Shown: positions 1-64,000 of the stretch, one piece after another
Position numbering within the stretch: position 1 is the first letter of the stretch
How the letters are laid out: each line of letters starts with the position of its first letter
Assembly (NCBI RefSeq): GCF_002234675.1
Contig: NC_019876.2
Span: 15,055,354-15,119,353, forward strand
DNA from: Oryzias latipes
Taxonomy: Eukaryota; Chordata; Actinopteri; Beloniformes; Adrianichthyidae
Direction: 5' to 3'
DNA: 64,000 nucleotides
The notes under the pieces: generated by a model
What the model was told of the DNA's origin: nothing
The model's database searches: none
Seen by the model: only the letters and a program-made list of their open reading frames with translations
Translations under genes and position numbers: made by a program

Positions 1-208
1 CGAGTGAACCTGCACAAATAAAAACTACAATCTGTATTTTTCTGCATTATTTTCACAGAATGTAAATGTGTTACTTGAATAGGGACAAATATAAAAATAT
101 ACTACGAAGCAGCAGCATTATTATCCTTTTAGCAGAAACTGATTTGCAGCAATTGCCCCTAGATAGCTTTTTTTGTTTTGATTTTTTTTTTATTTAAACA
201 AATACAAG

Positions 209-556
209 AATACCAGGGTGGAACAGTGGTTAGCGCTCTTGCCTCACAGCGAGAAGACCCTGGTTTAAGTCTTGGCTGGGGGACCTGACACAGAACACCA
301 ATGGGGGACCTTCCTGTGTGGAGTTTGCATGTTCTCCCCGTCCATGCGTGGGTTTCCTCTTGGGACTCCGGCTTCCTCCCACCGTCTAAAAACATGCTGC
401 AATGTATCCCTATAGGTGTGAATGCAAGTGTGTATGAGTGTGGCCCTGTGTTAGGCTGACGACCTGTCCAGGATAGCCTCTGCCTTCGTCCACGAGTGGC
501 TGGGTTAGGTTTTCCCCTGAAAGGGGCTAAACGGGTTTAGAAGATGGATGGAAGAA
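209..556 (+). mobile_element. tRNA-derived SINE (family A), near full length
   Basis: The 5' head resembles RNA polymerase III boxes (TGGTTAGCGCTCTTGCC, then GGTTTAAGTCT). The body GTGGAGTTTGCATGTTCTCC...CCTCCCACC and the tail AAGATGGATGGAAGAATAAA follow. Related copies lie at 19774-19915, 26757-27040 and 45889-46045. Confidence 0.7.
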
Positions 557-1299
557 TAAAACACCAGAAATGAACAACAATTAATGTTAACAATTATAAA
601 ACGCCAGCCTAAAACTGGTGACAGACGTCCAAAAATAATGCAGTAAATTCCAGAGTCTCTAAATTGCTTTCTCTTTCACAGAGAAAGCAGTTTAATCTTA
701 AAAAAGGATCTTTGCAGTTTCCACTCAAGGTTGCTCTACTACAGCTCTGTAATTTATGAATCAACTCTGTAAAGCCTGCTACATACAGAATTGAGAGAAA
801 ATTCTTTTTTTTTAAATTTAGGATGTTTTTAAAACCATTTGATGAATTCCACACAACAAAATTGCAATATCATTTTGTAAGAGGTACAGATAGTATCAAT
901 TATGATTTGTTGGGTTATTTTGAAAGTGTTTGCTCATAATAACGTTAGTTTAAGATGTAAACATAATGACCAGTGTTCAGGAAAAAATATACACCTTATT
1001 TACCTCCTGACTCAAAAATTTAAATTAATTGTATTATAAAGAAAAAACAAATTTTCCATCTTTCAATATAGCAAGAAGTCATTTTGAAAAAAAAAAAGCA
1101 GATGAGTTACTCTCACTGTGAAGTTTGAAAAATTAGCCAACCTTTTTTCCACCAAAAGTGTTTTTAAAAACTGTCACGGAAGCCGCCATTTTGAAATGAG
1201 TCGAAAATGCTTCTGATGCCCCTAGTGGAATGATGAGGAACTACAGGGCAGACAACATGAACAAACTTATACCTAATGGGGGTTTTTAAGGAAAGTTTG

Positions 1300-1690
1300 G
1301 ATCATGTTTATGAGACAGGCAGCCATTTTTCCTGCTCATTTCAAAATCTCAAAAACATTTTTGGCTGGAAAATGTTTAGCTAATTTTAAGAATCTTTATA
1401 GTAAGTATAGTAAGTTATTGTTATGGACTACTGTGATGAGCACTTTATGGATTGAAAAAATGAGATATTCTGTACAATACAGTTACATCATATTTAAAAT
1501 GTGTGGAGGTAATTTGAGACAGTGGGTAAATAAGGTGTTTTTGACACGCATGGCAATATTTCTGCATCTTAAACTAACATTGTTTTGAGCAAAACTTACC
1601 AAATCAGAATTGATATTATCAGTCTCATAAAAAATGATTTAGCACATTTCTATGTGGATTTCATCAACGGGTCTAAAAACATCCTAATTC
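1300..1690 (+). repeat. Dispersed repeat family E
   Basis: CCTGCTCATTTCAAAAT, TTTGAGACAGTGGGTAAATA and ATCTTAAACTAACATTGTT recur in the same order at 29985-30360. AT-rich; class unknown. Confidence 0.55.
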
Positions 1691-3029
1691 CAAGAAAAGT
1701 ACTTGTATTTTCTGTAAATTCTTTGATACAGAGGCCTTTACAGGGTCACCATGCTCTTCATGTAAACCTCTATCATTTTTAAGTCTGTGTTCTCTATGAA
1801 CACAGAAGAACTGCAGACCTAACTGCCTTTTAATTTTATAATGTCTTCACTTGACCCTGAAGTCTAAAAGCAGTTGTGTGCAAACGCAGGACAAGGGTGC
1901 CGCTGTGTGATGTGTCCAGACGGAGGTCCCGGTCCGGTTCTCCCTCAGCGAAAACACAGAAGGCGGCTGAAGGTAATTGGCCGGAGTGGATGGCTCTCAG
2001 ATGTGAAGCAAAACTGATACAGATGGAAATATAAGAAAAGGAATCAAGGCAAGCATTGAGGGGAGGCAGTGGTGGTGGGGGGGACGGGGACGGAAGAGGC
2101 TTGATTGGAGAGGAGGAAACTTTCCCAGAGAAGGACATAAAACTGATTGATGGCTTCCCTGGAGGAATGTTTCCCCAGGTGTGCTGGCTGTGTGTTGCTA
2201 CAGTGCACTTAAGACATGCTATGCTTGGATGCAGGACAAGTGCAATAAGGTAAATTTGGGGGGGGCAGTTTGTGTGTCAATAATGTACTCTGGAGAAATC
2301 CGAGGTGGGTTTCATGAGCAACTTCAGAATTACAAATTGTAATTGATGACAGAAATCCTCCCTGAAATAATGGAAGTAAACATGAAACTGCTGAGGCGAG
2401 CTCTGAAGGTGGTCTGAGTCAGGTGCTCGGCGCTGCCAAGCTTTCCACTGGAGCGAGCCAGCCAGCGCCACAACACAACAAACACAACAAACACAACACC
2501 AGTCAGATGAAATACAAAATGTAGCTTTGACCCAATATGAAAAAAAGAGAGAGATTTCACAACACCCTTATGGGCTGTGTTTGGCAAATTACATCTGCCT
2601 AATAATCAAAAGTGACGTGAACGTGCAAACATTTTCAGATGCATTACTTCATGCTTATAACTCTGAAGACAACGTGACTTCATCTCAGCTCTATTTTCTT
2701 TCTTTTATCAAACATTGAAAAGTTGGGAAGCTTTTTAGTGCCTCAAAAATCCAAGTTTAACCAAAACATGGTTAAGGATTTATCTGCTCACCAACGTGAG
2801 TTTATTGGAAGTCTGCAGAAGGATAAGAAAGTGAGGAAAAATCTGCCTCCGCGAATGTTCTGGACTTTACATGTAGAAATCCCACCGCTTCCGGATCGAA
2901 GCACATTAAAAAAGCAAAAAACTAAAGGAAGAGAAGTCTAGTTCAACATGTAACCACTAAATGGCCTTAAACACAGCAAAGATGGTCCCATTGACTGTAT
3001 ATGAGAGCTAGAACAAGTGAGTGTAAAGT

Positions 3030-3270
3030 CATTTATAGAAAATAGCTGACTTCTGTCTCCAACCGAATGAAGTCGATTCTGTCGCCATTTCTTTGCGATA
3101 CAACCAACGCCATGTTGGGCCAGATAATGTCAGTAAGCTGTGATAGGTCAAAATCCGTCTGAGTCAACATTTCTATGGCAACCACTCTTATCAATCTGGA
3201 GAGGGCTTGTTGGAAGCCCCCCACCGACCACTTAAAAGCGGCCTACATGAAATCTGTCAGATCTGAAATC
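3030..3270 (-). repeat. Repeat family G copy
   Basis: The reverse complement contains GAGTGGTTGCCATAGAAATG and TGACTCAGACGGATTTTGAC, shared with 50755-50935 (GGTGGTTGCCATAGAAACGG) and 63670-63830 (AGTGGTTGCCATAGAAACAT). Non-coding; class unknown. Confidence 0.45.
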
Positions 3271-3364
3271 TGTGACATTTCTAACAAGCATTTTGAATCT
3301 TTATGGACTTCATTTCAGGAATATGGAGTCAGCTGATCAAGGGGACTTTATTCTCACGTTTGAA

Positions 3365-3460
3365 TCAAAAAATACATCCATCCATCTCCCAAACTCATTC
3401 CATCCCTTTTAGGGTCATAGGGTTGCTGGAGCCTATCCCAGCTCCCGCAGTTTGTTGCAG
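3365..3460 (-). mobile_element. SINE family A tail fragment, reverse orientation
   Basis: ATACATCCATCCATCTCCC followed by AGGGTCATAGGGTTGCTGGA and GCCTATCCCAGCT is the reverse complement of the SINE/LINE-like tail common in fish genomes. Confidence 0.45.
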
Positions 3461-5322
3461 GAAAATATCTCCTTTAAAAAAAAAAAAACATGTTAGCACC
3501 GACATCCTTTGGCTGTATAGAACTTTCTACTTTTTTAATGTCAATAAACAGCGTTGTTATAATTGTCTGCTGTTTTTTTATAGAGCTCTGCAAACAAATC
3601 AACCCGTAGTTGAATCAATGTTATATTTCATTTTATTCATTTTTTTTTTTTTAATTAGCTATTTAAAGCCATTTTTATCTGTGGTGGGAAGTAAAAGGTT
3701 AAAGGATGTAAAAGCAGGAGCAGGGGCGGAGCTACGGAGGGGAAAGTGGGGCAGTTACCCCCACTTGACCTCCAATTTTTGAGTCAATTTTAGTATCTTT
3801 GTTGACAAAGATTAAGAAATATCTTCTTCTACCCCCCCAGATAAATTGTTCTAGACCCTCCACTGAACAGAAGTGAAAACTGACGATTGATTTAAGTCTT
3901 AATGTTTTTCTTTCACTTTTCCAAAATAACTCTGTTGAACAAAACTGAATTCTGAAAAGTAACTGTACTTTAAAATAACTGTCAAAAACGCATCTGTTGT
4001 CATTTTCAATCAGTTTATACATGGAGAAAGTGTGGAGCTGTTTTTTTAACAAACATTTTCAGTTCAAAGAAGAAGTTAAGTTAGTCGACCGTTTCCCAGA
4101 CGACCATAAAACCGTTTGAGTGTTTTATGAAGCGTCTGCACTGACTGCCTGTTACAATAGATGTAACTGCAGACCCAACGGGCAGATTGCAGAAAAACCG
4201 GAGACACGACTAAGTCGTAAATGTTTATGAATTCACAAACTAGCCATGTGGACAGTTTGACAGAAACCCTGAAAGGTTTTTTTTTTGTCAAATGAGCTAC
4301 TGAGAAACAAAGACTGATGGCCATATAAAAGCTGATTGTTCCACAAATGAATATTTTTCTGGGTTTTTTTGTTTTTATGTTCAAAAAGAGCATTAAAAAG
4401 CAAAATTAAAGGAAGTTAATTGATGATTTTGATGTCAAAATGGGAGATTTTATCCTAAGAGAATTGTTCTAGTCCTTGATAACTAGGATCTGAATCTAAA
4501 CGCAGTGTTTTTGTGGTTTTGTCCTCATCTTAAGGGAAATCAACCCGTCAAACACTAAGGAAGCTGCTGCGTTGGGCGATTGATGGTCGAAGGATGGGAT
4601 AGACACGGGTTCCGATCCAGTATTTATCCCTACAGGATACTTAGCTTTACCGAACAAAAGAAAAAAAAAAGATTCAAATGATTTTCTTTCAGATGCTACA
4701 GTTCCGGTTTCTCAAATAGGAGAAATAAGCGGAAATGCAGTGTCTGTAAAGGGAGCCTCACACCCCACTCTTTGGCCAAGACAAAGTTTATAAGCTCCAA
4801 GTGTAATCCAGAGTTGTTCCTGACACTGGCAGCTGTTGCACGGGCTGCAGTCCTGTTGGCTCGCGCTGGCGTCACGCTGATAAATGAGCTAACTGAACAT
4901 GATGCACCTTTGTTGGAGCAGTTGACTCCTGGGCTCGCCGCCGCCGCCGCTCCAAAACGTTTTCTCCCTGCATCCGGAACTGTAATGACGGCAGTTCACA
5001 CAACTGCTTTGATGGGAAACATGTGTGGCAGAGTGAAGAGGAGCTGCCATTGTTGTTTTAACCAACGACTACAGGAGATCTTGGAGAGGAAGAGTTGGAG
5101 GATTTTCTCTGGTTTGGAAAAATTCTAAAACTTTGTCTTTTTTCAAGCTACACAAGAAATTTGTGTTGGTGTCGGAAACAAAATACTCTCTTCTGAATAT
5201 TCAGTTTGTTTCAGATGAGGCGGGGGTTTTTTTTAATCAAGGGGAGAAAAAAACATAAAACCAAATTTGCCTGTCGTAAAGAAAAACAAGCATCAAACTA
5301 CATTGTGGTAAAACCCTATAGA

Positions 5323-5705
5323 GATCCACTCTAATAAAATCATGTTTTCGGTGGTTTTCATCTGTTCTTGTGGCATTTTTCTCATGATGGAGGACATAAT
5401 TAGGAAAATGAAGCTTACAACTGCATTTCTGAGTGTTTCTTTATGCTAATTGTTGTGAATCAGGAGCAGAGGATAAACACAGTTGGAAAAAGATCCTGTG
5501 TGTTTCATAGAAACACACTGGGCCGATCTCAAGATCCCAACTAGACGACTAGATCCATGAACGTCTTCGTTTTCCTCGTCTGAGCTGGAACGTGGCTTAA
5601 AAACTGTCTGACTGGGTAGCTCCAATATTGTCGCACCTCTAATGTCAGGTAGGGGGTGTGAGAGGGCATGTAAACAGAGAGCTCTCAGCAAAGGGAAGAC
5701 CACTG
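5323..5705 (+). repeat. Dispersed repeat family D
   Basis: Shared blocks GTGGCATTTTTCTCATGATG (about 5372), TGTTGTGAATCAGGAGCAGA and GTCTTCGTTTTCCTCGTCTG. Related copies: 52610-53090, 18470-18860 (reverse), 21875-22045, 17430-17520, and the 36500-36620 / 43905-44010 pair. Class unknown; I see no coding sequence. Confidence 0.55.
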
Positions 5706-6163
5706 GGAACGCTTTGAAAATAGATCAGAAGATGATCGGAATGGGATTACCATTCCAGATTTATTCCATTGTTGTTGTCGTATAAAGCATCTAGTCTCAG
5801 TTTTTACTGATGGCCACCCATTGAACTCCCAGGATGCACCACTTCCTACAAGATTGTTGAACAACTAAAACAGGGAAAACCTATTTCTGCATCTCAACAT
5901 AGAGAAGTCCCTTGACCGGATGTATGAGCTGATCAAAAAGCAACAATTTGCTCCCAGAATGTTTGTACCCTCATCCAATCGGCACAGGGACGTTTGGTGC
6001 AGGAACAACCAGGTTTTCAGGTCTTTAGTCCTTCCAGCTTCTGCTAGAAGCAATAGAAGAGAGAAAGGCAACTAAAAGCTGCCGTGCTCTTTTATATTTT
6101 TCATCAGTGCTCGGCCTGGATCAGAAAAGATGTGGCAAACAACCAGCATCTAAACAGCTTTTC

Positions 6164-6169
6164 TTTAAT
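6164..6169 (-). terminator. Candidate polyadenylation signal (ATTAAA) of the ZP3-like gene
   Basis: The minus strand reads ATTAAA about 160 bases past the stop codon at 6329. It is the first hexamer of the AATAAA/ATTAAA class I see downstream of the gene. Confidence 0.4.
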
Positions 6170-6328
6170 TTTGGATTTTTTATGAAAAAAACTGCAAATT
6201 ATTCAGATGTTCTGTAACTTTGTGTCTGTTCTCAAAGTCAGACAGAATCACTTCTTTTCATAGTCGTCGCGCTCCGGGAGAAACACGATCGGACCCACGA
6301 TGGTTTCTGCAGACGTATGAAATCAGAG

Positions 6329-9300
6329 TTACTCAGACGTTCCCCAAAGTGCAGGTTTTAGTTGGTCAGAGGCGGCTGCTGCACCGGTGTGTGCGTGCCC
6401 CCACTGACTCCTCTGCGCCCTCTTGTGGCCGTGCTCAGCAGCGCTGCTGTGAGCCTCTTCAGGGCTGCTGCAGCTCTCACATGCACTATCTTCTCCATCC
6501 ACTGACCTCCATCTGTCGGGAAAACCGGCCTCGTCACGCTGGAAACCCTGCAGGAGGTTCGGCTCAAACCTGTGAAAGCTCACCTCCCATCGATGAAGGA
6601 GCACGCCCGGTGCTCTGATGCCAGAGCAGCCTCCAGGTAACAGGTGATGTAGATCTGAAGGGAAGGTAGGTCACATGATCACACACTTTCCCCCTGACAT
6701 CCAAAACAAACAAAACATAAAGAAATCTTTCACTTGGCACGGACATTGCGCCTGTGGTCCTGGTGGAAGAGGAAAGGCTGCAGCTGAATATGGAGGAGTT
6801 GATCCTGAACTCTGGGCAGGAAGCGAGATCTGGAGCCGCTCAGCAGGGAGTCCGTGAAACATCTGCGGAGAACAGAAGAAGCTCTTTTCAGCCCAGACCG
6901 ATGGCGTCAGTGACATCCATTAAGGCGGAGGGACAGCAGAAGGCGCGGGGCCTCACCCGCGGTGGTCTATGAAGGGGTATCTGGGGTGAGAGGTCACATC
7001 GGGGGTCAGGGTGGCCACGCAGCTGCCTACATACAGGCGAAGAGAAGGGTTGGGATGATCCACGGAGGCCTCCATGTTGACCGTTTCTCCCATGAAGTAG
7101 ACGGGGAATTTCCTTTCAGAGCTCCAGTCACCTGGAAGGGCAAAGAAAATTTTCTTTTTGTGTTTTTCTTCCTTTCCAGCCGTCTGTTGCGGCGACACAT
7201 TGGATTCGGCGCGGGTGAACTCACTCGTCATGAGTCTGAGGCGGAAGTCCAGCTGCAGGTGAGTGGACTGCACAGAGATGTGAGGAGTCCAGGTTGGCCT
7301 CAGCTCGCCGCTGCTCACCGTGTACTTCCTGCGGGACATGGAGGAGAACCTCGCCTTTACAAAACATCCATTTCAACCGTTTGCCTGAAAAAACCCGCTC
7401 CGGTCACCTTCTAAATCTATTGTAGAAGCGTTCCCAGTGCTCTTTTAATCAGGATTTTGGCATTTTCAGCCAAAACAGAGAAAACTGTTGTTTACTTTCC
7501 GCAGGAGTTTAGTAGAAATTTACTTCTGAGATGTAGGCCGGACTTAACAGTTGGCATGGAGTAATCCCCCACTATCCATCTGTTTATATTCTCTCCCACT
7601 AGCTTACAGCCCCTCACATCCCAACCAAACATTAGCAGTGCAACAAAAACGGCGAGCAATCCCGGAGCTTTCCCACCGTGCAGCTTTGAGCCAGATGCAG
7701 CTGTAGTTTGTTGCAGTTAAAAGAAAGTATTTACCGATTATGATATGTTTAATAAGCAACATTGTATAAGCTCACATCTGATGATATGAAATACAACATT
7801 TGAAGAGCTAAAACCAAACATTTCTTGGAAGGAAGTGCAGCCTCTCACCTCTAAATGTATTCCTTTCCTGTAAAATCTGCATGGATGCTTTTAGTTTACA
7901 TTGAAATTCTTTGCTCATCACCCAGGGTCAGACATTTGACAATTATAGGTTGATTTTTAAATTTAACTATTACTATAATCTTTGCAAACACGTCCTACAA
8001 TTTTTTCTTGTGTATTAAAACTGAAAAAAAAAAACGTGATCTTCTAATCTTTTTCCGTGATTTTCTGAGTTTGGAAAGGCTACAAAAGCAAAGAACTAAG
8101 ATTTAACTGATCTCATGAAAACTATGAGATGAGCTGCAATTAAAAGTAGAAAGCCACAAAGTGTCTCAGACATGATGGGTTTTATTCTTCCCGCTGACTT
8201 TATCCACCAACACCACAGAGAAAAACCTTGGATTTGGTTCCATTGACCAGAACTGAAAACGAGCTCCAGCCGCAGTTTGTCTGAAACTCGCCATAAATGA
8301 TCACAAAAACATCCCAAGTTGTCATTATTGTTGAAATAATCTCCACAGAAACACAGAATATGGTTCTTCTGAAGTTCCAGGAATGACATCACTTATCTCC
8401 TCGCTAAAAAAACAATTCAAGTGAGAAAAAATGACCTCAAAGTTGACCACACCCACAATGTGAGCGTCCAGCAGGTCACACACAGACTTTGCTGCTTTGT
8501 GCCCGATATTGTCGTCAGGATCGACTCACAACACCACAGAAATAAACAAACACGTCATGTTGGTCAATATTTAACCCTTCCAAGGTTTTTCTCTGTGGTG
8601 TTGGTGGATAAAGTCAGCAGGAAGAACAGAACCCATCATGTCTGAGACACGGAGCCACACTTTGTGGCTTTGCAGCTTCTTCATCTTGTAGTCTTCATGA
8701 ACAGATGACGTCATCGCCCAGCCTGTAACTTCTCTCTTAAAAATAATAAAAACCAAAATCAAGGAAAATATTTGAACCAAGATCCCACCTTTATTTTTAA
8801 TACATGAAAGAGTTTGCAAAGTTTAAAGAAAAAGTTGATTTTTCAAAATCTGAGAAAAATCAATGTTTGAAATGAATGCAATACAATATTTACGGATGTG
8901 ATGTACATAAAATACATATGAAACCCAAAACACAAATCCTTTTATAATATGAAGACTCTAAAAAAGAAACGTATCCAGTAGAGAAGCCAGCCATCTTTAC
9001 TTATTTCACATAAAATACAATATTAAACTAAAGAGTTCCAGTTCTCAAAACTACATAACATTCTTACAGATAATGTCATCAGATTTATGTCATTATCTTG
9101 AAATTCATGTCCATGGGGCGGCCATGGGGCAGCGGGAAGAAGACTGGAAGATTGCAGGTTCCATTCCCTCCTCGCCCACCCATATGTCAAAGTGTCTTTG
9201 GGCAAGACAGTGAACCCCTCCTTGCCTCTGGTGGTTAGAGGTCGCCAGGGTCGGCAGCAGAGTCAGTGTGTGACTGGAAAGCACTTTAGAAGTGTGCGCC

Positions 9301-12300
9301 GTTTATATGTCAGAGCACTCATAACGTGAGAACAAAGAACCAGGTTTTTATGCAGAGCAGTCAAAAACTCATTTCATAGGTCTGAGTTTAACTGCAATTA
9401 ATTCTGAAATTATTTTTTTTCCTTGTTTTTACCAAAATGTCATCGACTGATTTTTATGGAGTTAATTCAGTCTCAATAATCAGAAATGCACACAACCGGT
9501 TTTACAAATGCACACGCTCCGATTCACAAATGTCATTTTATGCAAACGTGAAAAAAAAATTCGGAAATACACACCCTGTGTTTCACAAACACACAGATTG
9601 TGTTTCACAAATGCACACTAAATGTTTTACAAATGCACAATAAGTGTTTCTCACAAATGTGCACACTGTGTTTCACAAAAAACATTTTAGAAATTCACAA
9701 TAAATGTATCAGAAATACACAGTAGGTGCTTCACAAACATGATTTTTAGGTACACATGTGATGTGAACTCACAGATCATTCGAACTGCAGACTGTGCATT
9801 CAAAATCCCGTTCTCATTTGTGAATCTCCCCGTGTGTGTGAGAGATTTTTCTACGGTGAATATTGAGACTCATCTGACGGAGCGGGTCAACTAATGTCAC
9901 CATTGGCTAGTGAATCTGTCAATCAAACTCATCGGCAAAGCAGGCGGGTTCGCTTTTAGCCAATCGAATGGCCCCTTACACTTTCTCTACGCTTTCTGCA
10001 GGTGGCAAAAGCCCCGCCCATATTTAATTCTGTACCAGTCGGTCGTTAGCGTGTTAGCCTTAGCATGGCTTGTCGGTTTATTGCCTTCGGTTGTCAAAAA
10101 TTACTGGCTTGTGCAACTTTTCAGTGGACCTGGAAGCAAGGCAACAGTGGTTGAATGCAGTTGACATTGAATCCATCGAACTCTGTACTGGTCATGAGAT
10201 TTACAATGAATGTTTCACTCGGGATTGTTTGTACGTTATTCTCTTAGCTTTCATGCTAGCGTCATTTCAACACTCAGACACGGTTTGGATCATATGAAGG
10301 TGGAGGAGAAAAATCTTCAACTTCCACAGGTTTTGTGGAGAAACTGTCATCACTTTGCTCCGTACCACGCAGTGGGACTACATTACCTCAAGTTCATCTC
10401 ACTGTCAATCACAGACGCCCAATATACACCTCCCCTGCTCAGCCCGAAGTCACTTTGCTTGACCTTAATTTTATTTTTTTAATAACTCAAATGTCATTGA
10501 TTTTATATTGTAACCATATACATATACACCTCTTGGCCAGGTCACCCTTGCAAAAAAGATCCTCATCTCTCTGGGTTTTATAGCTGGTTAAATACTACAC
10601 AACAAAAGATGGTCATAGAACAACAAAGTGCAAACATTCACCCTTTATTGCAGAGTAAAATTCAGTGAAAACATGGACAGATTAAAACATCAAAATTTAA
10701 GCAAATGTGGGATCTCTACTGATTTGAATTTTATTTAAACTGGAACTAATTTTCATAACTTCCTTACATACAATGAAGTCCCTTGAACAATACAGCAGTA
10801 TTGATTTGAACTCTGTCTTCCTCCCCTCAGTCTCTCTTCTTCTGTTTGTAATTATGTCCCCTAAATTAAGTTCGAAACACACTGGACAGTAAAGATGTAG
10901 GTCAACTCCCAAACGGTCTGAATTCCACAATGGATTGATGTCGTCTTGCAGTTCCAACATTTGTGGACCCAAAAGAGGACTGTCCAATACCGGGACATTG
11001 ATCCCAGGATGAGGTTCAGTCATGGATCCACTCTCCTCCCATTCAATCTCTGGAACCAGCATACCCTGACAAAAAAAAAAAAAAAAAAACTGTTTATGAA
11101 CAGCACTGTTTTTTTGTGTTTTAGATTATGTAGGAACAGTGACCGACTAATAATAACTTATATTGTTGCTTGCAGGCAGACCTCATATCTCCATAACTGT
11201 TTATAATTTTCAAATAAGTGAACCTTAACAAAGTAGTGACATTAGTACATCTGATGGCTCATAAGGCCATGCATTGTGATGCATTTTGAACTTGCAGATG
11301 TGCTATTCTTCCTACAAACAAACAATTTAGGGAAATTGTTTGCACCACACAACAATAATCCTTTTCATTCATTTTCGATGAAAATTCACTGTAGTCATTA
11401 TGATTTCATGATACTCTTCTTGATACTTTCCACTTTAGTCAAACTGCACACAAATCAGTTGTCCAGTACAGTGAGATTAAATAAAGCATTTACCCGGGGA
11501 TCAGAAACAGGGTTCTGGGTCAAGCCCAACTGCCACAGCTGATTTGGTGTCATGCTTTGCTCCGTCCTGATTGGATGGCTGTCCCACGCGTCACTAAAGA
11601 CATCCAAACTGGCCTGAATGCGTGGTAGAAAAATGTAATGGCAGCAGAATACGTGATGTGACTGATATTGAGCAAGTCTTGGTCCTCAGGAGAGTGCAGG
11701 ATGTTGTAATATAAACCAGTAACACTCATGAAGACGTCACACCAGAGGAGCTCAATCCTGTATTTGGAAAAAAGCAAAAAGAAATATTATATTGTCAGAT
11801 TTATTTTTAATACATCATTCACTTTTATGTATCAGGGCTCCAGACTAACTTTTTTCACTAGGAGCATAGTGGCCCCTAACTGAAAATTTTAGGGGCACAA
11901 CCAGAAAATTTAGGGGCGCATACCGTAAATCAACATTCTAACCAAATCTACTAATTTCCACTGTATTACAAATAAATACTTTAATACTAGATGCAGAAAT
12001 TACAATGTGCTGTTTCTAATTCGGTGTCATATTTTATTCTGCACTTTTGAAGATGCAACATGAAGGTAAACTGACAGCACCATTGCTGTCACGACAGTAC
12101 AACTAAGTAAAAATAGTAAAAAAAATACCATACTTTTAGAATAAAAAAAAGTTTTTAGTAACAAGTGATTACCGTAGTAACCTTTCGGTCATTTCACAGT
12201 TTCAAACAATACTTAAATGTATGTAAATATTAGAGGATGGAAATTCATGTTGGTGACACCAAATAGGTTCAGCCAAGATGCACAATAAGCGTGTTTGAGA

Positions 12301-15300
12301 TCACCCAGATGGACGCAACACTGCACAGATCACCTGGTGTGTGACGTATATTTTTGTTTTTGCTCCAACATCACCTGTCAATCAAAACAAAAATATCACG
12401 AGAAAGGGGTGAGAGCAAGACACCAATCAGAGCGAACGCAGCTGGAAATTTAGTATTGAACTGACTAAAAGCTGCCCTACAGACTAAAAAACAATGCATT
12501 ATGGGACATGCGTCCTGATGGGTTTTTTGTAGTTCACTGATCAATTAAAATAATTTAAAATACCAACTGATTAAAAAAAGGCTACATCCATTACAAAACA
12601 TTAAAATAATTATAAAAGATGTAATATCACAGCTCATACTTAGGGGGAGAGGCATATTAAAACGAAATTGAATGTTAAGGACAACTCCTAATTCCTGGTC
12701 TCTTTCAGTCTCGCTGCAGCTTCGACTTCATGCGAGTTTGAGACCCCTGCTGTACACTCTGTCACTGGTACACTAGCTGCAGGTCGGAAGAACGAATCAA
12801 TAGTTCGCTTGCTCATAGCTCAGACGCACATATCAGGTTGTGATATTTGTCTCCGTTTCCTTCCCACGGATGTTTACGCGCGCTCGATTATCTCTAGGCC
12901 CCGCCCCTCCACATATTTTGGCCACTTGCAGTGACTTTCCCTATTCTTCTCACACGCAGTGGCCGCCTCAGGCATCACTCAATGAAACGCGAGTGTGTGC
13001 TCGCGTGTGGTCCAGTCTCATGAGTATTCGCGTGAGTGTGTGTGTCTGCCTGCGTGCGTGTGCGCTCGCGTCTCATTGATGATTTCATCTCTCATTTCAT
13101 CGATCATTGACGTGCTCCTTTCATGTTTAATGTATAAAAAATACGGAGGGTGGAGGAGGCAAATTTACTGGTAGCACATGTGCGACTGGGTGTAAAATTC
13201 AGTCGCACACTCTCAAATTTTGGTCGCAAAATGCGACCAAATGGACGCAGTCTGGAGCCCTGTGTATATATTAAAGCTTCTAAAACTAGGTTCAACTCAC
13301 CGTTGATTGTGTGTACACTTTTCCCACAATGAAGCCGTTTGTGTCAGTTGTACGTACTGTGAGCATTAACTCGGCTATGCCCACATTTTCTCCTCCGTGA
13401 TCTCCTCTCACCCTGACAATAACATGAAAATCATGTCTCAAACACATAATTACAAATGCATCGCCAATACGGTACACATCAGTTTAAAATGTAATGTTCT
13501 TATGTATGATGCCAATAAGTAGAATTTCTAGGTTAAAAAAATTGCAGGAGTGGGTTACATGTATCACTGAGGAAAAAAATGAGGTGAGAGAGACTGTTAA
13601 GGGGGGGTAAAATGTTATTCATGAGGGGAAAGTTTTAGAGTTGACTTTGTTTATGGAGAGGAGTCTAAAAAAAGTTATTTTATGTTTGTACAAATAACCA
13701 AGTACTTATACTGCCTGATATGTGAATAAAATATTTCTTTATGAATAACATGAATACCTCAGAGGAAAGCCATAAACGTTCACAGCGTCACTGAAGAAGG
13801 CCAAGTGGGTGTCTGCACAGTTGTTGTCTGCTATCTTCTCAGGTACAAGATCTATGGAATACAAGTACAAATACTTTCAACTGACAGATGTTTACGGCGG
13901 CAAAAATGCTAAATTCCCAATTGACAGGTAAAACAGTAAAACAATAGGATGATAAAATATGAAATAGAATAGAATAGAAGGGTATTTAATAATCCCTGAG
14001 GAATTTTTTTTTAAATGGCCATCTTAAAAAAACACATAAGTGTTTATGTGTTTTTACATGCATTACAAATAGAAATATCACAAAATAAAAAGATTGATAA
14101 AATAAGGTAAATAATTGGAAAATCAGTGGGTAAAATTAAAAGAAATTACTTGTAAGATGCCCTGCCAGAGAGTTGTATTGCCTGATGTCACGAGGAACAA
14201 AAGATTGTCACGCTGTCACATTCAGTAATTCCTAGAGAATAAATAAAAACATGACAAACATGGATTAGATAATTTAGCTGTCTGATCTTAAATTACATAA
14301 TTTTCAAATATATGAAAGGGGAATTTTTTAAAACACTCTTGCTATGATTACTTGAGCTTGTAGTAAAGAACACCTTTAAAAAAAATCAGAGACAAGACAC
14401 TGATCACAGGAAGCCTGTGTGTAATACTTACAGTAACTTCTACTCTAATCACTGTTGACAGCTGATTTCTCCCATCCACCCTTTCTGTGACTACTTATCG
14501 ACTACAAAACAGCCTAAAAACATAATGTTTGGGATTCTTGTCATTACGTCATTGGAAGTAAAGATACGGGGATTTTAGTGGCTTTAGAGGCTTCTTTCAT
14601 TCAACAGTGGATTCATGTCTGTTATATTTAAAAAATGCCGTTTTCATGAATGTCATATGAAATAACTTTGTTGCACAGTCCACCCCGTCTTAAAGTCTGG
14701 GTTGTGAAAATGCTGTGTCTAACTTTAACCCGGATCGCGTTTACATAAGGCAGCACACGGAACAACTAGCTAGTTAGCATAGCATAGCATCAGTGTTAAA
14801 CAAATCGCCGTCTCCAAATCAATACTTTTTATTATACTTTCTTTGCTGCTGTAAATCCGGCATGCTTTTCCCCTTAGTTCCTTATGAATCATGTTAAGAA
14901 CCTACAGATCATTGGCTATAGACGCTAGCTTGAACCGACACCGGCTTGAACTTCACTCACACTCACAGGCAGACACAACTTGCACAGGCTAAGCAAAACA
15001 AAGCTAAGCTAATTTGCGGTGGGGGTACTCTGCAAACGACTCGGCTGCAGTGTTCATAAAGCATTCACACATGTCACTTGGCAAAGGAGAACGCTTCAAC
15101 TTAGTATTCAATAACATTACAGGACGTACAACGAGGGAATGATCAAATAAGTGCATTACTTACGGGCTGAGACTGATCCCGTTCAGAAGACCTCTCCGCC
15201 ATGTTTGCCGCCCGCGTCCTTTCAACTGCTGTGCTGAACAGCTCTCTCCCTCGTCACTTTGAAAGTGAGGAGTGTAAGGGGCCATTCGATTGGTTAAAAG

Positions 15301-16958
15301 CGAACCCGCCTGCTTTGCCGATGAGTTTGATTGACAGATTCACTAGCCAATGGTGAGATTAGTCGACCCGCTCCGTCAGATGAGTCTCAATATTCACCGT
15401 AGAAAAATCTCTCACACACACGGGGAGATTCACAAACGAGAACGGGATTTTGAATGCACATTCTGCAATTTGAATGATCTGTGAGTTCACATCACATGTG
15501 TACCTAAAAATCATGTTTGTGAAGCACTTACTGTGCATTTCTGATACATTTATTGTGAATTTCTAAAATGTTTTTGTGAAAAACAGTGTGCACATTTGTG
15601 AGAAACACTTATTGTGCATTTGTAAAACATTTAGTGTGCATGTGTGAAACACAATCTGTGTGTTTGTGAAACACAGGGTGTGTATTTCCGAATTTTTTTT
15701 TCACGTTTGCATAAAATGACATTTGTGAATCGGAGCGTGTGCATTTGTAAAACCGGTTGTGTGCATTTCTGATTATTGAGACTGAATTAACTCCATAGAT
15801 TTTGTTCCACAGGATTCCTGGACTGCAATTTCACAATTCTTCCTTCTTACTGCGGCTTTGAGCCAAATTTGGATACAGACACGAAAATTCACCAGAAATT
15901 TGCACGTACATAAAATCTGCTGAAAATGAATTTTGGGGAGGAAAGAGGACCCCCCCCCCATGATGACATCACAGCAGGTGAGACCGACAAAAAGAATTTG
16001 GGGACCAGAAAAATCTTTTATGGTGCTCATAAAAAGTTTTTTTAAAGCCCACCAACGAAATGAAAACATACGTCAGAGTCATTTAGACAAAGTGTAAAAA
16101 GTTATTATGGGATGGCCACAGCATTTATGGCTTGGCGAGCATTTTGTGAGGAAATGTGGCGATTATCATGTTTTTGCGGAAAATGGGAAATGCTAATCTT
16201 CACACACATGTCATCAAGCTAAGTCTACTACCACAAAAGAAGTTTTTTTGACTTTTGACCTCAGGAAAAGGCTGCCATCTTAAATTTTCCAAAAGAAACA
16301 CTACCAGCTACAAATTTTAATCTGATTTTGATCTATCGGTAATAATGTAAATATGTTTAGTTTCTGGGTTTTTTTTAGCCCCTCCTCCTTACCTTTTATA
16401 CTGACACAGCACAGGAATGGCGGCCTCCTCCACGTCCACGGCTGATGAGGGGAGAGGCAGCAGCAGCAGGTTGCTGAAAAGTACAGCACTCTGTGTAAAC
16501 TAGAGCGTGGAGGACACAGAGCACTATCAGGTTACACCGCTAGGCGGCAGCATTCAGCAGCTGCGACACGACGAAAGCCCCCCGCTGACCATCATTGAAC
16601 TCCCGCACTCTGTCAGCGGAACGTGGATGACGTAGTCTCCGCTCGCGGACAGCCTGGCGGCGCAGTGGTCTCGCGCGCGGGACAGCCCGAGCCTGGGCCG
16701 CGCGGACTCCTCAAAGAACCCAATGTCATCAGGGGGGGCTTTTACCACCACCTCCACGCTGTCCGCCTCACACCTCACCACGTAGACCTCCGCGGAACTA
16801 GGCCGCCCCGACGCCGAAGCCGCTTCCAGGTCCGCGTAGGACCGGAACAAAGGTTCGGACTGATACGAGTAACCCCCGACTGACCCGGTTCTGTACAGGA
16901 CTTCAACCAGAACCGCAGAATAAACAAAAACAAGACGCGTTGTTTGCTGCATTTTCAA
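6329..16958 (-). CDS. zp3: Zona pellucida sperm-binding protein 3-like (egg-coat ZP-domain protein), 7 exons, complete
   Basis: Secreted structural protein of the egg envelope; ZP-N and ZP-C modules polymerise into the filaments of the chorion. Exons on the minus strand: 16958-16590, 16499-16393, 7328-7225, 7131-6957, 6862-6745, 6654-6584, 6512-6329; all phases join and give 375 aa. Residues 1-29 include a hydrophobic leader. ZP-N has the four expected cysteines (C63, C99, C118, C155) and the family's CGS turn; ZP-C follows with the motifs DWSSER, SCVATLTPD, RYPFIDH, FLPRVQD, IYITC and ACSFIDGRW. Residues 345-349 (KRAQR) form an RXXR furin-type site before a short tail with no transmembrane segment, as usual in fish ZP proteins. 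Two donors are weak (GTCAGC after exon 1, GTCCGT after exon 5) but are the only ones that keep ZP spacing and phase. Intron 2 (9.1 kb) contains the large transposon. Fish have several ZP3 paralogues (a-f); I cannot say which one this is. Confidence 0.9.
8148..8680. repeat. Fold-back inverted repeat in ZP3-like intron 2
   Basis: About 85 bases at 8148-8232 (GCCACAAAGTGTCTCAGACA to CAGAGAAAAACCTTGG) pair with 8579-8680 (CCAAGGTTTTTCTCTGTGGT to CACACTTTGTGGCTT). A loop of about 345 bases separates the arms. The right arm carries a few extra bases (GGAGC near 8650). Confidence 0.8.
9105..9330 (+). mobile_element. SINE family C copy
   Basis: GCGGCCATGGGGCAGCGGGA, the box-B-like GCAGGTTCCATTCCC and GTCTTTGGGCAAGACAGTGA are typical of a second fish tRNA-derived SINE; the tail is the AGCACTTTAGAAGTG type. 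Reverse copies are at 55245-55450 and 58893-59108. Confidence 0.55.
9455..9982 (+). repeat. Left terminal inverted repeat of the 6.3-kb transposon
   Basis: It pairs with 15271-15797 over its whole length with few mismatches. Its first half is made of degenerate short units of the type GTTTCACAAATGCACA repeated about ten times at 25-30 base spacing; the inner part is unique sequence ending near CGAATGGCCCCTTACACT. Confidence 0.9.
10064..10260 (+). pseudogene. Possible THAP-like zinc-finger remnant inside the transposon
   Basis: The ATG at 10064 opens MACRFIAFGC; after a frame change the sequence reads FSVDLEARQQWLNAV and then LCTGHEIYNECF. The order C-x(n)-C, F, W, then C-x2-H matches a THAP (C2CH) finger, a DNA-binding module in several transposase families. 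The frame is broken. The same sequence occurs in the second copy (37460-37640), also broken. It is on the strand opposite to the integrase-like exons, so it may be a second element gene. Moderate to low certainty. Confidence 0.4.
10860..15202 (-). pseudogene. Broken multi-exon transposase with integrase-like core (transposon-borne)
   Basis: Recognisable minus-strand exons: 15202-15164 (starts MAERSSERDQSQP, donor GTAAGT), 13851-13758 (ends NVYGFP), 13412-13301 (core motif GDHGGEN), 11757-11494 (IELLWCDVFMSVTGLYYNIL) and 11065 to about 10860 (C-terminal INPLWNSDRLGVDLHLY). The GDHGGEN motif and the later R/W-rich segment are what I know from integrase-type transposases of fish DNA transposons. 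A 2-base AC expansion near 13310 shifts the frame just before the next exon, and exons between 13851 and 15164 are not identified. The intron between 13301 and 11757 was split by the nested hAT-type element. Non-functional as it stands. Confidence 0.65.
11833..13262. mobile_element. Nested 1.4-kb hAT-type non-autonomous element
   Basis: It starts CAGGGCTCCAGACT and ends AGTCTGGAGCCCTG, a perfect 13-base terminal inverted repeat after one unpaired flank position. TGTAT abuts both ends (11828-11832 and 13263-13267). CAGGG-type ends are typical of hAT elements; the expected 8-bp duplication is not perfect here. No transposase is seen. The right part has a CpG-rich stretch (12880-13080). It interrupts an intron of the transposase pseudogene and so is younger than the host element. 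Confidence 0.72.
15271..15797 (-). repeat. Right terminal inverted repeat of the 6.3-kb transposon
   Basis: Reverse complement of 9455-9982 with few differences, for example a short stretch around 15465 and the length of an A run. It ends at CTCCATA directly before the GATTTT duplication. Confidence 0.9.
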
Positions 16959-17065
16959 TAGCTTTTTTTTTCCCTACTCGGTAACCTGGAGGCTGGAGGA
17001 TCACAGCTGAGGTTAATCAGCTCTGATTACAGACAAACATCACTCTGTAGCCTCTGAACAACCTT

Positions 17066-17076
17066 TAAAAATATAC
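17066..17076 (-). promoter_or_regulatory. Possible TATA-like element upstream of the ZP3-like gene
   Basis: On the minus strand an AT-rich TATATTTTTAAA stretch lies about 110 bases before the ATG at 16958. A CAGCTG E-box lies between them at 17003-17008. E-boxes bound by FIGLA are known to drive ZP genes in oocytes, but this one is close to the ATG and the match is a common hexamer. Tentative. Confidence 0.22.
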
Positions 17077-18469
17077 TTTTTTAGTAAACTAAGCAACAAT
17101 TAACACGGAAATATTTATTTAGGACAGAAAAAAGTCCACAAACCACCTGGAATATATTACGTTTGAGGTTTCCTTTGTTAAAGAACAAAAAAAGCTGCTT
17201 CACTGATGTGTAAAATTTCCCAGCATTCAGTCCATAATCTCTTCTACATCACCTTTAGACTATCTATATATAGTAAATAGATACATATAAGAAGAAAGAG
17301 ATTGATTAATTTAGCCTAAAATATTCAGCTTAAACAACACCTTTACTGTGTAGTCTATCAACAAAGTAAAGGAATTAATACAAGTCAAGACATCAGTATA
17401 ACAATCCATTTCTGTGAATTGTATCTTTTAAATATCTACTGTGGCATTTTTCTGCTGATGGAGGACATGTATAAAAAAAATAAAGTTAAAAATTGCAATT
17501 CTGAGTACCTCATAACTCAGAAACACATTGAACCTTAAACACATTTTTGGGACATAAACGGCTTGTCTGATCGTGGAATCTGTGAAGCTAATCTTTCAAA
17601 TAAGATTTAAATGAATCCATTTTGCAAACAACAGGAGTTGTTTTTAAATTTAGGATCAAATATTTTGCAGCAAGCGATGGAGTTTATCTCCTCAAAGAGC
17701 AAAGACGCCTATACTCCCCTTACATCAAATGTAGCGTCCTGCGCTTTTGCACGCATGTCCACAAAACTCAGCAGTGAAGCAGTTAAAGCTGCTCCCCGGT
17801 TTCTCGGGTTTCAGGGGCAGCAGCAGATCCTCCAGGAGTAAGCCCTGCAGGAGCAAAAGAGGAGAAACGACAGGAAGTGGTGAGGAGCAGAGGAACCGCG
17901 TGAAACGAAGGGGAGATGCAGCAAGGGAAAGAGGAGAACACACAGCAGGAGTAAGTGTTGGGAAAGTCTGTGTCCATGGGTGATGTGTTTGAAACTGTTG
18001 CTACGGTAACTGCTGCCTTCATTGTTATATCACTTTGCCGGCTGGCTCTATTGTCTGGACCTGAGGTAAAGTTACAGACTCCCAACTCTAGAAGCTGTTC
18101 CATAAACGTTCACAGTCGAACCCTGCAGAGTCACACAGAGACCTTCATGCTTGGCTCACAGGTTTCAGGGAAACCAATGAGTTGAGCCACAGCTGGAGAT
18201 GCAGCAAAGACTCCCGACAGATTCAGAGGACAGACGACAAGAGTGCCTCTGGGGGAGCTGACGCATGCTGAAGGAAGAAGGCCGGACTCTCAGAGGCTCC
18301 TTTTTAAAGTCCTGACATGAGTGACAGGTGGTCTGAATCTTGACTCGTCTCAACGTAACACTTCTTCATCAGGGTGCAGCTGAAAGGTAAGCATGAACAT
18401 TTGTGACTGTCACCCATACACGGATGAGAATGGGATCTCCCTTTGCACTCAGTGGGTGCTTTAAAGTCC

Positions 18470-18860
18470 CACTGCGATCACCTGTGGATCTATTTTCAAA
18501 GCGATCCCACTGGTCTTTTAGTTATGATGATACCGTTTTTAGTCAATTATTTTTTTTAAACTGTTGTGTTCTAGGACATCGTTTCTGCCGAGCGGCAGGA
18601 GTTCATTAGAAATTCACCTCTGAGTTGTGGGCGGCACTGTTTTCGCAGAGCAACCTCGCCCCCATACCCCTCCCCATTGCTGAGAGCTCTATGTTTACAG
18701 CCAGGATTTCATCTGCTCCTGAGTCATAACAATTTGAATAATGAAGCTTCGTTTTCTTTATATTTGTCCTCCATCATGAGAAAAAGACCACAAGAACACG
18801 TTAAAAACAGCAAAAACAACATAGAGTGGGTCTTTAGATGGTTCTGCAAAAACCAAGAAA
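18470..18860 (-). repeat. Repeat family D copy, reverse orientation
   Basis: AGTTCATTAGAAATTCACCT, ATTTGTCCTCCATCATGAGA and ACATAGAGTGGGTCTTTAGA are the reverse complement of the blocks at 52610-53090 and 5323-5705. Confidence 0.55.
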
Positions 18861-19773
18861 ATACATTTTGACTTAGATAAATATTTGAATGGTAGTTTTG
18901 TTCCTTTCCTGTTTGTTTTATGGTTAAAATGGCCCAAAAGGATATGCAGAGCTACATTCAGATTGTAAAACTGAAACTAAGGACTTAGAAAGACTTTATC
19001 CAGTGCTGCCTGTAGAAATGGGACTTTAAGTGATGATTAAACCAAGAAGAAGGAACGAAAGTGCGAACGAAAGCGATTTCTGGTTGCGGGTTACACAGCA
19101 GGACGTTGGCGTGCCTCTCTGCGAATACAACTATCTTCAAATTACTTAAAAGGTTGATTTTCCCCAAAAAAGAGAGCTGACCATGCCCTCTTTCCTAATG
19201 TAGCATAATTTTGCACATGTTTTTTACTTTTGATACTTGATGAAATTTTGCTATGAAAATTCCTGAAACAGTGTTGTGTCTACTTTACTGATATAGTATT
19301 ATGTTTTATTCATATAAATGGCTTTTATAAGTAACATAATCTGCATATATTTCAGATGACTGATCTGCATTTGCCATGTTGATTTCTAAAATAGTTATTT
19401 TTGACGTATTACTTAAGTAATTCATCTTTGTCATGTGCTTTATCGATATCTTATTATTTTTAATTCTAATAAAATTCTAATAATTTAATTCTAATAAAAA
19501 CTGGGAACCGGATATTGATAAATCATGTAATAAAATGGTTATAGTATAACGGGTGGGATTATATAAATTAGCTTCCTTCCACTCCCTTTCAAGCAATATT
19601 TATTAATGTCTAATTATCCTAAGTATGATTAGTTACTGTATGAATGTATAACTGATGTTTATATTGCTGTTGTGTATTATTTCTACTTAATTGCTTGAAA
19701 TAAACCATTTCAAATCAAAAAAAATTTCAAAAAAAAAAAAAAAAAAAAGTAGCATAAAGATTCCTCCCCAAAG

Positions 19774-20110
19774 GTTGCACGGTGGTGCAGTGGTTAGTAC
19801 TGTCACCTCGCAGTGAAAGGTTCCTGGTTCAAATCTTAGCTGGTCCTTTCTATGTTCTCGCCATGGATGTGTGGGTTTTCCCCCACAGTCCAAAAACATG
19901 CTTCACTGGTTAATTGGTGACTCTAAGTCAGAATCCAGACCTCGAGGGCCGGTGTTCTACATGTTTTCCGACCACCCTGCCATTGAAGCTCCTTATTGGC
20001 TAAACACACCTGATCCAGGTAATCAGCAGCAGATGAGGCAGGATTTCTGGTGACCCAGCAGGAGGCTGGCAATCCGTTCAGGGTATACCCTACCTTTGCC
20101 TAACAGTAGT
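19774..20110 (+). mobile_element. SINE family A copy, interrupted
   Basis: Head GTGGTGCAGTGGTTAGTACT, box-B-like GGTTCAAATCT and body TGTGGGTTTTCCCCCACAGT run to about 19915. An unrelated block follows, then a tail-like GGATAGGCTCAAGCAACCC near 20110. It follows an A-rich run at 19720-19748. Confidence 0.6.
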
Positions 20111-20369
20111 TGGGATAGGCTCAAGCAACCCAATGAGCCCATAATACTAAAAAACAAAGCAAAAATGAAAGAAAATAGCTTTAAAAAACAAACTGGAACA
20201 CTTAATTGATGTAGGTTCACAACAAAAGCAGCATCAAATGGTTTTGGAACATGAGCTGTCATTGGATCTGCTGCTGCTGCTTCAGGTGTTTAAAGGGAGT
20301 CGATCCTTGGTGCTGTCTGTCCTGGGGCCCAGACACTTTAGGAGTTGGTATTTGCTCATTTTGTGTAAA

Positions 20370-20575
20370 GGTGAGAGACTCAATAGTCTTAGAAAGACGG
20401 ACTCGTGTTCAGATCCTGTCTCATATGTTCTCGTGCATGTGTGGGTTTTCCAAAAACACGCTTCAGAGGTTGACTTTAATTTGTTCTTTAGATGTGAATC
20501 TGAGTGTTTGTCTCTGTGTGGCCCTGCAATGTAAACTATCCAGGGTGTGGACTTATAAGATGAATGGATGAAATT
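20370..20575 (+). mobile_element. Degenerate SINE family A copy
   Basis: Partial body and tail only: TATGTTCTCGTGCATGTGTG, CAAAAACACGCTTCAGAGGT and TAAGATGAATGGATGAA are recognisable, with internal deletions. Confidence 0.45.
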
Positions 20576-21874
20576 TAAATCACATCATTCAATTTCTTGA
20601 TGATCATAAACATATTTTTTTCCCACAGTTCTGTCTTGAATTCTTGTTTATCGAATGAAAGTGAGGAATCACGCAGACATGGGAGGTATATGCATCAGCA
20701 CCAGTGACGATTTCTTTAAGACTGCAAAATTAATGGTCAAATATTTACTATTGTATTAACATTTTATGCGTTAGAAAACGTTCATCTCAAAGACGAGTTC
20801 GTTCAGAATCAGTTACATATAGCAGGTCGGCTGACTCGATTTCCTTCTCATACATCTCACAGTGGATTTCGCTATTGAAGCCCAGCGTCCATTGACTTCA
20901 ATGGGGCTGCTTTGAACGTTTTTTTTCAGCGCTTCAAAAATAGACGGTCATTGGATAAACGCTGTGATTATGTCCCGCCCACGGACGCTCAGCGAATGGG
21001 GAGTGGGCTGGCCCGGACTCCGAGTTTCTGCGTGATGATTGGAGGGTCTGTGTCTTTTGACTGACAGCGATTCTGTACTATAAGGAATCACTGAAGCTAT
21101 TCTCAGTCCCATCGCGGATTTCTCAAGTTCAGTCGAAATAAAAACAGCTGCAACCTATTTCTTTGATATTTTTGTTTGGCGAAAGTGCTTGATTTTTTAC
21201 GTTTAAATAAATAGACAATTTTATGATGTAGGCCGAAAATGAGCTCCCCCTCTCTGACAGACCAGTGGCCGCCACTGATCAGCACCCATCGTTGGAGCAA
21301 CAGTGAACCCCAAACACTCACCTGGTCTCCGTCTGCACAGCGTTCTGCTCTCATATGACACTTCCAAACGTACACTCTGCAGTTCGTTTCACTGATGACT
21401 TAAACAACAGCTCGAACACACAAACAAACACACTGACCCTGCAGGAGACCAACAACCAGAAAGGAGACTGTCACCTTTTTCGAAAAACCAAAAAAACAAT
21501 GTTCATAAAAATCTGTCAGATTCTTCAATTTAACTTAAAAGAAAGACTATGGGTTTGTAGTTTCCACCAACTCCTTACCGCCTTTCCACATTCTACGCTT
21601 CTCTGGATTGGACCCCAAAATTCTTCATATTCTTTCCCTCTACTTCCTGTTACCTCACCAATACTCTTCCCTTCATGCCACATGTCACTAATTTGCAACG
21701 TATCATTTAATCCAGGAATCCACTTTTTTTGCATTACCTTAAATGGAATAAACAGAAACGTATATATATTTTTTTGTAATTTAAAATGTGGTGATGTTAA
21801 ATAATTCATTTGAGTTTGTTTTAGGGTCAGTATATAGATAAAGTAAGGTGCTTTATTAGGTATTTATTTTCTTT

Positions 21875-22045
21875 TGAAGAACTATTCTGGTGAAAATCGT
21901 CTTTGTGGTGTTTTTAATGAGTTCTTGTGGCATTTTTCTGATGATGGAGGACATATAGAATGAAAACTAGGCTAAGGTTGCATTTCTGAGTATTTTCTTT
22001 ATTCCAATTGTTGTGAATCAGGAGCAGACAAAAAAAGTTTGAAAA
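21875..22045 (+). repeat. Repeat family D copy (5' part)
   Basis: GTTCTTGTGGCATTTTTCTG and CAATTGTTGTGAATCAGGAG match 5366-5465. Confidence 0.5.
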
Positions 22046-22339
22046 CGATCGTATTTGTAACATTGAAAATACGCTTAGGCAAACTCCAGTCAATGTTTCA
22101 AACACACCTGAGGCGCCGCCTCTGGTGTTGAGAATCCTGTGGCTGCCATCCGACTTGCCATCCTCTTAGTTTTTTTTAATCTTTCCTTCTTAAGTGACAA
22201 AACAAACTAAAAATATGAAAAGGATTTAGTTCAGTGTAGAAGAAAATTCTAAAGCTTTCAGAAAATCTGGAAAACAAGAAGTTGGAGTTGATTTCTCATT
22301 ATATGGTATCAAATAAAACAGCCACCCTGCCGTGGGGAG

Positions 22340-23085
22340 GCCTCAGGAGAACATTTTAAGATTCCATGCCCCCGCCCAATTTTGAAAATTGTTGGCGTGG
22401 TCATGAATGTAGACGGCGGCAGTCAGGCAGGGATGACGCCATTACGAAATCGGGCGACAGCTGGGCGGGTACAGGGCAGAGGCAGCAGGAACGCCGGCCG
22501 GCAGCAGCTCTAATTGGACGATGTGTAAATGTCCCTACACACCGACATGCATAACAAGTGCCGCCAGTCGCCTGGTAGCCGGTAGTCACACTCTGCGCTG
22601 CAACCACAAGCTCACCCAACCACCTTTTCTTCCCCTTCTTTTGCGCATTGCTCTTCTATGAGCAGCAGGCACAACGTTCTGTCTTCTTCTTAGCATCAAC
22701 TGCAATTCATCAAGATGCAGTTGCTAAGATGCAGGTCTCAGAGGTTCCATCAATGCCATAATGAGTTTTGTCCAGCTTCATTGCTGTCTCCCCATTTATA
22801 TGCAGGACCCAGGATGGCCAGGATCGCCAGATTGATGTACAGTCATTGTGAGGCCCCCGCCAACGCTGAATTCTCGCACTGCTACCGTACGATTTCTAAC
22901 AACGGTCGGTGGCAGCACTGGGGCATGGGGGGCTGGCTGGAGTGTGGCAGCCTGAAATCGTCAGATCATCTGTCGATTCAGGGGACCCTTGAGTCCCTCC
23001 TGTCAGTCAATTATTGTGCTGCTGCCTTCATACCACCCACCGACCTCTCCTGAAAATCTCCATGGCCGCCGCGCGGCATTTTAAA
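22340..23085. other. GC-rich block upstream of calpain, origin unclear
   Basis: Markedly GC- and CpG-rich with sharp edges against AT-rich neighbours (GCCCCCGCCCAATTTTG on the left, CCGCCGCGCGGCATTTTAAA on the right). A minus-strand frame has WVSLWLQRR near 22620, faintly like the N terminus of Harbinger transposases. It could be an old insertion or the calpain promoter region. Not resolved. Confidence 0.3.
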
Positions 23086-23299
23086 ATTTGACTGCCACAT
23101 CCTAATTTTTAATACCACCACACAGCCATTTGCTGAAAAACTTGCCGTAGTCTTAGTAAGACTTCATCCTTAGAATGAAGGAACAAAAAAACTAAGGTTT
23201 GGCCTACAGTTTTTTAAGTTTAAACTGGTCAATCTTCCCATGAGTGTCTCTTTATCCCATATTTCCTTTTTTTCCACCTCTTAGGCCGATGCATCCAGA

Positions 23300-26200
23300 A
23301 TGCTAAGACAAGTGCATGACTTCAAGGGCCAAAGTTTTCGGAAACTGAGGCGGGCCTGCCTCCGCCGAGGGGTGCTCTTCAAGGACCCGCTGTTCCCTGC
23401 CTCCGACCTGTCCCTGTTTTACAAGAGAGCATCCCCGCCGGGGCTGACCTGGAAGCGTCCAAGAGTGCGTTCTGTTTCATTACATATGGATCAAACAGCC
23501 TCGCTGCTGAAAAACCGTCAGAAAAATGTCGCCTCTCAACTATGAAACCCAGCAGCTGCCTCGGAATGCTGTGTCTCAATAGATGGGACTCATCGAAGCT
23601 CTTACTATAATTGGAGAGGTGTCGGGCGGTGAAACATTAGCCCTAAAGTGGCGAGCTGCTGATGGAGCGTTCCAATAGTGCGTCCGAGTTTGTCTGTACA
23701 GTAGAGTTGAGAAAAAGCAGCAGTGGATGTAAATAACTGAAGGTTTTTTTTAGCGGTGTGTTGTGGTGGTGTGGGTTTCTGTTAACATGCGTGTTGGCTG
23801 AACTGCAGCGGACCATGTGTACCTTAATAAAAGCTGCAAAAAGGGAGTTTAAGATTCATGGTCAGATTTGTTTTTAGCCCTGACCTCACCATCCTCCTGA
23901 GCAGAAATGTCCATCTTCCAGGGGACTTTTCTCTCAGGTTACAGCCGTAGACGACCCCTGCATACGTGTCCTGCTGCTGCATGTATTCGTGTTTGCATGC
24001 AGCAGCACATCTACAGTTACCTGGAGGAGAGATCATCAGGTCCACGGGGCAGAATGTGTCCGCTCAGCAGCGCTATGACGCTCTGAGTCCGCTCATAAAG
24101 CAGCGTAAACGACTCTAACGGCTGCTGTCATCAGCGAGATCCTCCGTCCCACGTTACCATGACAGCTATTCCAGTAATTAATAGTCTGATCAAATAACGA
24201 CACTCATGGATGCTTGCAGAGGTAAACACACTGCTGGTAATCATGTCGGCCTTTCAGCTCTGTGTTTTGGCAACAAGCTGCATGACTCCACTCTCATGTG
24301 CTTCATAATTCATGGAACCATTGAGGTCTCTACCTACCTTACCGTCTGCTGACTGAAGGCTTCTGGCGTTTTAGTCTTGTTACAAGAATTCCCGCTACTG
24401 CCGAACTACGTAGTAACAAGGGGGCCCTAGTCAGAAAGGGCATTCGGCCCAAAAATCTCTGCCAAACTACCTGTGCGACTCAAGGAAAGGGGATTCGTTG
24501 CGCGACCCTCTGACAGGATGTTACGAAAGGTGAACAACAACAACAAAAAATTAGCTAGGATGGTAACAGATATTGCAGAAAGATGTAGTGAAGAAAAGAC
24601 ACATGACTGGGCTGCTCAGTATCAGTTGTCTCTTCGTATTGCGATTGGTTTGCATCAGCAAACTGAAACCAGAGTTGTCTGATATCGTAACCAGGGTTAC
24701 TTAACTGCGTTTAAACACCCACAAAGTTAACGGATTCTATTTCACTCCGATTGGAGGGTTCAATGGACCATAGTGACCTTTGTGATTATTTAATGTTCAA
24801 TTGGAGTTGAACACATATCATGTAAGTGTGTGGCCCTGCGACGGACTGCCGACCTGTCCAAGGTGGATCCAGCTACCTTCAACCAAAGGAAGCTGGACAG
24901 GCTCCAGCAAACTGAGAGTGATAAAGCTGGTTTGGAATATAAATGGACTGATAGATACATCACAGACTAGCAGCTAAGACTGTGGGACTTGGACTAAAGC
25001 TTCACATAGAATACGATTTGGGTGGCAGGGGAATCCAGTTCCAATGTAAAAACGCAATCAGAGGTTTGGCGTGCTTTGAGCATTAGGTGCGCCGCAGCGT
25101 CCTGGCACTAGTGCGTTTCAGGTGGCGCCTCTCGACGTAATATTTCCTGAGTCCAAAATATATGAACTTGGCAAATAATACACATCACCCAACCAATCAG
25201 GAACTCAATTTTGGCCAGTGACGTGCTGAAGACGTGATCATGATGATGTGAGTGTGACGAGAGGGCCTGTCCACCAGTTCACAGAGGTCACAGTGATGGT
25301 TATTAAAACGAGCTTTAAGGACAAAACAAACGGCAAAAAGAATGTCTAGAATTTGGAGTACAATCATTTTGGCCAAAGTGTGTGGTTTCATTGCTTTTTG
25401 GAGGCTCCAGTACAGAAGAGAAATGCTGCTATAGCTTTATTTCTGGATTGAAGGAGGTTGGTGTTGGTATGAAAGGCAAAAATTAATCTAGCTGGATTTC
25501 TTAATATTATTAGAACCTTTCCAGATGGTTCTAGGTGCTTTTAAATCTGTCAGACATATTTTTTAGCATCAAAGTCCAATCTACATAACAGCTAGAAAGC
25601 TTCAGGCTGAGTGCTACTCACTATATGATAACTTATTTACACCAAAGCTTTAGCTCCAGTGATGGCGTTCTGTCGACTACTGTGACTCTTCAACCATTTA
25701 GGCAATTAAAGTAATTCCAGCAGATTCTGATGCAAAGAAAAGCGTCTTTGCACCAACCGATGTGAAAAGTCCCTTTTCTTTGTGTCCAAATCCGCTGATT
25801 CAGGTTGATCGTTACATTAGGTCAAAGGGCGTGTTATATTAAGGTGTCACCAGAGACATCTACAGTGTTAAAGGGTTAAACACAGTTTGGGTTTTCACTT
25901 CCAAATTTGTTTTTTTGTTTTACATGTAGGAAATATGTAAGGACCCTCGTCTGTTTGTGGACGGCATTAGCACTCGTGACTTGCACCAAGGCAGCCTGGG
26001 TAACTGTTGGATGGTGGCGGCCATTTCTTGCCTGGCCTCTGAGCCATCACTTTGGAAGAAGGTTTGTCTGTCAACTGCTTTATCTGAACATTGCTCTTTT
26101 TTACATGTATAACTATGTGTTTTTTTGTTATGTTTTTTTTACGTACACTTATTCCAGGTCATTCCTGACCATGTGGATCAGGAGTGGAACCCAAAGCGTC

Positions 26201-29200
26201 CTGAGTTGTACGCCGGGATCTTCCACTTTCGGTTCTGGCGCCTTGGTCGCTGGGTGGATGTTGTGGTGGACGATCGGCTGCCAGTCAGCAAAGACGGAGT
26301 GCTGCTCTTCTGTCGTTCTGCAACACCAAGGGAGTTTTGGAGTGCCCTGTTGGAGAAAGCCTATGCTAAGTTTGTCGCATTCATCTTTCATCTGTTACTG
26401 CTTATAGAGCATCCTTTTCTGGAACTGTGTTAGATGTTTTGTAATAGACAGTTCTGGTTCTGCTCTGCCCTGGAGTTTCACGTTTTTGTACTTTTGGTCA
26501 AATTTTAAAGCACTTTAGGAAAAACTAAAGAGTCATTGTTGTTCACATCCTAGTATGTGACACAGCCACCAACTTTTGTCTTTAGGAGTCTATGATTAAC
26601 AGGTTTAAAATTAGGTTTTGGGAGCACAGATCCCTGAGTCCTGCCAGGCTTTTTTCAGCAACCTTGACATTATTATTAGATGTGTTGGGCATTTGGAAAA
26701 AGCACAAACACTGAACTTAAAAAGCAAACTTTATTTAACTGTGTGAGAAACACCTCAGGCTGTACGGTTGAGTCATTTTTAGCACTTTTGCCTCACAGCA
26801 AGAGGGACCTGGTTTGAATCCCTGTTAGGTTCTTTCTGTGTGGAGTTTGCACATTCTCCTTGTGCATGTATGGGTTTTTTCCGGGCACTCCGGTTTCCTC
26901 CCACATTCAACATGCATTTTAGCTCAACTGGTGAATCTAAATAGTGCCTTAGGTGTGAATGTGTGTGATTGGGTCACCCTGGGATGGACTAGCACACCAT
27001 GTACCCCGCCTTCACCCAACAGCAGCGGGATTAGGATCCAGTAAAAGTGTTTAGCCTTACTCTTGTATAGCACTTTTCAGGGTGGACGTGGAGCCATCAC
27101 ATTCTTAAGCTGTGTTCACATCTAAGGTGATTTGTGCAGGGGGGGAGGGGGGTCCAGTTTCAATGTTCACTCAATGTACAGACGCTATCCGACGTCCTGC
27201 AGGCCAAATCTCTAGCAGCAATCCGTTTCGGGTGTGGCGGCAAAAATTCTAACGCACGTTGCCATGTTTCCAGAGTTTAAACATCTGAGCTTTGGTGAAG
27301 AATTCGCGTCATGTCGACCAATCAGAAACTCATTTTGGGTGTATGATGTGTTGATGATGTAATCAGCAGGTGGAGTCCAAACCAACATGGACAAGAATCA
27401 GATGGTTCTTCTCCTGAACGTCATGATATGTTTCTTATATTGAGACAATAATAAAAAGTTCCTCTACTTTAATTCTTATTTTTATTCTTTCCCTCCTCGA
27501 ACTAATGCAAGTCATCAAACTGGGCACAAAAATCCTGACCCATGCGTCTCATGTTTGTAGGAGAAAAATACGTATTTTCCATTTATTTCTCATACAAATC
27601 AATTATTTGAAAATCATTCAGTGTGATTTCCTGGAATTTTTAAAAGAATTCCTCCTCTAATAGCTGAAGTATATCTATGATGAACATTACAGACCATTCT
27701 CAATCATTTTTATGGTTCAGAAAGGTTTAAAACATTCCAAATTGGTGATTGACAAATCCGTTTTTGTGGTTTGGCAGAGATTTTCACACCAGATGCCCTT
27801 CCTGACAAAACCCTGTTTTTTTATCCGGGCTAGGGACCGGCACAGGGAGACCCAGACTAGGGCCCCCTTGTTTCTACATAGTTCGGCAGTAACACTCAAC
27901 TTAACACTTAAGACCTGCCTCAGAGGCATCCATCTGGAATATTTTCTCAGTCCTCAGTCCATCACAGCCTCTCACAATCACACTGTTGAGGGAACCATCT
28001 CCAGAGGACGCGCATGCATGTAAAACATGTCAACTTCACAAGGAAAAGGCAGTTTCTGAGACTCCAGCCAGCAGCTTGTTGCTATGGCGCTTTGGAGCAA
28101 AGCAGTTACCCTTTATGAAGCCTTAGTATTTTTTCTGGTATTTTCAACAACATGTATTGGTAACATAAAGCCTCCTCAGACATGAAGTAGCCATTGAGAG
28201 AAAAATTGTTAAGAGATTCCAGTTATTTTGTATTTCGTCCACTGAAGCGATGATGTGCTGAACTAGAACTTTGCTTCTCTGTAAAGAATACATCAGCTGT
28301 CTTTTTTCAGGCTGAACGGCTGCTACGAGGCGCTGGAGGGTGGAAACACTGCGGAGGCTCTCATTGACTTCACCGGTGGCGTTTCAGAGCCTCTTAGCCT
28401 GGATCGTGATTTCCTGAGCCTACATAGCAACCAGAGGAAGGAGCTCTTTCACAGTTTAGCCAAAGTCCATGAGCGCAAAGCCCTCATCACCTGCTCTATA
28501 AGGGTAGAACTTTTTCTTCTGACCCAGTAGATCCTTAAACCGTCACCGTCTGATTGAGTTTGAATATTATTTACATCTGTCAGCCTGCCGATGGGGAGAC
28601 TGTGGAGTCTGTGCTGGACTGCGGTCTCGTTCGAGGACATGCCTACGGGATGACAGCAGTGAGGAAGGTCTGGCTGAAGACATGCGGGATGTCCCGGCTC
28701 TTTATGGTGCGGATGAGGAACCCGTGGGGAACCACAGATTGGAAGGGTGCCTGGAGTCAGGGGTGAGGGTGCTCCGAATCGGTTTCTCCTAGAAGGAACG
28801 TTTTGTAGGAACTTGGGGACTAAAGCCTCAGCCGACGTTTAACTGTGTCAGCGTGGTTTACAACTTGTTTTACAACGCCACTGCTACTTTCCTGGCCAAT
28901 TTCAGATGTTTTACAACAGTGAAAGATTTGTTTTACGAGGAAACATCTGCTATGTAGATAATGAAAGTCTGAGAACCTCTGAAAATGGATAAAACGGTCC
29001 AATGAAGGTGTCCAGAAGTTGAAACCCTACTTCCTGTGTAACAAACTCTGTTGTTTGGTGTTTTCCACCCTCTGCAGGTCAGAGGAGTGGCAGCGACTGA
29101 GTCGGGCTGAGAGGGACAAAATGGGGCTCATTGTTCGAGATGTTGGGGAGTTCTGGTAATGTTCCTCTTTAAAAAATTCTTTATCCAATAAACAAGCTTT

Positions 29201-32200
29201 CAGAAAAATTGTTTTTCTTCACCTTTCGGGACATCCCTTCGATGGTCGCCACGACGAATCATCTTTCACTGATTCGCATAGGTGGTTTTGGCTGAGATTT
29301 TTGCCCTTTTTGACACAACCCTGTATTTTATCCGGGCTGGGGACCGGCACGGGGAACCAGACTTGGGCCCCCTTGTGGCTATACAAGCTGCTACTTTTTC
29401 CCCCCACTCAGGATGGAATTCCAGGACTTCTGCCGGTACTTCACGGATCTGGTGGTGTGCCAACTGGTGGACAGAGCTCTGCTGTGGCCCAGGTCGCACT
29501 GGAGGGAAACACACTGCTATGGAGAATGGGCTCCTGCCCCCGCCACCGCTGAAGCACCTCTGTCCACCATCAACCAGAGTGACGCGGCTCTGATCCCGGT
29601 TGAAAATGACTTCAAAGACGGCAGGACCAAGCAGGAGAAGAACCGAGAAGAAGCTCGACTTGGTGAGAAAGACGACAGGAAAAAGGGGAAATATGACTCA
29701 GATAAAAACAGGAATAACATCAGAAGGGAAAATGTTGGAGGATTTCTGGAAGTCACTAAGATGAGTCGATGTGGAGGATGCATCAACCACAGAGACACGT
29801 TTTTACAGAATCCTCAGGTAAGCTTAACCCCATATTTAACCATTAGTATCATATTTGATAAAGGCATTTCTGAGACCCCTGTCTCATTAACATGATCCAT
29901 TGTTCCCATTGCATATCACTTGTTCCATGTTCTGTGCACTGTAGTTCATTCTCATTCCACTAGGGACAGTAGAAGGTTTTTTTTCCCCTGCTCATTTCAA
30001 AATGGCTCCAGCCAAGAAATCGCAAAAACACTTTTGGCGGTAAAAAGGTTTGGCTAAACTTTAAAAGCATAGCTCATCTATTGTTGTGCATTTTATTAAA
30101 TGACAACTTGCTGAACTGAAAGAATTTAAAATTTGTTGATAATTAATTCTTTATGATACAGTTGAACCATGTAAAAATGTGTGGAACTAATTTGAGACAG
30201 TGGGTAAATAAGGTGGGGGGTTTTTATGTCAATATTTTTATATCTTAAACTAACATTGTTGTGAACAAAAACTTTCCAAATCATCCGAATAAATCACAAA
30301 TGATAATATATGTCATTAAAATATAGCTTTTTGTTGATTTCATCAAAAAGCTTTAAAGAGCATCTCAACTCAGAAAATTGAATTCTTCTGTCTCGGGGGC
30401 TCAGTTTTTCATTGATGTGTCGTTTCTTTTTTCTGTTAGTTCATGTTTGAGATCCGAGGCAAAGAGGAGGAGGTGCTGATCTGTCTGCAGCAGGAGGACA
30501 GGAGGATGTGGAGGAAATGTGGAGGAGGAGAAAACCTCCCTATTGGCTTTGAAGTTCTGAAGGTGAGGAAAAGAAGGGCCACACTTGATTTTCCAGTGCC
30601 CACTCTTCAAAAAAATAAAAAATTCTTACATCACTGGCTGATTTTCTTTTATAAGCAAATAAATCTGGCAATAGGGTAAGAAAAATGGTCTTACCAAGCG
30701 TTCTTATTTTAAGGGAAAAAAAAATTCTTGTGACAATGGCTACGTTCACACTGCAGGCTGAAACGACCCAATTACGATTTTTTTGCCCCTATGCGACCTG
30801 TATCTGATCTTTCCATGACAGTCTGAACGACACAGATCCAATCTTTTCAATTGTGACCCAGGCCACTTGGGTATGTAGTCCTGAATCCGATACGTGTCCG
30901 ATGCCACATGAATCCGACCTGTACGTCATTGATACGCTACAAACGTCATCATTCTGCATTGAGGTAGGGGAGAACATAAACATCAACCATGGCGGACAAT
31001 GCTGCTGAGACCAGTCAGTGGAAGGGAAGCGAGGTCACCGATTGGATTCATATTTTGGGGTGACAGCTCTATTCAGGCTAAACTCCAGGGCTCTTATCGC
31101 AACCGGGCGGTTTTTGAAAAAATTTCCAGCGAAATGGCCGAGCATGGTGTTGAATCTTTCCCACAAATACTTTTTTTTCCTTTCCGACCGTGGTCAGAAG
31201 AGAGACCTTCTCCAGAGCCGAAGGAGGATCTTCCTTTGGGGTTCACTTCCCCGTTTGGACCCTCAGATTCATCAGAGCAGGTTAATAGAGAGTCAATAGC
31301 ATTTATTCTGGGGTAAGCCTTCTTTTATTATCGTTCTCCTTCCTCCGTAACACACAACATGAATGCGTGCCCTCACTGCCCCTCTCACTCCCTCCTGCGC
31401 TGTACGCGCTCTCTCCTCTCTCTTACACACACACACGCCCTCGCAGCCCCAGCACATTCACATCTCCATTCCCCAACAGTAGGTACAGACGATCCTGGGT
31501 CCAATGCCTTCTTAAAAGTAGAGGATTGTTATTGGGCTGGCTCCTTTGTGAAAATGAATGTAATAAAGCAAAAAGCTCTGCTGTTGATAACACTGTTGTT
31601 GACATCCGTTGTTAACGTTAGCTACTTCCGTAAACAACAGTTTCATGGTCACACAGGAGATCACAAAAAATTCCGTTTGATTTGAAATGTGAAAGGCCTT
31701 GCAAAAAAAATCGAATTTTTTCAAAAAATTTGAATTGAGCATTAAGCCCTGCAGTATGAAGGTAGCCAAAGACATGTTTTCTCAAACTGAAGATTATTTT
31801 GCTATTCTAAAACTTTCTACATAGGGTTATTTTTCTTGCATGACAGAAAATAGGACGTTCAGTTTTTGTAGTGCAAAAACGTACACAAATGTTCTCACCA
31901 CCAGGTGGAGGTGAACCGCTGCAGCCGGGTGCAGTGTGTGTTGGAGCAAGCAGCCAGCTCCATCTACATGGACTCCCGCAGCGTGACTTGGAGGGGAACG
32001 TTGGCTCCTGGGCGCTTTGTCGTCCTGCCCACCACCTTCCTGCCGGGAACCACCGGACACTTCCTGCTGCGCCTTTTCACACACTCCCATGTCAAACTCT
32101 GGTGAGTTTTTGTTAAACCTTTGACTCCATCCAATCCAGTGACATGAGGTGAGGTTGATGGCTGGTGAGGCATCAGATTCACAATGAAAGACCTAATATT

Positions 32201-34001
32201 TCAGCTTTCATCCAACAGCAACTAATAGCTTATAAAATATACACAAGAACATATTTGTCCTACAGAGAATATTTCTTTATAGACAGATAGAACACTCTTC
32301 TTGTGTATAAATCATTCATATGTACTGTAAACAAATTAAAGTATAAAGATGTGTTCAGCACACATTTGACCCTCAGTAACTATTTCTGGTATTTTTCTAA
32401 CTTCATATTCTGGAGCTTTAATCAGTGTTATCAATTGTTGTCTGTGAAAATGATCATAAAAATAAAATAAATGATTTTACTTACATTTTTGTCCACTTAC
32501 TCCCATGTTACTTTTACAAAACAAACATTGAAAAACATGTTTGGCTTTACTTTTTGAGTCTGTCCACTGATCCTTCTCCACAAACAGCTCTATAATCTGT
32601 TTCAAAGTCTTCCTTATTATCCTTTATTTTATATGAGTTTCTCCTTCTCAATGGAGAAAGATGACCTTACTCTGTTTCTACGGCAGCAGTGTAGCTACAA
32701 AGCACCACCAGCTCCCTGCTGGTGAGGCTTGCCTCATCTAAAGCCTTTTCTGCGGGTCTATAGCAGGGCTTCCACCGCACGTCTCTGTTAACATTGAGCT
32801 CTGCCGTCAGAGCCTTCAGAGCCTCACCCGGAGTTTCCGCTCTGTCTGTGATCGCGCAACACTCAAATTCGGCGATTTTAACCTCAGAAACTGCGGAAAA
32901 CATGTTGAGTTGACTGAAAATCTATATTTAACACAGATCAGTAGAAATTAATATTTACTTAATTTACCTTTTTCTATTTTATCACGATTATGACAGGTGA
33001 GGCTGTGCCTCACTTGCCTCACCTGACAGCACGTTACTGATCCAATCTCTGCTGGAGTTACTCCCATATCAGCTAAAAAAAATACACCAGGAAGTACCTG
33101 GTGTACTCCTCCTTTTTGCCTCGGATCTCAAACATGAACAGAAAAAAGAAACAACACATCAGTGAAAATCCCTTCTAAGATTAAGTTCTGAATAAAAAGA
33201 AACAAAAACAAGCTGAATCCAGCAAGTCTTCTAAAGGATGAAAAACATGCTGAAATAAAACCACTTCCAGGAATTTGATTTTTCTTAAAAAGTTCTTCTA
33301 CTTCTGGTTTTAGGGTTTACATGTGAGCGTTTGTTTGTGTCTTTTTATTGAATCGGTCCATTCTTTTCATCCGTACAGGGAGCTGAGGGAAGAGCTGCCT
33401 CCTCCCTCTCTGTTGCAGTGTTTGCTGCCTCAACCCTCGGTGGTGACCACAGTCCATCTCCGCCGGGCATCGGGGCTCAGCCCTCCCAAACAGACAGGTA
33501 GCGCTGAAGGACAACTAGAAAAAAACGAGTTGTACTTCAAAGAGTTTTATTTGCTGTGGAGTTGACTCCATTTGTGGGAGACGTAGGAGTTGTTCTTGTG
33601 GTTTCCCTGCAGCGCCTCATGTTTATGCTGTTGTGCGCTGTGAAAGCGAAGCAGTCAGGACGCGACTGTTCCAAGAGGAGGGGAACCCTGAGTTCAACCT
33701 CAGAGCCATCTTCTACAGAAGATACCCAGACGCATACATCTCTGTGGAGGTTTGACACGTCCTCACCCCTTGATGTTCAGAAACACAACGTAAAACTGAC
33801 TGTTCTGTTTCTGCGTGCGGGCAGTTATGGTGCAAAGGTCTGGTGTGGGACTCTCTGCTCGGAGAGGCTCACCTCCACACCTGTGAGTCAGAGAAGAGCC
33901 GAAACCATGTGATTGATCTGCGCCACCGCCGTCCTCGCTCGGGGTTCATAGGTCGCATCTACGTCGAGACGTCTTCCAGCATCTGTCTCACAGATTTATG
34001 A
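23300..34001 (+). CDS. capn5: Calpain-5-like cysteine protease, 12 exons, complete
   Basis: Calcium-activated intracellular cysteine protease of the CAPN5/6 (TRA-3) type, which ends in a C2 domain instead of a penta-EF hand. Exons: 23300-23464, 25930-26061, 26158-26369, 28311-28503, 28584-28762, 29078-29155, 29412-29817, 30440-30562, 31905-32101, 33379-33497, 33613-33749, 33825-34001; all have GT-AG borders and consistent phases, giving about 705 aa. The start is chosen because [18 protein letters not shown] aligns without gaps with the N terminus of calpain 5; no stop lies between it and the acceptor before 23285. The catalytic triad is intact: Cys81 in GNCWMV, His253 in GLVRGHAYG, Asn280 in MRNPWG. 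Calpain 6 lacks the cysteine, so calpain 5 fits better. After the protease core come the calpain beta-sandwich (exons 7-9) and a C2 domain (exons 10-12, ending SSICLTDL). Residues about 360-438 are an insertion rich in Lys, Glu, Asp and Asn, far longer than this linker in mammalian calpain 5 as I recall it. Confidence 0.93.
24395..24480 (-). repeat. Repeat family B fragment, reverse orientation
   Basis: GTCAGAAAGGGCATTCGGCC followed by AAAAATCTCTGCCAAACTAC matches the reverse-oriented copy at 34345-34510. Confidence 0.45.
24820..24960 (+). mobile_element. SINE family A 3' fragment
   Basis: Tail half only: GTGTGTGGCCCTGCGACGGA and CTGCCGACCTGTCC, ending in AATATAAATGGACTGATAGAT. It lies in the first calpain intron. 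Confidence 0.5.
24990..25420 (+). repeat. Repeat family F copy in calpain intron 1
   Basis: CAATCAGGAACTCAATTTTG, a CAGTTCCAATGTAAAAACGC-like block and ATGATGTGAGTGTGACGAG resemble 27100-27420 and, in reverse, 61960-62275. The outer AGCTGTGTTCACA-type sequence suggests a decayed DNA transposon. Confidence 0.35.
26757..27045 (+). mobile_element. SINE family A copy in calpain intron 3
   Basis: The head has TTTTGCCTCACAGCAAGAGG and GGTTTGAATCCC, the body TGTGGAGTTTGCACATTCTC and CCGGTTTCCTCCCACA. It lies between the calpain exons ending 26369 and starting 28311. Confidence 0.65.
27100..27420 (+). repeat. Repeat family F copy in calpain intron 3
   Basis: It begins AAGCTGTGTTCACATCTAAG and contains CCAGTTTCAATGTTCACTCA, CGACCAATCAGAAACTCATT and GTGTTGATGATGTAATCAGC. 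The reverse copy at 61960-62275 ends GGTGTGAACGCAGCTTTAG. Confidence 0.4.
27765..27880 (+). repeat. Repeat family B copy in calpain intron 3
   Basis: GTGGTTTGGCAGAGATTTT, CCAGATGCCCTTCCTGACAA and GGGCTAGGGACCGGCACAGG match the 43040-43255 copy. Confidence 0.55.
29225..29395 (+). repeat. Repeat family B copy in calpain intron 6
   Basis: ATGGTCGCCACGACGAATCA, GGTGGTTTTGGCTGAGATTT and GGGCTGGGGACCGGCACGGG match family B. It ends shortly before the acceptor of the exon at 29412. Confidence 0.55.
29960..30365 (+). repeat. Repeat family E copy in calpain intron 7
   Basis: Same ordered blocks as 1300-1690, with insertions of a few bases. It lies between the exons ending 29817 and starting 30440. 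Confidence 0.55.
30737..31768 (+). mobile_element. 1.0-kb Harbinger-like DNA transposon in calpain intron 8
   Basis: The terminal inverted repeats read TGGCTACGTTCACACTGCAG on the left and TGGCTACCTTCATACTGCAG for the reverse complement of the right end. The interior contains a broken Myb/SANT-like reading frame (from 30989), typical of the second protein of Harbinger elements. It lies between the exons ending 30562 and starting 31905 and does not touch splice sites. Confidence 0.65.
30989..31175 (+). pseudogene. Frameshifted Myb/SANT-like DNA-binding domain (transposon-borne)
   Basis: It starts [13 protein letters not shown] and, after a frame change, continues [20 protein letters not shown] and [11 protein letters not shown], the pattern of the Myb/SANT-like protein of PIF/Harbinger transposons. 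At least one frameshift breaks it. Confidence 0.5.
32990..33035. repeat. Short imperfect palindrome in calpain intron 9
   Basis: CAGGTGAGG...CCTCACCTG arms enclose GTGAGGCTGTGCCTCAC. A related GGTGAGGCTTGCCTCATC lies at 32721-32740. This stretch (32650-33035) has higher GC than its surroundings and may be an old insertion. Confidence 0.4.
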
Positions 34002-34123
34002 CAGCATCCATGTTGTCGGCATGGCAACTTCTGTTTTCACAACCAAGACCTGACGGAGACACACTTGATGGCACAGTTGTATTTTTCATACAAACAATTG
34101 ATTTTGTATGAATGTTATTCTGG

Positions 34124-34129
34124 AATAAA
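34124..34129 (+). terminator. capn5: Polyadenylation signal of the calpain gene
   Basis: A canonical AATAAA lies 123 bases past the calpain stop codon and is followed within 20 bases by a T/G-rich stretch, as expected for a cleavage site. Confidence 0.65.
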
Positions 34130-34344
34130 TGCATGTTTTTGCAACTTAATATGGATTTTTTTCTTTATTTATGATTACCGTTTGAGGAAATGATCTCCTT
34201 TTGCTTCTTTGCATATTTATTAAAAACGCAAAAAAATCCTTCTTCTATAGAAAAACTAAAACCGTTACTCTCACCAAACCTGCGTCTCATAGTGATAAAA
34301 AATAAATAAACACTACATCACATCTGGCCACCTTGAGCAAGATT

Positions 34345-34510
34345 CTTTGTGCTACTGCCTAACAGCCACAAGGAGACCCAAGTCTGGGTCCCCCTGTGCT
34401 GGTCCCAGCCTGGATACATTCCAGGGTTGTGTCAGGAAGGGCATCAGGCGTAAAAAATCTCTGCCAAACCACCTGTGCAAATCAGTGAAAGCTGAAGGGA
34501 CGTGCCAAAA
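34345..34510 (-). repeat. Repeat family B copy, reverse orientation, downstream of calpain
   Basis: ACAAGGAGACCCAAGTCTGG, GTGTCAGGAAGGGCATCAGG and AAATCTCTGCCAAACCACCT are the reverse complement of the family B body. Confidence 0.55.
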
Positions 34511-34769
34511 GGTGAACAACATATTACAGACCTTAAAGCCTTTTTCTTCATTTTGGAGAAATTTGATCAGGAGTGCTATAAATGACTTGATCAGATATGA
34601 TGTTTGTATTGTTTCATGTAAAATATCACATTTACAGTCTTGTGGTGTTAGGGATCATCTCCTTCCAACAGGAAGGTCTGGTTGGAATTCAAGATTGGGT
34701 CTTTGTGTTTAGGGTAAAACCTTTTTTGTTGCTAAACACGACTGGAATGAACCAATCTACAACAAGCGA

Positions 34770-35640
34770 GTAGCTTGATGAGAAGAGATCAGCTGTTAAA
34801 GAAATTATTAGAAAATGCAAGAATACTGACGATCTCTCTCCACCTAGAGCTCCATCCGATATCTCACCTGGTGGTACAAATGATTTCGAGGACAGTGAGG
34901 AAACAGCCTAGATCTACACAGAGGGAACTGGTCTATGACTCGAAGACAGCTGGGACCACAGTAACAAAGGTTACTATGGTGACACACAGCGTCAATATGG
35001 AATCCAGCACATGTCCTGGTCTGGCTGAAGTTTGCCAGATACCATTCGGGGGAGGGTTGAGATAATGTCATGTGGTCAGAGGAGATCAAAATGGATGCCA
35101 GTTTAGTTCGTCTGTTTAGTTAAAGTTTTAGCATTATCCTATTGAATTCTGTGCATTTATGATCCTTTTTGAATATATGTTTACCTTACAATTACCGGTA
35201 AGAAGCCCATTGAGACGACTGTTGTTTTGAATTTGGGCTATACAAATAAAATTGAATTGAACTGCTAGTTTGCATTCCAAGGAGACCATACCCACTGTCC
35301 CACTGTGAAGCATGGGGGTGGAATCATCATTGTTTGGGGCTGCTTTTCCGCAAAAAAGAACAGGATGACTGATTCGTATTAAGGAAAGGAGGAATGGGGT
35401 AATGTACAATGAGATTTTGAGCAAACACCTCCTTCCATCAGCAACAAATTGATCCCAAACACATCACCCAGACAACGAAGGACTAGCTACATAAAAAGCA
35501 TTTTTCTAGCCGGTCTCTGGACCTCAATCAGACAGAGAATCTGTGGAGAAAGTTGAATGTCTGTGTTGCCCAAAACTTCACAGCACTTGACAAGGTCTGT
35601 ATGGGTGAATGGACCAAAATAGCTGATTCTGTGTGAATCT
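34770..35640 (+). pseudogene. Tc1/mariner-type transposase relic
   Basis: Frames drift, but Tc1 landmarks occur in order: an N-terminal helix-turn-helix-like region (RTVRKQPRSTQREL), KHGGGSIIVWGC near 35310, and a C-terminal LWRKLNVCVAQNF region near 35545. Several stops and frameshifts break it. Its 3' part is included in the segmental duplication and so recurs near 43332-43650. Confidence 0.7.
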
Positions 35641-36856
35641 GGTAAGTGTAGCATTCCAGCCGGACTTGATTCAGACGATGGACTCAATAATAGTAACTGA
35701 TGGACTATTATGGGGTATTCCAACCCATTTATTTACTCCACAGTCATAGTCACACCATAAGAGCTGAAGAAAAGCAAAACAACAAACTCACAATGATTCC
35801 TTTTTGATATAAAACCATTCTTTACCTCAGCTAGTAGCATTAAATTGTTGGATAACTTCAAACAGAATCATATTTCGTTATTTTACACAAACAATTTGAA
35901 AATAATCACAAAATGTTTACAGAGTAAATATAAACAAAAATCATACCTGTTCGCCTTCCAGCTAGATGCAAAAAAAATTATAGCTTTAGACAGTAATCCG
36001 TCTGTTGTTTGTCTGTTTCCTTTGTTTTTTTGTTTGTTTTGTTTCTGTTAAACTGACACAGGGATTTCACAGAAGTAGGTGGGACCTTCACAATAAAAGT
36101 CTTCAAACACATTACAAATATTAACAGTGTTTTTTATAATGTTCTTTTACATCTTTAGCATATTTCTTTTGAAATTAAAACCATCTTCAATCAAAGGAAA
36201 TGTTAAACAATAAGAAGAAAACAATTAAAATGGGTCTTTCACCGTAAGTACCTACAAGAAACCTTTAACCTCTTTCATTGTCATGTGTACAAATACTTGT
36301 ATTCCTCAGTTACAGCGATGTATAAATCACATTTTTCAACTTAAGGGCATGAGATCAAATCTCCTAACAGTTTAATGTCTCTTTCAGAAAACATAAAATG
36401 TTTCTTTCATTTCCCTTCAGTGACCTTCAACAGATGCAGAGTCATTCTCTCATCCACAACAAATTGTATACTTCAGAACAAAACTCACAAAAGACATTTA
36501 AAGACCCACTCTCCACTGTGTTTTTGACATTTGTAACACATTTTTTCTTATAGTATTTTTCTGATGATGAAAGTCATACATAAAGCAAATTAAAACCAAA
36601 ATTGCATTTCTGAGGAGACAACATGATGAAAATTCATCTGACAGTGGGTTTTATGGCTTCATTTAATGAAAACGGTTTGGACAGGTTAAATATTATTTTA
36701 AAATCCTGTTTAAAAAATTATTTCGAAACAAAAGAAACAATCCCTACCTTTCTAGAAAATTGTCAGTGGGTAGTGTCGGAGGAATTTATTTTGTTCTTCT
36801 TCTTTGTCGTGCAGTAAGACCATGACAAGCTTTTTTGTGAGTCAACATTCCGAAAA
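35361..36856 (+). repeat. Duplicated segment, copy A
   Basis: It is near-identical to 43332-44265. It includes the end of a Tc1-like relic, then a block starting at the shared TACCTACA (A: about 36248) and running to TTCCGAAAA. Copy A has about 600 bases (35641-36243) missing from B, with AAGT at both junctions. It lacks about 36 bases that B has after CTTCCATCAG. The homology ends exactly where the transposon copy at 36857 begins. Confidence 0.85.
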
Positions 36857-38766
36857 TATGGAGTTAATTCAGTCTCAATAATCAGAAATGCACACAACCG
36901 GTTTCACAAATACACACACTCTGATTCACAAATGTCATTTTATGAAAGCGTGAAAAATAAATTTGGACATTCACACCCTGTGTTTCACAAACACACACAT
37001 TGTGTTTCACACATGCACATTAAATGTTTTACAAATGCACAATAAGTGTTTCTCACAAATGTGCACACTGTGTTTCACAAAACATTTTAGAAATTCACAA
37101 TACATGTCTCAGAAATGCACAGTAGGTGCTTCACAAACATGATTTTTATGTTTACATGTGATGTGAACTCACAGATCACACGAATTGCAGAATGTGCATT
37201 CAAAAACCCGCTCTCATTTTTGAATCTCCCCACATGTGTGAGAGATTTTTCTACGGTGAATATTGAGACTCCTTGACGGAGCAGGTCAACTAATGTCATC
37301 ATTGGCTAGTGAATCTGTCAATCAAACTCATCACCAAAGCAGGCGGGTTCACTTTTAGCCAATCAAATGGCCCCTTAGACTTTCTTTTCACTTTCATGCA
37401 GGTGGCAAAAGCCCCGCCCATATTTGATTCTGTACCAGTTGGTCGTTAGCGTGTTAGGCTTAGCATGGCTTGTCGGTTTATTGCCTTCGGTTGTCAAAAA
37501 TTACTGGCTTGCGCAACTTTTCAGTGGACCTGGTGGCAAGGCAAAGGTGGTTGAATGAACTTGACATTGAATTCAGCGAACTGTGTCCTGGTCATGAGAT
37601 TTACAATGAATGTTTCACTCGGGATGTTTGTACGTTATCCTTTTTAGCTTTGATGCTAGCGTCATTTCAACACTCAGACACGGTTCCCTTCGGTCTTGAT
37701 TAAATTAAGGTGGAGGAGAAAAATCTTCAACTTCCACAGAAGGTTATGTGGAGAAACTGGCATCACTTTCCTCCGTACCACGCAGTGGGACATTACCTCA
37801 AACTCATCTCACTGTCAATCACAGATACCCAATACACCTCCCCTGCTTAGCCCGAAGTCACTTTGCTGGACCTTAATTTTGTAATAACTCTGTCATTGAT
37901 TTTATATTGTAACCATATTTCTGCTGCTAACCTCTTGGCCAGGTCACCCTTGCATAGATCTTCATCTCTATGGGTTTTACAACTGGTTAAATACTACACA
38001 ACAAAAGATGGTCATAGAACAACACAGTTAAAACATTCACCCTTTATTGCCGAGTAAAATTCAGTGAAAACATGAACGGTTTAAAACATCAAAATTTAAG
38101 CAGATGTGGGATCTCTACGGATTTTATTTAAACTGGAATTAATCTTCATAACATCCTTGCATACAATGAAGTCCCTTGAACAAAGCAGTATTTATTTGAA
38201 CTTTGTCTTGCTCCCCTCAGTCTCTCTCCTTCTGTATGTAGCCTAAATTAAGTTCTAAACATACTGGACAGTGAAGATGTAGGTACATCTGATAGCTCAC
38301 AATGCCATGCATTGTGATGCATTTTGAATTTACAGATGTGCTATTCTTCCTACTTGATTTAAAAAAAAAACAATTTAGGGAAATTGTTTGCGCCACACAA
38401 CAATAATACTTTTCAAATAATGTGCGATTCATTTTCGATTAACATTCATTGTAGTCATTGTGATTTCATGATACTGTTCTTGATACTTTCCACTTTAGTC
38501 GAACTGCACACAAATCAGTTGTACAGTACAGTGAGATTAAATAAAGCATTTACCGTACCTAGGGATCAGAAACAGGGTTCTGAGTCAAGCCCAACTGCCA
38601 CAGCTGATTTGGTGTCATGCTTTGCTGCGTCCTGATTGGATGGCTGTCCCACGCGTCACTAAAGTCATCCAAACGTTGTACGAAAATATAGTGGCAGTAG
38701 AATAAGTGATATTACTGATGCTGAGCAAGTCTTGGTCCTCAGGAGAGTGCAGGATGTTGTAATATA
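36857..38766 (-). mobile_element. Second, right-truncated copy of the IS3EU-like transposon
   Basis: It begins TATGGAGTTAATTCAG and follows the left 2.25 kb of the 9455-15797 element: the inverted repeat with CACAAATGCACA units, the broken THAP-like region (37465 on) and the exon homologous to 11494-11757. Homology stops near 38766 in a TATA-rich junction followed directly by a LINE 3' end. The right half, right inverted repeat and hAT insertion are absent. Several small internal deletions separate it from copy 1, for example about 200 bases in the counterpart of 10880-11230. Confidence 0.8.
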
Positions 38767-38797
38767 TATATCTAAAAAATAAAAAAAAACGCCCCTC

Positions 38798-39640
38798 TCA
38801 CCCTTCTGCGGGTGGTTTCTCCTCCAAGCTCGGGTCGTCTACCAGAGGCCTGGGAGCTTGAGGGTCCTGCAGTATCTTAGCTGTTCCTAGCACTGCGCTT
38901 TTTTGGACTGAGAGGTCTGAAGTCTTTCCAGGTATCTGTTGTAGCCACTCCTCCAGCTTGGGGGTTACTGCCCCGAATGCTCCAATTACCACAGGCACCA
39001 CTGACACCTTCACTTTCCACGCTTTCTCCAGTTCTTCTCTGAGTCCCTGGTATTTCTCCAGTTTCTCATGTTCCTTCTTCCTGATGTTCCCATCACTTGG
39101 CACTGCCACATCCACCACAACGGCTTTCCTCTGTTCTTTATCCACCACTACAATGTCTGGTTGGTTCGCCATTACCATCCTATCGGTCTGGATCTGGAAG
39201 TCCCACAGGATCTTTGCTCTGTCATTCTCTACCACCTTCGGAGGTTTTTCCCATTTTGACCTTGGGGTTTTCAGTCCATGTTCTGCACACATGTTCCTGT
39301 ATATAATTCCAGCCACTTGATTGTGGCGCTCCATGTATGCTTTACCTGCTAGCATCTTACACCCTGCAGTTATGTGCTGGATTGTTTCAGGCGCCTCTTT
39401 GCACAGCCTACACCTTGGGTCTTGTCTGGTGTGGTAGATCTGAGCCTCTATTGCTGTGGTGCTCAGGGCTTGTTCCTGAGCTGCCAGGATGAGCGCTTCA
39501 GTGCTGTCCTGTAGGCCAGCCCTTTCTAGCCATTGCTAGGACTTCTTGATATCAGCCACTTCAGTTACCTTCATGTGCTTAGGATGAGACAACACAGCTG
39601 ATCTGTGGGGCAGGGGACATGCCAGTCCCCGACTGGGAAA
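38798..39640 (-). pseudogene. 3' fragment of a non-LTR retrotransposon with restriction-like endonuclease domain
   Basis: An open frame of 185 codons (39355-38798) carries QPDIVVVDKEQRKAVVVDVA, the PD-(D/E)XK-type endonuclease core of R2/NeSL/Rex6-like LINEs, followed by GAVTPKLEEWLQQIPG. Just upstream in the same frame (39360-39420) lies a CX2CX8HX4C zinc knuckle, typical of these proteins before the endonuclease. A stop codon interrupts the frame near 39533. The fragment is 5'-truncated, as usual for LINE copies, and ends near 38770 in an A/T-rich tail beside the truncated DNA transposon. The exact clade is not resolved. Confidence 0.78.
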
Positions 39641-39660
39641 TAATGTCCTAGGAAATCTAC

Positions 39661-41920
39661 TCATCTGCGGCACCTGCAATTTTTGCAAATTTTACACCCT
39701 GTAGCCGCTAGATGGCTAAGAATTATGTCTGTGGCGTCTAAACATGGATCAACTGTTTGAGCTGTTATCAGAATTTTATCCACATACTGGAAGAAAGTGA
39801 CGTTGACTGGCAGGGGACAATCACAAAGCACCTCCTTTAATACCTGATTGAAAATTCCCGGAGAGAGTGCGAACCCCTGTTGAAAACTCGTGTAACGCAT
39901 CTACTGGGTTTCACACGTAAATGAGAAGATGTCCACACTCAGGGTGTAGAGGCAGACAGAGGAAGCATTAGCCAGGTCAAGGCATGTAAACAAGCAGTGC
40001 AAGTGGTCCAGTTTGGCCAGGGCTACGTATGGATTAGGATCAGAAACGGTTGAAGCGCTTAAAATGTAATTTACAGCATGCAAATTGGTGGGCAATTTAC
40101 CGACCCATCATCTGTGGTGCCCTGAGCTCACAGATGAGGTGGCTTTCAGTCAATTAAGGCCTTCGCCAGGGGATGGTCAGTCCGCTCATGACCATGACGG
40201 CAAAGTACCTGAGCGTGTTCTAGGGTGGCTTTGTCCTCCCCGCAACCATGATGCCATAAGTTTTTGCTATGGGAGAAAACCAGACTTGGGACATCTGAGT
40301 GGGAGTCTAATCCGCTAATCCGTTTGGGCCCAGGCGTGTTTTAACACTCTGCCTAATTCTTTAGTCTAAAGGCCCGTACACACCGGGACGAATATTCGCC
40401 AGGCGTTATTCCATAGCGTTTTTCGCCACGTTTTTTGTGTTCACACCCAGGCGATTTTCGCTGACGATGAGCCAAGTGAACATGCAATTTCATTAACTGA
40501 CATTAGATGGTGCTTAATGTAAAACAGAAATACTCCTGTACACAAGGTGGCGCTGCGCAACTTTACGCTTCTTAAAGTCGCTTTTCACTCAGAAGAAGAG
40601 AGCAAGTATTTATGCGCTTGTCAGAATCATACAAAGAAAACATGAATATTTCAAGCACCAGTTGCTCCAACTGCTTGGTTCGGGGATATTTTAGAATGTC
40701 TGTCATTATTTCTTCGCGGCAGTGTAGACGCTACTTGGCGTCTATCTTCTTCGCTGGTATATGTGCTCAGCATGACAGTTTTGTGTTTGAGCGCCCCCAA
40801 GTTGTGTTTTACTGTGACTTCAGAAGCTCCAGACACGTGTGCCAAAGCGCCATTCTCATTGGTCGTATAGTTTTCGACGCGGCGCGTCAAACCAAAAAAA
40901 CGAACGCGAGGCATTTTTTAAAAAGTGACGCTTTGACGCGTGGCGTTTTTTTCGCGTCGGTGTGCACACTCACACTGGTGCCCTTTGTTTAGTCACGAGG
41001 CGTTAAACGTCGGCGAATATCGCAGGCGAAATTCGTCCCGGTGTGTACGGGCATTTATGTTTGGGATGCAATGTAAGGGAAACGTGGGGTACACTATCAG
41101 AAACTATGCCTTGTGAGAGGGTGTGAGCAGAGCGTCTGCTACCAACCCCTCAGAGGCTACATAAATATTTAGTCTAGCAATCTGCTATTACTGTCCTTCT
41201 GTTGGGCCTTGGTACCAGGTTTTCTCATTTCCATCTTAAAAAAAATAATGTGAGGGGGTCAGGTGGGGAGGTGTAGGGCTCAAGGCTGGAGATCCAAGGT
41301 TTCCACACCAGAAAAGCTGACAGAATACCTTCATGCACTATGATTTCTGGATCGAGCAATCCCCAGTACAAGTCTGCCAGTGGCTCCTCTGTTGGACGAA
41401 TCAGGTACTGCGCCTCATGAGTGAGTTCATCCACTCGGCAGTGGAGTACCGTATGGTCCCATCTGGTAGAATGACCTGTAACCCATCCGGGCTGCACAGA
41501 GTGGTGGGTCCCAGCTTCACCAGCAGGTCACAACCCAAAAATCGACTTGCACTGTCGGCGAGTACACAAAGTAGTCGCTCAGTCTGTTTGCTGACCTTAG
41601 TGTTCAAGGACTTGGTGTATGGCAGAGTCTGTGTCTCATTGTTTTTGAGGATTCCAGAGGTTCCATGCCTCCTGGGATGCCAGTTCATTGCAGGCATTTG
41701 GTGAACAGGCCCATGTCCACGCCCTCTTGGGGTTCCGCCCCTAGGTGGTCAACCCTGGACCCACGCCATCCATAAGGCTGCCAAAGTTCGTATGGACAGC
41801 TCTTAGTCCAATGGCCAGGTTCCTCGCAGTAATAGCACAATCCAGCATCCATCAGTTCCCTGAGTGTACCTCCGCCTCTCACCCCACCTCTCCCCATCAT
41901 TGTCCCCTAAATCCTGCGGG
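39661..41920 (-). pseudogene. Decayed LTR-retroelement / endogenous-retrovirus gag-pol relic
   Basis: Minus-strand frames appear in gag-pol order. About 41840-41795 encodes a CCHC knuckle (CX2CX4HX4C) of nucleocapsid type; 41697-41400 has protease-region-like sequence; 40318-39661 has reverse-transcriptase-like sequence with the FALSPGIFNQVL segment. The catalytic YxDD box has become YVDK. The frame is broken by several stops and shifts, and a 680-base DNA transposon (40372-41052) lies in the middle. I did not find paired LTRs or an env region. It is a non-functional old copy; assignment to retrovirus rather than another LTR group is uncertain. Confidence 0.6.
40372..41052. mobile_element. 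680-bp inverted-repeat DNA transposon in the retroelement relic
   Basis: The ends are GCCCGTACACACCGGGACGA and its reverse complement, extending imperfectly inward through GAATATTCGCC / GGCGAATATCGC. No transposase is seen. The superfamily is not assigned because no clear target duplication is visible at the borders. Confidence 0.7.
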
Positions 41921-41929
41921 GCGAGGGTT

Positions 41930-43035
41930 GGATTGATAGCAATCACCACCAAACCTGTTTATAGGTGAGTCATAGTTTGTAAAAGGAAACCAGGCCGGAC
42001 CTGGCGGAAATGTACCAGACAAATGCGACTACTGAGCGTCAGTTGTGGACCTAAGAAATTTTATTTATATATTTAATTATTTTTTATTTTTTTATTCATT
42101 TATTAATTTATTTGCTTTCTGCCTAGCCTCTGCCAGCTTCAACACAATTAACTGTTCATTTACTTCTTCCAATATATTGTCTTCCTATTGACATTAAACG
42201 TTTAATCCCTGGGAAATTCAAGGCTGCAGACCTGCAGCTGTGAGGAGAGGCTGAATCTCTAGGACGTGTGTCCAAACAGTATAACTGCCCGTCAGTGGGC
42301 AGAATGAATATAAGTATTGTCTGTCCAATCCACAAAATCTTTTTCCTTTTTGTATTTTATTTTATTTATTTTCAGTCTTGTTATAACTTTTTGTGTGGCT
42401 GGAAAAGCTGGGCGTGAGCTAACAGCATATCTATGCAGTGTGATTCCAGAAAAAGTTTACTAACAAATATCCATCTACAGATATTACATCACCCGTTGTA
42501 TAATCAAAGATTTAGGAGCCCCTAATACTGGAACTTTCCGTTCATCCAAAATATTTGTGTTGTTGTGTGTTTTCTTTTTAATTTAGGACGTATGTGTGTG
42601 CTGTTCGTCCATCATCCTGTTCGATAAGCAGTTCCCAGATGAACCTGCTTTGTCACAGCTCCCTGTCCTAAGTGCATCTCATCTTCCTGTATTTTTCTGA
42701 CACCCTCTCAGAGGGAAGACGTTGTCTTTCTTCACTGCTCTGTCCTGTCAGATGTTATCAGATCCTCCTTGCTGCGTTTCATTTGTTTTTGCATACGCTG
42801 GTTCCCCAATCACCTCTGACCTCATGCTGTCCCCAGAGCCCCTGCTTCTCTTTATCTACCTTTAGCCATGTCACCAACACAACTCCAACTAAACAAAAAC
42901 ACAATTCACACACCCAACAACAAATGTTTTTTTAGAACACAGATAAAGCAAAGAAGTATAGTCCATAGCTTTTAACACAATCAAAACTTATACACAAAAG
43001 CACAAAATACAAAACCATTTCACTGAAGTCTGTTA
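41930..43035. other. Intergenic stretch without recognisable features
   Basis: AT-rich sequence between the retroelement relic and repeat family B. Only short frames, no domain, no inverted repeats that I can see. Confidence 0.5.
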
Positions 43036-43039
43036 GTAT

Positions 43040-43255
43040 GTCTTCTTCCTCTTTTGGCTTCTCCCATCAGGGGTCGCCACAGCGAACAAGTCGCATGGTA
43101 AACTTGGCAATGTTTTACGCCGGATGCCCTTCCTGACGCAACCCTCTCAAACCGGGCTTGGGACCGGCACAGGGGTAGAGAAGGGAACAGGGAGCAGCCC
43201 GGAGTCGAACCCTGGTTTCACAGATGGAAGGCGCCGCAAACCAGCACGAGCTAAC
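43040..43255 (+). mobile_element. Dispersed repeat family B, best copy
   Basis: It contains GGGGTCGCCACAGCGAACAA, GCCGGATGCCCTTCCTGACG and GGGCTTGGGACCGGCACAGG, then AGTCGAACCCTGG. Other copies are at 27765-27880, 29225-29395 (both in calpain introns), a reverse copy at 34345-34510, and a fragment near 24400-24475. It is a common fish SINE-like repeat; its formal name is not claimed. Confidence 0.6.
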
Positions 43256-43331
43256 TACTATTAATCTTCATGTCCTCCCCCCTTTTTATTTTTATTTTTT
43301 TTTATATATATTTTTTGTTTCTTCAGGAAAT

Positions 43332-44265
43332 CAGGATGATTGATTCGTATTAAGGAAAGGAGGAATGGGGTACTGTACAATGAGATTTTGAGCAAACACC
43401 TCCTTCCATCAGTGAGAACATTGAGACTGAAACATGGCTAGATCTTCCAGCAACAAGTTGATCCCAAACACATCACCCAGACAACGAAGGACTAGCTACA
43501 TAAAAAGCATTTTTCTAGCCGGTCTCTGGACCTCAATCAGACAGAGAATCTGTGGAGAAAGTTGAATGTCTGTGTTGCCCAAAACTTCACAGCACTTGAC
43601 AAGGTCTGTATGGGTGAATGGACCAAAATAGCTGATTCTGTGTGAATCTGGTAAGTACCTACAGGAAACCTTTGACCTCTGTTATTGTCATTGTACAAAT
43701 ACTTGTATTCCTCAGTTACAGCGATGTATAAATCACATTTTTTAACTTAAGGGCATGAGATCAAATCTCCTAACAGTTTAATGTCTCTTTCAGAAAACAT
43801 AAAATGTTTCTTTCATTTCCCTTCAGTGACCTTCAACAGATGCAGAGTCATTCTCTCATCCACAACAAATTGTATACTTCAGAACAAAACTCACAAAAGA
43901 CATTTAAAGACCCACTCTCCACTGTGTTTTTGACATTTGTAGCACATTTTTTCTTAGAGTATTTTTCTGATGATGAAAGTCATACATAAAGCAAATTAAA
44001 ACCAAAATTGCATTTCTGAGGAGACAACATGATGAAAATTCATCTGACAGTGGGTTTTATGGCTTCATTTAATGAAAACGGTTTGGACAGGTTAAATATT
44101 ATTTTAAAATCCTGTTTAAAAAATCATTTCGAAACAAAAGAAACAATGAATCCCTACCTTCTAGAAAATTGTCAGTGGGTAGTGTCGGAGGAATTTGTTT
44201 TGTTCCTCTTCTTTGTCGTGCAGTAAGACCATGACAAGCTTTTTTGTGAGTCAACATTCCGAAAA
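43332..44265 (+). repeat. Duplicated segment, copy B
   Basis: Counterpart of 35361-36856, ending at GAAAA before unique sequence that leads into the TMEM272-like promoter region. It keeps about 36 bases lost in copy A and lacks the 600-base block of A. It contains no transposon insertion, so it represents the state before the insertion at the shared end point. Confidence 0.85.
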
Positions 44266-44329
44266 TGACTTTTGTCTTTCTTTTGTTCTTTTTTCTCCCC
44301 AGTCTCTTTGGGACGTTGTTGTATTTTTT

Positions 44330-44477
44330 TTAAAGGTCTACTCGATGTCACCGTGCCCTCGCGAGCGCCAATGATAGGAGGAGGCCGTAGGCCACGCCCC
44401 CTGAAGGCGCGGCTGCGCAGTTGTCAAAAACGCAGCAGAAACACACTGAACACAGAGCTCCCAGATTCAACCCGAAG
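44330..44477 (+). promoter_or_regulatory. tmem272: GC-rich stretch with probable non-coding first exon of the TMEM272-like gene
   Basis: The stretch is rich in CpG compared with its AT-rich surroundings and ends at a strong donor (GAAG then GTGAGT at 44478). The first TMEM272-like coding exon begins at an acceptor with only 7 bases of leader before its ATG, so an upstream 5' exon is required. Linking the two across a 2.8-kb intron is inference; no transcript evidence is available. Confidence 0.35.
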
Positions 44478-45164
44478 GTGAGTAATTTTCCTTACTCGGT
44501 CCGTAAAACCCGGATTATCCTCTATTTTTTTTACAGTGTTTTTCAGCCTCATTTCTAGCAGTTGGACCGTTTTAAAAAGGCTTACCAAAATGGACGAGTT
44601 TCTAACTTTTAAATTTAAGACTTTATTGTTGTTACCTGTGTTAGTTTGCTTTTCACTAATAGGGAAACTTAGGAAAAAGACAGAAAATGACGAAAACTCA
44701 GCTTTCATGCACAGGACGAAACAAAATGTAAGAAATTCAATAAGAACTTTGGAAAGAACCTTTTTTTATCAAACAAAAAATACTTCATTTTATTTTAGTA
44801 TTTAAAATCAATTTAGCAATTTGTAGTGGCCAAAAATTCTAAGGGCAAAAACCCACACATTTTGAATTGCTGGGCTGCAGTCAGAATGTGGGATTGCTCC
44901 TTTTTTGCTGCATGTCTACTATTTGTTGTTCCGGTTTAACACGTCTCTGTTAAAGTTTTCTAGCCCGGTCATGTTTTTAACTGCAGTAGTTCAACTTGTT
45001 TTGGTGGGTTTGGCGCTGGAATGAAGTGGAACTTCTTTTTAGGAATCATGAATAATGTAGTGAAACGCTCCCATCCTGCACTTCCTGCCGGAGTTTCTAC
45101 AACTTCCTGTCCTTCAAAATAAATTAACCACTGACAACCCTATTAATTCTATTTTTTAAATTTG

Positions 45165-45190
45165 ATCATTATTATTATTATTATTATTAG
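45165..45190 (+). repeat. ATT trinucleotide microsatellite
   Basis: About eight ATT units in an AT-rich context upstream of the TMEM272-like coding exons. Confidence 0.8.
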
Positions 45191-45469
45191 GTTTGTTCAT
45201 TATGGGCAACGGCAATTAACAGCGTCAATAAATAAATTAAGAATAAAATGAAATAAATAACTACAATTTGGCCCAGTGGGTTCTCCAAGGTTAAGCCAAA
45301 TATTTTTGTTTGGAAACAGAACAATAAATAACTAGATATATAGCATGACTTGCAATTATGCAAGTGTAAATGCTGTTTGCTCAATCTGGCCGCTGAATAT
45401 GCTAAAACTAAAAGATGAAAATTCTGAAGTTTACAGATTAAAAAAAAGGCTAAAGTTGATAGCTTCCTG

Positions 45470-45660
45470 GAATATTAGCTAAAGTGCAAATTGGACGAGA
45501 ACCTCAGTGGATGTCAAATTAGCCAAACAGCTTGGATGTTGCTAAAATATTAGCTAAACTTTAAATTAGCTTCAGCAAATCTTAGTGGATGCCAAATTAG
45601 TCCCAAAAAGCTAGCATGTTGCTAAAATCCTTGCTAAACTCCAAATTAGCTCAGTCACGG
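45470..45660 (+). repeat. Imperfect minisatellite, about 75-bp unit
   Basis: Two and a half units share GTTGCTAAAATATTAGCTAA, CTCAGTGGATG and CCAAATTAGC with scattered changes. No coding potential. Confidence 0.55.
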
Positions 45661-45888
45661 CTGCAACTGCGCAGGCATCTGCAGTTGGGCTGGGTGTTTG
45701 GATTCCGGTAATGCCCGGAGCTCAGTGAATGCACCACACAGAGACGTTTGTCAACCTTGGGTTCTGTCACTCAACCTGTTGTCTGGAGTTTTAGGGGCAG
45801 TTTTAGGGGGAGGAGGGCTGGTGCATGAGGCTGAATTCAGGCGTCTGAGGAGCGTAGATCCACTAACGCATAAAAAAAAGAGTTATAT

Positions 45889-46045
45889 AAAAGTCCCCAC
45901 TGGGGGACCAGAAACAGAACACCAATGGGGGACCTTTCCGTGTGGAGTTTGCATGTTCTCCTTGTGCATGCGTGGATTTTCTCCAGGAACTTTGGCTTCC
46001 TCCCGACATCCAAAAACATGCTTCATAGGTTGATTAGTTTAACAG
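45889..46045 (+). mobile_element. SINE family A fragment in the 5' intron of the TMEM272-like gene
   Basis: Body region only (GGGGACCTTTCCGTGTGGAG to CAAAAACATGCTTCATAGG); the pol III head is missing. Confidence 0.6.
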
Positions 46046-47295
46046 TTTTCTGTTTGTTCTGTAAGATATGAATACATTAGAATTTATTTGTAGAGTAAAT
46101 GCTTTCTTTCTGATCTGATCAAACAGTTTAGTGTTCTGCTCGATTCGTGTTCCCTTTTGAAACGTGAACGCTTTAATTGTGTTCCTTCAGTGCATCTGTT
46201 GTGTTTAAAGTATGAAACTAAACAGATTATACGTTTCCCCCATGAGTCAAGTGTGTTCAAATTTGACAAATGTAACTATTTGGATTATATCGTGATATTA
46301 ACCGTTATCGCCTGATATGGGGGGGAAAAAACTATGCTGTGATATAAAAAAAAATTCTATATCGCCCAGCCCTACGTATTACTAACAAAAAATTAACGAA
46401 TATCTTCACGGTCAGCTGATGGCGTTTCTCCATGCAGGGTCACAAACTTCGGTTCTTGCTGTTCAGGAACCGCTAGAACCAGCTCTTGGGGGGGCGATGC
46501 AACACTCCCCTCCCCAGAAATTTATGCAGCACCCTCCGCGGACGCAACATTGTCTCATTCAAGCGTCTTGAGTCTTCTGAGTTTTTGTGACGAACCAGAG
46601 GAGTCATGTGACTGAAAACAAAAATCTGCAAAAACGCGAATAAGCGCGGGAAAACTGTATTCCTCCCGTTGGAGGAATTTAGCCATTTTTTCTCATTTAG
46701 CTGTTTAGCTGAATAATTAATTGTCATTAAACATGTCAAATTTTTTGTTGTAAATGAATACTGTGTTTATTTATGAAAATGCTTTGAACAATAAATTGTT
46801 AAACAGCTTTTTTTACCACAATATGATCAATATTCTCTTACTTCCTTTGGTTCAGAGGGAAAACATAATAAAGAGAAGAATATATGAAAATAACGCACAT
46901 TTTTTCCCCTTAATTTAAACCCAGTTTAGTTGTTATCTGTTACATTTTAAATTAAAAAACTTGGGGAAAAATGCAGCAATTGAAGTTCTTTTTTTCTTGT
47001 CCAAAATGAACAAAACATTCCACCCTCTTTTGTGATATTAGAAATTATTTAATAAAATGTAAATTGGTGAATTAATAATAATAATAGCATTTCCAGAATA
47101 CATTTTAAGAAAAGACAAACAAAAAGTTGATTAAAGCAAAACGTTTAGCCAGGAGAAGGCCGAACCTTGAGTGAGAACGTTTCATTTGAGAAGCAAAACG
47201 GACATGAACCATGAGGAAATGGTCAGGAATGAGTAAAAAGACCATTAAAACTGTCCTGATGATGAACCCTGTGTTTGTTGTCCTACAGGTGAAAG

Positions 47296-50200
47296 ATGTC
47301 TGCACTGAACGCGTCAAATGACAAGTTCCGGGGTTTGATCTCCAAGTCTTCTAATGTCCCCTTGCCCGCACTAAGTGAGATGCCACAGCCGCACTCTGTG
47401 CCTCCATCTTTGTTCGCCACATACTTTTTATAAATAGTTTTATTTTTTCTCTTACAGTATGCTCAAAGGTGCTTTTCTGCGCCATGCCCATCGCTCAGAT
47501 CGCATTAGGTGAGAAGTAGAACCATTAAGTTCTAAAGTCGCTTCATTTGAAGTACACTGTAATAAAACCGTCTGTCCACCAGGTGCTGTGAACTTAAACG
47601 ACTGTCCGCTGCAGCCTTACATCCCCATCTATCTGATCGTGTCGGGGGTCTTTAGTCTGCTGCTGGTGATCCTGGCCGCCCTGCCCTGCACTCAGGGTTC
47701 CAACCAGCTTAGTTGCCTCTGCACGGCCTGGAACTCGCTGACGACCTTCTTCCTCTTCTGCTGGTTCATCGCTGGTGAGTTTTTGGGGACAGTCGGTCGA
47801 GGGAGAGATGCCAAAACAAACACTGTGACGGACTAGGATGAACGACGGAGGCCCTCCATGAAAGAAAATATCTATATGTACACGAGAGGAAAAGTATGAG
47901 AAAGAAGTTGTAAGTTTATGAGGACAAAGCCGTGCTTAAAAAAAAATAAAAAATCTGGTCGTGACCTCCAAATGCCGACTAAATCAATCAATGTACCCAT
48001 TTATAGGTTATAAGGCTCTGGTTTATCACAAGAATCCATACGCCATAATAATGCATTTGGACCACTGCAGCTATACTGCCGACGGCGTCCGCCAGAAATC
48101 TTCTTCTGACGACGCCCAGTCATCTATTTCCATAATTGTGAAAGAAAAGGCTCAAGTAAAGGCTTACAATGTCGCTCATACTGAAACACCAGATTTGCTC
48201 TTTTCTTGTGGTTAATTAATTTGTGTGGTAAATTTATGGCTGTAACCTCAAATTTGAACTTATTATAAAGTTAAAAATTTAATTAATAATAAATGAATAA
48301 ATAACTTTATTCTCGTAAAAGTACAACTTTTTTTTTAAAAGTATGACTTTTTTTCTCATAATCTGATGACTTTATTTTCTTAAAATTATTACTTTTGTCT
48401 CATAATTTTACTACTTTATATTCTTAAAATTATGAATTGTTTTTTCTCATAATTTAGGACTATTCTTGCAAATGCCATAATTGTTTAAAGATAAAAAGTG
48501 AAGCAAAAGAAACATAAAGAAGCTATAAAAAAAAGAGATTCTCATATTAGCAGCACATATCAAGCACAAACATATTTCTCAGCACTAGGAGAAAATTGTT
48601 TTCTTTTTTTACATCAATTCTTTAGCAAATACAAGAGAAATAAACATTAGTCACTCTGATCACATCATTCAGGTCCTGTGGAGTGAAATGTTTGGGGATT
48701 TCAACAAGCGTCTACATAGACTTATCGTTGAAAGTGGCAGCTAGAAGTAGCGTTGCCGAGGGCGATGAGAATGTAGCTGTACAGGTATTTTGAAGGTGCT
48801 ATGCAGCGTGTCCCAAAACCAGCTCTGGAGTAATTGTGAAACGGTTACTAAATGACTGACTGACAGCCACATTGAGGACATAAGTTCAAAAAGAAACCAT
48901 TCATTGATGGAGCGACGGATAATGTGGAAAATATCTGAAGCAGGGGCATTCAAAGGAGTTTAGAGGGGCGGGGCTTAAAGTCAGAGAAGGGCGGCAAAAA
49001 CCCTTAAACAATACGGAAATTAAGTAAAATTTTAAAACAAACTATTAAGTAAATAAACAAACAACGAATAGGTAGAAAGGCGCGGCTTAGACTCACTGAT
49101 TCCAGACCCGCAACAAACTAACAGCTGCTTCCTAATACATAATAATAATAATAAAAATAATAATAATAATTAATAAGTAATGATAGTTGTCATCCATAAA
49201 ATTAATATAATGTATTGGGTTTACTGGATTTAAAGAAAAATAAATTCTTAGAAAGGAGTCTGCATCGAAGTGAATTTGTTTCCATCACTTAACTTAACTT
49301 AACTTAACTTAACTTAACTTAACTTAACTTAACTTAACTTAACTTAACTTAACTTAACTTAACTTAACTTAACTTAACTTAACTTAACTTAACTTAACTT
49401 AACTTTTGGTGTTTGACAGACAGAAAACTTTATTCAAGGTTGTGGACAAAAGATCAAAGGAAACATCACGCTCATAAAGAATAAAAATAATTACATTAAG
49501 TAATTAAATAAATATCCTGTCTGGAACATTCTCATGTATAAAGTAAAATGTTTAAAAAAAAAACACATGCGTTGCATAATGAGGAAATAAAACACTTCAT
49601 GTTCGTAATTTGTTATTTATTTATGTATTTTTCGTTCTCAAAAAGTATCGTTAAAATACCGGATCGATGAGCAGTATCAATAAGAGTAGTAGTACCGTTA
49701 AAACCTTAACGATACCCATCCCTAGAATCGACATGAACAAAGTTTATTACAGATGGTAATATTATAAACACAGACGTCCAACGTTTTTTCACATTTTGGA
49801 GCCACATTTTCTTGTTGCATCTCAAACAGAAATGTATTAATGTTGGGTTATTTTGCAGCACATACCTACAAAACTATAAAATAAAAACAAGACAGTGTAA
49901 ATTTCAATAGACCAGTTGGCGTATTTCAGCTCTGAAGCCGGTGGCAAAAGGCTTAAACCGACAAACGCCTGCTTTGAATGCTATCAGCTGTGTGTGAAGC
50001 TCCAGAGCAGCGCGGCCCGATAAGTGAGCACACAGATGAGGGGGGGGTGTCTGCTCGGATGCTAAGCACCGCCCTGGTACGGGCGGAATTTGCCTCGGGC
50101 TCAAAGAAGCTGCCAGCATCAGTTAAGCCTCAAAAATGTCATTTGAATATCTGACTGGCATTTTGGCACGTAAGGACAGAGAAGAGTCCTGAGGCTCCAT

Positions 50201-51587
50201 CCAAGACTCTCCGTGGAGGTTTTGACCTGAAGCTGGTGGGCTAAAATCTCTGACCTGAGGCCCACGGGTGATGGTCACCAACTATTTGAAATGTAGTGGC
50301 ATTTATCAGCCACTAGGTGTCCATCTTTGTCCTTTTTTTCTATTCTTTTCCTCCCCACTGGGATTGATGGCCCTGATGAACTCCCACCGTTGTACTCCTC
50401 GAGTGTTTTGTGTGAAATGAGTCAGAGGAGCAGTCCTGGCTCAGCGAGGGAGCTGCCACCGCTGGGTCCCACCAACTGTCAGCCATGTGACGGCGGGGAA
50501 GACTCACATGTTCGGCTCGGCTGCCGCCACTCTGCCGAGCGCCACGTTTGGCTCACCGAGACCAACGGGAACCGCTCGTCTGGTTTCATTTCACACATCG
50601 GAGAAGCCAACAGAAACCGAACCGGATTTCATCCTTTCATTTGTTATTGTTATACTGCCTTTTAAATCTTTTTAAACACGTAAACCTCAATCTTTGAAGG
50701 CCCACTCTGATGAAAATGGTATTTTTAAGATTTTGTTTTGTTTTGTTTATGAAGTTATAAACGGACCAATCAGATGCCTCCATCAAAGGATGCGGTCTCA
50801 CGGCCAACGTTTCATTGGACTCGCTCTCAAGTTTCTCCTGATTGGCGAGAGTGGGTGGTTGCCATAGAAACGGTGGCTCAGACCGATTCGGACCCAGCGC
50901 CGCTCACTGATGCCTTAAGATTGAGCTTCTTTTTTTTGATCATTTTATTTTGTAGAAAATCCGAGGAATATTTGCTATTTGCTCCAAATGTTTAAAAGCT
51001 GCTGGGCCTTTAGGTTTGAAATGACACTTTTATTCTGGAATCCTGTAAAACAAAGACTGTTGTCCTAGTTTGGATGGCAGCCGAAGAATCGATATGTTTC
51101 TGCGTGGTGATGATGGAAGGAGACGCTGTCAGGAAATCTAAGCGTAAACAAGATGTAAACACAAAAGAAATACTTTTTTTTTTTTTTAAGAATACAGGAG
51201 TTTCTATAATATTAAATAAAGTCTATTCTAACTGAAGGGTAAAATTGATGACAATTCAAAGAGAAACTTGAAAAATATTAGTAGAAAACAAAAAAAAGAC
51301 TTTTCTCCTTCAAAATAAAAGCTGGTGTATAGGAGGAAAGTTTGAATCCCTTTCACTCAGCCTTTTTTCTTTGTCTTTTATCAGGTAATGTGTGGATTTA
51401 CTCCATTTACGAGCCCAACTACAACAAGAACTCCAACAGCACGGAGCTCTACTGCGACAAAACTGTGTACTTGTTTGCGTTCTGGACCTCGACGTTGGTC
51501 TACATCCTCGCGGGCCTCCTCATGTTCGGCGGGGTTTGCTGCCTTCTCTGCACCTGCCTCTGCAAGGCTGACCCAGACGACCACTAA
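47296..51587 (+). CDS. tmem272: Transmembrane protein 272-like four-pass membrane protein, 4 coding exons
   Basis: Small integral membrane protein of unknown biochemical role. Coding exons 47296-47374, 47458-47508, 47583-47774 and 51385-51587 join in phase 1 throughout and give 174 aa. Hydrophobic segments lie at residues about 30-46, 57-78, 95-113 and 135-163. The CPLQPYIPIYLIVSG stretch before the second segment and the Cys-rich end of the fourth segment (CCLLCTCLC) are the features by which I recognise the TMEM272-like family. A single N-glycosylation sequon (NST, Asn125) and Cys131 lie in the loop between segments 3 and 4. The ATG is 7 bases inside its exon, so a 5' non-coding exon is expected; the best candidate ends at 44477. 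The third intron is 3.6 kb and holds low-complexity repeats. The family assignment rests on remembered similarity; membrane topology is predicted only from hydrophobicity. Confidence 0.85.
49136..49175 (+). repeat. AAT-rich microsatellite
   Basis: Interrupted AAT units in TMEM272-like intron 3. Confidence 0.75.
49287..49405 (+). repeat. AACTT pentanucleotide microsatellite, about 24 perfect units
   Basis: An uninterrupted AACTT array of 119 bases in TMEM272-like intron 3. It has no spacers, so it is not a CRISPR array. Confidence 0.95.
50755..50935 (+). repeat. Repeat family G copy in TMEM272-like intron 3
   Basis: GACCAATCAGATGCCTCCAT, CTCCTGATTGGCGAGAGTGG and TGGTTGCCATAGAAACGGTG match the other two copies. 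Confidence 0.45.
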
Positions 51588-51910
51588 AGGTCCTGCAGCT
51601 CGCCGAGTTTTTGAATTCCATGTTCTGTCAAGTTCAGAGATAAGGTTGGAGGTAAAAAAAAAAATATCTGAAAAGAGTTTTTTCAGCATCTTCAAAGACA
51701 TTTACTTAAAGTTTGGGACATTTTTAACACTGGTTTTAGGAGAGTTTATGTCTACATGTTTTTCTCATTCTGGGTTTTCTGCCTCTGCAGAACATGTAAG
51801 GTTTATTTTTCCTCTTATATTAACTCTAGTTCATTTTTAAGCTAAAAATGACACAAAAAAGGTCTATTCTAATCCAAGGGTAACAGTGGGGAAAATTCAA
51901 AGAGAATAAT

Positions 51911-51916
51911 AATAAA
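51911..51916 (+). terminator. tmem272: Candidate polyadenylation signal of the TMEM272-like gene
   Basis: AATAAA in the sequence AATAATAATAAAACC, about 325 bases past the stop codon, is the first clear hexamer downstream. Confidence 0.45.
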
Positions 51917-51919
51917 ACC

Positions 51920-54115
51920 TTATTAGTATAAAACCTTTGTTTTTCTAGTCAAATATTTCTAGTCAAATATTTCTAGGCAAATTACAAAATGTTTAGTTTG
52001 TTTGATAGTTTCAAGAAAAACCAACAAACTATTTGTGCTAGAAAACCATGAACTGCATTAAAAACATTCAGAAAAAGCAAAACAAACCAATCTGTCTTTG
52101 TGAAAAAATTATCTTTCCATCTTTTCCACATGCTCAGATGATGATGTAAGCTACAAATGAGACGGGGCTTCATGAAGAAACGCACCAAAAATATCATTTT
52201 AAGAGGATAAATAATTGGATTGGACTAAATATTTTATAATAAGAAAAATTTAATTAAAGAGGGAAATCAAAAGAAAAAATATCTACATAGCACAACAAAC
52301 TTTGTTTAAATACCATCAAAAACACAAAGAAATGCCTTAAAAAATGTGTTAAATGTATGAAAACTTAAAAATATCACCTTTTGGGTTTTTTTATGGATGT
52401 AAAGTGATTGATTTCCAAAAGGATCACATGTAGAACTTGAGTAATCCTCACGATATCAAGCAAAATGCTTCATTCCCCACACGACAAACATTGAGGTGGT
52501 TCCTAAAATGGAGGTTTTTCCAGGTCACATCTTATCACTGTGGCTTCTTTTCTCATCCAACATGAAAGGTTGGTGCTCCTGTGATGGTCGTAAGTCTGTC
52601 TGTGTTCATTTTAAACACCCACTCCATGTTTTTAACATGTCCTTGAGGCATTTTTCTGTTGGAGGCCATATATGAAGGAAATGAAGCTCAAAATCGGGTT
52701 TTCTTTTTTTTATTTAATTCAAATTGGTGTGACTCCGGACAAAAGAATGCTATGAGACAAATATTGTATTTGTGATGTAGAACGTATACACTGGTTGAGC
52801 CACAAGCTTCTTCCTCCGACTAAATCAATTTACGTCTTTGTTTTCCTCGTATGAGCTGGCATTTGGTAAAAAAAAAAACTGTAGGGTTGGACGGCTCCAA
52901 TATTGCTCGCCAGTTTTGTTGCGGCGGTAGGTTGAGGGTGTGAGGGGCTGTAAGGTAGCAGGAGAGACAGCGTAACCAGAGGACTCTCAGTAAGGTGAGG
53001 ACGGGGTGGGTTTGCTCCGCCCCCAACTCAGAGGTGAGTTTCTAATGAACTTCTACTGAGTTCATTAGAAACGATGTCCTAGAAAACAACACAGGTTGTT
53101 TTATTTAGGCTAAAACAGCATACTTATAATTTTGAAGAAAAAAAAAACGCTTTGATCAAATGATGATCAGAGTCTTTAGTTTATCTTTATTTAAACCATT
53201 GATATCAGGTTTTAAAAGGAATTCTTAGAAGATGCCCCGCCCCCTGTCTATCAGGTTCTGTTAGTCCCTTTGTGGTACTAACAGAACCTCGTGGTACTTG
53301 TGGTTCTATCTGCTGCTCGTCTTGTTCTCAGCTCAGACTTCCACTTAGATTAGATTATCAGAAAGAGTGGCTGAACAGCAGCAGGTGTCAATTCCCCTTG
53401 ACTGTTTTCTCAGTACACGCTGACCCGAAGCACCACAATGAAATCACAAAAACCTTAGCTTAACAACAGCCTCCTGTCAACAGAGAGCTCTCCGTACCCT
53501 TTTCCTTGTCTCCAGAGTACACACAAACCCTTTGGCCTCTGTGTGTTGTTTTTTTTTCCTACCGTTGGCTGAGTTGAAGCACAGCAGTCCTCCACCACCA
53601 GAGTCTGAGCCGACCAAAGCTGCCTTTGGATTCTGCTCGACTCCAAAGATTCCCCAAAAAAGCCTCTACCTGCTGCTGCTCTGCATTTCAATAAAGTCAT
53701 TGAAACCTCTTTACGTCATCGTATTTATTTAGTTTTGCATTTGAAACATTTTTTTTCCCCAACTGTTATTTGTGGTGGGAGTATTATAATTTGGGGTAAT
53801 TGTGCTGCATTTTGCCCAGTGTTGACTTGTTTTCAAATCAAATGCCCACATTTGGTCTTCAATGTAAAGGTTTTCTCACATCACATTGAAGGAACTGTGG
53901 AAATGTTTTGAGCAAGAAAGGATTCAGTGGAGTGGAATGGTTGACATTGGGCTCATTAGTGCACAACTCGTAGAGCTTTATAAGTTGGGTGAAAAATTGA
54001 ACCGTCACATTTGTCTTTCATACATAACTCTGAATTTTTGTTTAAATATTTTCTTTTACCCTTTTATTTATTTATTTATTTTAAAGCCAAAACTCAAAAA
54101 TTAGATCAAAAAATG
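51920..54115. other. Convergent intergenic spacer between TMEM272-like and enhancer genes
   Basis: The flanking genes point toward each other. Apart from repeat family D (52610-53090) the stretch is AT-rich with short frames only. A GC-richer piece at 53230-53700 has no recognisable domain. Confidence 0.55.
52610..53090 (+). repeat. Repeat family D copy between TMEM272-like and enhancer genes
   Basis: GGCATTTTTCTGTTGGAGGC, GTCTTTGTTTTCCTCGTATG and GGCTCCAATATTGCTCGCC match 5372-5640. The 3' end TGAGTTCATTAGAAACGATG matches the start of the reverse copy at 18580. Confidence 0.55.
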
Positions 54116-54117
54116 TG

Positions 54118-54123
54118 TTTATT
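54118..54123 (-). terminator. pcolce: Candidate polyadenylation signal of the procollagen enhancer gene
   Basis: The minus strand reads AATAAA about 196 bases past the stop codon at 54319. Further overlapping AATAAA copies lie at 54063-54080. Confidence 0.45.
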
Positions 54124-54318
54124 GGTAACTTTCTAACATTATGTTGCTTGAATAATATACTGTACCATTTACATACAAAATTTAAATGCAATACTTTGAG
54201 CGTTTAAAATGTTAAAGTTTTTCTTTTTTCCAGCCACATGTTGATTGCATAACAATTCCTTCAAGAGGGTTGCTTGAAAATATTTCCTGTCTCCCGATTG
54301 GCTGATGGAGCTGTGATG

Positions 54319-63326
<9,008 letters not shown>

Positions 63327-63669
63327 CTGGAGGGTTGAAGAAAGGACACGTGAAAGCTGAAAACCGTCCATCGGTTTCCCTTTTGTTTAGCAACAGCTTA
63401 GGGTGGCCACGCTTTAAGACAAATTTAAGGATTTTTTTTTTTGTTTATTGCATTGACTGTAAATGAGAACTGGACTGAATGAGCCCCTCCAATTCCTCCA
63501 TTCCAAACAGGAAGTAGCTGCTGGCTCCAAGAAGCCAAAATAGACTTCTGTAGAGAAATAAACAGCTTTTACTCAGCCATTCTATTGGTTAGAATAACAA
63601 CTCTCGTTCTGATACCTTTATTCAACTTCTTGTTAATCCTATTTCTTTTCACTATATTGTTTCTTTGTT

Positions 63670-63830
63670 ACAAAAACTGACCAATCAAATGCCTGCTGGC
63701 CACCAAGTCCAACATTTGAAATGTTTGATTTGTAGATGTCGTGTAGCTTTTAAGCGGTGGGGGTGGGAACTTCCAACAAGCTCACTACTGATTGGTGTAA
63801 GTGGTTGCCATAGAAACATTGCCTTAAACC
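63670..63830 (+). repeat. Repeat family G copy near right edge
   Basis: CTGACCAATCAAATGCCTGC and GTGGTTGCCATAGAAACATT match 50755-50935. It lies upstream of the first visible enhancer exon. Confidence 0.45.
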
Positions 63831-63832
63831 AC

Positions 63833-64000
63833 ATGTGTCAAACTCAAGGCCCGGGGGCCAAATGTGGCCCGCGAGAGCATAAAATTCCAAATCCAAAATT
63901 TGGATGGAAGAACTTGATAGGGTTTTTCATAACACCTTAAATCAAAAGCAAACATAAACTTTACAGTTGGGTGTTAAGAAGATCCTCATATCTTGTGGTC
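63833..64000 (+). mobile_element. Start of a hAT-like dispersed repeat, cut by the window edge
   Basis: CATGTGTCAAACTCAAGGCC followed by CGGGGGCCAAATGTGGCCCG is a widely recurring vertebrate repeat terminus. The other end lies outside the window, so the type cannot be confirmed here. Confidence 0.45.

Follow-up and report, generated by a model that had tools for sequence, protein, structure and literature searches.

A recently amplified IS3EU-like transposon with a relic transposase in an intron of a medaka ZP3-type gene, and a candidate helper element

What is the 6,343-bp transposon copy that occupies positions 9455-15797 of a 64,000-nucleotide stretch of the Oryzias latipes genome (the whole of which we call the window), and does it carry what it would need to move? 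A preliminary description of this DNA had presented it as a complete element inside an egg-coat gene intron, with an interior that encodes an integrase-core transposase split into several exons. Here, we examine the ends of this copy, the copies related to it, the remains of its transposase and an element elsewhere in the genome that may have mobilised it.

Ends of the element and its host intron

On re-reading, the bounds of the element and the lengths of its arms kept the coordinates first given to them. The termini are TATGG..CCATA, and an exact GATTTT abuts each of them (9449..9454 on the left and 15798..15803 on the right, letters read directly), representing the target duplication. Arm alignment delimits a left terminal inverted repeat of 528 bp, which starts TATGGAGTTAATTC (9455..9982, plus strand), and a right one of 527 bp, whose last letters are CCATA (15271..15797, minus strand). 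The two arms are 97.73% identical over 528 columns, with 11 mismatches and one gap, and their outermost 155 bp are identical. The left arm contains a sub-terminal array of sites similar to CACAAATGCACA (9481..9721, plus strand), with ten matches at up to three mismatches, two of them overlapping. The spacing is 22 bp in five of the nine gaps, and TRF reports a repeat of period 22 at 9565-9679. Elsewhere in the window, 528-bp stretches hold 0.37 such matches on average and never more than three. We infer from this pattern that the array may be a set of putative transposase binding sites. On the plus strand near 10065-10230, a THAP-like reading made by eye was rejected, as Pfam gave no support for the pieces or for their joined form (only DDE_2, E 0.22).

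The placement in an egg-coat gene intron was borne out. Residues 1-157 of an O. melastigma ZP3 protein (P0039) match the minus strand at 16952-16392 and residues 156-250 match it at 7333-6956, and these matches, with splice sites read by eye, define intron 2 of a ZP3-type gene as a GT..AG intron at 7329..16392 (minus strand) that holds the element. The window shows a ZP-C domain at 6956-7372 (E 7e-11) and, weakly, a ZP-N domain at 16557-16973 (E 0.021, below the cut-off); P0039 itself has both. The transposase relic of the element lies on the same strand as this host gene.

A family of copies with a shared relic

When the genome (734 Mb in 25 contigs) was searched with the left arm, 929 first-look candidates came up, of which 40 were scored matches; these are all 99-100% identical over 528 bp. 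One is the window copy, 24 fall in 20 regions that we read and 15 lie outside those regions. The 20 regions and the window copy form our sample of 21 copies, which is not a random one because the regions are those nearest to the window's own left arm. Each of the 20 regions holds a two-armed element of 6,360-8,677 bp, so the pairing of inverted arms is not a matter of chance, and other copies with the same ends do exist in the host genome, as one would expect of a transposon. TATGG..CCATA is found at both ends in 19 of these 20 further copies, while L027 has CCAGA at one end.

Exact 6-bp target duplications flank 17 of the 21 copies, the window copy included, and the 17 hexamers are all different (that of L024, TTTTTT, is of low information). 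Among them, A at position 2 (10/17) and T at position 5 (12/17) are weakly favoured. The remaining copies have a duplication of 5 bp (L022), one in which five of six bases agree by eye (L029) or none (L027 and L037). These four could be taken to mean that the copies spread by segmental duplication or recombination and not by transposition, but exact direct repeats of 17 different sequences that abut the ends, on many contigs, leave that explanation barely credible.

Two further features bear on the history of the family. First, L021, L023 and L024 carry an extra insert of about 1.15 kb at the same place near element base 3032, which we take to be hAT-like; its ends are TAGGGTTG..CAACCCTA, and CTACAGAC was read on both sides of it in L021 and L023. 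This shared insert is a marker of a sub-lineage. Second, the window holds a truncated copy (36857..38766, plus strand; two blastn blocks at 89% and 86%) that consists of the left part only and is without 342 bp relative to the first copy. It differs from the left-arm consensus at 42 positions and is an older member of the same family. A frame at 38801-39535 adjoins this truncated copy, with a weak zf-RVT match below the cut-off (E 2.7e-4).

The interior of the element does contain integrase-type exons, as the preliminary description had it. On its minus strand, three of the four frames given match rva_4 (PF24764), with a best E of 4.5e-14. What these exons amount to, however, is a relic with frame lesions inside exons. 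We located the pieces, exon 1 apart, with a 366-aa Melanotaenia relative (P0001) as the protein query. Relic exon 1, MAERSSERDQSQP, at 15164..15202 (minus strand, tblastn with P0059 at 100%), has the same 13 residues as the helper protein P0059 introduced below and is readable in 13 of the 21 copies. The other pieces, all on the minus strand, are an exon for about residues 139-169 of P0001 at 13757..13861 (tblastn 69% over 135-169), an exon with the second catalytic Asp in the motif GDHGGEN at 13319..13417 (protein match), an exon with the catalytic Glu for residues 206-294 at 11497..11759, and a C-terminal exon for residues 295-364 at 10859..11068 (tblastn 66%). The frame of the Glu exon is broken at residues 240/241, and its lesion string is found in 20 of the 21 copies. 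We assign these conserved acidic residues to a presumptive catalytic triad from the family pattern.

In total, the window copy keeps, in pieces, about residues 139-364 of P0001; measured against P0059, it keeps residues 1-13 and then pieces from about residue 253 on. The helix-turn-helix part and the first catalytic Asp are gone, since the first residue of the triad falls in the missing part. No match to P0001 before residue 106 was found at E<=1e-3 in any of the 21 copies; four copies have a match that begins at 106, where the alignment is gapped and 37-38% identical. Lesion strings are common to exon C in 20, exon B in 18 and exon A in only 11 of the 21 copies.

A nested insertion of 1,430 bp with inverted ends CAGGGCTCCAGACT...AGTCTGGAGCCCTG was read in an intron of the transposase (11833..13262). 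It occupies the corresponding place in all 21 copies, in L032 up to its base 1396. By eye, its flanks have TGTAT alone in common, without a clear 8-bp duplication, and its frames reach only 60-86 aa. Because the nested insert and the frame lesions are common to the copies, those that multiplied were dead already.

Thus the word complete holds for the ends of the element but not for its coding part: the stretch with the first Asp was found in none of the 21 copies, and most of them share frame lesions within exons. The same two observations count against the window copy being an autonomous IS3EU element with a transposase spliced from several exons, a reading that draws on the plausible splice sites of the exons and the catalytic motifs still recognisable in them, and on the four O. 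latipes gene models (P0011, P0013, P0027 and P0036) that are built from such exons. Identity between these models and relic segments is 75-100%, except for one segment at 56%, but the models are only 122-234 aa long and the stretch VHIDTNHK is in none of them. We therefore regard autonomy of the window copy as very improbable. Since the models match relic exons, the annotated O. latipes genes include relics of this family, and the family accounts for all four models.

The near-identity of the arms had been put down to either recent insertion or arm homogenisation. We dropped arm divergence as an insertion clock, and left/right identity is unusable for dating here, because nine of the 12 left/right differences of the window copy also separate the majority left and right arms. 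Over the 21 copies, the consensus left and right arms differ at ten sites, of which the window copy shows nine, and its left and right arms each have three differences from their respective consensus. The left/right difference of the window copy is therefore mostly inherited. Homogenisation finds support: several of the ten sites show both alleles within the left or within the right arms of the copies, and in six copies (L021-L025 and L040) the two arms differ by no more than 0.8%, a pattern that arm-to-arm conversion would produce. Recency holds as well, on other grounds. Divergence from the majority sequence is 0.7-1.4% (about 1%) among the copies, and pairs of copies differ by 1.6% on average, which argues that an element already dead was amplified recently and that the burst is young on this scale, a relative statement and not a date.

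A candidate helper element

If the copies were dead when they multiplied, what moved them? Residues 1-140 of P0001 led to P0059, a 477-aa protein of O. latipes (LOC144987876) with acidic residues D230, D287 and E322, whose first 13 residues are those of relic exon 1 (13/13). Searched against the genome, P0059 had 1031 first-look candidates, 89 of which were scored and yielded 131 matches; among these, near-complete sets of its exons occur at two loci, on C18 and C19. At the C19 locus, segments 1-13, 14-238, 253-283, 320-409 and 409-477 match at 100%, and the short GGIDG exon and the second-Asp exon can also be read. Outside the short GGIDG exon, the exon borders that were checked are plausible splice sites. 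A TGA was flagged in the match to residues 14-241 at both loci, and we place it in an intron because residue 238 is the last of the exon and the letters gtctga follow. At the C18 locus, segment 320-409 matches at 98.9%. All three catalytic residues are thus present at the C19 locus, and the part with the first of them was found in none of the 21 relic copies.

The C19 exons lie with inverted repeats in an element of 16,454 bp that runs from TATGGAGTCAATTC to GAATTGACTCCATA (C19:23575617-23592070). Base 9560 of the joined C19 stretch had looked like the right end, a reading ruled out by the true end. The inverted repeats comprise 1,194 bp at 99.75% identity plus 169 bp at 95%, and the flanks, GGACTT and GAACTT, agree at five of six bases. 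Transposase exon 1, together with the stretch upstream of it, is part of the inverted repeat and is therefore present at both ends of the element. The C18 copy is 99.76% identical to the C19 element over the 11.9 kb compared, and the one end read has the same TATGG terminus with a different flank.

The two arms of the window copy match the repeat of this element at 499/527 and 502/527 positions (about 95%), and the right-hand 819 columns of the two elements at 93.8%, against 76-86% for interior blocks, so the outer ends are the best-kept part. The inner repeat of the C19 element is no better kept than the interior, at 76% over 198 bp. The CACAAATGCACA-like sites lie at the same or one-base-shifted positions in both, and the stretches absent from the relic are about 1684-3538 and nearly all of 7346-15081 of the larger element.

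From these comparisons we consider it highly probable that a non-autonomous IS3EU-type transposon inserted recently to give the window copy, and that it was mobilised by the intact transposase of the 16.5-kb helper. The order of events would start from a longer autonomous ancestor, in one copy of which most of the interior, with the DNA-binding part of the transposase and the first catalytic Asp, was deleted and the terminal repeats that a transposase needs were retained. This deleted copy would then have gained the nested element in its intron and amplified while carrying the dead gene. The helper's intact integrase-type DDE transposase, being of the same lineage, would bind the ends, probably at the 22-bp-phased array, mobilise the relic and join it to the target across a 6-bp stagger, which would produce the 6-bp duplication.

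The relic family might have been moved by another IS3EU-like transposase encoded in this genome, one more distantly related, since other loci match P0059 at about 40-48% and some have long frames without stops. However, it is the C19/C18 element that shares with the relics exon 1 (13/13), ends at about 95% and the motif array, in a comparison of ends that covered this element only, and we think another mover unlikely. Among the other loci, frames at G000:C6:12730863-12731939 and G000:C23:14821686-14822762 are IS3EU-like, 41% identical to P0059 and free of internal stops, and possibly belong to separate families. About 38 further loci, counted by eye, match P0059 near residues 281-316 in open frames of roughly 190-250 aa; in those looked at, a match to 355-410 lies about 220 bp off, which is the helper spacing. 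This spacing points to a possible sister group of relics that lack the nested insert.

Returning to the helper itself, its minus strand at about bases 9290-14500 has open frames opposite to the transposase that possibly form a second multi-exon gene. Pfam gave nothing above the cut-off for these frames (best XAF1_C, E 0.0055), and a HECT-ligase-like reading was set aside, with no Pfam HECT match and a best E of 0.57 in a PDB search with one piece. Separately, a zf-RVT frame at bases 6470-6958 (E 1.7e-9) is a LINE-type remnant, and the C18 copy is collinear there. A more ambitious picture of the 16.5-kb element is conceivable but rather doubtful: it may be a recently active autonomous IS3EU transposon in which each long repeat supplies a promoter and the same first exon, and so starts one of two convergent genes, that of the transposase and another on the strand opposite to it; in this picture the element may still be moving the 6.4-kb relics in medaka.

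IS3EU elements have been little studied. An intact candidate helper together with a young, repeated, dead derivative in one genome, most likely that of a laboratory fish, makes the mechanism of the superfamily testable, in particular which end sequences are required and how the 6-bp stagger arises.

Relationship to known transposons

Set against published descriptions, the ends, the 6-bp duplication and the transposase affinity of the element fit the IS3EU type, and the preliminary description's call of an IS3EU-like transposon agrees with what we found. IS3EU elements have TA..TA termini and usually 6-bp duplications, according to the accessible part of PMC10045372, and the corresponding part of a report on rust fungi gives TAYGG..CCRTA ends for TET-bearing families (PMC12730594). 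P0059 matches PF24764 at E 1e-71, and its matches to the NCBIfam models for IS3 (E 3.6e-8) and IS481 (NF033577, E 1.8e-10), significant although neither reaches the curated cut-off, place the relatives of the relic near IS3/IS481 transposases. An N-terminal HHCC zinc motif, which IS3EU should lack, did not turn up in the one pattern scan made of P0059.

Structure comparisons were less informative. A PDB sequence search with P0059 returned nothing significant (best E 0.46). Its predicted model has a pLDDT of 70 and a pTM of 0.46, with pLDDT under 50 around the first Asp. A fold search with this model gave just four matches at E<=0.001; the top ranks were IstA, Mu transposase and the HTLV-2 integrase core, at low TM-scores to the query of 0.22-0.24. 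These ranks agree weakly with a predicted integrase-type DDE chemistry.

In the titles and abstract starts of literature on IS3EU, GingerRoot and medaka transposons, which are no proof of absence from print, none describes this family. A 2016 survey of four teleosts, in the part available, has just one value for IS3EU; going by the order of the columns we read it as that of zebrafish, so that none would be given for medaka (PMC4746887). The insertion of the medaka pc mutant was excluded as a relative, as the available part of its description gives TTAA duplications (PMC2706989).

Like IS481EU, the family has a transposase with affinity to the IS481 model, below cut-off as noted. IS481EU, however, makes duplications of about 4, 15 or 25 bp, and its ends in T. 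vaginalis are TNT..AYA, whereas here we find 6 bp in 17 of 21 copies and TATGG..CCATA; Ginger1 and Ginger2 differ in having 4-bp or 4-5-bp duplications (all from the accessible part of PMC10045372). With IS3EU, including GingerRoot, the family shares TA..TA termini, a 6-bp duplication and a DDE transposase related to IS3/IS481. It differs in that the window copy is without a working transposase and in that the helper, at 16.5 kb, has repeats of about 1.2 kb that hold the first exon, a layout unmet in those parts of published descriptions that we compared. Internally deleted derivatives that are moved in trans are familiar from Ds of Ac and similar systems. As in those, the ends here are kept, the interior is lost and the lineage is common with an intact element, but the derivative is still about 6.4 kb long and contains a recognisable relic and nested elements.
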